The notes under the pieces were generated by a model. The model had not been told where the DNA came from. It ran no database searches and saw nothing but the letters and a program-made list of their open reading frames with translations. The position numbers were made by a program, and so were the translations under genes. Below are positions 1 to 64,000 of a stretch of 64,000 bases of DNA, piece after piece; positions within the stretch are counted from its first letter, which is position 1, and every line of letters starts with the position of its first letter. This DNA is from Liolophura sinensis (lineage: Eukaryota; Mollusca; Polyplacophora; Chitonida; Chitonidae). Where the stretch lies: the NCBI RefSeq assembly GCF_032854445.1, contig NC_088302.1:1676001-1740000 (forward strand). Direction: 5' to 3'.

Positions 1-1511
1 TGAAGCCAGCCATTACATAACCCAGGTCCCAAATCCATCCTCTCCTGTCACACACGTACATGTAGTCCCACGTGGAGCCAGCCATTACATAACCCAGGTC
101 CTAAACCCATCCTCTCCTGTCACACACGTACATGTAGTCCCATATGGAGCCAGCCATTACATAACCCAGGTCCTAAATCCATCCTCTCCTGTCACACATG
201 TACATGTAGTCCCACATGGAGCCAGCCATTACATAACCCAGGTCCTAAACCCATCCTCTCCTGTCACACAGGTACATGTAGTCCCACATGGAGCCAGCCA
301 TTACACAACCCAGGTCCTAAACCCATCCTCTCCTGTCACACAGGTACATGTAGTCCCACATGGAGCCAGCCATTACATAACCCAGGTCCTAAACCCATCC
401 TCTCCTGTCACACATGTACATGTAGTCCCATATGGAGCCAGCCATTACATAACCCAGGTCCCAAACCCATCCTCTCCTGTCACACATGTACATGTAGTCC
501 CACATGGAGCCAGCCATTACATAACCCAGGTCCCAAAACCCATCCTCTCCTGTCACACATGTACATGTAGTCCCATATGGAGCCAGCCATTACATAACCC
601 AGGTCCTAAACCCATCCTCTCCTGTCACACATGTACATGTAGTCCCACATGGAGCCAGCCATTACATAACCCAGGTCCTAAACCCATCCTCTCCTGTCAC
701 TCATGTACATGTAGTCCCACATGGAGCCAGCCATTACATAACCCAGGTCCTAAACCCATCCTCTCCTGTCACACATGTACATGTAGTCCCACATGGAGCC
801 AGCCATTACATAACCCAGGTCCTAAACCCATCCTCTCCTGTCACACATGTACATGTAGTCCCACATGGAGCCAGCCATTACATAACCCAGGTCCTAAATC
901 CATCCTCTCCTGTCGCACATGTACATGTAGTCCCACATGGAGCCAGCCATTACATAACCCAGGTCCCAAACCCATCCTCTCCTGTCACACACATACATGT
1001 AGTCCCACATGGAGCCAGCCATTACATAACCCAGGTCCTAAACCCATCCTCTCCTGTCACACATGTACATGTAGTCCCACATGGAGCCAGCCATTACATA
1101 ACCCAGGTCCCAAACCCATCCTCTCCTGTCACACACATACATGTAGTCCCACATGGAGCCAGCCATTACATAACCCAGGTCCCAAACCCATCCTCTCCTG
1201 TCACACATGTACATGTAGTCCCACATGGAGCCAGCCATTACATAACCCAGGTCCCAAACCCATCCTCTCCTGTCACACATGTACATGTAGTCCCACGTGG
1301 AGCCAGCCATTACATAACCCAGGTCCTAAACCCATCCTCTCCTGTCACACATGTACATGTAGTCCCACATGGAGCCAGCCATTACATAACCCAGGTCCTA
1401 AACCCATCCTCTCCTGTCACACAAATACATGTAGTCCCACATGGAGCCAGCCTTTACATAACCCAGGTCCCAAACCCATCCTCTCGCACATGTCACACAC
1501 ATACATGTAGT
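1..1511. repeat. 72-bp minisatellite, about 21 copies
   Basis: Near-identical 72-bp units, each containing 'cattacataacccaggtc' and 'gtagtcccacatggagcc'. The array starts before the window edge, so its full length is unknown. Units differ by single substitutions. The period is a multiple of three, so a 24-residue repeat stays open on the minus strand; I treat that as a by-product. By position it lies in an intron of the minus-strand CORO7 gene, downstream of exon 2. Confidence 0.97.
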
Positions 1512-1895
1512 CAGAGCACCAGTCCCCACAGATCAAAAAGACATACCTAACACATACAGTCACATACAGACATCAGACTTCAGTGCAAATACATGTACTC
1601 GTACACATATGTGTGTATGCCTGGCGTTTAATGTCGGATTTAACAATTTTTTAGTCCCATTACAACAAGGAGTCATTGTCATTAGCTGTGTTAACATATT
1701 CTGTGTCTTCTTGAGTAAATAAATGTACATGCAGCGACTGACTTCAGGGTAAATACAAGTAAAAGCATACAGCTACTTTCCAGGTTTATCAAATATTTTA
1801 CATAAAATGTAAGGCCCCCTTTGTTTTGAGCAGTTGCCTTTTGAGTAGTGGGGCTGTACGACATGGGTACAGTACAAATGGATACAGAGACTTAC
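1512..1895. other. CORO7 intron sequence without clear coding content
   Basis: No exon was recognised here on either strand. Around 1620-1680 there is a short 'ggcgtttaatgtcggattt' piece, which resembles the tail of SINEs found elsewhere in the window read in reverse. The third coding exon of CORO7 must lie further left, outside the window or hidden by the 72-bp array. Confidence 0.5.
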
Positions 1896-1995
1896 TTCCA
1901 GAGTCTTGATTAAAAACCATATACAGACAGCTGGCTTTGATGTGGTTACCGCTGGACTGGAGAATACGCTGGGCAGATATACCCGTGATAATGTC
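1896..1995 (-). CDS. CORO7: Coronin-7 homologue, second coding exon (partial gene)
   Basis: Minus-strand exon of 100 nt with acceptor 'ttttacag' (ending at 1996) and donor 'gtaagt' (from 1895 downwards). It reads in phase 0 from the first coding exon and ends in phase 1. It encodes 33 residues including 'NHIKASCLYMVFNQDSG', which matches the start of the first beta-propeller of coronin-7/pod-1 proteins (the NHIK-S-C...AFN segment as I recall the human protein). Coronin-7 proteins carry two tandem WD40 coronin units; human CORO7 acts at the Golgi in trafficking and as an adaptor for ubiquitin ligation, and fly pod-1 links actin and microtubules. Only the first 54 residues are in the window. 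The acceptor side of this exon is the parent of the 65-bp tandem array next to it. Confidence 0.85.
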
Positions 1996-2710
1996 CTGTA
2001 AAATACATACAATAGACACATGATTACATGACCACTGGGCAGATATATCCTAGATGATGTTCTATAAAATACATGCAATGTATCATACACGCATGAAAAC
2101 AGGAACACTGGGCAGATATACCCGTGATAATGTCCTATAATATACATACAATATAGACATGACTACTTGACCACTGGGCAGATATATCCTAGATGATGTT
2201 CTGTAAAATACATACAATGTACCATACACGCATGAAAACATGACCACTGGGCAGATAAACCCCAGATGATGTTCTGTAAATATATATGATACACACATGA
2301 CTACAAAAACACTGGGCATATAAACCCCAGATGATGTTCTGTAAATATATATGATACACACATGACTACAGAAACACTGGGCAGATAAACCCCAGATGAT
2401 GTTCTGTAAATATATATGATACACACATGACTACAGAAACACTGGGCATATAAACCCCAGATGATGTTCTGTAAATATATATGATACACACATGACTACA
2501 GAAACACTGGGCATATAAACCCCAGATGATGTTCTGTAAATATATATGATACACACATGACTACAGAAACACTGGGCATATAAACCCCAGATGATGTTCT
2601 GTAAATATATATGATACACACATGACTACAGAAACACTGGGCATATAAACCCCAGATGATGTTCTGTAAATATATATGATACACACATGACTACAGAAAC
2701 ACTGGGCAGA
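1966..2710. repeat. 65-bp minisatellite containing copies of the CORO7 exon 2 acceptor
   Basis: About 11 tandem units of roughly 65 bp. The leftmost unit is the real 5' end of CORO7 exon 2 with its acceptor. On the minus strand the other units repeat 'ttacag', the first ~30 exon bases (a version of 'gacattatcacgggtatatc') and the flanking intron. The unit at about 2110-2140 matches the exon start almost exactly, but reads 'ttatag' instead of 'ttacag'. The six or seven right-hand units are nearly identical to each other, which indicates recent homogenisation. Confidence 0.93.
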
Positions 2711-2983
2711 AATTGGACGATGTAGTTTACCCTCAAAAACCAAATGAAAATGTCCATAAATTGCACTGAAAGTTGCTCTGTCATATGCGAAAAGGTTGAG
2801 GAATTACATTTAGGACACTTGTAAATGTCACAAGTACATCCTCATATAGCTCTACCAAATTGTTTGGGACTTATCCGGCTGGAAATGTCCGTATTTCCAC
2901 TTTGAATAATCTCATAATATCTCCTTCATCTTTAAATTAAAAGACAGTACAGTACTTCTACATGTATAATATAACAAACTCAC

Positions 2984-3052
2984 CTCTTTTTTGGGGAACT
3001 TTGGAGCTGCATTCTTGAACTTTGAGGCCTTAAATCTCCACGCCATTGGGAT
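2984..3052 (-). CDS. CORO7: Coronin-7 homologue, first coding exon
   Basis: On the minus strand, ATG at 3046-3044 opens a 21-codon frame starting MAWRFKASKFKNAAPKFP. This is the characteristic start of the coronin-7/pod-1 family (fly pod-1 begins almost identically, from memory). It ends in phase 0 at a 'gag/gtgag' donor (2984/2983). Upstream there is a good acceptor: a pyrimidine run 'ttcttccctttc' and then 'atgaatag' ending at 3053, so only six leader bases precede the ATG and the rest of the 5'UTR lies in one or more upstream exons. The frame joins exon 2 (1896-1995) without a shift. Confidence rests on the family-specific N-terminus plus two matching splice sites. Confidence 0.88.
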
Positions 3053-3699
3053 CTATTCATGAAAGGGAAGAAATTCATCGTCCATTAGTGGAGGAAATGA
3101 CTTCAAACCACAATATGTGCAGACACCATCTAGTTAGAACATCATAAATCCTTAGGCCCCGGGAGCCCGAAGCGATCTTAGACTTAAGTTGAAATTTTAA
3201 TCATTAAATTTGGTATGTTCCTTTCAGTTGTTTTACCTGAAATTTGTTGTGCAATAACTTATCCAGAATTTACCTTGTCAATCAATATTCTCATCTAGTT
3301 ACATGAGAAATAGCAATTTTAAAGTGATTTTAAATTCTGACTAAAATCTTAGATCACTTTGTGATCCTGGGGCCTGTAAACTACTTAATATTGAAGATGC
3401 ATATAAATCTCAGCCTAAACACTGCATGTAATCAGTACACAGCAAGCATGCCCGGTCAAGTTAAAGCAGTAAATCTATCTCCATACATTCCCTATGTTGC
3501 CAAGTCAACAAATATCAGCAAGAATTAATAGCCTTGGATCAATCAACCAGAATGGTGCAAATATTTGTAGTTACATGTATTTTTTAATCAGATATATAGC
3601 CCCTCGCAACGATAGAGTGACATGTCGTCACCTAACAACATACAGCCAGGGGTACATGTAATTTATACATGTATGTACATGTACAACAGTGCATATACG

Positions 3700-4405
3700 C
3701 CAGAACCACTGGCAGAAGTGTTCTGGCACACAGTTATGTACTGGCTGGCTAGAACCACTGGCAGAAGTGTACTGGCAAGCTAGAACCATGCGCAGAAGTG
3801 CTCTGGCAAGCTAGAACCACTGGCAGAAGTTGTATACTGGCTTGCTAGAACCACTGGCAGAAGTTGTGTACTGGCTGACTAGAACCACTGGCAAAAGTTA
3901 TGTTCTGGCTGACTAGAACCACTGGCAGAAGTGTTCTGGCACACTAGAACCACTGGCACAAGGTTATGTACTGGCTGGCTAGAACCACTGGCAGAAGTGT
4001 TCTGGCAGGCTAGAACCACTGGCATAAGTGTACTGGCACACTAGAGCCACTGGCAGAAGTGTTCTGGCAAGATAGAACCACTGGCAGAAGTGTTCTGGCA
4101 CACTAGAACCACTGGCAGAAGTGTACTGGCAAGCTAGAACCACTGGCAGACGTGTACTGGCAAGCTAGAACCACTGGCGGAAGTTGTGTACTGGCTGACT
4201 AGAACCGGCAGAAGTTATGTACTGGCTGACTAGAACCGGCAGAAGTTGCACGCAAAACCACTGGCATATGTTGTGTACTGCCAAGCTGGAACCACTGGTA
4301 GAAGTTATGTACTCGCTTGTCAAAACCACTGGCAAAAGTTATGTACTGGCTTAGAACCACTGCCAGAAGTTATGTATTGGCTGACTAGAACCACTGGCAG
4401 AAGTT
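3700..4405. repeat. Degenerate 31-37 bp minisatellite
   Basis: Twenty or so units of variable length built on 'tagaaccactggcagaagt' followed by 'gt(t)(a)t(g)tactggc' and a short variable link. Divergence and length variation are much higher than in neighbouring arrays, so it is probably older. Confidence 0.93.
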
Positions 4406-4565
4406 ATTTATAGTAGCCTGCTACTACCAAGGTTGTTTTAATAAACAACTTTGCCCAAATGTATGTATCTCTGCTAAAAACACACCAACTTTTTAACATG
4501 TGCCCCATGTGCATGTACATGTACTTATAGCTAGTGGCGTTAAACCATAATCATTCATTCATAGC

Positions 4566-4858
4566 TAGACATTTGGTACTGTGACGCTTGGTACAGAGAC
4601 ATTTGGTAAAGAGACATTTGGTACAGAGACATTTGGTACTGAGACATCTGGTACTGTGACGCTTGGTACAGAGACATTTAGTACAGAGACATTTGGTACT
4701 GTGACGCTTGGTACCGAGACATTTGGTACTGAGACATTTGGTACAGAGACACTTGGCACTGAGACATTTGGTACAGAGACATTTGGTACTGTGACGCTTG
4801 GTACTGAGACATTTGGTACAGGGACATTTGGCACTGAGACATTTGGTACTGAGACATT
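4566..4858. repeat. 15-bp minisatellite, about 19 copies
   Basis: Units of the type 'acatttggtacagag' with alternating 'acatttggtactgag' and 'acgcttggtact' variants. The period is a multiple of three, so repeated pentapeptides are open on both strands (T-F-G-T-E and its antisense). Nothing points to translation. A SINE-tail-like piece ('ggcgttaaaccataatcat') sits directly to the left at about 4535-4553. Confidence 0.95.
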
Positions 4859-4864
4859 ACCCAG

Positions 4865-6240
4865 ACTGTAAATCCTATGTGGAATATTAGACAAGTATAA
4901 CAGTGTGAACGTGTACATTCAAGCATGGAATAACATGGTACCTGCTTCACTAGTCAAGTGAGACCCAGCTTATTTTTCATCTTACATTAATTAAAACTGA
5001 AAGTTTCTGAGAAGCTTATATAGCAAGAAAAAAACACTGAACAAAACAAAACTCCTACATTTGCAATTTCAAATGCACCATTCAGTTAAGATGTGTGAAG
5101 CGGCTTTAAGCAAGCTGGTGTTCTCTAAGGTGAAAACAGTTCTCAAACATGAAGCACTGTGTTCTGGTTCTTTGTAAACCCTGCATGTCTATTAGCCACC
5201 GAGACACTGCTTGACTGATCCCAAGCACATGTATTGTCTTTACATCCTGATGAAAAATGTGCACTTCTACATAAACAAAGGTTATGTGTGTCCAGATGGT
5301 ACACAAGTAAAAGTAACACTTAGATCAACATGAGGGTTACCAGAAGGTATAAGGGTTACATGTTTGTGAGACAATTCAATTCTGTCAGCTTCATATTGGT
5401 GTCGATAAAAGGTTTGCCATCTGTAATACTAGCTCACTTCAATCTGGGTTTGCTCTCAACATTTTGGCAGACAATTTAAATATTATATGTTTCTTTTTTA
5501 TTGTATCAAAGCAGCGTATGTCCAAACATAACTGTATAATTTGCAACAGAATCACAACATGGAGACACATGTATGATGTTCAAAATTTATGGGTTCATTT
5601 ATACTGATAAGGATGATAAAGGATTTAATACTTATTAATATATGAAAATGATAAATGATTTGATACACATGCACATATCTCACAAAAGCAAGACATGCAG
5701 AGAACTGGGCAGAACCCGGATCAAACCCTCTGAACCTTGCCTGATGTATAGATGTACACGTACAAGTATACAGTATGTAACATGTGTCCTGCATTGTATA
5801 ACTCAGTGAACAAAAGCAATCCTACATACATGTGTTATACATGCATGTAAAACTAGAGCTGACCACAAAAGAATCAGAAAGGGCTATAGTACTGAGAAAA
5901 AGAGAATAACCATCATAGGCAGGGTAATACAGGTTATGCTGTTGCCAGCTGCTGTGTGCTCTGAGGCACATCATTATGTAGTCATGAATACCCAGGCAGC
6001 GAGGGTACAATCAGAGTTCTACAGCAGCCTCTACATGCTGCCATGATTCACTTTGTGTGGGAGCGGGGCAAGTCCTGACAGCCTATCCCAGCTGTGATAC
6101 ACTGTGTGGTTAATGAGGTGGTTAGCTTTTTACACTGTACATCACTGAATTAAAATCCAGTTACTGCTATAAAGATATCATTCTGGTATAGTCTGATGTA
6201 CAAATATATCACAAACTTAGTCAGAGCTTCTGTTTTACTG
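4865..6240. other. Unassigned intronic/intergenic sequence
   Basis: No gene, RNA or repeat family was recognised. Short open frames on the minus strand (for example near 5106-5306 and 5552-5794) look random in composition and have no recognisable domain. Confidence 0.4.
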
Positions 6241-6244
6241 CTTG

Positions 6245-7395
6245 ATTCGTGTGAAGTACACTGCGCAGGTGCGTGAAGTACAAAGTACACTGTGCAGGTG
6301 TGTGAAGTACAAAGTACACTGCGCAGGTGTGTGAAGTACAAAGTACACTGCGCAGGTGTGTGAAGTACAAAGTACACTGTGCAGGTGTGTGAAGTACAAA
6401 GTACACTGTGCAGGTGTGTGAAGTACAAAGTACACTGCGCAGGTGTGTGAAGTACAAAGTACACTGCGCAGGTGTGTGAAGTACAAAGTACACTGCGCAG
6501 GTGTGTGAAGTACAAAGTACACTGCGCAGGTGTGTGAAGTACAAAGTACACTGCGCAGGTGTGTGAAGTACAAAGTACACTGCGCAGGTGTGTGAAGTAC
6601 AAAGTACACTGCGCAGGTGTGTGAAGTACAAAGTACACTGCGCAGGTGTGTGAAGTACAAAGTACACTGTGCAGGTGTGTGAAGTACAAAGTACACTGTG
6701 CAGGTGTGTGAAGTACAAAGTACACTGTGCAGGTGTGTGAAGTACAAAGTACACTGTGCAGGTGTGTGAAGTACAAAGTACACTGCGCAGGTGTGTGAAG
6801 TACAAAGTACACTGTGCAGGTGTGTGAAGTACAAAGTACACTGCGCAGGTGTATGAAGTACAAAGTACACTGCGCAGGTGTGTGAAGTACAAAGTACACT
6901 GTGCAGGTGTGTGAAGTACAAAGTACACTGTGCAGGTGTGTGAAGTACAAAGTACACTGTGCAGGTGTGTGAAGTACAAAGTACACTGTGCAGGTGTGTG
7001 AAGTATACTGTGCAGGTGTGTGAAATACACTGTGCAGGTGTGTGAAGTATACTGTGCAGGTGTGTGAAGTACACTGTGCAGGTGTGTGAAGTATACTGTG
7101 CAGGTGTGTGAAATACACTGTACAGGTGTGTGAAGTATACTGTGCAGGTGTGTGAAATACACTGTATAGGTGTGTGAAATACACTGTACAGGTGTGTGAA
7201 GTACACTGTACAGGTGTATGAAATACACTGTACAGGTGTGTGAAGTACACTGTACAGGTGTGTGAAATACACTGTACAGGTGTGTGAAATACACTGTACA
7301 GGTGTGTGAAGTATACTGTACAGGTGTGTGAAATACACTGTACAGGTGTGTGAAATACACTGTACAGGTGTGTGAAGTACACTGTACAGGTGTGT
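6245..7395. repeat. 29-bp array passing into a 22-bp array
   Basis: From 6245 to about 7000 the unit is 29 bp ('gaagtacaaagtacactg' plus 'cgcaggtgtgt'), about 26 copies. From about 7000 to 7395 it is 22 bp ('gaagtacactgtacag' plus 'gtgtgt'), about 18 copies, and differs by loss of the 7-bp 'tacaaag' piece. Neither period is a multiple of three and the unit has no minus-strand stop, so all three minus frames stay open for 370-450 codons; these frames are not genes. Confidence 0.97.
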
Positions 7396-7877
7396 ACTCA
7401 GAACTCCTACATACTGGCTCTTTATTCAGTGGTGCATAAAAATCCACTAGCCACAATAAATTCTCGTAATCTTTTTTACACATCAAGATGATAACGTGTT
7501 GTGATTTTGACATTCCCAGCAGGCTATTCTCACTATAGAGATACACATACATGTATACCCACAAACACAGCTCCATGTAGTGTACAGTGTATCCAGTCTT
7601 TCATTTTTCTGTAAAACACTGGAGTTGGGCAATAAGAATTTTTTTTTTTTTGCAAATACCTCTACTGTATATTTGTTTTCATCTCATCCCAGTCACAAAC
7701 TGTGACAAATCAGATGACCCCATGTGCAGCTGTATGAGCTACTTGAACAGGACAAATAAGGGAGTCACATTAAGGCAGTGACATAGGTTTAGCTACTTGT
7801 ACCTGATATAGTGCAAAGCGGGCTTTCTGTCCTCTGTTACTGTTAACCTTATACCAAAGAAAAATATTTGAATATTT

Positions 7878-8135
7878 TTTTATTTACTTGATTGGTGTTT
7901 TATGCCATACTTAAGAATATTTCCCTTATGTGATAGCAGCCAGCATTATGGTTTGAGGAAACCGGGTAGGGTTCGGAAAAAACCCACGACAATGCGCATG
8001 TTACTGGCAGACCTTCCCACGAATGGCTGAAGAGCCAGCTTGAGCTGGATTTGAACTCACAGTGACTACACTGGTGAGAGGATCTTGGATCACTGCACCA
8101 TGCTGGCATGCTAACCACCTTGGCCATGGAGGCCC
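7878..8135 (-). mobile_element. tRNA-derived SINE, family II, full-length degenerate copy
   Basis: On the minus strand it begins 'ggcctccatggccaaggtgg', with an A-box-like 'tggccaaggtgg' and a B-box 'gttcaaatc'. A body containing 'cccggtttcctcaaacc' and 'ataatgctggct' follows, then 'aaatattcttaagtatgg' and a 'cataaaacaccaatcaagtaaa' type tail (split here). The layout of tRNA head, conserved body and tail is that of a pol III SINE common in molluscs and other marine invertebrates. The same body and tail recur at 33693-33750, 41552-41792 and in the 52-bp array at 51.8-52.8 kb. Confidence 0.85.
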
Positions 8136-8202
8136 CAATTTATCAATAAGGCCATTTACTAAGTATATGTACATGTATATCTACATGCATGAGTATAACA
8201 CA

Positions 8203-8647
8203 GTGACAGACTATCAATATACTGTGACAGACTATTAATATACTGTGACAGACTAACAATAGACTGTGAAAGACTATCAACATACTGTGACAGACTATTA
8301 ATATACTTTGACAGACGAACAATATACTATGACAGACGAACAATATACTATGACAGACGAACAATATACTATGACAGACGAACAATATGCTGACAGACGA
8401 ACAATATGCTGACAGACGAACAATATACTGTGACAGACTAACAATATATTGTGAAAGACTATCACTGTACTGTGACAGATTATCAATATACTATGACAGA
8501 CAAACAATATACTGTGACAGACAAACAGAATACTGTGACAGACTAACAATATACTGTGAAAGACTATCAATGTACTGTGACAGACTATTAATATACTGTG
8601 ACAAACTATCAATATACTTTGACAGGTTATCAATATACTGTGACAGA
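8203..8647. repeat. About 21-bp minisatellite
   Basis: Roughly 20 units of 'actgtgacagactatcaata' with substitutions (gacagacgaa, gaaagacta). Some units are shortened by a few bases near 8385-8410. Confidence 0.93.
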
Positions 8648-8877
8648 GGATATCACAGTCAGCTACATACTAACACCAATAAAATGTGAATTCATCAGAC
8701 CTGGATATGAATCTTTCATAATCTGACATTTTGTTATCAGTTACCCATAAATTAAAAGTCACTCAAGCAAGGATGTAAAGATATTCTATTAGCATCACAC
8801 TTAGTGATTTCCGATTAGGGTATTTTTTACAAGTGCATTAATTAGCTTAGATATACTGTGATGTCTGAATTCATTTT

Positions 8878-9392
8878 TCAGATCTGCTGCCTTGTTGCTG
8901 TACATAACATTATTTGATCAACCTAACACCATCAGCCATTTTTCAGATCTGCTGCCTTGTTGCTGTACATAACATTATTTGATCAACCTAACACCATCAG
9001 CCATTTTTCAGATCTGCTGCCTTGTTGCTGTACATAACATTATTTGATCAACCTAACACCATCAGCCATTTTTCAGATCTGCTGCCTTGTTGCTGTACAT
9101 AACATTATTTGATCAACCTAACACCATCAGCCATTTTTCAGATCTGCTGCCTTGTTGTTGTACATAACATTATTTGATCAACCTAACACCATCAGCCATT
9201 TTTCAGATCTGCTGCCTTGTTGCTGTACATAACATTATTTGATCAACCTAACACCATCAGCCATTTTTCAGGTCTGCTGCCTTGTTGCTGTACAGGACAT
9301 TATTTGATCAACCTAACACCATCAGCCATTTTTCAGATCTGCTGCCTTGTTGCTGTACATGACATTATTTGATCAACCTAATACCATCTGCC
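8878..9392. repeat. 65-bp minisatellite, 8 copies
   Basis: Eight units, with 'gatctgctgccttgttg' recurring at 8881, 8946, 9011, 9076, 9141, 9206, 9271 and 9336. Units 1-6 are almost identical; the last two carry shared changes ('tacagg', 'tacatgac'). Confidence 0.96.
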
Positions 9393-9675
9393 CAAATTTG
9401 CCAGATCTTATCAGTCTTATATATGATCATCAACCATGAACTGGTTTCAGGTGGAATGAAGTTAAGTAGTCCACAGTGAGAACCACATGATCTCTCACAA
9501 AACAACAAACAATGTTATACTCCATGCAGAGTTGCAGAAGACACAATGGATGGGGTTGGGTTTCATGACAACACCTCCATTAATGATTAGTGGCTGCACA
9601 ATACATACAATTTGTCTGTTCATTGTCATGTTCAGCATTTATTATGCGCAGTCTTGGGGTAAACATCCTTGTGTG

Positions 9676-9832
9676 TCTTTACATAAGCATGTAGGCCTGT
9701 GTAAGTGTGCTAACAACCACAATATGTGTACAGAGGCATGTAGGCCTGTGTAAGTATGCTAATAACCACAATATGTGTACAGAAGGATGTAGACCTGTGT
9801 AAGTGTGCTAATAACCACAGTATGTGTACAGA
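9676..9832. repeat. Short 52-54 bp tandem repeat, 3 copies
   Basis: Three units containing 'gtaggcctgtgtaagtgtgc' and 'aaccacaatatgtgtacaga'. The flanking sequence back to 9400 shows nothing further. Confidence 0.85.
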
Positions 9833-9864
9833 AAGATGCCTGAACACTGCACAGAAACTGAAGA

Positions 9865-11150
9865 ACAATTCCTAATCTCATCACCAGGCCATACAGCTGA
9901 TCTCATGAAGAACAATTCCTAGTCTAGTCATCAGGCCATACAGCTGATCTCCTGAAGAACAATTCCTAGTCTAGTCATCAGGCCATACAGCTGATCTCCT
10001 GAAGAACAATTCTTAGTTTAGTCACCAGGCCATACAGCTGATCTCCTGAAGAACAATTCTTAGTCTAGTCACCAGGCCATACAGCTGATCTCCTGAAGAA
10101 CAATTCCTAGTCTAGTCATCAGGCCATACAGCTGATCTCCTGCAGAACAATTCTTAGTCTAGTCACCAGGCCATACAGCTGATCTCATGAAGAACAATTC
10201 TTAGTCTAGTCATCAGGCCATACAGCTGATCTCCTGAAGAACAATTCCTAGTCTGGTCATCAGGCCATACAGCTGATCTCCTGAAGAACAATTCCTAGTC
10301 TGGTCATCAGGTTATACAACTTATGTTCTGAAGAACAATTCCTAGACTGGTCATCAGGTTATACAGCTGATCTCCTGCAGAACAATTCTTAGTCTAGTCA
10401 TCAGGCCATACAGCTGATCTCCTGAAGAACAATTCCTAGTCTAGTCATCAGGCCATACAGCTGATCTCCTGAAGAACAATTCTTAGTTTAGTCACCAGGC
10501 CATACAGCTGATCTCCTGAAGAACAATTCTTAGTCTAGTCATCAGGCCATACAGCTGATCTCCTGAAGAACAATTCCTAGTCTAGTCATCAGGCCATACA
10601 GCTGATCTCCTGCAGAACAATTCTTAGTCTAGTCACCAGGCCATACAGCTGATCTCATGAAGAACAATTCTTAGTCTAGTCACCAGGCCATACAGCTGAT
10701 CTCATGAAGAACAATTCCTAGTCTAGTCATCAGGCCATACAGCTGATCTCCTGAAGAACAATTCCTAGTCTAGTCACCAGGCCATACAGCTGATCTCCTG
10801 AAGAACAATTCCTAGTCTGGTCATCAGGTTATACAACTTATGTTCTGAAGAACAATTCCTAGACTGGTCATCAGGTTATACAGCTGATCTCCTGCAGAAC
10901 AATTCTTAGTCTAGTCATCAGGCCATACAGCCGATCTCCTGAAGAACAATTCTTAGTCTAGTCACCAGGCCATACAGCTGATCTCATGAACAATTCTTAG
11001 TCTAGTCATCAGGTTATACAGCTTATGTCCTGAAGAACAATTCCTAGTCTGGTCATCAGGCCATACAGCCGATCTCCTGAAGAACAATTCCTATGTGTAG
11101 TCCAGTCATCAGGTCACATGGCTAACCTCTGCAAGAACAATTCCTACACT
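9865..11150. repeat. 47-bp minisatellite with 517-bp higher-order repeat
   Basis: About 27 units built from 'gaagaacaattcctagtcta' plus 'gtcatcaggccatacagctg' and 'atctcct'. A rare variant containing 'gttatacaacttatgttctg' appears at 10311 and again at 10828, 517 bp (11 units) apart, with matching neighbours. This shows that a block of about 11 units was duplicated as one piece. Confidence 0.95.
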
Positions 11151-11267
11151 AGTCACCAGGCCATACATCTGAATTCTTCACAGCTATTCATAACATACAA
11201 GTTATAAACACAGGCATAAGGGCTGTACATGCGCATCACAAATACATACATGCTAGTGTATTTTAAA

Positions 11268-11922
11268 AGTGACATGTTGACAGGGATCTCACAGAATAAA
11301 ATGATTGGCATGTTGACAGGGAAATCACAGAATAAAATGACTGGCATGCTGACAGGGAACTCACAGAATAAAATGATCGGCATGTTGACAGGGAAATCAC
11401 AGAATAAAATTACTGGCATGTTGACAGGGAAATCACAGAATAAAATGACTGGCATGTTGGCGAGAAACTCACAGAATAAAATAATCGGCATGTTGACAGG
11501 GAAATCACAGAATAAAATGACTGGCATGTTGACAGGGAAATCACAGAATAAAATGATTGGCATGTTGACAGGGAAATCACAGAATAAAATGACTGGCATG
11601 CTGACAGGGAACTCACAGAATAAAATGATCGGCATGTTGACAGGGAAATCACAGAATAAAATGATTGGCATGTTGACAGAGAAATCACAGAATAAAATGA
11701 CTGGCATGTTGGCAGGGAAATCAAAGGATAAAATGACTGGCATGCTGACAGGGAAATTACAGAATAAAATGACTGGCATGCTGACAGGGAAATCACAGAA
11801 TAAAATGATTGGCATGTTGACAGGGAAATCACAGAACAAAATGACTGGCATGCTGACGGGGAATTCACAGAATAAAATGACTGGCATGTTGACAGGGAAA
11901 CCATAGAATAAAATGACTGGCA
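11268..11922. repeat. 36-bp minisatellite, about 18 copies
   Basis: Units with 'atgttgacagggaaatcaca' plus 'gaataaaatgactggc'. Period 36 leaves a 12-residue repeat (MLTGKSQNKMTG) open on the plus strand for about 225 codons and other frames open on the minus strand. No start context, splice sites or conserved domain support coding. Confidence 0.96.
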
Positions 11923-11999
11923 TACAGTATAAATGTAATTCATACAAGGTCAATGTCAAATCAGCAGATTTATCATTATTTAAAATACATTGCAAAAAA

Positions 12000-13079
12000 T
12001 TAATGTAAAGATAGATGTACTTGTCAAGATGTTGAGCCAGAGGATATTCGCGTGATGGGAAATGAACTTGATTAGATCAAGCATCAGTTTCCCACACATA
12101 CAAGCAGACAGTAAACACCACAAAACATAAAATACATGTATACAGTTGTTTGAACACAAGTGATTCATCTGCTATAATTTCTTTTATAACAAAGAGGCAA
12201 ACAAAAAAAAAAAACACAGTCACTTACAAATTCATGTTCAAGCTATATATAGCTCTGTCTGACAAGTTTTACTTGTACCTTTGTGTGAACCTAAATAATC
12301 AGAATTTTGCTCAACAAGAGCAGATACTAGAATGTTCAATCAGGTGTGACTGTGTGTTCTGATGGTAGGAAGTCGGCTTCACTGGAGAGAGAATGGCAGT
12401 TAAAGGGTACGACTGCAGTCAGTTCTGCTGCCTGCCTGAGTAGCAGCCTCCAGCTGATTGTATCTTTACCGCTGTGACGCTGCATGCAGATTATCAAATG
12501 TTACCCATATGTATCTGGTCACTGTTATGCAGAACTGTGTATAGCCTGTCTTGTTGGGCAAATTTCTGCTCAGAATGACACCATATAGTGCAATCTTTCA
12601 GCTGCACCCACAACACAAGTTAGTACATGCTCCAAGAGTGAACTATCAGCGCCATGTTAGGTTAAAGAAAAGATTAATCCATATGTATCAGCAAGTCAAA
12701 TACCTTCTGTTTGTTCATTTCAGGTGAAACTTTGTACTTACAACATCACTATTTTAGTCAAGGATCTTAAGCCAGCTTATCAGAAAGTAAACTTTCAACA
12801 ATCAATTTACATGTGGTAAAGTGCCATTGAATCAATAATGAGAGACCTATATTTAACTTGGGAAGGTTGTTTCCATGTTCCAAATTTCAAAAAAGAGCTG
12901 TAGTTGATGTAACCAGACATTTGTACATCACTATTACCATAGGACTGTCCTATAGATGTGGGATTATTATACATGTACAACATTTTTGTGAAACTGAGCC
13001 CAGATCTTCACTATATTGACAAAATTATATGAGCAACATCTAATGTCAAATCAGTGATGTGACAGATCAACATAACACT
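12000..13079. other. Unassigned sequence
   Basis: A slightly GC-richer patch near 12365-12490 ('cagcctccagctgattg') could be regulatory or an untranslated exon, but I see no splice pair that proves it. The rest is AT-rich without features. Confidence 0.35.
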
Positions 13080-13516
13080 TCAAATCCACAGAATGACTGT
13101 TCCACAATTATGTGGTACATGTACATGTACGTGTACAGAGACTTCAAATCCACAGAATGACTGTGTTCCACAATCATGTAGTACGTGTACGTGTACAGAG
13201 ACTTCAAATCCACAGAATGACCGTTCCACAATCATGTAGTACATGTACGTGTACAGAGACTTCAAATCCACAGAGTGACTGTGTTCCACAACCATGTAGT
13301 ACATGTACATGTACGTGTACAGAGACTTCAAATCCACAGAACGACTGTGTTCCACAATCATGTAGTACATGTACATGTACGTGTACAGAGACTTCAAATC
13401 CACAGAATGACTGTGTTCCACAACCATGTAGTACATGTACATGTACGTGTACAGAGACTTCAAATCCACAGAACGACTGTGTTCCACAATCATGTAGTAT
13501 GTGTACGTGTACAGAA
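13080..13516. repeat. 57-66 bp minisatellite, about 7 copies
   Basis: Units of 'acttcaaatccacagaatga' plus 'ctgtgttccacaatcatgta' and a variable run of 'gtacat/gtacgt'. Unit length varies by 6-bp steps through gain or loss of 'gtacat', so a hexamer microsatellite is nested in a minisatellite. Confidence 0.94.
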
Positions 13517-15268
13517 ATATTTCATATCTTAATATGTCCTTCTGGTAATGTCCGTGTTTGATGTAAGTAATCACAGGCATGATCCATGCTGTAGGGCCTT
13601 GATGCGGCTGACCTGGTTCCTATACAGCCAGTGAAGTTCACAGTGAAAAAAAGTGACAAAAAGTGGGTTTCTAGAAGAAGTTTGAGTCATATTATTAACA
13701 AATTTCTACACGTAATGTAGGTTACAACTCTGTCACTACAGCAAGCCTTGAAATCTGATACATCCATGAAATTAAACATTAGCTCTGGTAAATTTAGCTC
13801 TGGAAAAGCTGAAAATATAATTTACTGTCAAAATGCTGTGAATCTTTTAATAATACATGTACCATGTATACATGTGTCAAAAGATAATATCATCATTCCA
13901 CAACAATGATGAGAATGAATACATCCTAACTACATGTATATGCTGGGAAGTCATTATCAATGATTACACTGACAGCAGCCCCTCAGTATTGACAGAATAG
14001 CAGAACCTGCTCTACACACCCCATTCCTTGGGTGCACATTGTTCTATTAATACAATATCTGCATGGATGCTTCCTGAATGTGTAATATGTGCAAATAAAT
14101 AGGGCTGAATCCATTTGCTTTATGCAGGCCTAGCTGATATGAATAATGTTTTAAACATTTATCAGGTAAATATAGGCCTAATGGATAGAATATAGGTCTA
14201 ATGGATAGAACATCCTCCTTATAAAGTGGACAGGACATATTCATGTTTTTTTTTGTTTTGAGTGTTATTTTTTTAATTTTAATTCATAACGTTCCAGTTT
14301 CTGAGAGAAATAATTTTTCATTACTGGTTCATATCTATCACTATAGGTAAATGTACATATATATGTCTTCATAAAGCCACAAGCAGAGAGAATGAAGTAC
14401 TAGTGACTCATTTAAAGCAGCTTATTACATCCCACAGAAAAATGATGTTACTGATAGGATTTTCACTAATTTTTACTCTAGAGGGCACCTCGCCTTGTAA
14501 TAAATAAATGGCATAATAATTCTAAAACTACTGAAGTACACATGTACTGATACAGTAGCATACAGAAGTCATCTTAGTGCCAATGCAACACACCCTGCAT
14601 CAACTTCCAGCATCATCGATCCCATCTTACTACTAGTGTAATACAACTGCATGATTTGTATTCTCACAATGCCTTTGTTGTTGTAGACTGAAATAGAAAG
14701 ATCTGTCATCCTCCCTGACTGATGATTGTGGAAACAAAACGAGAATAGAGAACTTAAAATGGCACAGAACCTACTAACATCCCAGCCTTGAAACAGACAT
14801 GAAATGTTTACCTCAAGCTGTCAGAAACACCTTCCTTGTTCAATATACAAGTAAGGAAGTAAATCCGCGATCCGAAGTGGGCATTGATCGCTTCAGTAGG
14901 GTACGGCTTTGTCACTCTGCTGCAGGGATAGACGCTGAAGTGGGGGGACGGGATCATCTGTTGTATAGTAAGCGTGAACTGAGCATGTGACTCATGGCTT
15001 TAGGGGGGCGGACCCAAGCAGACTGAGCAGGCACAGTGGGCCTTCGCACTAGCACTGAGTTATCACCCCATACGCCAGTGGTAATCGGCCACATGCTCTC
15101 CCCGTATCCGCTTACACAGTTACAACTCCTTCACAAGTCCGCCCAAAAACCCGCTACCGACAAAACCAACAACCAAAAACTCCCCACACTCAACCTCAAC
15201 TCAAAGTCATCTCTGCAAATAACGACGGATAGAATAATCGAACTGTCAACACTTTCCTACTTCCTTAC
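13517..15268. other. Intronic/upstream sequence
   Basis: Includes a small 21-bp duplication near 14172-14210 ('ggtctaatggatagaa'). From about 14860 the sequence becomes richer in G+C and CpG towards the proposed promoter. No exon is supported between 13517 and 14860. Confidence 0.35.
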
Positions 15269-15420
15269 CTGTTTACTGTGGCCCCTAAAATATCAATTTG
15301 TCAGTAGAAAGAGATGACGTTTTGTCGACTCGACCTGCTCGCCGTCACTTCGCCGGCTCGTCTGACATTCAGTTTCATCTATTCTTGTCTATTGACGTTC
15401 GGTTGGTAGAAAAGGCTCAC
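15269..15420 (-). promoter_or_regulatory. CORO7: CpG-rich candidate first (untranslated) exon and promoter of CORO7
   Basis: On the minus strand a strong donor 'acag/gtaagg' occurs at 15269/15268. The sequence just upstream of it (about 15310-15360 on the plus strand, with 'gtcgactcgacctgctcgcc' and 'cgccggctcg') has many CpGs in an otherwise AT-rich region. This fits a 5'UTR exon splicing to the acceptor at 3053. It would place the CORO7 start about 1.3 kb from the DNAJA3 ATG, in divergent orientation. This is an inference from position, CpG density and one splice site; the cap site is not visible. Confidence 0.4.
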
Positions 15421-16694
15421 AGGGTTTAGGGATGCGACGGACTATCTGTTATTAATATGCAAAAGAAAAAAAAATAATAAAAAGAAAAAAGAGAGAGAGA
15501 GAAACACAAAAAACATTTGAGATTAATGTCTTTTCGGCTAATAGATTTCTTATTTATTTACTTACTGACTTATTTATTTATTTTGTTTTATTTTTTTCCT
15601 GTAACTTTTTTACTCTGTTATCCTATCTGCAAGAAGATTAAGTAATTTGAAGACCAACTATACGCTAAGCCAACAACATGAAATAAGAAATAAATAAAAT
15701 TAACAAATAAAAAAACTGAATAAATAAATTAGCCCATACGTGTGATTCACAACCTTGAGGCATAAAATATGAATGGATTTACACTTCATTGTTTATTTGT
15801 GTGGCAATCCTTTTTTTCTTTCATTTTTATGTCAGTATGCACGTATTTCGATCTTATAGTTATAATCAGTGCAGGGTAAAAGCTTTTTGTTACAAACATC
15901 AGACAAATAGTCTTGATTTTATTTTATTTGATATCAGCGAGCGGGATCGATACACTCTTGACTTTAGTGTTACGGTACTTTTGAATCAATTAATTCATGT
16001 AAACTGCACTTTAGACCTGTAACTTTTTAGCTGTTTTATTGTTTTGCAGATTTATAGAGGAGGATAGCTAGTTCCACCAATTTAGCTTGCATTAAGTTAC
16101 ACACACATATACAGATCTAGCTATCATGGGTAGTTCTGTTTGTATGGTGTTTGTTCAAGTCCATTACAGTGAACAGCAAACATTGAAAGGGTGGTAACTC
16201 TGGATAGTTTAACAACGTCTGTTCTGTTATATATCGATTTCTCGTAAACCTTATGGTCCAGTCACAATACTTTTTTTATATTGCGATATTTAACCTCTTT
16301 GAAACACATATTCTCTACACATGTGCAATTGTCCACCTTTACCTCTTTTTGTTCCGTTTCTAAAAATTAAGTGAAAAGTATTTTTCCGTAAATGTAGTTA
16401 ATTTCACATTTTTGTCTCCGATAGGATGAAATTGTCGAGATTACCGTTAATGACGAGAGATGTACATGTGGTCCGAGAGGATTGTCGGAATTAAGAATCA
16501 TTTATATAAACTCTAAGGATTCTTATTTTTCTGTGCCATAAATAGGTCACACAGAGACAAATTTTACTTTTATAAACATAATAACTATCAGTTGTCTTTC
16601 TTGTTGCACATGACTTAAAACATGTTATCAATAATCCGAATCAGTATTACTTCGGGCCTTTCAGAGCTCTGTTCGGTCAGCCCTAGGGACAAGC
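15421..16694. promoter_or_regulatory. Divergent intergenic/promoter region between CORO7 and DNAJA3
   Basis: AT-rich spacer with A-rich and TTTA-rich stretches at 15460-15700. The last 60 bases before the DNAJA3 ATG ('cttcgggcctttcagagctc' region) are GC-richer and probably hold its 5'UTR. No TATA box at a convincing distance was identified, as expected for a housekeeping gene. No open frame of note. Confidence 0.4.
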
Positions 16695-16866
16695 ATGGCC
16701 TCCATGCGGAGAGCAGCGTGTGGAAGCTTGAACAGGAAATCTAACAGTGTAGTCTTCCTCTACAGTGGGAAATCAAAGGTGCCGTCCTGCTCGGTGCAGA
16801 AAGTATTTATTCGGCTGAACTCAAACTTGGTCGGCTTGTTGTCACGCCGCCTGACCTTCGTAAAAG
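16695..16866 (+). CDS. DNAJA3: DNAJA3 exon 1
   Basis: 57 codons plus one base, donor 'aaag/gtaag'. It encodes a basic, serine-rich N-terminus ([16 protein letters not shown]...) with no acidic residue, typical of a mitochondrial targeting presequence. The open frame runs past the donor, but the J-domain exon can only be reached by splicing here in phase 1. Confidence 0.85.
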
Positions 16867-19800
16867 GTAAGACGACATATCGTCTAAAACTGCGCAGACG
16901 TCGTGTGCTATGGACTTGACGGATTGCGTCACCACGACTGCGCGAGGAGTAAGCTATGTGACATTGACAACTGTGCCAATGTCAAAAATATTTTATAGTG
17001 AAGGTGTTAAATACTCTAAGCGATCAATATTTAAACATACTTTTTCAGAACGCCGATGAAATCTAAGCAGTAGGGTATTAAAATGTCCGAGTACTTGCAA
17101 CCCCAACAATCCTGCCACTGGGCAATGTTCATTGCAGTCACTTTTCTGCCATCAGATAAGCGGCGTCATCATCCAAATTCAAATTTTACATGATGGGATT
17201 GATATTGCATAGCTGATGTAGGCCAACATAGATTTCTTGCCTGTACTAGTTTGATTTGAGTACCGCTTTAACTGTACTAGCAACTGATTCTTTTGAAAAG
17301 GTCATGCATACGTGGACGTTCTTGACATGCTGGACTCATCCTGCTACAGTTAACTCATACTGTTTGGCATGATTTTCAGTGAGTCCCTAAGAAGTGCACA
17401 CATAGTAAATATGTATAATTTTGTTTCAGACTTGATAGGAACTGCATTAATGTTAACTCACCATTAGTTCTTGTTTTTAGCAGATTCATGGATCAAGCAA
17501 GGGAGAGAACCATGCAGTTTGTTTCATTTGTCAGCCACAGACAAGCAGAAGGATTATTACAGTATACTTGGGGTGCCAAAAAATGCAGATACCAAAACCA
17601 TTAAAAAGGCATATTATCAGGTAATCAAGCGTTTATCACACGGCATCACATGTGATTGCAAACCTGGATGCTGTGTATCAGTGAATCATTTTTAAGTACT
17701 GCTAAGACCAACCAAATAAAGAAGTGAAGTTCTGACTAGTGAAAGTTCCATACTTGTTTGAGGATAGAGTGTCTGCCGGAGGCAAGGGCCCAATACCAAG
17801 TTCAGATCTAGTTGTCTCAGCAACAGGCTACTGAGCCTGGTTGTCATTAGCGTGTCATTCCTGGGGGGCAGCAGGGGCTAGACCAATCACTGACTGTTTC
17901 AGTGTCATGTTACTGAAACTGTTTGAGGTGTTGTGCCTGCAGTCATCTGTATGGCATTCCTGTGGTGCAGCCAGGGCTAAACCAATCACTGACCATATCA
18001 CATTGTCGGGTTACTGAGGCCAATTGAGGTGTCATTTCCGGTTTTATCAACGTGGCATTCCTGTTAGTCAGTGGTGGCTAGATCAGTGACTAGTTGTCTC
18101 AAGTGTCGGGATACTGAGGCTGGTTGAGGTGTCATTCCTGGTGTCAGTGACATGGCATTCCTGCTAGACAGCAAGGGCTAGACCAATCACTATTCATCTC
18201 AGTGTTGGGTTATTGAGGTATAATTCATCATTCCAGCATTCCGTCGTCACATAACAATCATGAAAGCGTCGCATTCAACCGCTAAACGTAAGTACATTTT
18301 CCGAGAGTGGTGAAATTCCGCCTTGCTGTGTTATCGTAAGTGTGTGCGCTGACACGTTCTAGGATTTGGAGAGTGGAGATTAAAACAACAAAAAATATAG
18401 CCTCTTTCTTGTTATGCTGACAGCCATTTTTTTCGAAGGTTTGTTTTGATTATGCCTCAGCAGACAATTTGCTTGAATAAATTTATTTATTTATTTGATA
18501 ACATTGATGCTTAACGCCATACCCAAGAAGTTTTATTTAGTACATAGGATGCTGGATACACTGCTGATCGGTGATAGCAATGTATGTGCCTGGCCGAGCA
18601 GGCATGTTGGCAAGGTTGTTTGAGGAAATAGGATGCTGGGTACACTGCTGATCCGCGATAGAAATTTACGTGCCTGGCTGGGCAGGCAAGCCCCGGGCAA
18701 GCGGGCAACCGTTAAGTTACACCGCTGCATTTCTGTGGGAGGGCAGAGCCAATCAGTGGTCTTCTCAGTGTCTGGTTACTGAGGCTGGTTGAGGTGTCAT
18801 TTCTGGTGTCCTCGACATGGCATTTGTGTGGGAAGCGAGGAGCTAGACCAATTACTGTTAGTCTCAAGTGTCTGGTTACTGAGGCTGGTTGAAATGTCAT
18901 TTCTGGTGTCATCAACATGGCGTTCCTGTGGGACAGAAGGGGCTGGAACAATCACTTGTCATCTGAATTTTTTTTTTTTTACTGAATCTGGTTGAGGTGT
19001 CATGTCTGGTGTCAGCAGCATAGCTTTCCTGAGATGCTTCACAGTGATATATCTGCATTGTGATGCACAAGCCTACAACAACGAATTGCTATATGATATA
19101 GGTGTGACATACCATTCCTAGAAAACAATTTCAGTGCTCTGATCCCAAACTATAAAGACGCCATTTAAACTTATGCTTTCTGTGATCTTTAAAATGTGTG
19201 AATGAATGAAATTTGTATGAGAACTAATCTTTTTATTAGTGAACTGTAATATTTGTGTACAGTCTACTTTTTAGTTTTAATACAGCTTGATCAGTATGGG
19301 TGCCCAATAGCTTGGGCCCCCAAATGGGTCTGAAAACAACTTTTACACCATTAACTGTCAAGTGCACTTTCAGGATTTTGTTTTTCTGGTATCTATCAAT
19401 GGGTATTTGCTCCAGGGGAAGTGTGGTTTTTCTCTTCCAAGTGTGTAAAAAAATTTAAATTATATCGCTGTACCAGTATCATTGATTTGCAGTTGGCTAA
19501 GAAGTACCACCCTGATATGAACAAGAATGACCCGGCGGCTGAGAAGAAATTCCAGGAAGTATCAGAAGCCTATGAGGTCAGTGTTTGTCAGTGGAACTAC
19601 AGTCTGTTGTCTCAACATCTCTATCCGGCATGAAGGTTTACATAAACAGTCAAGTCATCAGTTTTATGAAGCCAGTTTAGATGGGTTGAGTTAAAAAAAT
19701 GAATGGTTTTAACTAGCTGATGTTTCTAAGCTGCACAAGTTTTTATCTACTGACATTAAAATGTGTGTCTGAATTTGAGAAGATTTGCATTCCCTAGCAG

Positions 19801-22800
19801 CATTTTCTTGTCTAAACTAAATCATTGCCATGTTTGTTTATCTGATAGACACATTTCAGGAATATCGGAGCAGTGTCAGATGAGGAATTTGTAAATTTGG
19901 TGAAATGTGTGTAACAAAAATCATTTATCCTTTCCACACGGAACAGGTTTTAAGTGACAGTTCCAAGCGACAGCAGTATGACGCATTTGGTGCTGCTGGA
20001 AGCCAGGCAGGCGCAGGCTTCGGTGGTGCATCAGGTTTTGGTGGGGCTAGAGGTGAGTCTCAGACAATGGAAACACTAGGCGGATTTATGCGCTTGTAGA
20101 GAACAACTTTTCCTCAGAGAAGCAAACTCGTGATACATGCCATGTAAATTGCAGGTGATTTTTTCTGTCAGTAGTCAGAGAGTTCTGTCATGTTGTCTAA
20201 GCCATGTAAACTATGTGACACAGACAATGTGGCGCCGTGTTTGGAAATCTTCTGAGATTTACGTGCTCTTTCTATAGCTGCGATCCCCTGAATGCCCAGC
20301 AGCAGACACTACATGACAAAGTAGAATCATCAGTGTATTTTTTGATCTTATCTGACATTCTTGATACAAGCAAATTTCTTTGCCGACAAGATCATCTGCG
20401 AGATATACTGTCTACAGTGCAAACACACTAAGTGTATTTTGGGAAATTCGCAAAATAGCAATTGTAGGAGCGAAAAAGTGCTCCTTGTGTATCCCCTAGA
20501 TAATAGATGATCATTTATTTTTGTGCTCTATGTATTGAAATAGCATTTAGGAGTGGGTTTTTTTCCCCATCATTAACGTAAATATCATACTTGATCTATT
20601 GATTGATTATTTCCATACGATAAGCTGAGCACACACAAACTAGCTGTACGGGATAATTGGAGGAAGTCAAACTTCTATGATGACCATTGTAACATTTAGA
20701 ACTGACTTTTGATCAGTTTGGTTGTAAATCTGCTATGAGAAGTGACAATAAATTGTATGAGCAAGTTGAGCCTCTGCTGGAAGTGTAGTAAGATAAAACC
20801 TGTTATCCCGTAAATCCTGTTTATTTCTTTGCCTTCTTAAAGAAATTTTTGCCTTTTTTGATTTTGAGAAAGGAAACTGCATATTCTGCTATGATCAGAG
20901 GTTGTTTTCTGTTTAAAAATTCAAATTGTTACATATAATTGGGACATAGATTATACCAAACACTCAAGTGTTCAAACAGTGAGTATAGTTTGACTAGTCT
21001 TCTTCCTTTCTGGTAACCATGTTTGCACTGTAGATTCTTCTGCTGACTCTGTGTTTCTTGACAGGGTTTGAAGGTTTCCATAGCACAATAGACCCTGAGG
21101 AACTGTTCAGGAAGATCTTTGGTGATAGAGGCTTCAACATGAGTGGCTTTTCAGAAGACCAGGACTATGCTGAGTCCAAGTTTGGGTTTGCACCAGCTTC
21201 AGAGGTTAGTTTACCTGCTCTGATGTGTTGTGTTCTAGCTCCAGATAGTTCAGTTGCAGAATTGTGACAAGTGTATTATGTGTTCACTAATATCCAATGA
21301 TTGAACTATGAAATTTAATGTACATATTGGTCAGATGATACGCTTGATTGCTCCGGGTCGTTTTCCAGGGATTGCTGGAAGATTTACCAGCTGTGTGCAG
21401 GGGCAGGTGCACTGGCTCTGGACCCATGTTCATTTTTGTTGTTCAACCCACCTGATACGGCGACAGGAAGATTGACCAGCTGTGTGCAGGGGCAGGTGCA
21501 CTGGCTCTGGACCCATGTTCATTTTTGTTGTTCAACCCACCTGATACGGCGACAGGAAGATTGACCAGCTGTGTGCAGGGGCAGGTGCACTGGCTCTGGA
21601 CCCATGTTCATTTTTGTTGTTCAACCCACCTGATACGGCGACAGGAAGATTTACCAGCTGTGTGCAGGGGCAGGTGCACTGGCTCTGGACCCATGTTCAT
21701 TTTTGTTGTTCAACCCACCTGATACGGCGACAGGAAGATTTACCAGCTGTGTGCAGGGGCAGGTGCACTGGCTCTGGACCCATGTTCATTTTTGTTGTTC
21801 AACCCACCTGATACGGCGACAGGAAGATTTACCAGCTGTGTGCAGGGGCAGGTGCACTGGCTCTGGACCCGTGTTCATTTTTGTTGTTCAACCCACCTGA
21901 TACGACGACAGGAAGATTTACCAGCTGTGTGCAGGGGCAGGTGCACTGGCTCTGGACCCATGTTCATTTTTGTTGTTCAACCCACCTGATACGGCGACAG
22001 AGTTAAAAAAAATAACCTTGCTCATTTCTTACATGCAATTTCATTGGTTTCTGTATTTGTTTGACCAGCATTATTATGACAATAGCTTCAACTTTCACAG
22101 TGGGATATCGTTTCCTGCATGTATCCTGCAACTTAATCTCAGTCTTTATTGATTCATTAATGGAAGAAATTGAAAGAAGCAATTCTAGTTTTAGTATCTT
22201 CAGATTGCACACCTCCTCTCTGCCTAGTTCAACTAAATTAAATGCTGAGGCCTATTTTCAACAATTTCCTATGTTTACCTCTATCAACGTTTAATCGTTG
22301 AATTAAAAAATGCAGTAGATCCATTCGCAAGGCACTTTGCAGAAGGAAAATGGCCGTTAAATCCACTTCAAAACAGCGGCATGAAAGAGAATAGGATTTT
22401 TGTTACCACTCCTGCAAGTATAAATTCATTCCCGAGTCAAAATGTTTCCGTCCGTCTGTTCAGAATAACTTTGTGCTGTCATGGCGAGTTGGGTGTACAA
22501 AAAGGTATGAAATATACCTAACAAGACAAGACCACGCCACCATGCAACCAGTCCTGAATGACAACATTAGCGATGATTTTATCAGTCATTATGGATGTAG
22601 AATAGAAAGAACAATTTGCCCAGTCACTCGTGCAAGAAAATAATTGTGAAGTCATGATTATATGCGTATCTGCTTCATTATCTGTGTTTTCCGCCCGTGA
22701 CCTCAGATACAGTCCTGATTCTGGGTGTACCAGATGTGTCGCGCACACTCAAAGCGAGTTTGAAGAGAGAAAAGCCAGCACTTTATCAGACTTTCTGCAT

Positions 22801-25800
22801 ATAACTCGACTGAATGATTTACCTGGATGTTAACATGAATGAGCGATTGGAAGTGTTATTTTCCCTTCAAATGATTGAATTCAACAATTAAATGTTGAGG
22901 CAGGTAAATATCAGAAATTGTTGAAAATAGACCTCAGCGTTTAACTTAGTTAAACTAAGCAGAGAGGAGGTGTGCAATCTGAAGATACTATAACTAGAAT
23001 TGCTTCTTCTTTCCATTTCTTCCATTAATTAATGAATAAAGACTGAGATTAAGTTGCAGCATTCAACTGAACCACACTGTGCCCTACATGCAAAGTGCAG
23101 ACATTCAAACATCAAGCCCCTAAGAAAACAAACACAGTTTATTCTTGACACGTATGCATGCGCTAAAAACATGGTCCCAATAAAGGCATCTAGCAGTTGC
23201 AAATTCATTGTGCGTAGTGGAAAAAATTGGGTGGGACTTTCGTTTTATGAGCACTGGATGTCAAGTTCTTTCTGGGATGTAGTGTATTTCATTTAAATAT
23301 AGAGGATTTGGCCAAGTCCAAAAGAAATTCTTGGAGGAAACAAATCCTAGCAGGATCATATTATCATCACTGTGACAAAAGTTTCTCTCTGTTTCCCTGT
23401 CCATTATGGATGTGGCTGCTGGTAAACTTGTGTGAAGGATTAGTGTCACGTATATCACTAACTGTGTAGACATTGTACATTGCACATCAGTGAAGGTATT
23501 TGTTTTGCCCTGCTCTCTGCATTAATGTTAATTATACGTGTGCGATGAGGTACTTGCTGAGAGCTATGAATTAGTGTGTGGGAGGTCAACATAACATTTA
23601 CTATATGTCTTTACACTTTTTTAAAACTCACCTTTTATATTTATGAATGCAGGTAACATCTATTTACCTCTGTTGTGATTTTGTTTGATTTCTCCAGATT
23701 ATGATGGATTTGACTTTTCAAGAGGCTGCCCGTGGTGTGAACAAGGAGATAAATGTGAATGTGAAAGACATTTGTCCAAAATGTGATGGGAAGAAAGCTG
23801 AGCCTGGGACGAGTAGTGTCAAGTGTCAAACATGTGGTGGTACTGGAATGGTAAGTAGGGTTCTCATCTCTGCCTACTGATCCTGGGACGAGTAGTGTCA
23901 AGTGTCAAGCATGTGGTGGTACTGGAATGGTAAGTAGGGTTCTCATCTCTACCCACTGAGCCCGGGACGAGTAGTGTCAAGTGTCAAGCATGTGGTGGTA
24001 CTGGAATGGTAAGTAGGGTTCTCATCTCTACCTACTGATCCCGGGACGAGTAGTGTCAAGTGTCAAGCATGTGGTGGTACTGGAATGGTAAGTAGGGTTC
24101 TCATCTCTACCCACTGAGCCCGGGACGAGTAGTGTCAAGTGTCAAGCATGTGGTGGTACTGGAATGGTAAGTAGGGTTCTCATCTCTACCTACTGATCCC
24201 GGGACGAGTAGTGTCAAGTGTCAAGCATGTGGTGGTACTGGAATGGTAAGTAGGGTTCTCATCTCTACCCACTGAGCCCGGGACGAGTAGTGTCAAGTGT
24301 CAAGCATGTGGTGGTACTGGAATGGTAAGTAGGGTTCTCATCTCTACCCACTGAGCCCGGGACGAGTAGTGTCAAGTGTCAAGCATGTAGTGGTACTGGA
24401 ATGGTAAGTAGGGTTCTCATCTCTACCCACTGAGCCCGGGACGAGTAGTGTCAAGTGTCAAGCATGTGGTGGTACTGGAATGGTAAGTAGGGTTCTCATC
24501 TCTACCCACTGAGCCCGGGACGAGTAGTGTCAAGTGTCAAGCATGTAGTGGTACTGGAATGGTAAGTAGGGTTCTCATCTCTACCCACTGAGCCCGGGAC
24601 GAAGAACGTCAAACGTTCAGGAATGGTAAATAGTGTCAGATCTCTTGACTCTCATCTCTGCCCATGGTTCACAGCAAGTAAAGTGACATCTCCAGGTCAT
24701 GAAAGCTTTTTTGCGTATTGGTTGTTTCTTATAAACACTCTTTGAAGAAAGTAATTCTTTCATATATCTGTCATAGTCAATTTTCCGGTTATACCATGTC
24801 ATAATATGTGTATGATTTTTTATGTGTAATTGTAATCTTGTAATCCGTATGATGATGTTTGAAAATAAATAAATTGTGTAGAACTGCTAGATGGATGGAG
24901 TTGTATTTCCTCACTCTTATCTCTCTTATGTATGAGAGCAGGATTTGAGGCTCAGGAGCTGTTTGTAACCATACATGTGAACAGTGGGACACCCATAGTG
25001 TACAGTTAGTAACACAAGTTTTCGTTGCTTTTAATATGGATGGTAGATGTGTTTCTGTGCATACCAAAGTTGGTGTTTTTTGGTTTGATTTTCACAGGAA
25101 ACTGTTTCAACTGGTCCGTTTGTGATGAGGACAACGTGTCGACAGTGCAAGGGGGCAAGAGTAATCATCAAAACCCCTTGTACAGAGTGTCAAGGCAAAG
25201 GCAAACTAATCATGCGTAAAAAAGTGGTGGTCCCTGTTCCTGCAGGTAATCAGTGTGGAATCCCTCAGTGTACATGTACGTGATCAGGGAGTCTGCCTGT
25301 CAGTCAGTCAGTCTGTGGAATCCCTCACTGTACATCAGGGAGTCTGCCTGTCAGTCAGTCAGTGTGGAATCCCTGAGTGTGCATGTACATCACGGAGTCT
25401 GCCTTTCAGTCAATCAGTGTGGACTCCCTCAGTGTACATGTACATCACAGAGTTTGCCTGTCAGTCAATCAGTGTGGAATCCCTGAGTGTGCATGTACAT
25501 CACGGAGTCTGCCTCTCAGTCAATCAGTGTGGACTCCCTCAGTGTACATGTACATCACAGAGTTTGCCTGTCAGTCAATCAGTGTGGACTCCCTCATTGT
25601 ACATGTACATCATGTAGTCTGTCTGTCAGTCAATCAGTGTGGACTCCCTCAGTGTACATGTACATCATGTAGTCTGCCTGTCAGTCAATCAGTGTTGACT
25701 CCCTCAGTGTACATGTACATCAGGGAGTCTGTCTGTCAGTCAATCAGTGTGGACTCCGTCAGTGTACATGTACATCAGGGAGTCTGCCTGTCAGTCAGTC

Positions 25801-28800
25801 AGTGTGGACTCCCTCAGTGTATGTGTACATCAGGGAGTCTGCCTGTCAGTCAGTCAGTGTTTTTCAGTTATTGAAATAAGCCCTACATTAACTTTAAGTG
25901 AAATCCACCAGCTGAACTTCCTTTTATCCTCAATTTCTACTGAGTTATGATGCCTTAGCATATACTCTAGTCATTTTTCTGTTTTTTTTTTGTCGAAAGC
26001 TAGTGTCATCTGTGTCCTCAAAACTAGGGGAGTGTAGGACTTCCTATTTTCAATACCCACGAAGATTGACAACTACTATACATGGTCTGCCATTTGAAAT
26101 AAATTGATTTGGTCAAAGGCAAAGAGAGGAAATATTATTGCGTGTTCTTTGAAGATTCTGTATTTCCTATTTGGCAGGAGTTGAAGATGGACAGACAGTG
26201 AGAATGCCAGTGGGAAGACAGGAAATATTTATTACATTTAGGGTAAGTCTCTGTGAATGTGACTGAGTGTGATCTGATAGGATTGAAGTTCTACACAAAT
26301 TTTTTTTTCAGTTAAACTTCAGCACAAGCCTAAAATGTTTCTCCATACATGAATCCAGCTTACAGTATTTTACCACAAGCTATGGATTTATATAGAGACA
26401 AGTTTGTGTGTAAAGTTCTGGTAACGTCAGCAACAGAACCCAAGCTGGAAATAGGAAGATGTAGAATTCGAATCATAAAGTATGAAAACTAAACAGGTGA
26501 ATGGATGTTTGGTGTTTAATGTCATATTGACAGTATTTCAGCTGTATGGAGTCACGTGTGATGTGAAGAGGCACGTGTCATGTAAAGAGGCACGTGTCAT
26601 GTGAAGAGGCACGTGTCATGTGAAGAGGCACGTGTCATGTAAAGAGGCACCTGTCAAATTATAGCAATTTATTATGACAGCTAACAGGGCTTGCTTCATA
26701 CGAATGAATAGTTCCAAAATCAAACAGAAAAATGATGCACACCTTCAAGTCGTATGAAATCAAAAGCAGTATAGATTCAAAAGACCTACAAAATGTGAGG
26801 ACAATAAACATGATAAATAAGGAGACGAGGGTGATGTGAGGGGTGAAAACATCTGATGTCAGAGGTATGATAAATACACAGCTGGTTAGTTGAAGACTGC
26901 GTACAACATTAACACAAGTACAACTGTAGCTCAAATGTAGTACTAGGTGCTATTAGTGGCCTGGTCTTGTATTGGACTCAAGCCACATGTGGGGTCGTAC
27001 ATGTAATTGAACTTTGATTTCTACTGCCTGAAGGTTATTAATTCATGTACCTTGAACTTTTTGGCATTGACTTTTTTGGACTAGAATTTCAAAATGGGGT
27101 TAATTTCGTTAAATTTACTCCCTGAATACCAGTGGGGTCTTAAATTCATACATTTCCTGTTCGTTTTGAGAAAATATAAAAATGTAGTTTGTATTTTGTG
27201 TACACTGATTAAAGTATCTACTGCACATATGCATATGTATGTTCTGTATTTGCAGGTTTCTAAAAGCAATTTTTTTCGGCGGGAAGGTGCTGATGTACAT
27301 AGTGATGTAACCATTAGTCTTTCACAAGCAGTACTCGGGGGAACAACCCGTATCCCGGGCATCTATGATGATATTTTGTTCACAGTAAGTTGCCTAGCAA
27401 TCTGTACAAATAACATGCCAAAGATGATAGATTGGCTGTCATACATGGTTTTATTTACTCTGTCAGTGTTGAATTGTTGAATGATTTGATATACAGGGTA
27501 TCCCAGAAGTTGCGCACCATCCAGGTTGAGGTTGAATGCGTGAGCTACAGAGCGGTGTGTTGCCCCAATCTCTTTCAAACATAAAAACCAATTCAACTCT
27601 GCCTTGTACTGTTAGTTTATTAGCCATAATTAACTCTGAAAGAGAGAAAAAAAATTTAAAATCAGTATGAAATGTGAAACACAGAAAAAAAATGAAAATC
27701 AGGATGGTGGACAACTTCTGGGACACCCTGTATGATTGCTTGAAAATTCTGTGGTCTCTTTAAACTGGGATTACACTAATAGCCTGTGCACAGTGAGGGA
27801 GTGTTTGCGTCCAGTTCTCGTCGGATCTGTTGTCAGTGACATGGGTGAAGTACAGTAGTTTCTTGATGCTCTGTGTTCTGATGGTTAGTGATAACAAGCT
27901 ATCCGTGGATGACCAATGTCACTTTTTGTTTCCATGCATTTTATTTTCTATAGATTCCAGCTGGCACACAATCTCACGACAGACTACGATTGGCTGGGAA
28001 GGGAATTAGCCGTGTAAATAGTTACGGATACGGAGATCACTACGTCCATATAAAAATTCGAATTCCCATGTAAGTTCTGTCGTAACTCGAAGTTACAAAT
28101 TAAATCATGTGTACAAAGAAATGCAGGATACCTGTTGACAGTTTTAAAAATGTATGTATACACATGTTTACTGCTAAAGCTATTTATCTGTGGTATGACA
28201 CTGTTAAAGTTGGAACAGATTGTGAGAGGCTTTCTTCAGCTTATTTTTATAGCTGTAGCTGAGCATTGTTAAGCATAGTGTTGGGAGAGAGGGGACTGTG
28301 TAAGGTTATAAAGCCTTATAGCTGAACATTGTTAAGCATAGTGTTGGGAGAGAGGGGACTGTGTAAGGTTATAAAGCCTTATAGCTGAACATTGTTAAGC
28401 ATAGTGTTGGGAGAGAGGGGACTGTGTAAGGTTATAAAGCCTTGTAGCTGAGCATTGTTAAGCATAGTGTTGGGAGAGAGGGGACTGTGTAAGGTTATAA
28501 AGCCTTGTAGCTGAACATTGTTAAGCATAGTGTTGGGAGAGAGGGGACTGTGTAAGGTTATAATACATGTAGCTGTAGCTGAGCATTGTTAAGCATAGTG
28601 TTGGGAGAGAGGGGACTGTGTAAGGTTATAAAGCCTTGTAGCTGAGCATTGTTAAGCATAGTGTTAGGAGAGAGGGAACTGTGTAAGGTTATAAAGCCTT
28701 GTAGCTGAGCATTGTTAAGCATAGTGTTGGGAGAGAGGGGACTGTGTAAGGTTATAAAGCCTTGTAGCTGAGCATTGTTAAGCATAGTGTTGGGAGAGAG

Positions 28801-31800
28801 GGGGCTGTGTAAGGTTATAAAGCCTTGTAGCTGAGCATTGTTAAGCATAGTGTTGGGAGAGAGGGGACTGTGTAAGGTTATAAAGCCTTGTAGCTGAGCA
28901 TTGTTAAGCATAGTGTTGGGAGAGAGGGGGCTGTGTAAGGTTATAATAGCTGTAGCTGAGCATTGTTAAGCATAGTGTTAGGAGAGAGGGGACTGTGTAA
29001 GGTTATAAAGCCTTGTAGCTGAGCATTGTTAAGCATAGTGTTAGGAGAGAGGGAACTGTGTAAGGTTATAAAGCCTTGTAGCTGAGCATTGTTAAGCATA
29101 GTGTTGGGAGAGAGGGGACTGTGTAAGGTTATAAAGCCTTGTAGCTGAGCATTGTTAAGCATAGTGTTAGGAGAGAGGGGACTGTGTAAGGTTATAAAGC
29201 CTTGTAGCTGAGCATTGTTAAGCATAGTGTTAGGAGAGAGGGGACTGTGTAAGGTTATAAAGCCTTGTAGCTGAGCATTGTTAAGCATAGTGTTAGGAGA
29301 GAGGGAACTGTGTAAGGTTATAAAGCCTTGTAGCTGAGCATTGTTAAGCATAGTGTTGGGAGAGAGGGGACTGTGTAAGGTTATAAAGCCTTGTAGCTGA
29401 GCATTGTTAAGCATAGTGTTGGGAGAGAGGGGACTGTGTAAGGTTATAAAGCCTTGTAGCTGAGCATTGTTAAGCATAGTGTTGGGAGAGAGGGGACTGT
29501 GTAAGGTTATAATACATGTAGCTGTAGCTGAGCATTGTTAAGCATAGTGTTGGGAGAGAGGGGACTGTGTAAGGTTATAAAGCCTTGTAGCTGAGCATTG
29601 TTAAGCATAGTGTTAGGAGAGAGGGAACTGTGTAAGGTTATAAAGCCTTGTAGCTGAGCATTGTTAAGCATAGTGTTGGGAGAGAGGGGACTGTGTAAGG
29701 TTATAAAGCCTTGTAGCTGAGCATTGTTAAGCATAGTGTTGGGAGAGAGGGGGCTGTGTAAGGTTATAAAGCCTTGTAGCTGAGCATTGTTAAGCATAGT
29801 GTTGGGAGAGAGGGGACTGTGTAAGGTTATAAAGCCTTGTAGCTGAGCATTGTTAAGCATAGTGTTGGGAGAGAGGGGGCTGTGTAAGGTTATAATAGCT
29901 GTAGCTGAGCATTGTTAAGCATAGTGTTAGGAGAGAGGGGACTGTGTAAGGTTATAAAGCCTTGTAGCTGAGCATTGTTAAGCATAGTGTTAGGAGAGAG
30001 GGAACTGTGTAAGGTTATAAAGCCTTGTAGCTGAGCATTGTTAAGCATAGTGTTGGGAGAGAGGGGACTGTGTAAGGTTATAAAGCCTTGTAGCTGAGCA
30101 TTGTTAAGCATAGTGTTAGGAGAGAGGGGACTGTGTAAGGTTATAAAGCCTTGTAGCTGAGCATTGTTAAGCATAGTGTTAGGAGAGAGGGGACTGTGTA
30201 AGGTTATAAAGCCTTGTAGCTGAGCATTGTTAAGCATAGTGTTAGGAGAGAGGGAACTGTGTAAGGTTATAAAGCCTTGTAGCTGAGCATTGTTAAGCAT
30301 AGTGTTGGGAGAGAGGGGACTGTGTAAGGTTATAAAGCCTTGTAGCTGAGCATTGTTAAGCATAGTGTTGGGAGAGAGGGGACTGTGTAAGGTTATAAAG
30401 CCTTGTAGCTGAGCATTGTTAAGCATAGTGTTGGGAGAGAGGGGACTGTGTAAGGTTATAAAGCCTTGTAGCTGAGCATTGTTAAGCATAGTGTTGGGAG
30501 AGAGGGGACTGTGTAAGGTTATAATAGCTGTAGCTGAGCATTGTTAAGCATAGTGTTGGGAGAGAGGGGACTGTGTAAGGTTATAAAGCCTTGTAGCTGA
30601 GCATTGTTAAGCATAGTGTTGGGAGAGAGGGGACTGTGTAAGGTTATAAAGCCTTGTAGCTGAGCATTGTTAAGCATAGTGTTAGGAGAGAGGGGACTGT
30701 GTAAGGTTATAAAGCCTTGTAGCTGAGCATTGTTAAGCATAGTGTTAGGAGAGAGGGGACTGTGTAAGGTTATAAAGCCTTGTAGCTGAGCATTGTTAAG
30801 CATAGTGTTAGGAGAGAGGGGACTGTGTAAGGTTATAAAGCCTTGTAGCTGAGCATTGTTAAGCATAGTGTTAGGAGAGAGGGGACTGTGTAAGGTTATA
30901 AAGCCTTGTAGCTGAGCATTGTTAAGCATAGTGTTGGGAGAGAGGGGACTGTGGTAAGGTTATAATAGCTGTAGCTGAGCATTGTTAAGCATAGTGTTAG
31001 GAGAGAGGGGACTGTGTAAGGTTATAAAGCCTTGTAGCTGAGCATTGTTAAGCATAGTGTTGGGAGAGAGGGGACTGTGTAAGGTTATAAAGCCTTGTAG
31101 CTGAGCATTGTTAAGCATAGTGTTGGGAGAGAGGGAACTGTGTAAGGTTATAAAGCCTTGTAGCTGAGCATTGTTAAGCATAGTGTTGGGAGAGAGGGGA
31201 CTGTGTAAGGTTATAATAGCTGTAGCTGAGCATTGTTAAGCATAGTGTTGGGAGAGAGGGGACTGTGTAAGGTTATAATAGCTGTAGCTGAGCATTGTTA
31301 AGCATAGTGTTGGGAGAGAGGGGACTGTAAGGTTATAATAGCTGTAGCTGAGCATTGTTAAGCATAGTGTTGGGAGAGAGGGGACTGTGTAAGGTTATAA
31401 AGCCTTGTAGCTGAGCATTGTTAAGCATAGTGTTGGGAGAGAGGGGACTGTGTAAGGTTATAATAGCTGTAGCTGAGCATTGTTAAGCATAGTGTTGGGA
31501 GAGAGGGAACTGTGTAAGGTTATAAAGCCTTGTAGCTGAGCATTGTTAAGCATAGTGTTGGGAGAGAGGGGACTGTGTAAGGTTATAAAGCCTTGTAGCT
31601 GAACATTGTTAAGCATAGTGTTGGGAGAGAGGGGACTGTGTAAGGTTATAAAGCCTTGTAGCTGAGCATTGTTAAGCATAGTGTTGGGAGAGAGGGGACT
31701 GTGTAAGGTTATAAAGCCTTGTAGCTGAGCATTGTTAAGCATAGTGTTGGGAGAGAGGGGACTGTGTAAGGTTATAATAGCTGTAGCTGAGCATTGTTAA

Positions 31801-34800
31801 GCATAGTGTTGGGAGAGAGGGGACTGTGTAAGGTTATAAAGCCTTGTAGCTGAGCATTGTTAAGCATAGTGTTAGGAGAGAGGGGACTGTGTAAGGTTAT
31901 AATAGCTGTAGCTGAGCATTGTTAAGCATGGTGTTGGGAGAGAGGGGACTGTGTAAGGTTATAAAGCCTTGTAGCTGAGCATTGTTAAGCATAGTGTTGG
32001 GAGAGAGGGGACTGTGTAAGGTTATAATAGCTGTAACTGAGCATTGTTAAGCATAGTGTTAGGAGAGAGGGGACTGTGTAAGGTTATAAAGCCTTGTAGC
32101 TGAGCATTGTTAAGCATAGTGTTAGGAGAGAGGGGACTGTGTAAGGTTATAATAGTTGTAGCTGAGCATTGTTAAGCATGGTGTTGGGAGAGAGGGGACT
32201 GTGTAAGGTTATAAAGCCTTGTAGCTGAGCATTGTTAAGCATAGTGTTGGGAGAGAGGGGACTGTGTAAGGTTATAATAGCTGTAGCTGAGCATTGTTAA
32301 GCATAGTGTTAGGAGAGAGGGGACTGTGTAAGGTTATAAAGCCTTGTAGCTGAGCATTGTTAAGCATAGTGTTAGGAGAGAGGGGACTGTGTAAGGTTAT
32401 AAAGCCTTGTAGCTGAGCATTGTTAAGCATAGTGTTGGGAGAGAGGGGACTGTGTAAGGTTATAAAGCCTTGTAGCTGAGCATTGTTAAGCATAGTGTTA
32501 GGAGAGAGGGGACTGTGTAAGGTTATAAAGCCTTGTAGCTGAGCATTGTTAAGCATAGTGTTGGGAGAGAGGGAACTTTGTATTTTATAAAGCCTTGTAG
32601 CTGAGCATTGTTAAGCATAGTGTTAGGAGAGAGGGGACTGTGTAAGGTTATAATAGCTGTAGCTGAGCATTGTTAAGCATAGTGTTAGGAGAGAGGGGAC
32701 TGTGTAAGGTTATAAAGCCTTGTAGCTGAGCATTGTTAAGCATAGTGTTGGGAGAGAGGGGACTGTGTAAGGTTATAATAGCTGTAGCTGAGCATTGTTA
32801 AGCATAGTGTTAGGAGAGAGGGGACTGTGTAAGGTTATAAAGCCTTGTAGCTGAGCATTGTTAAGCATAGTGTTAGGAGAGAGGGAACTTTGTATTTTAT
32901 AAAGCCTTGTAGCTGAGCATTGTTAAGCATAGTGTTGGGAGAGAGGGGACTGTGTAAGGTTATAATAGCTGTAGCTGAGCATTGTTAAGCATAGTGTTAG
33001 GAGAGAGGGGACTGTGTAAGGTTATAAAGCCTTGTAGCTGAGCATTGTTAAGCATAGTGTTGGGAGAGAGGGGACTGTGTAAGGTTATAATAGCTGTAGC
33101 TGAACATTGTTAAGCATAGTGTTGGGAGAGAGGGAACTGTGTAAGGTTATAAAGCCTCTAATGGACTCAGCTGATTAGCTACTGACCATTGAGGCTGTGG
33201 ACTTCACACCAACATCTGGCAGATTTGGCTGCATTTTTAAGTAATGAGTTTGTCAGGTATCAGGCTTTCCAGCTGTAAAACTGACAACCATTGTGTATTA
33301 AGTAAAACATTCTATAGTAAGACATCACACCCGAGTATAGTCATGGAGAAAAACAGACCACACATTTATGGCATTCTGTCGTATAATTCAGGATTCTTGC
33401 CCATTGATGTCCTGTCTCAGTGTTTAGAATATGCGGTGTTTGTATTGTCTTGTTCAGTATGAAGGCTAGACCAGGTAGACGCACTGGTTTGTCTGCACTC
33501 ACTATGTTTTACCTGGTTGACTACAGGTGTCATGTGTGACACTGTTGATGTTGTCTTAGCAAACACCCCACTGAAACTCCCATGGGCTATCATGATGAGA
33601 ATGGCCTCAAGACCTCATGTATAGTCTTACAATTGTGACACGTGTAATATTGTCTTACAGACTTAACCCTTTTGATATTGTTCCGCTGTGGTATAAGTGA
33701 AATATTCTTAAGTGTGGTGTAAAACACCAGTCAAATAAATAATTGAATTGATGTTGTTTTTTCAAATGTGGTCCATTTAGTGCCATAATATCCATGGGTT
33801 TTGACCTTTATTAGACCTTGACCCATTTCATTCTGCATGCACCATTCAGATTGTTCAGGTATTTCTGATATTATCGTCTTTCTGCATGTGCACGCAATTA
33901 TGTGAGTGCAACATTATCCTTCTGTGTGACAGGAAGTTGACCCCCCAGCAGAAAGCTTTGATCCTGTCCTATGCTGAGTTGGAAACAGATGTCAACGGGA
34001 CTGTCAGTGGGATAACGAAAACAAAAGATGGTGAGTAGAAGACAGCCAGGTCTTAATTAAACCATAGAATTTAAATGTACCAGTGAATTAGAGAAGATTG
34101 TCATCCAAGTTGTTTTTATTGGTTGTCCAAAAAAATCTCACTTGTATCAATTCTTTAATTGATATTAAGGCTATAAACTAGTGGTTACCAAGAGGCTCAT
34201 GGAAGTTGGTGGTGTGGATAAAAAAAGGTTGCGCATAGAGTTGAAAATTATGACTGTAAATAGAGTCAAGGGAAATAACTGTCACCCTAACCTTTTCTGT
34301 GCATATGGCTGTGTAGTAAGCAGCAAGTGTCGCAGCATAGCCTCGCTATAAGGCGCTTTGATACAGCGCTTAATCGGATATGACATGATCCAAATCTTGT
34401 TCCCCAAAAATCTGCGGTGTGTGTTCCTGTGAGGCCTAGATTTCTAATGACAACAACTAAAACTGCAAACCAATTTTTCACCAAGAAATATACATGAATA
34501 ATGCGACATGGTTTGCTTCATTTCCTGCTGTTTGTGTGTCACCCAGGTGTTATTTGATATTTTAGGTTGAATCCTTTGAATATCGCGCGAGAAAAGGATT
34601 TTTCTATGACTAATAGGTTAGGTTGTGTCTGGTTACATTTCCTTGCGATTCCAAACGCACGAGTAACGTTGCTGTCGCATTACTTCCACGTGGGGGTGGG
34701 GCTTCCTCAGCAATACAGAACACATTTTGCTCACTCTGACAGGCTTACCTCATAAAGGGATTAATATCTGTACACTTTCAGTCAGTGAAGAAAACTTAAG

Positions 34801-35992
34801 TCAGATAAATATTGAGTGGCTGTAAAACTGCAGGTAGTGAGATTTGGCTTTGCGGCATGCTGACAGGTGAGGGCTGAGATCAGTCACTCAAAGGTTTGAG
34901 AATAGCGTCGTTAGTTTTTCCTATTTCCTTCATTTAATACATTGATTTACCATGACATGATCGGGTTGACACTCGTCTGCAGTCCGCCATGTTGCAATGC
35001 CAGGCTATCTTCATGGGTAGGACGGTTCTCAGATGCTTGTGTTCCGTACATCACTTGTGTATCATAGAACACTCATTGGATTCTCTGGTAACATAAACCT
35101 CACAAAGCTTTTTACAAAAACACATTTTGCATCCATAAAACTTAGTTCATTGTCAAATCATGAGCTGTAAGATAGACTATTGGCTATATTCTGGATCCCA
35201 CGGTCATTTTGATACAGCGCGAGGTAGCCTATAACGCACTGAGGAACGGGTCCCCAAAGTGGCTCGCTATAACCAGGCTACACTGTACCTGAGCTAAAAT
35301 TAGAATAAATTGATACCTGGATAGAGTTACCAAATTTATGTCATTTAACAACATCAACAGAGTTTTTTTCTAGCCACTTAAAATAGTACAAAGAGAAAAA
35401 TCAGAAAACTGAATTTTTGGCAAAATTTGTAATGAAGTAAATTGAGTTCTGTTTGTCTGTTGGGGACAGGTAAAGTGCATTTGGCACTAGGTGCTGTTTC
35501 GTAAGCCCAGTAGATAAGGTATGATGTGTTGAATTGTACAAATTGTATGTATGTTGAATTTTTTACTTTTTGCAAATTGAATTTCTGAAAGAAAAATGGC
35601 TTGAAAACCCCCTAATAACTTGTCTTCAGCATTGCCTTAGAACAAACATAAAGTGTGAATGTTGCCGTTACACTGGTGAGCATCTGCTGAAACCGTCTTT
35701 AGACTGTGGGACTTGTAGTAAAATAGAACAGGTGCTGTTTCGTAAGCCCAGTAGATAAGGTATGATGTGTTGAATTGTACAAATTGTATGAAATAATGTC
35801 TGTCCTGTTCATATGACAAGTTGGTACTGTCTGATAACCCCGGTGTTATACTTCTCAGCTCATCCTTCCTTTCTGTTTGGTTTTTCAGACAGGAAGGATG
35901 ATGCTGCCGTCAAGGGAGAGAAAATGTCCAACTCTGACTCCTCAGAGGATGACGGATTGCTAACTAAAATTAAACGCAAAATATTTGGATGA
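16695..35992 (+). CDS. DNAJA3: DNAJA3 / Tid1 mitochondrial J-domain co-chaperone, 12 coding exons
   Basis: Exons: 16695-16866, 17484-17620 (or from 17481), 19493-19576, 19947-20052, 21065-21204, 23698-23850, 25098-25245, 26178-26242, 27256-27384, 27954-28069, 33933-34030, 35889-35992. All introns are GT-AG and every phase joins, giving 483 (or 484) residues against 480 for the long human form as I recall it. Domains: arginine-rich N-terminus without acids (likely mitochondrial presequence, ~1-70); J domain ~81-146 with HPD at 109-111; Gly/Phe-rich linker ~145-165; DnaJ zinc-finger region ~239-295 with four CxxC motifs; C-terminal substrate-binding domains; charged tail ending [11 protein letters not shown], like the end of the long vertebrate isoform. 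The family stimulates the ATPase of mitochondrial Hsp70 (mortalin) and supports folding and mtDNA maintenance. The ATG has A at -3 and G at +4. Introns carry many arrays and MITEs. Confidence 0.95.
17481..17620 (+). CDS. DNAJA3: DNAJA3 exon 2 (J-domain helices I-II), NAGNAG acceptor
   Basis: The acceptor reads 'ttttTAGCAG', so the exon can start at 17481 or 17484. Both keep the frame after exon 1 (phase 1) and differ by one alanine codon. The exon encodes the linker and the first half of the J domain ([20 protein letters not shown]). It ends in phase 0 at 'tatcag/gtaatc'. Confidence 0.93.
17775..19030. repeat. Degenerate ~95-115 bp repeats in DNAJA3 intron 2, interrupted by SINE-like sequence
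   Basis: About eight diverged units with 'ggcattcctg', 'gctagaccaatcactg', 'gtctcagtgt' and 'ggttactgaggctggttgag' occur at 17775-18240 and 18728-19030. The ~490 bp between them (18240-18727) breaks the array and contains a reverse SINE tail and an internal ~70-bp duplication ('aggatgctggatacactgct' at ~18546, repeated at ~18630). Confidence 0.8.
18475..18535 (-). mobile_element. SINE family II tail fragment
   Basis: 'aataaatttatttatttatt' followed by 'cttaacgccatacccaagaa' is the reverse complement of the family II SINE 3' end (aagaatacttgggtatggcgttaa type). Only the tail is recognisable; the sequence to the right does not match the SINE body. Confidence 0.65.
19493..19576 (+). CDS. DNAJA3: DNAJA3 exon 3 (HPD motif of the J domain)
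   Basis: 84 nt, phase 0 at both ends, acceptor 'gatttgcag', donor 'gag/gtcagt'. It encodes [20 protein letters not shown] and the start of helix IV. The invariant HPD (residues 109-111), which triggers Hsp70 ATP hydrolysis, is intact. Confidence 0.95.
19947..20052 (+). CDS. DNAJA3: DNAJA3 exon 4 (end of J domain, Gly/Phe-rich linker)
   Basis: 106 nt, acceptor 'cggaacag', donor 'gag/gtgagt', starts phase 0 and ends phase 1. It encodes [15 protein letters not shown] followed by a glycine-, alanine- and phenylalanine-rich stretch (about residues 145-165), the usual G/F linker of type A J-proteins. Confidence 0.94.
20053..21064 (+). other. DNAJA3 intron 4
   Basis: About 1 kb of AT-rich intron without recognised repeats or conserved segments. 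Confidence 0.6.
21065..21204 (+). CDS. DNAJA3: DNAJA3 exon 5
   Basis: 140 nt, acceptor 'ttgacag', donor 'gag/gttagt', phase 1 in and phase 0 out. It encodes the [16 protein letters not shown] segment between linker and zinc finger, a sequence well conserved in Tid1 orthologues ([11 protein letters not shown]). Confidence 0.95.
21384..22002. repeat. 89-bp minisatellite in DNAJA3 intron 5, 7 copies
   Basis: Seven nearly identical units with 'ttcatttttgttgttcaacc', 'cacctgatacggcgacagga' and 'gcaggggcaggtgcactggc'. Variation is limited to a few positions (gattgacc/gatttacc, ggcg/gacg). The array starts about 180 bp after exon 5. Confidence 0.97.
22127..23059. mobile_element. Foldback MITE-like element in DNAJA3 intron 5
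   Basis: Two inverted arms of about 180 bp (22127-22305 and about 22868-23059) share 'ctgcaacttaatctcag' at the outer ends and 'cacacctcctctctgc' inside, with some substitutions, around a ~560-bp centre. The centre has no transposase-like frame. I could not find a convincing target-site duplication, so the superfamily is undetermined. Confidence 0.78.
23060..23697 (+). other. Remainder of DNAJA3 intron 5
   Basis: No repeat or conserved element recognised. It ends with the acceptor 'gatttctccag' of exon 6. Confidence 0.5.
23698..23850 (+). CDS. DNAJA3: DNAJA3 exon 6 (first half of zinc finger)
   Basis: 153 nt (51 codons), phase 0 at both ends, donor 'atg/gtaagt'. It encodes [20 protein letters not shown], then the first two CxxC repeats, CPKCDGKK (degenerate last glycine) and CQTCGGTGM. 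The last ~53 bases and the donor were copied into the downstream 79-bp tandem array. Confidence 0.96.
23797..24600. repeat. 79-bp tandem array repeating the DNAJA3 exon 6 end and its splice donor
   Basis: The first unit is the real exon end plus the start of the intron. Nine further near-exact copies follow at 79-bp steps, each with 'gggacgagtagtgtcaag', the CxxCGGTG codons and an intact 'ggaatg/gtaagtaggg' donor (donor GTs at 23851, 23930 and every 79 bp to about 24563). A shortened copy at about 24595-24635 has 'aatggtaaat'. Two sub-types ('tacctactgatcccg' and 'tacccactgagcccg') alternate at first, pointing to a 158-bp intermediate. The copies share 'caagcatgt' where the real exon has 'caaacatgt'. 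Confidence 0.97.
24640..25097 (+). other. Rest of DNAJA3 intron 6
   Basis: AT-rich sequence with no recognised element, ending with acceptor 'ttttcacag'. Confidence 0.5.
25098..25245 (+). CDS. DNAJA3: DNAJA3 exon 7 (second half of zinc finger)
   Basis: 148 nt, phase 0 in and phase 1 out, donor 'gcag/gtaatc'. It encodes [20 protein letters not shown], then CTECQGKGK and [10 protein letters not shown]. This completes the four CxxC pairs that bind two zinc ions; the third motif lacks its last glycine (CRQCKGAR). Confidence 0.95.
25240..25862. repeat. About 55-bp minisatellite starting at the exon 7 donor
   Basis: About 11 units with 'cagtcaatcagtgtggactc', 'cctcagtgtacatgtacatc' and 'agggagtctgcctgt'. 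The first unit begins at the splice junction: 'cctgcag/gtaatcagtgtgga' aligns with 'cctgtcagtcaatcagtgtgga' of later units, so the donor itself seems to be part of the founding unit. In later units it reads 'cagtcaat' and is no longer a good donor. Confidence 0.9.
25863..26177 (+). other. Rest of DNAJA3 intron 7
   Basis: No element recognised; ends with 'tttggcag' acceptor. Confidence 0.5.
26178..26242 (+). CDS. DNAJA3: DNAJA3 exon 8
   Basis: 65 nt, phase 1 in and phase 0 out, donor 'agg/gtaagt'. It encodes [20 protein letters not shown], a very conserved Tid1 segment at the start of C-terminal domain I. Confidence 0.96.
26508..26655. repeat. 20-bp tandem repeat beside a SINE-tail-like piece
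   Basis: Five units of 'gtgtcatgtgaagaggcac' (26556-26655) follow 'tggtgtttaatgtcatattg' (26510-26530), which resembles a reversed SINE tail. They lie in intron 8 of DNAJA3. The stretch 26660-27255 shows nothing further. Confidence 0.8.
27256..27384 (+). CDS. DNAJA3: DNAJA3 exon 9
   Basis: 129 nt, phase 0 at both ends, acceptor 'tatttgcag', donor 'aca/gtaagt'. It encodes [20 protein letters not shown] followed by the [15 protein letters not shown] segment of C-terminal domain I/II. Confidence 0.96.
27494..27730. mobile_element. Mariner-type MITE (237 bp) with TA target duplication
   Basis: Terminal inverted repeats 'cagggtatcccagaagttg' (left) and 'caacttctgggacaccctg' (right) are flanked on each side by TA (27492-27493 and 27731-27732). 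'TA-CAGGGTGTCCCAGAAG' ends are typical of mariner-family elements. The 237-bp body has no transposase, so it is non-autonomous. It sits in intron 9 of DNAJA3. Confidence 0.9.
27954..28069 (+). CDS. DNAJA3: DNAJA3 exon 10
   Basis: 116 nt, phase 0 in and phase 2 out, acceptor 'ttctatag', donor 'cccat/gtaagt'. It encodes [20 protein letters not shown] and [17 protein letters not shown], the conserved GDHYVHIK core of C-terminal domain II. Confidence 0.96.
28251..33160. repeat. 4.9-kb minisatellite of 62/63-bp units in DNAJA3 intron 10
   Basis: About 78 units of 'agctgagcattgttaagcat', 'agtgttgggagagaggggac' and 'tgtgtaaggttataaagcct'. Two end types occur: 'ataaagccttgtagctg' (63 bp) and 'ataatagctgtagctg' (62 bp). 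A rare end 'ataatacatgtagctg' at 28562 and 29511 (949 bp apart) marks a block duplication. Two other units share a rare 'actttgtattttataaag' change near 32574 and 32887. The 63-bp period keeps a 21-residue frame open on the minus strand, broken wherever a 62-bp unit occurs. Confidence 0.98.
33161..33932 (+). other. Rest of DNAJA3 intron 10 with a SINE tail
   Basis: Unique sequence, except for the SINE tail at about 33693-33750. It ends with the 'tgtgacag' acceptor of exon 11. Confidence 0.5.
33693..33750 (+). mobile_element. SINE family II tail fragment
   Basis: 'ggtataagtgaaatattctt' followed by 'aagtgtggtgtaaaacacca' and 'gtcaaataaataa' is the 3' end of family II, without the tRNA head or body: a 5'-truncated insertion or remnant. 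Confidence 0.8.
33933..34030 (+). CDS. DNAJA3: DNAJA3 exon 11
   Basis: 98 nt, phase 2 in and phase 1 out, acceptor 'gtgacag', donor 'gatg/gtgagt'. It encodes (M)[20 protein letters not shown] and the following [12 protein letters not shown] segment. This is the last exon shared by both predicted C-terminal forms. Confidence 0.94.
34031..35888 (+). other. DNAJA3 intron 11 with a 61-bp direct duplication
   Basis: A 61-bp segment starting 'aggtgctgtttcgtaagccc' occurs at 35489-35549 and again at 35730-35790, apparently identical, 241 bp apart; the second copy lies about 100 bp before exon 12. No other element was assigned. Confidence 0.8.
35889..35992 (+). CDS. DNAJA3: DNAJA3 exon 12 (terminal exon, long-type C-terminus)
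   Basis: Acceptor 'gtttttcag', phase 1 in, stop TGA at 35990-35992. It encodes an acidic, serine-rich stretch and then [11 protein letters not shown]. The pattern acidic residues then F/L-L-x-K-I/L-K-x-x-F resembles the end of the long vertebrate Tid1 isoform. Confidence 0.92.
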
Positions 35993-36291
35993 TCATAGAC
36001 AACTTGCTGTAAATGCAAAACTTTATTCTTTCAGAATTTTTCTTCTGTCTAATTAATGCTTGAAAATGTGATCATTTCATTGCCCGCATCATATACTCTA
36101 GCTCATTTTTTCTGAGACAAAGAATTTCCTTTTATGAAGACTCATATTATTTGTGGAGGAAAAATGAATGAAACTTGTCAAGTAGATTACATACAGACCA
36201 TCATTGCAAACTTAAATTGATGTCAGAAGAATGAATATCTCTTTTTGATGAAGGTTTTAAGCCATGCACATGCATAAAATATACAGGAACA

Positions 36292-36297
36292 AATAAA
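36292..36297 (+). terminator. Candidate polyadenylation signal AATAAA for the exon 12 transcript
   Basis: AATAAA lies 300 bp after the DNAJA3 stop codon, in AT-rich sequence with a T/GT-rich stretch shortly after ('tttctttgtg', 'ttgtgtctatttgttcttg'). This is a usual distance and context for a 3'UTR end. Confidence 0.55.
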
Positions 36298-36779
36298 TTT
36301 ACATTTCTTTGTGATATACAGAAATTATTGTGTCTATTTGTTCTTGTTAATTAGTGTATGAAAATGCCCAGTTAGTGTTAATAAGTATAAGTGTACCTAC
36401 AGGTGAGTACATGACAGATATTCTTAGCGTGACACATGGGTGCTCTGAATCAGGAATTAAACCATAGATGATGCAGTAAAAGTGGTGAAGAACATGTAAA
36501 TTCATGAGGGTGCCATGTGTTGTCTTAGATGCTGCCAACGTTTTGTTACATAAAATCCAAAGAAAAGGTAATACATCTTGTAGCTTTCTGATTCCAAACA
36601 CCTGTCATCTGTGAACACATTTTTAGTTGATTTGAATTTGTTGCTTAGCTAAAAGTTGACATCTGAGGATCCTGACTGAGTGGCTGGGATGCTTGTCATT
36701 TTATTACAAGGACATATGGGGTGCAGGCTTATTCAAGGCCTCAGGCAGGCAGCTTGTGAATATTACTTTGTGCTCATAC

Positions 36780-37535
36780 TGTTTGTGGTGACCAGTGGTC
36801 AGTAATGCTTGAGTGGTGTTTGCCTAGGTGAACAGTGGTCAGCCATGCCTGAGTGGTCTTTGTCTAGGTGACCAGTGGTCAGTGATGCTTGTGTGGTGTT
36901 TGCCTGGGTGAATGGGGGTCAGCCATGATTGAGTGGTATTTGTCTAGGTGACCAGTGGTCAGCGATGCTTGAGTGGTGTTTGTCTAGGTGACCAGTGGTG
37001 AGCCATGATTAAGTGGTATTTGTCTAGGTGACCAGTGGTCAGTCATGCTTGAGTGGTGTTTGTCTAGGTGACCAGTGGTCAGTCATGTTTGAGTGGTGTT
37101 TGTCTAGGTGACCAGTGGTCAGTGATGCTTGAGTGGTGTTTGTCTAGGTGACCCGTGGTGAGCCATGCTTGAGTGGTGTTTGTCTAGGTGACCAGTGGTG
37201 AGCCATGCTTGAGTGGTGTTTGTCTAGGTGACCAGTGGTCAGTGATGCTTGAGTGGTGTTTGTCTGGGTGACCAGTGGTCAGTGATGCTTGAGTGGTGTT
37301 TTTCTACGTGACCAGTGGTCAGTGATGCTTGAGTGGTGTTTGTCTGGGTGACCAGTGGTGAGCCATGCTTGAGTGGTGTTTGTCTAGGTGACCAGTGGTC
37401 AGTGATGCTTGAGTGGTGTTTGTCTAGGTGACCCGTGGTCAGCCATGCTTGAGTGGTGTTTGCTTAGGTGTGGTCAGTTATGCTTGAGTGGTGTTTGCTT
37501 AGGTGACTAGTGGTCAGTTATGCTTGAGTGCACCG
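36780..37535. repeat. 40-bp minisatellite, about 19 copies
   Basis: Units of 'ggtgaccagtggtcagtgat' plus 'gcttgagtggtgtttgtcta', with gtcagtcatg/gagccatg variants; the last two units lose about 10 bp. It lies between the two alternative DNAJA3 last exons. Confidence 0.95.
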
Positions 37536-38520
37536 ATACGCCATGCATGTTTATGTGTCACAAGTTACATACATAGAGGATATGTAATCAGTGACCTGAA
37601 GATATCAATTTCACTGGAGGCTCGGAACAAATGAAAAGTACTACTTGAGTTAAATAAATTTTTATCGTTGGTCACGAATTTCATATCCTTTCTATTCCAT
37701 AAATCCCTTATTGAAAATTTAAAGGGGAAAAAATCATTAGATTTAAACTTTTCGGAAACTGCACCGACGTCTAACGGTGTAGTGATATCACATATATAGG
37801 TCAAGTGAAGCTTCGTCAGTAAGGGACAAGTACATGGCGGAGTATAATATAGTATGGAAAAATTTATTTACATAACGACTTTTTTATTCCACAGTTGTCA
37901 AAAGTTTGGTTTAGTACAATATATCATTCAATACGGTAATATTTATAACAAGAATATTACATTTTACCACAGAAAGTATTACTGTTGAAAAATAGACAAA
38001 TTTCACATGCGCTCAGTACACGCCATGCAACCTTCAAAAAACAACCGACAGTTTAACCTCATGTAGGTTGAACAAGCGAAACCTACTACAGCGCATTGAT
38101 TTCTAACAGAATTGAAGTACGGTAGATATTATTGGTTTCATCTTTCTCCATGGACCTAATTGCGTTAGCGCAGAAGTGTATTGTGTTTTACATTACGTTG
38201 ACTGAATAGTTATGTCGTACCAGATATGGGTTCTGTAGGTTTGTCAGACAGGGAATTGTCAAGAGTCCCTTATTGTCACTGTTCTCATGACCACGGACCC
38301 AGTCAGTGGTCAACAATGAAAACGTTGCCACATTGTTTAGTTTTCGGTAATAGAAGATGAAATTTCGACACATTTGTCTGAATATAACATTGATGAGGTT
38401 TTCAAAATTTTAATGTACAGGTGGTCAAAACTCAAAAATAAGCTCCTCAACCGTATTTAAAATTTTTGTCTGAAGTCAAAACCGGCTTTGTGGAATCTAG
38501 CCCTGGTTTTGTTCGTTGAA
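37536..38520. other. Unassigned sequence
   Basis: AT-rich, with no recognised gene, RNA or repeat. Small open frames at 37565-37804 and 38188-38373 on the minus strand lack any family signal. Confidence 0.4.
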
Positions 38521-38775
38521 AAAACTCTTAGAGAGGCACGGCAGGAGGGGTAGATCCAAGCTCTATCCTGGGTCGGGTCACACCTTAAAAAAGAGGAAGT
38601 TGTAACTTCCTCTCCTGGTGTTCAGCACGAAGGGGATAGTGCAATGACTGGTTGACCCGTATTAGTATAATGGCTCGGGCGGAGCAGGTTACTTGTCTTC
38701 GGTAAGTTGTCTCAGTGAAGGAGCACTAGATAAAAGAGTGGTGGAAATCCGTCCTGCAACAATGAGTCACATTTC
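38521..38775 (+). mobile_element. SINE family I, diverged and 5'-degraded copy
   Basis: Shares with the intact copy at 57202-57561 the stretches 'gaggaagttgtaacttcctc', 'gttcagca.gaaggggatag', 'gactggttgacccgtat', 'gtataatggctcgggcgg' and 'gtggaaatccgtcctgcaac'. The tRNA-like head is poorly preserved ('gtagatccaagctctatcct') and the tail is missing. Confidence 0.85.
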
Positions 38776-39969
38776 AAGGGGAAAGAATTATCAGAAAGAA
38801 GAGGGATTGCATGCTAAAAGTGGAGAACTGCACTTGATATATAAAGCACTAGTTACTAGATGTTAAAAAAATTACGCAACTTTGCTTCTTGCATATAACA
38901 CATCCAATCTAGCAGTATGTCAGTTTTCTCCCCAGATGCGTAACCACCAGTGGAAGGCAGCTTAAACACCCCTTCCACAAAATTCTGCTATTCATGGACA
39001 TGAATGTTTATTCTCCAAGTAACAACAAGAAAGCTTGTGGAAGCAATATTGCATGAGGTTACGTTAAGCCATTCATTCGTTTTGCAAGTGAATACGTGGT
39101 CATCTGTTCATACTCTGACCAGTTCTCAGACTGTTGTGTCAGATACTTGTTATTGATCTGATTGTGGGGTGGGGTAACTCTCATTCGTCCAATGCATTTA
39201 TGACAGTTATGGTGTGAAACAGACCCAAATGTGTCAGATTGACAATATGGAACATTTACCGCTGGTAAAATATGCATTAAAACTCCTGTTTTACCCAGTG
39301 GTCAACCAAATATTCCTACAAATTGTCTAACATGTCCTTAGGTTGGCTTAACCAAAAATAACCCAGGACAATCACACAAATTCATGCACCAAAAAAAGGA
39401 TATTTTCAGGGTTTAACTTACTGTGGTCTCCATCTCGATCTTGTCTTATGCACACCATTGATGGATCACTCAAGGGAGATAATCCCTGGACTTGGCCATA
39501 CATCTGCCTGCATTTAGGCAGGCAAAGCCTCAAGGCATAACCTCAAGGCTAATCTCATTCAAGCAACATGAAGGCAGCAAGCTCACTAACTGTAGTGACA
39601 TAGGCTGATTATTTTCCATGAACTGGTGAGTTGCCATGGACACGTTTTGATTGAAGTCTTAGAACGGGTTAGTCTGTTACAGAGACCACTTGGTTGACGC
39701 TGATTTATGCTAGAGAAGGTTTAATGCAGGTGTGTCTGGGGAGAACAGTGGTAAATGTTCCTTGCCATGAGCACGCCACATTTGGGGCTGTTTCTTTGTG
39801 TCTGTCACAACTTCAGTGAGAGTTACCCCATCCTGCAACTAGTTGATTGAGCACCATCAGCTGAAAGTTTATACATGCTTCATGGGTCACAGGTGTACAT
39901 GTACACTTATGTGTTGGTTTAACAGTTGTATGTACATGTATTTGCATTTATTCTGTTATTCATTTCCAG
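38776..39969. other. Sequence before the alternative last exon
   Basis: No repeat family or gene recognised. A 39510-39560 segment has a short internal duplication around 'cctcaaggc'. Ends with the acceptor 'ttcatttccag' (to 39969). Confidence 0.4.
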
Positions 39970-40076
39970 GCAAGCAAGTCACATCAGATCAGGATGGGTT
40001 GGTTGCTAGGATACGACATGTCGTGCAAGGCATCGATGACGATGATCCAGAATCTATTGTGGACAGAAACAAGTGA
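39970..40076 (+). CDS. DNAJA3: Candidate alternative last exon of DNAJA3
   Basis: After a good acceptor (pyrimidine-rich, 'catttccag') a frame of 35 residues runs to TGA at 40074-40076. It begins with 'gc', which completes a glycine codon with the phase-1 base left by exon 11, exactly as exon 12 does. Joined to exon 11 it reads ...TKTKD-GKQVTSDQDGLVARIR... and ends in the acidic DDDDPESIVDRNK. Vertebrate Tid1 also has two C-termini from alternative splicing (long, and short beginning GKRS as I recall). The alternative is a small exon of an unrelated gene, but no other plus-strand exons are visible nearby. Confidence 0.55.
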
Positions 40077-40284
40077 AGGTTTCTTCAGAACTGTTTGAAA
40101 TAATCTACACAAGCAAATTTGGATCATTTTTGTCATTGGTGAATTTCATCTGTCATGAACAGGATTTTGATCAGGATCAGAAATGTGCCATGTACCATGA
40201 AGCAGGAAGATTTTGAACTGATTCACCAGAATCAAAGTGTTTTTAAGGAGTTGATATAATGTAGGGCTGTTTATACAGGTACAG

Positions 40285-40400
40285 TATATATCATGTCCTG
40301 CAGAGTGTCTGATTGACTATGTATGTGTATATCATGTCCTGCAGAGCGTCTGATTCACTATGTATGTGTATATTATGTCCTGCAAAGTGTCTGATTCAGT
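40285..40400. repeat. Short ~57-bp tandem repeat, about 2-3 copies
   Basis: 'tatcatgtcctgcagagtgt' plus 'ctgattcactatgtatgtg' occurs two to three times, probably in the 3'UTR or flank of the alternative DNAJA3 transcript. From 40400 to 41425 nothing else was recognised. Confidence 0.7.
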
Positions 40401-41424
40401 ATGTTAAATACATATGTGTATGTAAATCCAGCTGTGTAGAGCCTGCGTGCTAGTGTACATGTTTATTTTACGGTAAGACTCTGATTTGGATCTTTTAATT
40501 ACGAGCTTGTATCCATCTATTCCTCCTTGACGGTTTGTACAGCTGATTGATTGGCATGTCATCAATAACAATGCCCACCAGATGTGTTCCCCTTTAAACT
40601 TCAGTAGAATGGTGACATAAACATATATCAAGGATTCTTGACTGGCAATTGCAGTCAGTAAGATTTAAACATGTGTCTCTGACTAGGAATTTGTGGATGT
40701 AACTAATAACTTAGCTTATTCAGGCTCCCAGCTGTGAGGCTCACCAGGAACCTCCTATAGTTTAGTGGGAGATGTTTCCTTTCCTCAGAACTGCCACTGT
40801 AAGAGTTAGAGGTCACATAGAGGTCATTCAGTTCACCTCAGGTCAGCCCAAACAGGCACAAAAGGTGATATCCATGGAGACCAGTGATGCAGGATGAGAA
40901 TGTCTTGTGCCATGTGTCTTTACAGGACTTCAGGGAAACTGGACATGACAGAATGTGCTGTTCGAAGTGAAAAATATACAGAAAATATATTAAAAGATCA
41001 TTGTATGCACCAGTGTATTTTTTAAGTCCTTCCTGTCCCAGCGAGTTTGTCAGCTGGGACATGTTTTACCAAGCAGTTGCAGTTTGCACCTGGTGTAGTG
41101 TGCCATCACTGCAAATGTGCTAGCCACAATGTTGCGACAGCTTTGTAAAATGGGCCACAGGAAGATGTGTGAGGTGCTAATAGGCTGACCTCAAATTTAA
41201 GCTTGTAATAAGTGTGTGTATAGAAAACTGGGTACAAATCAGATAGACTTGTGGAACTGAACAACCCTGAAGTCACTGACAACCATCTTCTTATGGCTGC
41301 AGTCTTCTTCTGAAGTTGTAGAAGATTTCTCTTTAGCAATAGTGCTTCTGTTAAGCATCATACAGCTGTTGCCAACTGTTTGCAAACTACAAGTTGCAAA
41401 GGTGTATCTAAATTACTGATAACC

Positions 41425-41530
41425 TAAAGTTAGGTCGGTATGCAGCTAGTCGGCCTGAGGTCGGTATGCACCTAGTCGGCCTGAGGTCGGTATGCAGGTA
41501 ATCAGCCTGAGATCGGTATGCACCTAATCA
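41425..41530. repeat. 26-bp tandem repeat, 4 copies
   Basis: Four units of 'ggtcggtatgcacctagtcg' plus 'gcctga'. Confidence 0.9.
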
Positions 41531-41551
41531 GTCTGTACAAGAAAACATAAT

Positions 41552-41792
41552 TATGGCATGGTTGTGGCGAAGTGGAAAGGTACAACACGAGAGGTAGGTT
41601 CAAACCTTGTCATGGACACAGAATTTGTATTTTCCCCTGCTCTTACTCTTCTCAAACATGGATTTGCATCAGTGACTAGCTAAATGTTTACCCCAAGCGT
41701 TCCTGTTTGCTCCAACCATAATAGTGACCACTATCCTGTAAATGACAAATTCTTGAGTATGGCATTAAACATCAGTCAAATAAATAATGAAT
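41552..41792 (+). mobile_element. SINE family II, diverged full-length copy
   Basis: Begins 'atggcatggttgtggcgaag', with A-box-like 'tggcgaagtgg' and B-box 'ggttcaaacc'. It continues with a degenerate body ('tgctccaaccataatagtga') and ends 'ttcttgagtatggcattaaa' plus 'catcagtcaaataaataa'. Same layout as 7878-8135 in the opposite orientation. Confidence 0.82.
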
Positions 41793-42164
41793 AACTATGG
41801 CATGCCTGGGCTATGCCACGATTCTTGGACACGTTTACATCTTGTATGTGCTGGGAAAAAAGTCACAGGTTGTCAAGGCAACCATCCTGTCTGGTCCCTC
41901 AACTTGCCATTTACTAGTAAATAGATTGCAGAGTACATGTAATTGTGACAGACTTGATCCTCTGTCCATTGTTACACAAAGATGAATTGTCCACGATCTG
42001 TGTTAATGTACTAAATTAAGGATATTACCCATATCTTTTTTCCCTTGTGTTTCTGTTTCAAATCTTATCAGGTTATTGTGTCAAGCGTGGACTCGAGTGA
42101 ATTACAAAATAATGGCCTTCCAAGTAATCAAAAGAGCTATTGCATTGACCATTCAGGTAAATGT

Positions 42165-43195
42165 AAACTGCACAGCTTTGACATCCAAAGTAAGATGTCA
42201 GACGCTGACATCCCAAGTAAGCTGTGAGACATTGACATCCCAAATAAGCTGTGAGACGTTGACATCCCAAGTAAGCTGAGACGTTGACATCCAAAGTAAG
42301 CTGTCAGACACGGACACCCCAAGTAAGTTGTCAGACATTGACATCCCAAGTAAGCTGTCAGAAGTTGACATCCCAAGTAAGCTGCCAGACATTGACATCC
42401 CAAGTAAGCTGTCAGAAGTTGACATCCCAAGTAAGCTGTCAATGATAATGACATGAAAGGAAAATGCCACACACTAACAGTTACATCCCAAGTAAACAGT
42501 CAGTGACAGTGACATTCCAAGTAAGCTGTCAGACACTGACAGGGAATGTCCCAAGTAAGCTGTCAGACGCTGACAGTCACCATCCCAATTAAGCTGTCAA
42601 ACATTGGCAATGACATCCCAAGTATTTAAACGGTCAGACATTGACATCCCAAGTAATTAAGCTGTCAGACACTGGCAGTGACATTCCAAGTAAACTGCCA
42701 AGACCCTGATGGTGACATTCCAAGTAAACTGTCAGACAGTGATAATGACACCAAAGTAAACAGTCAATGATGGTGCCATTCCAAGCAAGCTGTCAGCAAG
42801 TGACATTGGCAGAGACATCCCAAGTAATTAAGCTGCCAGACACTGGCAGTGACATTCCAAGTAAACTGCCAAGACCCTGATGGTGACATTCCAAGTAAAC
42901 TGTCAGAAATGTGATAATGACACCAAAGTAAACAGTCAATGATGGTGCCATTCCAAGCAAGCTGTCAGCAAGTGACATTGGCAGGGACATCCCAAGTAAT
43001 TAAGCTGTCAGACACTGGCAGTGACATTCCAAGTAAACTGCCAAAACCCTGATGGTGACATTCCAAGTAAACTGTCAGACAGTGATAATGACACCAAAGT
43101 AAACAGTCAATGATGGTGCCATTCCAAGCAAGCTGTCAGCAAGTGACATTGGCAGGGACATCCCAAGTAATTAAGCTGTCAGACATTGGCAGTGA
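42165..43195. repeat. Compound tandem array: ~22-30 bp units and a ~173-bp higher-order unit
   Basis: From 42165 to 42440 short units 'gacatcccaagtaagctgtc' with 'agacgttgacatc' links. From 42440 to 43195 the same motif is arranged in larger blocks: 'gccattccaagcaagctgtc' followed by 'agcaagtgacattggcag' recurs near 42776, 42949 and 43122, about 173 bp apart. Confidence 0.9.
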
Positions 43196-43239
43196 CATCC
43201 ACACACTGACACACTATGAATTGATCACACCTGATCACA

Positions 43240-44010
43240 TGAACTCCTTTCATGACACCAGACAAATGGACACTAATCAGATGTCAATGTGGTGACATCA
43301 CAAATGGACATCCCTCAATAGTGAGTGCACTGATCTGACCTATCACAAATGGACACCACTCTGTTGTCAGTGCAGTGATGGCCCATCACAAATGGACACC
43401 ACTCAGGTGTCAGTGCAGTGATGTCACATCACAAATGAACATCACTCAGTTGTCAGTGCAGTGATGTCACATCACAAATGAACACCTCTCTGTTGTCAGT
43501 GCAGTGATGTCACATCACAAATGAACATCACTCAGGTGTCAGTGCAGTGATGTCACATAACAAATGGACATCACTCAGTTGTCAGTGCAGTGATGTCACA
43601 TCACAAATGGACAGCACTCACTTGTTAGTATGGGAACATCACATCACAAATGGACACCACTCTGTTGTCAGTGCAGTGATGTCACATCGTAAATGGACAC
43701 CACTCAGTTGTCAATGCAGTGACATGACCTTTCAGAAATGGACACCACTCACTTGTTAGTATGGGGACATCACATCACAAATAGACACCGCTCTGTTGTC
43801 AGTGTGGTGATGTTTCATCACAAATGGACACCTCAGTTGTCAATGTTGATGTCACATCACAAATGGACACCACTCTTGTCAGTGTTGATGTCATTACAAA
43901 CAGACACCACTCAGTTGTCCGTGTGGTTGTCACATCACAAATGAACACCACTCAATTGTCAATGTTGATATCAAATCACAAATGGACACCACTCTAATGT
44001 CTCTGCAGAG
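43240..44010. repeat. About 43-60 bp minisatellite, ~17 copies
   Basis: Units of 'catcacaaatggacaccact' plus 'cagttgtcagtgcagtgatg', with some units shortened. It follows the previous array almost directly, and both share 'gtgacatc'-type words, so they may have a common origin. Confidence 0.9.
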
Positions 44011-45284
44011 ATTAAAATCACAAGTGAACCTTAATACAGAAGTTATAACACGTACATTTCATATGAAGTAGGATAAAAAGTAAAGATGTTTTGATGAAAT
44101 TATATACTTGCAGGTTCATAGTTTGAAAGGTGCTTTATTACAGTGTTCAGAAAAACAATTCAAGGAAAACAGTTTAGGCAGATATAAAAGCATTCATTCA
44201 GTCGATGTGTACCAAAGTTTGTACAACAACGACATACACCCAGGCAGAAGTGCAGTCTACACACAATTATGAAATAATATTTACTCTAAACATGAAATCT
44301 CAAACATTTCACAGGAAGCAGTCAATAAACAGATCCACTGTACATTTTGGAAACGAGAAAAAAGCTTAATATGTAAATGTTTGGGTTAAGACCAAGGATT
44401 GATGTTAGTAAACTAACATGATGGTTCAGCTACTGGGCACTATGACAGAAGAAAAGCTTGCTTGAGCTTCACAGTAGCTAAATTTCCACAGGTTAGATTG
44501 CATATAAGTATTGGAATAATATAATGTTAAACTAGCAATTCTATTCTCTGGTGGTAGAATTGTCTGCTACATTGTGATAAAGGAAACTAAGTCAATTTTC
44601 TTAGGATAAGAATATGAACACATGTAAACTTTGGGCAGGTTTTATTTATTTTACACATCATTTTATATCACTGCCATCCACAAATACTATACCAAATACA
44701 TAATCAAATGCATGTACATGTAAATGAATCAACTGATTAAACCTTTCACTCTGGATCCACCATGGAGAACTTGAGGTATACATGTATGTAGTTTGTTGAG
44801 ATGTAATAATGTTGATACATGAATGGCGCTCTGGTATCATTCACACCATTCAATCACAATACTGCATCTAGGCAGTCACATGGTAATGCGTTTCACATGA
44901 AGGGGACACCAATTTTGTTTCGCCTTTTTTGAGCAAGCCAATACTAAAAAACGGAATACAAATTTAACTGAAAATCCCTCTTTTTATTTTGCTCGATCTT
45001 ACTGTTTAAGATTATCCAGTTTTTCAAGGCTTTCCGATCACGTAAAATATGTTTTTAACAGAACCTTTCTTCTGTTACATGTAGATGGGTTTTCAGTTCT
45101 ATTGTTATTTTTATATCCTTCTCCGACAAAAGATTCATTCTGCCCATAAAACAAAAATCTGAATTGATGTGGCCTGACAATATGTTGGCAATTCTCTCAC
45201 ACCAGTACAGGATTAGCTTCTTTAGTTCTCTCATCTCTACAAATCACAGATTTCTTAGAAATGAAATGAATGTTATTACTAGAT
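44011..45284. other. 3' flank of the mannosyltransferase gene
   Basis: AT-rich. It probably holds the 3'UTR end of the minus-strand gene; 'tttatt' words (AATAAA on the minus strand) occur near 44641-44650 and 44990, but I cannot choose between them. No other gene is seen. Confidence 0.35.
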
Positions 45285-45730
45285 GCCTTCAGCCTTAGAA
45301 ATGACAGCTCATATATAATTAGGCATGTAATCACTTCATACATTCAGCCTTAAAACTGACAGCTCATATATAATTAGGCATGTAATCACTTCATACATTC
45401 AGCCTTAAAACTGACAGCTCATATATAATTAGGCATGTAATCACTTCATACATTCGGCTTAAAACTGACAGGTCATATAATTAGGCATGTAATCAGTAGA
45501 GACATTCAGCCTTAAAACTGACAGCTAATATATAATTAGGCATGTAATCACTTCACACATTCACCCTTAAAACTGACAGCTAATATATAATTAGGCATGT
45601 AATCACTTCATACATTCAGCCTTAGAACGGACTTCATGTATAATTAGGCATGTAATCAGTAGAGACATTCAGCCTTAAAACTGACAGCTCATATTTAATT
45701 AGACATGTAATCACTACACACATTCAGCAC
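45285..45730. repeat. 55-bp minisatellite, about 8 copies, in the 3' flank/UTR
   Basis: Units of 'cattcagccttaaaactgac', 'agctcatatataattaggca' and 'tgtaatcacttcata', some shortened by ~10 bp. It ends about 75 bp from the stop codon of the minus-strand mannosyltransferase gene, so it is probably transcribed in its 3'UTR. Confidence 0.92.
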
Positions 45731-45805
45731 TAAGAATGATATTTTCATTTCTATTTCTTCTATAATGACAATGAAATAATTTGTCAAAAATTATTTTGTC
45801 TTCCT

Positions 45806-47197
45806 TCAAGCCATCAAGACAGTTTCGGTCTTGCTGTACGTCTGCTTGGCTTCTACTCTCCCTTTTTTCACTACATGAAAGTTAATCTTATTTGATCCAA
45901 TAGCCCATATTACTGCAGATACTTCCAGTGTGTAGGCCACCGGGATAACCAGCAGAGTGGAGATACACAACAGGGCATATTTAACAAGTCCAAGTCTCCG
46001 CCTATTAAGGGATTTTACCGCACCAAAAACAAACAAAAAGAGAAACACAGCGCCAAGGAATCCAAACACAAGCTTTGATGGAAGAGAGAGTGGAACTGGA
46101 CAGGTAAGAGAGAGTAGGAGGGCTACAGCACTCAGCGGCATCAAGTGCATTGCAACTACAAGAAAAAATATACCAGCTTTGTATTGATGTTGTACCGGGC
46201 AAGATTTCCAGGCAAGGTAGATACCCTGTGCCCACCGTCTTCGTTGTCGCATGAAATCTACAAAAGTGAACGTACTTTGTTCGTTCATTTCACCTTCCAC
46301 AAAGCCAAAACTATAGCCCATACTGCTGGCCAAAATGCCAAAGTAACAATCCTCGGCAATGGAGGCTTCAGGGCCGTGGTCATAATTCACTCTCCGTTCA
46401 GCCGCCACATTGGACACGTTAAAGGACCCTTTCCAGTTGAATATAGGCTTGTGGAAGACTTTAAAGCAAAAGCGAAGAGCACCGTAGTCTATAGCTACAC
46501 GAACACTGTCAATAAGCGTTGTCACCCAGTTCACCACATGCCCTGATCCATAAGTAATGACACCTTGTCCAAAATGGTGGGAACCCTCAGTTACAAAGTT
46601 GAATATACCTATAGCGGAATTCTTTGTCAACAAGGTTTCTTCGTCTAAGTGTACAATCCAGTCATCATCATTCAGCATGTTTACACCATCCTCCAAACAG
46701 TACTGCAGGGCGCGGGCTTTGAACAACGACCCCTGGGAGGTGACATAGGTGTCGGGGACCACAATTTCTCGAACCCCCGGCATCTTGGCAAGGTGGATGG
46801 CCTTATCTGTGACCACCTCAAACATGCAGTTGTCTACTCCAGCCTGACAGCAGGTCTCCATGTTTCTCCTCAAGTTGTCTTTGACGAGTTCTGGGAAATC
46901 GCCTTTAGTAACAACACGGAAACATATAAACGGAGCTAGTAATGGGGATCCTTTGAGTGTTGGAGGTTCCGGAAAAGTATTGAAGAATATGATGCCCAAG
47001 AAATTTGCCACGCTCAACGGGACGGCTGCAAGAGTAATCACTCGCAAAAAATATGTTATCAGTGTGACTAGGATTCCATACTCCTCCAACGGATTCAGTT
47101 GTTTGTCCTCCTTGGTGAAAGCACCACTCACAAACAACATGAGAAGCAGCAGAAAAAGGGAGACGACTGCGGCATGTTGAACACGACTGCTGTTCAT
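45806..47197 (-). CDS. egh: Egghead/BRE-3 type beta-1,4-mannosyltransferase
   Basis: A single uninterrupted 463-codon frame. Family members (Drosophila Egghead, C. elegans BRE-3; glycosyltransferase family 2) add mannose to glucosylceramide to make the arthro-series/mactosyl glycolipid core, in the Golgi/ER membrane. Seen here: a hydrophobic segment at 9-26, a second at 41-72, then a GT2-like catalytic region with DDDWIVHLDEET at 177-188 (metal-binding D-x-D-like site), the ED pair at 282-283 (AEDCYFG) and the RQRRRW motif at 317-322, which is the Q/RxxRW signature of processive-type GT2 enzymes. Three to four C-terminal membrane segments lie at about 342-366, 376-395 and 406-432. All key motifs are intact. 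Length agrees with the fly protein (about 457). The ATG has A at -3, and a leader acceptor sits 77 bp upstream. The gene is framed by tandem arrays on both sides. Confidence 0.95.
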   Translation of the reverse strand: MNSSRVQHAAVVSLFLLLLMLFVSGAFTKEDKQLNPLEEYGILVTLITYFLRVITLAAVPLSVANFLGIIFFNTFPEPPTLKGSPLLAPFICFRVVTKGDFPELVKDNLRRNMETCCQAGVDNCMFEVVTDKAIHLAKMPGVREIVVPDTYVTSQGSLFKARALQYCLEDGVNMLNDDDWIVHLDEETLLTKNSAIGIFNFVTEGSHHFGQGVITYGSGHVVNWVTTLIDSVRVAIDYGALRFCFKVFHKPIFNWKGSFNVSNVAAERRVNYDHGPEASIAEDCYFGILASSMGYSFGFVEGEMNEQSTFTFVDFMRQRRRWAQGIYLAWKSCPVQHQYKAGIFFLVVAMHLMPLSAVALLLSLTCPVPLSLPSKLVFGFLGAVFLFLFVFGAVKSLNRRRLGLVKYALLCISTLLVIPVAYTLEVSAVIWAIGSNKINFHVVKKGRVEAKQTYSKTETVLMA

Positions 47198-47274
47198 TGT
47201 TTCTCGAGATGGTGTCTTGATGATTCAGGCCTGAGCAAATAGTCGTCAGAGGTAGTTCATTGGGCAACTAATAT
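47198..47274 (-). promoter_or_regulatory. egh: Candidate 5'UTR part of the mannosyltransferase exon
   Basis: On the minus strand 'ttctgtttgcag' ends at 47275, directly before 'gatattag', giving a plausible acceptor 77 bp before the ATG. This suggests that the coding exon is preceded by at least one untranslated exon further right. A possible donor ('tccaag/gtaggc') lies near 50166 on the minus strand but is unproven. An (AAT)n-type microsatellite follows at 47298-47333. Confidence 0.5.
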
Positions 47275-47674
47275 CCTGCAAACAGAATTCTATATCTGTA
47301 AAATAATAATAATAATAATCATAATCATAATAATACTGATAAGTAAACTAGAACAAAGTAGACATTAGCCAGTGACATAATACCGTACAATATATTATGG
47401 CTGTAGTAAAGGATCGATTGCAATATTATTTTAGAGTGACATCAATTCCTGGAATAATCTGCCTCTGTCAATGAACATCTGAGAAGATACCACTGACAAG
47501 CGTACTGTAGAATGTGTGTGCACTAGCCCCAGGTGGCTATTTCACCTCCTCTCTTTATACTGGGCTGGTGAAGACACTGCACCAAGTTCTACACGGACTG
47601 CTTCAATCTACAACTCCTTTTATATTTCTTATCCTTAATTCTTTCGCCTTGAGCACAGTTACTTTGTGACATAA

Positions 47675-48345
47675 CACAGATATGGAATGTCTGGCACATG
47701 TTAACTGGCTACATAACACAGATATGGAATGTCTGTCACATGTTAACTGGCTGCATAACACAGATATGGAATGTCTGTCACATGCTAAGTGGCTACACTA
47801 CACAGATACTGAATGTCTGTCACCTGTTAACTGGCTCCATAACACAGATATGGAATGTCTGGCACATGTTAACTGGCTACATAACACAGATATGGAATGT
47901 CTGTCACACGTTAACTGGCTGCATAACACAGATATGGAATGTCTGTCACATGCTAAGTGGCTACACTACACAGATACTGAATGTCTGTCACCTGTTAACT
48001 GGCTACATAGCACAGATATGGAATGTCTGTCACATGTTAACTGGCTACATAACACAGATATGGAATGTCTGGCACATGTTAACTGGCTCCATAGCACAGA
48101 TATGGAATGTCTGTCACATGTTAACTGGCTACATAACACAGATATGGAATGTCTGTCACATGTTAACTGGCTACATAACACAGATATGGAATGTCTGTCA
48201 CATGTTAATTGGCTCCATAGCACAGATATGGAATGTCTGTCACATGTTAACTGGCTACATAACACAGATATGGAATGTCTGTCACATGTTAACTGGCTGC
48301 ATAACACAGATATGGAATGTCTGTCACATGTTAACTGGCTACACA
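47675..48345. repeat. 42-bp minisatellite, 16 copies
   Basis: Units of 'tggaatgtctgtcacatgtt' plus 'aactggctacataacacaga' and 'ta'. The 14-residue repeat MECLSHVNWLHNTD stays open on the plus strand and other frames are open on both strands, because 42 is a multiple of three. A 5-unit block with the rare 'catgctaagtggctacacta' variant occurs twice (near 47783 and 47951), 168 bp (4 units) apart. Confidence 0.96.
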
Positions 48346-51300
48346 TAAGTCCTGTCTTCTTGTAATGTCATTACCCTATGCATCAAAAACTAATCTTGCA
48401 TTAATGAGAACTGTTTTCATGTCATAAGGGAGGAAAGTCACTGAAGGGCTATTTGCTAGTGTGTTCTTCATAAAAACATCACAGACGAACACAGTGCTGG
48501 TTGCTGATTCGCTTTTCAAACGCTCATTGCAAAAAGCAGAGTTATCAATGAGCTGACTTCACTCTGCCATGTGACATCAACCTAAACTTTATGAATCCCC
48601 TAATGCATGGTTCGTACAGAGAAACATGAATGAAACAGAGTTTTCAGAGCCAAACTGCAATTTTCAAGGAAAGATTTACTACGAAAAATTTTCGCATAGC
48701 ACAAATAATATTCTTACACAAAATACCAGCCCTGTCTGTGCACATGGTCTTGTTTAATATAAGTAATAAACTTCGTAAAATTTATAACAACTTTTCTCAA
48801 ATCTTAGAACCATTTTAATACTTCAATATTAATATTTCGGGCACAAGTCTAATATTTACTGAAAGCAATAATTTGAGGCCATTTCTTGATAAGTACACAA
48901 AATTTCTTTGATTGTCTGCCGAAAATCTCGGGTATAGCCTATTTAAATAATTTTTAAACGTGATTATATTTTTATTTTAGAGGTTTCCTTTTTTCTCTTT
49001 AAATATACTGTTTATTTTATACAGCAGCTTTCTTTTGAATGCTCTTTTTCTGCTTTATTTTCCAGTAGAAACAGGCATTTTTTTTTTAGTTTAACTTTTT
49101 GAGTATTTATTTCTTGTCCAAGTTGAAAGGCAGTCAGATTACATTTGGCTACCTTTAAAGTGGGATTGTTTATTTAACAGACAAAACAGTAGAATTATGT
49201 AATAAGATGTTTGAATCAACAGAATTGTCCCCTTAATTTTTCGCCCCATTCAAATAAAATTCTAAATTTTGCTCTGAATGGAATTTCTTAGGATTCTGCT
49301 GATCTGACATTTTTACAATATTAAGCCAACGTGACACAACTAGATCTTACCACTGACTGACCAAGCATACATAATGTTGGAACAACTACAAACAGCGCCC
49401 TCTACAACGGCTTGGTTTTGTTTTTAACTCAATAAATAAAACACTGCCTCTCAAGGATAATCAACAAAAGCCAAGACACCATATCTTTTCGATACATGAT
49501 CGAGTAATGGAAATTGGTCCATGTGTAATGCTGCAACGGCCCATCGCCTAGGAAACGTTTTTGATTTGTTTAGAAAAGCCCTACGAGTTCAGTTTTCTCA
49601 CGTTTTGACAGAGGAATCATGTACACGTCAGACACTTCCTTCCAGTCAAATTTTTTTTTCATTTTCCTCCTGAACTTTCAAGGAGGCCTACCGGTACTTT
49701 AAACGGAATTTCCTTTTTCCAGGAAATTCAAGGAGTTTAAAGCACTGAGCGAACTATGTAATTTGTCCCATCCTTGCAATGACCAGTGTGCATGTATTCC
49801 TCCCGTGCAGGGCGGACATGTATCTTTCTAAAACGGGGCCCGCCAGTCCTTACAGAGGAAGCACATCTCGTAACTGATAAAACACCAGTTACCCTCTACC
49901 TACTTATATAACAATACACTGATTTCAATACCAACACCAGTAATCATGAATAATAAAAACATTGTTATTCAAATAGGTTGAGGGCAATGCTGATTTATCA
50001 GTTACAAGATTTGCTTCCCTTTGTAGAAGGCTGAGAAAACAAATGTCATACTTTCATGAACAACAAAATAATGTTGTGTCACATGTACCGGTAGTTTGGA
50101 CGGCATGTGATTTAAGTCATTATCACCACATACGTGCAGATAAAAAAAATAAAGGACCATGCCTACCTTGGACAAATTAGGCAGAGCTGTGGTGAAGAGA
50201 AAAGGAGAGAATGCTGGTGAGATTTGTGGTGGCCAGTCTGACCAGTGCTTGTTTCTGGCCTGTTCTCTGGTTGTCATGCAGACAGTGCTAAGGTCATCTT
50301 GTGTGACCAACCAGATTACATAAGACAGCAACCCTCCCCCCACCCCCGGTCCCTGACCCCCATGGACCCAAGCCTGGAGCAGTCACGACATTGTAAGCAA
50401 TAGCATAATCTGGGCTGTTGCGGGGCGGGGGGTTAGGATTAGCTGTTCAGGTACATAAGCTTATTGTTATCACGTACATTAATGACTTGTGTAGCCTGGG
50501 CATATATTTAGCTTGTACAACCCAATCAAGCATGTCAGAGATCAGCAATAATAAGGCTGCAGACTTGTATAACCTCCAGCTGTGAAATGGGACGTAAGCA
50601 ACCTGCCAGGACATGTTCACAAATACTCTCTGGTTGCAGATCTCTTTTCATACTATATACTGTATTATATAGAATCATTGCCGAGTTGTTACGGAGCAAA
50701 CTTTAATTAAAATGCACAAGAAAAAGTTCAGTTCTACTGATGGCATTGGAATGATTTCAACGACAGGTTGGGAAATAGCGTGAAAAAAAAATCATGATGC
50801 AAAACAATGGAGACTTGTTAACAGAAAGCAAAGATAAATTTCATTCCTTCTGAATTTGGCCCATTTTATTTTTACCTTTTTAAGGGAACGAGAGCATGTA
50901 GAAGGTTGTGATGAGGCCTGTAAGATGTGCGTGTACTTTTTCCCCTTTTTGTCACATTTAGCATTTCTTAATTAAATTCTGAACATTTTTTTGCTACATT
51001 TTTGTATAAAATTCCTTCAAAAAAAAAAGGACAAATCTCATGCCTGGCTAAAATATTTAAATGTTCCAGGTAAAATAACTGATTTCACTACGGCCTTATG
51101 GAATCATTTTAGGAATTGCTGACATCCCTAAGGAATTGCTGACATCGCTAAGGAATTGCCTTAAATTACACTTCTGTCACCCGAGGGGGTAAAAGATCCA
51201 GTGCCTTTGACAGACTTGTGTTCAGTAATGGTGCAGTCACTGACAAAGAGAACCTATGCAACACAGAAGCATTGGTGAACCTTCCCTGCATTAAGAAACT

Positions 51301-51756
51301 CGGACCCAAGCTGGGTTATTTATTGTTCATTCATTCCTTCCTTCGTGACATTCTTTTGAGGCAAACTGCTTATGTAGTACACAGGAGAACAGTGGTCAAA
51401 CCAGTTTGGATCTTAAGATAGCATTGTGCCGGAGACGGTAGCCCTTATCAAATGCATGTCTCTTCAAGATTAATTATCTTCAGAAAATCAGGAGGTCGGA
51501 GAACCCAACGATGGAGCAATGGAGTCCATATGTTTGTCTAAATGAGGAACTTTAATCACTGGAAACCTCATGGCAAAACATTCAAATTTCACAACAGTGT
51601 ACTCTGCAAGCAAGTTCAATCTTTTCTGACAACACAAAATCGTGAATGAAAGGATATAACAGAGCAAAAAGGGCCCACAGGGGAACAACAAAATATATAT
51701 TATCGAATACATCGTTGTCGAGCGTCACACTGTAGAATTTTTCACTTACATTCATA
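48346..51756. other. Intergenic/leader-intron sequence without assigned features
   Basis: Largely AT-rich. Small items: a 21-bp triplet repeat near 51113-51160 ('aaggaattgctgacatc') and a C-rich patch at 50330-50365. A minus-strand stretch at about 50166-50345 has balanced composition and ends at a donor-like 'aag/gtaggc', so it could be an untranslated exon of the mannosyltransferase gene. No coding domain seen on either strand. Confidence 0.35.
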
Positions 51757-52760
51757 CTCCTGGCCTTAGATTTCCACGGGCTCTGCCCACTTTCCTCTCA
51801 CCATAATGCTGGCCTCCGTACGTTCTCCCACGCTCTGCCCAGTTCCTTCTCACCATAATGCTGGCCTCCGTAGGTTTCCCCGCGCTCTGCCCACTTTCCT
51901 CTCACCATAATGCTGCCCTCCGTAGGTTTCCCAGGGCTCTGCCCAGTTTCCTCTTACCATAATGCTGGCCTCCGTAGGTTTCCCCGGGCTGTGCTCAGTT
52001 TCCTCTCACCCTAATGCTTGCCTCCGTAGGTTTCCCCGCGCTCCGCCCACTTTCCTCTCACCATAATGCTGGCCTCCGTAGGTTTCCCCGGGCTGTGCTC
52101 AGTTTCCTCTCACCATAATGCTGGCCTCCGTAGGTTTCCCCGCGCTCTGCCCACTTTCCTCTCACCATAATGCTGGCCTCCGTACGTTCTCCCACGCTCT
52201 GTCCAGTTCCTTCTCACCATAATGCTGGCCTCCGTAGGTTTCCCCGCGCTCCGCCCACTTTCCTCTCACCATAATGCTGGCCTCCGTATGTTTCCCCGGG
52301 CTGTGCTCAGTTTCCTCTTACCATAATGCTGGCCTCCGTAGGTTTCCCCGCGCTCTGCCCACTTTCCTCTCACCATAATGCTGGCCTCCGTATGTTTCCC
52401 CGGGCTGTGCTCAGTTTCCTCTTACCATAATACTGACCCCCGTACGTTCTCCCACGCTCTGCCCAGTTCCTTCTCACCATAATGCTTACCTCCGTAGGTT
52501 TCCCTGGGCTCTGCCCAGTTTCCTCTCACTATAATGCTGGCCTCCGTAGGTTTCCCATGGCTCTACCCAGTTTCCTCTCACCATAATGCTTGCCTCCGTA
52601 GGTTTCCCCGGCTGTGTCTAGTTTCTTCTCATCGTAATGCTGCCCTCCATTGGTTTCCTATGGCTATGCCCTGTTTCGTCTCAACATAATGCTGGCCTCC
52701 GTAGGTTTCCCTGGGCTCTGCCCAGTTTCCTCTCACAATAATGCTGGCTTCCGTATAAGA
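51757..52760. repeat. 52-bp minisatellite amplified from the body of SINE family II
   Basis: About 19 units of 'ataatgctggcctccgtagg', 'tttccccgcgctctgcccac' and 'tttcctctcacc'. The unit matches the SINE body seen on the minus strand at 7878-8135 ('cccggtttcctcaaacc', 'ataatgctggct'). The array runs directly into the SINE 3' end at 52755-52812. So one SINE insertion was internally amplified about 19-fold. Confidence 0.93.
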
Positions 52761-52812
52761 AGTGAAATATTCTTGAGTACAACGTAAAAAACCCATCATA
52801 TAAATAAATACA
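52755..52812 (+). mobile_element. SINE family II 3' tail ending the 52-bp array
   Basis: 'gtataagaagtgaaatattc' followed by 'ttgagtacaacgtaaaaaac' and 'ccatcatataaataaata' directly follows the last array unit, as expected for the intact end of the founding SINE. Confidence 0.88.
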
Positions 52813-53036
52813 TGTATACTGAAGCAAGTAAGCATATGCGTGGAAGACCACAAAACCATAGTTCTTTGCCAGACACCAAGGGCAGGACTTGAACATTGGA
52901 CCTCATTGAGAAGGGTAGACAGGTGGTAGTGAGCACTCTACTCCATCCGAAGGAGACATAAAATTTACTGCTATGACATTTATCCCAAAGGGTATTAAAT
53001 GATTAAAGGATACGTGAAATGCATGGTTTTGATTTC

Positions 53037-55480
53037 TTAATGTAAGACCTGTTTGTCTGCGGTTGAATCACCTGCGAGACTATCTTACGTTGTCGGGTGG
53101 ACACGTGACTGGCGTTTGGGGGAACAAGTGTTAAATATATGCTGGACAAAGAACGCAAATGCTCTGGTGGGTTTTCACAAGTGCCACAGCCTGAGAATTT
53201 ATTATTTAAGACAGAGGTAATCAGTATAAAAGTAGGGGTATCTGTAAATATGTTCCTTTCCCTTCCTTCCTTCCTTCTGAGTTTGGATAGTGTTCCCGCT
53301 GAGGGACTCACAAGGGAAAGCAGCCTGGAGAGTAACGTCTGGCAGTCAAGACGGTACAGCACCTGGGTGAAATGTATGAATGAAGACTGGCTGTGATCTT
53401 GGTAAAACACGTCTTGACTGGTCGGCTGTCTTGGAGGGAATGGGAGAGCTACTAGAGCTTTCAAGTATTAATGAGTAAATGATTTAGAACTTAGCTTTCA
53501 AAGACTTAATAGAAGTGCCATATGGTCATAACAGGTAGGTTAAACAAGTTAAGGTGTTGGACGTGATTATTAACCCAATTATATAATAGACATGTTACAT
53601 GTGTGTCCACATGTATACACAGTGACCTGTACACATAGATGTAGGTCAAGGTAGGTTGAAGTTGAGAGGTCAGCCTGACAGTCAGACCATAATGCATGTA
53701 ACGTTTAAGCATGGCATCTAGAAACCAAGTGACATCATGCTAACAATGATTGCAATATAGTCAATACTAGAGAGACCAAGGGTCACAGGGTTACCGGTAT
53801 CCTGTTTAAGAGAGGCATCTAAACATAATGTCGAGTACGTTGCCAGGCTAATAAGGGGCCAGGCTCGCATTAGAAATTTAGATGACTCAGTGTATCCACA
53901 TGATGGGTACAAATGCATTTTATGATGCCAGGTCATATCTCATATATAACAAGACATACTGGTCTATGCCAGCTGACCTTCACCTCCAACCAAAACATAA
54001 CATTCGTAAGTTACTCTTTTGATCATTTAACATACAGGTTACAAATCAATAGTGTAGGCTAATGTATGCATTAATAATCTGAGTGGTACATTTTTATGCT
54101 AGGGGCTGCATACATTTTGTACAACCCAGAACGGTTACCGCATGAAGAACAATGATACGGGTCACGCAGGGTATTTTGATAATATCTATAAACTAAATAC
54201 AATATTACCAGGCGATAGCCAATATGCATATTAACTGTATATACAAAGTTAATATCTATATATATATATGTATCTATCAACAATAATAACAAATGCTTAC
54301 TGACTGGCCATAGAGAACATGAACACTGGACTCAAAATGTCAAAGTCCAAAAGCATGATAAATTCCAGTATATGTGCATCTGCAGTGATATATAATTTCT
54401 GAGGATTGTGTTGTGTTAGGACAATCACAGGCATAATTAAATACAAAAACTCAGAACAGTTACAAGTGGTTGCTCTTGTACTGAGTTTTAATTTGGCCTG
54501 TGTACTGCTGGTGCAGCCATCTTGTTTAGCCACTTGATAGAGGCTGGGCTGATAGGATGAGATTAACCAGCGGGGGTCATCAGGGGCAATAGATGCCAAG
54601 GAGAAATTAATCCCTTCCAGATGTGCTGCCACCTTGCTTACATACACTGGGGTAATACACATGTCTGTAGCTACTGGAGGCTGGCATGGTCAGCTCAAAC
54701 AAAGGAATTAAGCTTGACCATGTGTTAATCACATGGTCAATGTAAAAGGAACTATCTGCTTTGGAAGTTAGGAGATCAAGTTAAGTTCAGGCAAAAGCTA
54801 GTAGTTGATACATATAATCCTTAAATTCCAGATTAATTCAAGTAAACAGTGGTCACTTTTAAAACTAGTGAACTTAAGTGGGTTAATAGTTCCAATGTGG
54901 AGGTTTATCCCAAACTAACACAGCTAACCAAATATTTTCACTGTAAACAGGTTGATGGGAGAAGCAGTTATCCCACCTGTTTCTTAGTGTAAATTCCTGA
55001 AATCTATTCAGCCAATCCTTTTAGAATGTGTGTATCTCTTTGCAGAGATCACACTAACTTGTGAATGGCTAACCAAAGTAATAACCTAAATTACTCAAAA
55101 AGATGTGCATAATATATCCTATATGGCACAGTCAGATAAGTGCATATGTAACAACAATTACATATATCAGTTTATGGGGTGTTCTGAGACCACAAGGGTT
55201 AAATTCTTACCTGGGTGAAATGTATGAATGAAGACTGGCTGTGATCTTGGTAAAACACGTCTTGACTGCTCGGCTGTCTTGGAGGGAATGGGGCTAAAAC
55301 AAAGGGCCGCATGGTAAGGCTGGGGTGCGGAGGTCATGTGACCTCCCACCCCCTCTCAAGCCATGGGCACTCCCCCACAAGCATAAGGCTTGGTTACTGA
55401 TGTGACTAGCTTACTGGTGAACACCCAAGGCAGATCTGGCCTGGAGATTTGGGCAGATCTGACTTGGGGGTTTACATTAA
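53037..55480 (-). mobile_element. Unidentified 2.4-kb interspersed repeat, copy 1 (TG...CA ends, TTAA flanks)
   Basis: The segment 53041-55476 starts 'tgtaagacctgtttg' and ends 'gggggtttaca', and is flanked on both sides by TTAA (53037-53040 and 55477-55480). A second copy lies inverted at 57668-59875, a few percent different. This copy has about 210 bp (around 54095-54310) absent from the other. It includes a (TTCC)n run at about 53262-53279 and two copies of an ~85-bp segment (53364-53449 and 55210-55294). No transposase or polymerase frame is present. Candidates are a solo LTR (TG...CA) or a non-autonomous DNA element using TTAA targets. Strand is arbitrary. Confidence 0.75.
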
Positions 55481-55495
55481 CATGGACTATATGAT

Positions 55496-55557
55496 GTGGG
55501 ACTAAATGATGTGGGACTAAATGATGTGGGACTAAATGATGTGGGACTAAATGATGT
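55496..55557. repeat. 15-bp tandem repeat, 4-5 copies
   Basis: 'atgatgtgggactaa' is repeated four to five times just inside copy 1 of the 2.4-kb repeat. Confidence 0.92.
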
Positions 55558-57189
55558 GGCCTAACATATGAGTGCAAGAAAAGTGCAAGAAAGCTTCTCA
55601 GTTTTCTTCGGTGGGGGTCAAAAAGGCCTAAGGCCCCAGGGGTCAGTCTGGAAATTAAGTAGCCTGCTCTGGTGACGTCAACGAAGATAGCCGTCAAAAC
55701 AACTATGTTGTTTGAGCCCAAATTAGGGCCGCCAAGTTGATCCCGCATTCCCATTATTTTTGAGGACGCCATTTCCGATTTGTTAAGAAATATATGCCTC
55801 AAAAATGAAATGTTTTAAATTTTCTGGCATATTCCTCGTATGCCTAAAAGCATTGTTTAAGGTACCTTATCATGTATCCTATCAGTGTAACTTGCACATA
55901 TGTAACGAGAAGAGGACGATAAAGCACTTACTATATTGGAAAAATGAACAACTTCCTTATCCATACTCAATACTGACAACAAATACACCGAATAGAATAA
56001 TACAAATTTTCAGGAAGAACTTCTCCACACGATGATGCTCTTGTTAAAATGTCTAAACGTAGGCCTGTGTGTATACATAGACACAACAAAGCCAAATTAC
56101 CCTCCGCTTTATTTTATTGCTACTGCTGTACCAATGAAAACAAATTCAGTGCATTTTTGGACAAGACATGAACCCTCGCGCTACACTCCCAGTTGTGTAA
56201 AAGTTGTCTGCTTGTCTTGGGATGATTGCATCTTGCTTCGTTGGTTAAGGAGATATACCCACTTCCAATTTTGATGACGTCACGTCCGGTTTTGCAAAAA
56301 CTGCATTTTCGGAATCACCGTTTCAAACTGCACAGATAAAACAATTTCCCACAGCAAAAATTGTTAATAGCTTAGAAAACATTTTGAAAAAAAACCCCAG
56401 TTTTATCCTCACATTATTTCACCCAATAGATAGCTTGTACAATTTTTAACGCAGGAAAGTTTCCATTATCACCCTGAATGTACCTCGGCCTTGTGCAACT
56501 GCACAGCCGTTCTGGAGATGTTTAAAGGCATTCATCAAAATCCAATGTGGCCGCCAAGTCACATGATCAAAAGTTTCCAAAAGCTAGCTAAAACATACTG
56601 AAATTTCATAACTGTGCGACTTGCCATTTTTTTTGTCTAACAAACGCGCAACAAATTTGTGGAGAATAATAATAATTCTAACGAAAATAGAGATTCAAGC
56701 CTGAATGGCGTGCACACCTAATAAAATGGAGGGTAATAATACCGTTATCAACACCTGTCACTTCTGAATACTACATTTCTTGCCTTACACAATTTGCAGT
56801 TTCTGCATACCTTAAAACTTGGAGTAAAAGATAACCAGGATTGACAAAAATGTAGGCCTACACACAAAACAACAAATAAAAACAGACGAGTTATGAGCCC
56901 CACAATCATTTTTAGAACAAAGTGTCTTTTGGTATCTTAGGAACTGTTTACATTATCTCTTTGGTATTTCTGATGTAAATAGTTATCTAGGAAGCACGCC
57001 AGGGTCCCCAGAATGGCGAGTACATTTAAACTGTGACCTCCAAGGGATATTGAAAGCAGTGGAAATCAGAGAAAATATGTAACACTGAATGTACACACTA
57101 AAGACTGGTTTTGCCAAGCTGCTGTTTAGATGGCAAGATCTTTGCACCAAATCTATTTCATAGGCTAAATTCCCGCTTAAATAATCAGA
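55558..57189. other. Spacer between the two inverted repeat copies
   Basis: About 1.6 kb without a recognised gene. A frame of ~75 codons at 55805-56035 (+) and one of ~148 codons over 55356-55802 (-) have no domain I know; the latter crosses the end of the mobile repeat and the 15-bp repeat. The words 'atgacgtcacgtccggtttt' and 'tggccgccaagtcacatgat' recall non-autonomous DNA elements common in marine invertebrates, but boundaries were not found. Confidence 0.4.
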
Positions 57190-57573
57190 TCTAAAGCACT
57201 TCACCGGCCCGGATAGCACAGTTGGTAGAGCGTCCGCTTCGGACCGGTAGATCCAGGATCAATCCTTGTCGAGTCACACCTAAGACTTTAAAAGAGGAAG
57301 TTGTAACTTCCTCGCTTGGCGTTCAGCATGAAGGGGATAGTGCAACGACTGGTTGACCCGTATCAGTATAATGGCTCGGGCGGGGCGGCTTACTTGCCTT
57401 CGGTAAGTCGTCTCAGTGATGCAGCACTAAATAAAAGAGCGGTGGAAATCCGTCCTGCAACAAGGAGGCACATTACACGTGCATGCACCCTAATGATTCC
57501 TTCGTCGTCATATGACTGAAAAATTGTTGAGTACGACGTTAAACCCCAAGCACTCACTCACTCTAAAGCACTT
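57190..57573 (+). mobile_element. SINE family I, intact copy with 12-bp target-site duplication
   Basis: The body 57202-57561 (360 bp) is flanked by perfect direct repeats 'tctaaagcactt' at 57190-57201 and 57562-57573. The head has a perfect pol III A box (tagcacagttgg) and a B box (gatcaatcc) in a tRNA-like fold region. The body contains 'gaggaagttgtaacttcctc' (a short palindrome) and 'gactggttgacccgtatcag'. The tail ends 'gttgagtacgacgttaaacc' and a cactcactcac simple repeat. Perfect duplications imply a fairly recent insertion driven in trans by a LINE. Confidence 0.95.
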
Positions 57574-57663
57574 AAATGTATTTGCCAAACAAAATGGCAG
57601 TGCAAAAGATAATGGGATTTATTAATTGACTAGTATTTAGCGGTGTGCTGAAGAATTTCTATG

Positions 57664-59879
57664 AAAGTGTAAACCCCCAGGTCAGATCTGCCCAAACCTC
57701 CAGGCCAGATCTGCTCTGGGTGTTCACCAGTAAGCCATTCACATCAGTAACCAAGCCTTATGCTTGTGGGGGAGTGCCCATGGCCTGAGAGGTCACATGA
57801 CCTCCACACCCCAGCCTTGCCATGCGGCCCTTTGTTTTAGCCCCATTCCCTCCAAGACAGCCGAGCAGTCAAGACGTGTTCTGCCAAGATCACAGCCAGT
57901 CTTCATTCATACATTTCACCCAGGTAAGAATTTAACCCTTGTGGTCTCAGAACACTTCCATAAACTGATATATGTAATTGTTGTTACATATGCAATTATC
58001 TGACTGTGCCATATAGGATATATTATGCACATCTTTTTGAGTAATTTAGGTTATTACTTCGGGTAGTCATTCACAAGTTAGTGTGATCTCTGCAAAGAGA
58101 TACACACATTCTAAAAGGATTGGCTGAATAGATTTCAGGAATTTACACTAAGAAACAGGTGGGATAACTGCTTCTCCCATCAACCTGTTTACAGTGAAAA
58201 TATTTGGTGAGCTGTGTTAGTTTGGGATAAATCTCCACATTGGAACCATTAACCCACTTAAGTTCACTAGTTTTAAAAAGTGACCACTGTTTACTTAAAT
58301 TAATCTGGAATTTAAGGATTATATGTATCAACTACTAGCTTTTGCCTAAAGTTAACTTGATCTCCTAACTTCCAGAACAGATAGTTCCTTTTACACTGGT
58401 TAACACATGGTCAAGCTTAATTCCTTTGTTTGAGCTGACCATACCAGCCTCCAGTAGCTACAGACATGTGTATTACCCCAGTGTATGTAAGCAAGGTGGT
58501 AGCACATCTGGAAGGGATTAATTTCTCCTTGGCATCTATTGCCCCTGATGACCCCTGCTGGTTAATCTCATCCCATCAGCCCAGCCTCTATCAAGTGGCT
58601 AAACAAGATGGCTGCACCAGCAGTACACAGGCCAAATGAAAACTTAGTACAATAGCAACCGCTTGTAACTGTTCTGAGTTTTTGTATTTAGTTATGCCTC
58701 AGTGATTGTCCTAACACAACACAATCCTCAAAAATTACATATCACTGCAGATGCACATATACTGGAATTTATCATACTTTTGGACCGTTCTGGATTGTAC
58801 AATATGTATACAGACCATAAAAATGTACCACTCAGATTATTATTGCATACATTAGCCTACACTATTGATTTGTAACCTGTATGTTAAATGATCAAAAGAG
58901 TAATTTACGAATGTTGTTTTTTTGGAGGTGAAGGTCAGCTGGCATAGACCAGCATGTCTTGTTATATATGAGATATGACCCGGCATCATAAAATGCATTT
59001 GTACCCATTATATGGATACACTGAGTCATCTAAATTTCTAATGCGAGCCTGGCCCCTTATTAGCCTGGCAACGTACTCGACATTATGTTTAGATGCCTCT
59101 CTTAAACAGGATACCGGTAACCCTGTGACCCTTGGCCTCTCTAGTATTGACTATATTGCAATCATTGTTAGCATGATGTCACTTGGTTTCTAGATGCCAT
59201 GCTTAAACGTTACGTGCATTATGGTCTGACTGTCAGGCTGACCTCTCAACTTCAACCTACCTTGACCTACATGTATGTGTACAGGTCACTGTGTATACAT
59301 GTGGACACACATGTAACATGTCTATTATATAATTGGGTTAATAATCATGTCCAACACCTTAACTTGTTTAACTTACCTGTTATGACCATATGGCACTTCT
59401 ATTAAGTCTTTGAAAGCTAAGTTCTAAATCATTTACTCATTAATACTTGAAAGCTCTAGTAGCTCTCCCCATTCCCTCCATGACAGCCGAGCAGTCAGGA
59501 CGTGTTTTGCCAAGATCACAGCCAGTCTTCATTCATACATTTCACCCAGGTGCTGTACCGTCTTGACTGCCAGACGTTACCCTTTAGGCTGCTTCTCCTT
59601 GTGAGTCCCTCAGCGGGAACACTGTCCGAACTCGGAAGGAAGGAAGGAAGGAAGGGAAGAAACATATTTACAGACACTCCTACTCTTATACTGATTACAT
59701 CTGTCCCACGTAATAAATTCTCAGGCTGTGGCACTTGTGAAAACCCACCAGAGCATTTGCGTTTCTTTGTCCAGCATATATTTAACACTTGATCCCCCAA
59801 AAGCCAGTCACGTGTCCACCCGACAACGTAAGATAGTCTCGCAGGTGATTCAACCGCAGACAAACAGGTCTTACAAAGG
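57664..59879 (+). mobile_element. Unidentified 2.2-kb interspersed repeat, copy 2 (inverted relative to copy 1)
   Basis: 57668-59875 starts 'tgtaaacccccaggtc' and ends 'caaacaggtcttaca', the reverse complement of copy 1 along its whole length apart from the ~210-bp difference near 58785-58800 and small indels. Flanks are AAAG (57664-57667) and AAGG (59876-59879), so a 4-bp target duplication is possible with one change. It contains a (GGAA)n run at 59635-59660 and two ~85-bp repeats (57841-57925 and 59467-59551). No coding domain. Confidence 0.75.
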
Positions 59880-59934
59880 TTTGAAAGAAACCTGATTGCG
59901 TAATATATCTGATCTTTAGTACGTTTACTACCTA

Positions 59935-62900
59935 AATGTACAGGATGATTGTATGTTAAATCAATGAGCCCTCGGCATACAGGAATGCACAGGGTGACTC
60001 AGGTTAGCGCAGTGGGGCCGTGACATTACTGAACGTACAGGATGATTGTATATTAAATCAATGAGCCCTCGGCATACAGGAATGCACAGGATGACTCTGT
60101 GTTAGCGCAGTGGGGCCGTGACATTACTGAACGTACAGGATGATTGTATGATAAATCAATAACCCCTCGGCATACAGGAATGCACAGGATGATTGTATGT
60201 TAGCTCAGTGAGGCCTGGACCTTAATGTACAGGACGATTGCATGTTAGCTCACCGAGGCCGGGACCTGCCTGAATGTACAAGACGATTGTATGTTAGCTC
60301 ACCGAGGCCTGGATCTGCCTGAATGTTCAGGACGATTGCATGTTAGCTCACTGAGGCCTGGACCTTACTGAAGGTACAGGATAATTGCATGTTAGCTCAT
60401 CGAGGCCTGGACCTTACTGAATGTACAGGATAATTGCATGTGAGCTCACTAAGGCCTTGACCTGCCTGAATGTACAGGACAATTGTATGTTAGCTCACCG
60501 AGGCCTGGACCTTACTGAATGTACAGGATGAGTGTATATTAGCTCACTAAGGCCTGGACCTGCCTGAATGTACAGGACGATTGTATGTGAGCTCACTAAG
60601 GCCTTGACCTGCCTGAATGTACAGGACAATTGTATGTTAGCTCACCGAGGCCTGGACCTTACTGAATGTACAGGATGAGTGTATATTAGCTCACTAAGGC
60701 CTGGACCTGCCTGAATGTACAGGATGATTGTATGTTAGCTCACCGAGGCCTGGACCTGCCTGAATGTTCAGGACAATTGCATGTTAGCTCACCGAGGCCT
60801 GGACCTTACTGAATGTACAGGATGAGTGTATGTTAGCTCACTGAGGCCTGGACCTTACTGAATGTACAGGATGATTGTATGTTAGCTCACCGAAGCCTGG
60901 ACCTTACTGAATGCACAGGATGATTGTATGTTGGCTCACTGAGCCCTCAGCATATCAGAATGTACAGGATGATTGTATGTTACCTCACTAAAGCCTGGAC
61001 CTGCCTGAATGTTCAGGACGATTGCATGTTAGCTCACCGAGGCCTGGACCTTACTGAATGCACAGGATGATTGTACGTTAGCTCACCGAGGCCTGGACCT
61101 TACTGAATGTACAGGATGATTGTACGTTAGCTCACTGAGCCCTCAGCATATCAGAATGTACAGGATGATTGTATGTTACCTCACTAAAGCCTGGACCTGC
61201 CTGAATGTTCAGGACGATTCCATGTAGCTCACTGAGGCCTGGACCTTACTGAATGTACAGGATGATTGTATGTTAGCTCACTGAGCCCTCAGCATATCAG
61301 AATGTACAGGATGATTGTATGTTAGCTCACTAAAGCCTGGACCTGCCTGAATGTACAGGACGATTGTATGTTAGCTCACCGAAGTCTGGACCTGCCTGAA
61401 TGTTCAGGACGATTGCATGTTAGCTCACTAAGGCCTGGACCTTACTGAATGCACAGGATGATTGTACGTTAGCTCACCGAGGCATGGACCTTACTGAATG
61501 CACAGGATGATTGTATGTTAGCTCACTGAAACCTGGACCTTACTGAATGCACAGGATGATTGTATGTTAGCTCACTGAAACCTGGACCTTACTGAATGAA
61601 CAGGACGATTGTATGTTAGCTCACTAAAGCCTGGACCTGCCTGAATGTACAGGACGATTGTATGTTAGCTCACCGAAGTCTGGACCTGCCTGAATGTTCA
61701 GGACGATTGCATGTTAGCTCACTGAGGCCTGGACCTTACTGAATGTACAGGATGATTGTACGTTAGCTCACCGAGGCCTGGATCTGCCTGAATGTTCAGG
61801 ACGATTGCATGTTAGCTCACTGAGGCCTGGACCTTACTGAAGGTACAGGATAATTGCATGTTAGCTCATCGAGGCCTGGACCTTACTGAATGTACAGGAT
61901 AATTGCATGTGAGCTCACTAAGGCCTTGACCTGCCTGAATGTACAGGACAATTGTATGTTAGCTCACCGAGGCCTGGACCTTACTGAATGTACAGGATGA
62001 GTGTATATTAGCTCACTAAGGCCTGGACCTGCCTGAATGTACAGGACGATTGTATGTGAGCTCACTAAGGCCTTGACCTGCCTGAATGTACAGGACAATT
62101 GTATGTTAGCTCACCGAGGCCTGGACCTTACTGAATGTACAGGATGAGTGTATATTAGCTCACTAAGGCCTGGACCTGCCTGAATGTACAGGATGATTGT
62201 ATGTTAGCTCACCGAGGCCTGGACCTGCCTGAATGTTCAGGACAATTGCATGTTAGCTCACCGAGGCCTGGACCTTACTGAATGTACAGGATGAGTGTAT
62301 GTTAGCTCACTGAGGCCTGGACCTTACTGAATGTACAGGATGATTGTATGTTAGCTCACCGAAGCCTGGACCTTACTGAATGCACAGGATGATTGTATGT
62401 TGGCTCACTGAGCCCTCAGCATATCAGAATGTACAGGATGATTGTATGTTACCTCACTAAAGCCTGGACCTGCCTGAATGTTCAGGACGATTGCATGTTA
62501 GCTCACCGAGGCCTGGACCTTACTGAATGCACAGGATGATTGTACGTTAGCTCACCGAGGCCTGGATCTTACTGAATGTACAGGATGATTGTACGTTAGC
62601 TCACTGAGCCCTCAGCATATCAGAATGTACAGGATGATTGTATGTTACCTCACTAAAGCCTGGACCTGCCTGAATGTTCAGGACGATTGCATGTTAGCTC
62701 ACTGAGGCCTGGACCTTACTGAATGTACAGGATGATTGTATGTTAGCTCACTGAGCCCTCAGCATATCAGAATGTACAGGATGATTGTATGTTAGCTCAC
62801 TAAAGCCTGGACCTGCCTGAATGTACAGGACGATTGTATGTTAGCTCACCGAAGTCTGGACCTGCCTGAATGTTCAGGACGATTGCATGTTAGCTCACCG

Positions 62901-64000
62901 AGGCCTGGACCTTACTGAATGCACAGGATGATTGTACGTTAGCTCACCGAGGCATGGACCTTACTGAATGCACAGGATGATTGTATGTTAGCTCACTGAA
63001 ACCTGGACCTTACTGAATGCACAGGATGATTGTATGTTAGCTCACTGAAACCTGGACCTTACTGAATGAACAGGACGATTGTATGTTAGCTCACTAAAGC
63101 CTGGACCTGCCTGAATGTACAGGACGATTGTATGTTAGCTCACCGAAGTCTGGACCTGCCTGAATGTTCAGGACGATTGCATGTTAGCTCACTGAGGCCT
63201 GGACCTTACTGAATGTACAGGATGATTGTACGTTAGCTCACCGAGGCCTGGACCTTACTGAATGCACAGGATGATTGTATGATAGCTCACTGAGGCCTGG
63301 ACATTACTGAATGCACAGGACGATTGTATATTAGCTCACTGAGGCCTGGACCTTACTGAATGTACAGGATGATTGCATGTTAGCTCACTGAAGTCTGGAC
63401 CTTACTGAATGTACAGGATGATTGTATGTTAGCTCACTGAGCCCTCAGCATATCAGAATGTACAGGATGATTGTATGTTAGCTCACTAAAGCCTGGACCT
63501 GCCTGAATGTACAGGACGATTGTATGTTAGCTCACCGAAGTCTGGACCTGCCTGAATGCACAGGATGATTGTACGTTAGCTCACCGAGGCATGGACCTTA
63601 CTGAATGCACAGGATGATTGTATGTTAGCTCACTGAAACCTGGACCTTACTGAATGCACAGGATGATTGTATGTTAGCTCACTGAAACCTGGACCTTACT
63701 GAATGAACAGGATGATTGTATGTTAGCTCACTAAAGCCTGGACCTGCCTGAATGTACAGGACGATTGTATGTTAGCTCACCGAAGTCTGGACCTGCCTGA
63801 ATGTTCAGGACGATTGCATGTTAGCTCACGGAGGCCTGGACCTTACTGAATGTACAGGATGATTGTACGTTAGCTCACCGAGGCCTGGACCTTACTGAAT
63901 GCACAGGATGATTGTATGATAGCTCACTGAGGCCTGGACATTACTGAATGCACAGGATGATTGTATGTTAGCTCACTGAGGCCTGGACCTTACTGAATGT
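59935..64000. repeat. 49-bp minisatellite reaching the right edge, with ~1470-bp higher-order repeat
   Basis: More than 80 units of 'gaatgtacaggatgattgta', 'tgttagctcactgaggcctg' and 'gaccttact', with several subtypes ('gacctgcctgaatgttcagg', 'gagccctcagcatatcagaa'). Rare subtype markers recur at fixed distance: 'aaggtacaggataattgc' at 60371 and 61840, and 'gaatgaacaggacgattg' at about 61593 and 63064. A block of about 30 units (~1470 bp) was therefore duplicated. The array continues past the window. Confidence 0.97.

Follow-up and report, generated by a model that had tools for sequence, protein, structure and literature searches.

How can an exon of a conserved gene, whose end has been repeated ten times in tandem together with an intact 5' splice site, still yield its protein, and why is such an array retained at all? 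This question is raised by a locus of the chiton Liolophura sinensis, for which we analysed a window of 64,000 nucleotides (NC_088302.1, positions 1,676,001 to 1,740,000 of the forward strand in assembly GCF_032854445.1; positions of the locus refer to the window). The gene around the array is DNAJA3, as had been proposed in a preliminary description of this DNA: the peptides encoded by its exons match the Pfam families DnaJ, DnaJ_CXXCXGXG and DnaJ_C, and the closest solved relative of the exon pair flanking the array is DNAJA3 itself (2ctt), with an E value of 3.5e-31 compared to 1e-14 for the next DnaJ protein. The exon in question extends on the forward strand from 23698 to 23850 (153 nt) and ends in ATG|gtaagt, according to its acceptor and donor scores, its translation and its homology to DnaJ and to the zinc finger of DNAJA3. 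It was called exon 6 in the numbering of the preliminary description; we located four upstream coding exons (about 17535-17620, 19493-19576, 19947-20052 and 21065-21204, the second of them with a rival start at 19442). The next exon (ETVSTGPF..., 25098-25245, forward strand), which was delimited by splice-site scores and the DNAJA3 match, is joined to the first copy of the repeat in the conserved protein.

The array was called by TRF at 23798-24602 with a period of 79, 10.2 copies and 97% matches. Each 79-bp unit consists of 53 nt of the exon end and 26 nt of the intron start, and alignment of the copies revealed ten full ones in register, which start at 23798 + 79n and span 23798-24587 without an indel. 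Copy 1 (23798-23876, forward strand) sits on the exon/intron junction, which is thereby spanned by the tandem units, and copies 2-10 (23877-24587, forward strand) are intronic, follow at exact 79-bp spacing and each carry ATG|gtaagt. While the ten copies at exact spacing had been described before, an eleventh one had been overlooked, which is degenerate, contains indels, extends from 24588 to about 24668 (forward strand) and harbors a weaker donor, gtaaat, at 24626. Since the units repeat exactly and carry coding sequence of a conserved domain, the array is not a product of chance. A search of the genome (one purged haploid assembly of 609,464,459 bases on 632 contigs) with a query that fused the exon end to the exon after it returned the exon and at least nine further copies, every listed one at the DNAJA3 locus; a spliced retrocopy, which could have revealed the donors used in the past, was absent among the matches listed.

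It is very improbable that the array represents an assembly artefact or was collapsed or expanded during assembly. The published HiFi coverage is just 14x, which speaks for such an error, but the mean HiFi read of 8,347 bp (both values as stated in the sequencing details of PMC11068029) compares to an array length of about 0.8 kb, single-base differences tell several of the copies apart, and the pattern recurs at unrelated loci, as described below. The exact copy number at DNAJA3 may still differ between haplotypes.

The donor of the next DNAJA3 exon is also directly followed by an array (window 25246-25860), which comprises 11.2 copies of 55 bp on the forward strand and, according to TRF (25248-25860), starts at the third base of the intron. 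A derivation of this second array from the end of the preceding exon is unsupported, as 127 of 500 shuffled versions of the exon end reach an equally high score.

The copies of the 79-bp unit differ in their relatedness. Against a consensus built from the nine intronic copies, 4 of the 79 positions deviate in the exon copy and 0-2 in each intronic copy; for instance, the exon reads caaAcatgt and nine of nine intronic copies read caaGcatgt. Two sites, CAAACATG/CAAGCATG and CTCTGCC/CTCTACC, set the exon copy together with the degenerate end copy apart from the nine interior copies: both edge copies have A and G where the interior copies have G and A, with the agreement at the CAAACATG/CAAGCATG site depending on an indel-containing alignment. 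The earlier view that the intronic copies have been homogenised among themselves and not with the exon is thus strengthened, since the exon and the eleventh copy keep bases which the interior has lost. This pattern is suggestive of derived bases in the interior that were spread by homogenisation, the exon edge and the old 3' edge having stayed outside. Moreover, part of the array probably grew in two-unit steps, because copies two apart are more alike (on average 0.57 differing sites) than adjacent copies (1.6 sites). The mean is 1.67 sites for copies three apart and 1.4 for copies four apart; the latter are less alike than copies two apart, and simple dimer growth cannot describe the entire array.

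All ten full copies contain a gtaagt donor (at 23851, 23930 and so on to 24562). These donors are identical across nine bases, and with a donor weight matrix each of them scores 10.48, as compared to 7.16 for the donor of the eleventh copy, so that the equal strength that had been claimed for them holds. Their predicted products are not equivalent. Splicing of the first donor to 25098 results in a protein that aligns gap-free with DNAJA3 (2ctt), whereas any transcript from donors 2-10 reaches a TGA at 23878-23880 (forward strand), which is in frame with the exon according to the translation; full-length protein can, in line with the preliminary description, be obtained from the first donor only.

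With its strong donor and its 53 nt of sequence that looks coding, each unit might be viewed as one of a series of alternative exons, either cassette or mutually exclusive. However, for exon starts at 23852-24000, i.e. over more than one unit, an acceptor weight matrix gave no acceptor-like site scoring above 0, although each unit would need an acceptor, which makes a use of the copies as exons unlikely. Furthermore, the exonic part of a unit (53 nt) does not comprise a whole number of codons, and near-identical copies would bring no protein diversity, so that we consider this explanation extremely improbable. The conservation of the protein and the amphioxus precedent outlined below lead us to infer a nearly exclusive use of the first donor, with the other donors being tolerated decoys. 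In classical studies of 5' splice-site competition, the intron-proximal site is often preferred when U1 occupancy is high, which is the opposite of what is needed here.

Arrays of this type are known from amphioxus as mirages. In the globin genes BflGb6 and BflGb9 they are minisatellite-like tandem duplications of exon/intron boundaries (PMC3087553), and the amphioxus genes with mirages are Adh3 (as cited in PMC3087553 and PMC3902484), TnC (named in PMC3902484), globin and PGBD5. The Adh3 data and globin RT-PCR suggest that the regular donor is used and the copies are tolerated (PMC3087553). The amphioxus globin mirages and the DNAJA3 array have in common many copies with intact splice signals, concerted evolution in the interior and exclusion of the cluster edges; in addition, donor and acceptor sides are both affected in amphioxus and in this chiton genome alike. 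The DNAJA3 array differs in its chiton host, in the gene and in its ten identical donors, and the amphioxus mirages are backed by RT-PCR, haplotype and somatic-instability data, as compared to the genome sequence that describes the chiton array. In lancelet PGBD5, 60- and 108-bp tandem repeats lie at splice sites and accurate splicing is expected by the authors in their account of these repeats (PMC3902484), which they describe as imperfect, whereas the DNAJA3 array is longer and 97% uniform. A further parallel is intron gain via duplicated AG/GT proto-splice sites (Rogers, in the discussion given in PMC3087553), in which a tandem duplication across a splice site likewise adds splice signals; unlike in that process, the DNAJA3 intron pre-exists and keeps its boundary, and no new intron is seen.

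The DNAJA3 array thus displays the structural hallmarks of mirages, namely boundary-spanning repeats, copied splice signals and a homogenised interior with excluded edges, and its host lies outside the cephalochordate range of mirage reports, which is a matter of range and not of structure. Judged by these features of its sequence, it is an ordinary member of an unusual known class. Our searches of the open-licence literature, a scope that excludes most subscription papers, listed no recognisable report of a mirage outside amphioxus, and priority can therefore not be claimed. New in comparison to amphioxus are the organism, the number and uniformity of the donors and the measured frequency.

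We consider it highly probable that the array is a recently amplified, mostly neutral boundary minisatellite of the mirage type, which is tolerated because splicing takes the exon-proximal donor. This explanation builds on the anatomy, the homogenisation pattern, the identical donors and the stop codon as well as on the recurrence of such arrays and the lack of a faster overall decay of decoys reported below, and from these the amplification route, the actual donor use and the near neutrality are inferred. The founding event would have been a 79-bp tandem duplication straddling the 5' splice site, and the duplicated unit would then have been amplified, partly by two-unit (158-bp) steps, with the interior of the array becoming homogenised and both edges being left behind. 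The exon would be committed to its first, exon-proximal donor, which would render the nine extra donors nearly silent decoys and allow the array to survive. This commitment is likely to be brought about by exon definition across the 153-nt exon and/or by a co-transcriptional decision made ahead of the synthesis of the later donors.

The frequency of mirages in this chiton genome was estimated from kinase, AAA and helicase exons, which might not represent genes in general. Genome-wide profile searches yielded 138 matches for Pkinase, 20 for AAA and 76 for Helicase_C, from which we hand-picked 118 exon regions (40 kinase, 14 AAA and 64 helicase regions), nearly all with open frames of at most 150 aa. 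The kinase regions include all 38 matches that ranked below the top 30 and had open frames not exceeding 150 aa, plus two longer ones; the AAA regions cover 15 of the 20 matches in 14 regions, and the helicase regions cover 64 of the 76 matches, those left out including one 149-aa frame with four stops. Regions with stop codons within the match were kept among the 118, and exon ends were set by us via donor and acceptor weight matrices. Donor mirages were found in 8 of the 118 regions (L048, L055, L099, L100, L104, L126, L135 and L156; 95% interval 3-13%) and acceptor mirages in two (L040 and L041), which amounts to 10/118 for both types together (4-15%). The least certain donor mirages are L099, which has two equally scoring ends, and L126, whose end was chosen by hand. 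The arrays range from L100 with 22 copies of 39 bp to L156 with two copies of a 98-bp unit (49 bp of it exonic) that are 96% alike, the latter probably being a nascent mirage; the exonic part of L055 is 5 nt long by TRF and about 18 nt by eye. None of the top 30 kinase loci, which mostly have long open frames and are separate from the 118 regions, carries an array of at least 2.5 copies over the match. From these counts we conclude that the DNAJA3 array is one of many such arrays in this genome.

In all nine donor mirages, i.e. the eight of the survey and DNAJA3, the score of the genuine donor is matched or exceeded by at least one downstream site of the array, and in none of the nine does an in-register downstream donor (score > 3, at most 4 nt off register) lead to an open in-frame product. 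The decay of the decoys was assessed in eight arrays, with the two-copy L156 left out and the start of the L126 array set at 18 nt before the chosen exon end. The GT is intact in 85 of the 96 downstream copies, and the donor hexamers contain 40 mismatches, compared to an expectation of 58 from circular shifts (P = 0.10 for a count of 40 or lower). A comparison of the hexamer with the remaining unit gave a Mantel-Haenszel odds ratio of 0.61 (p = 0.003, columns being treated as independent); an earlier run with shorter arrays had resulted in 11/146 for the GT vs 218/2911 elsewhere (p = 1.0) and in p = 0.07 for the hexamer. Individual loci deviate in both directions. The hexamer of L048 is more mutated than the rest (10/42 vs 47/407, p = 0.047), as expected if decoys are harmful there, whereas the hexamers of L099 and L100 are less mutated (p = 0.0003 and 0.02, with 9% and 15% of their 6-base windows being equally low), which may hint that these copies are kept rather than neutral. 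Taken together, the arrays give no indication that the decoys are selected against, and at best there is a hint that they are conserved.

These data bear on the idea that splicing takes the downstream donors to an appreciable extent and that the resulting TGA-bearing transcripts tune the dosage of DNAJA3 via NMD. Such a regulation would be in agreement with the lack of an overall decay of decoy donors and with downstream full-copy donors that equal the first one in strength and all lead to the same TGA. Nevertheless, it appears improbable, since the DNAJA3 array looks recent and homogenised, with its 0-2 differences per copy, and since the recurrence of the pattern in unrelated exons, of kinases as well as helicases, suggests a mutational tendency of the genome as a whole.

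Another aspect is the position of the arrays relative to exon ends. On the donor side, 7 of 20 arrays with at least 2.5 copies overlap the boundary vs 2.0 expected by uniform placement (P = 0.002), and with the longest repeat period per array the expectation is 2.4 (P = 0.006), while on the acceptor side 2 of 16 arrays overlap the boundary vs 1.6 expected (P = 0.47). The null model assumes uniform array positions, L156 was omitted, and the outcome shifts with the choice of the repeat period and the counting of L099 and L126: if the longest period is used and these two are uncounted, the donor-side overlap is 5 vs 2.4 (P = 0.08). Because the donor result is sensitive to these choices and the acceptor side shows no excess, a preference of arrays for exon ends is suggestive, and for donors only. 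Of the 19 donor-side arrays among the first 100 regions surveyed, 11 begin within the exon or at most 40 nt past its end.

The excess of overlaps at donors and its absence at acceptors could be taken to mean that extra donors are helpful, with a cluster of U1 sites strengthening exon recognition or shielding the intron from premature cleavage and the arrays being retained for this reason, and the less mutated donor hexamers of L099 and L100 would fit such a role. However, the excess weakens to the above-mentioned P = 0.08 with the longest repeat period and without the two least certain cases, the pooled conservation reaches only P = 0.10 in the circular-shift control, L048 behaves in the opposite way and acceptor mirages occur as well, so that we regard a benefit of the extra donors as unlikely. 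It is doubtful, albeit conceivable, that minisatellite birth or retention is biased to 5' splice sites, that a sizeable share of exons (8/118 sampled) has equally strong competing donors and that a strict first-donor rule applies. If both the bias and the rule were true, the genome would amount to a replicated experiment of nature in which 5' splice sites compete.

How identical 5' splice sites compete is commonly investigated with artificial minigenes. In the chiton, conserved genes carry natural arrays with as many as some twenty near-identical donors, only the first of which can yield the protein, and, if RNA confirms its use, these arrays would show how far position overrides donor strength. 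Confirmation by RNA would also extend mirages from lancelets to molluscs, which would suggest that they are a consequence of minisatellite-rich genomes generally. The wider pattern in the genome is more interesting than the single DNAJA3 array, and chiton mirages could contribute to intron gain as well as to errors in transcripts. Compared to DNAJA3, L055 (G000:C10:22583726-22584735) sets position against strength more sharply: its genuine donor AAG|gtatgc scores 8.2, and each of the five downstream copies scores higher (11.0 for four AAG|gtaagc and 8.8 for one ACG|gtaagc).

Tandem arrays (period of at least 15, at least 2.5 copies) make up 38% of the window (24,591 bases) vs 7.9% (8,341 of 105,278 bases) in the first 100 loci of the survey. 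Among those in the window are a 63-bp unit repeated 78 times at 28254-33157, which is intronic and lies between DNAJA3 exons, and an array of 83 copies of 49 bp at 59935-64000, which continues to the end of the window. Two very similar AAA exons (GVLMVGPPGTGKT... and GVMMVGPPGTGKT...), which we take to be katanin-like, lie on one strand of the region L081 (G000:C1:39401194-39402525) with their starts 261 bp apart and are possibly mutually exclusive. Finally, the contig G000:C99 contains the mitochondrial genome (repeat period of 15,537 bp) as a concatemer of about seven copies, together with a stretch of TA-rich repeats.
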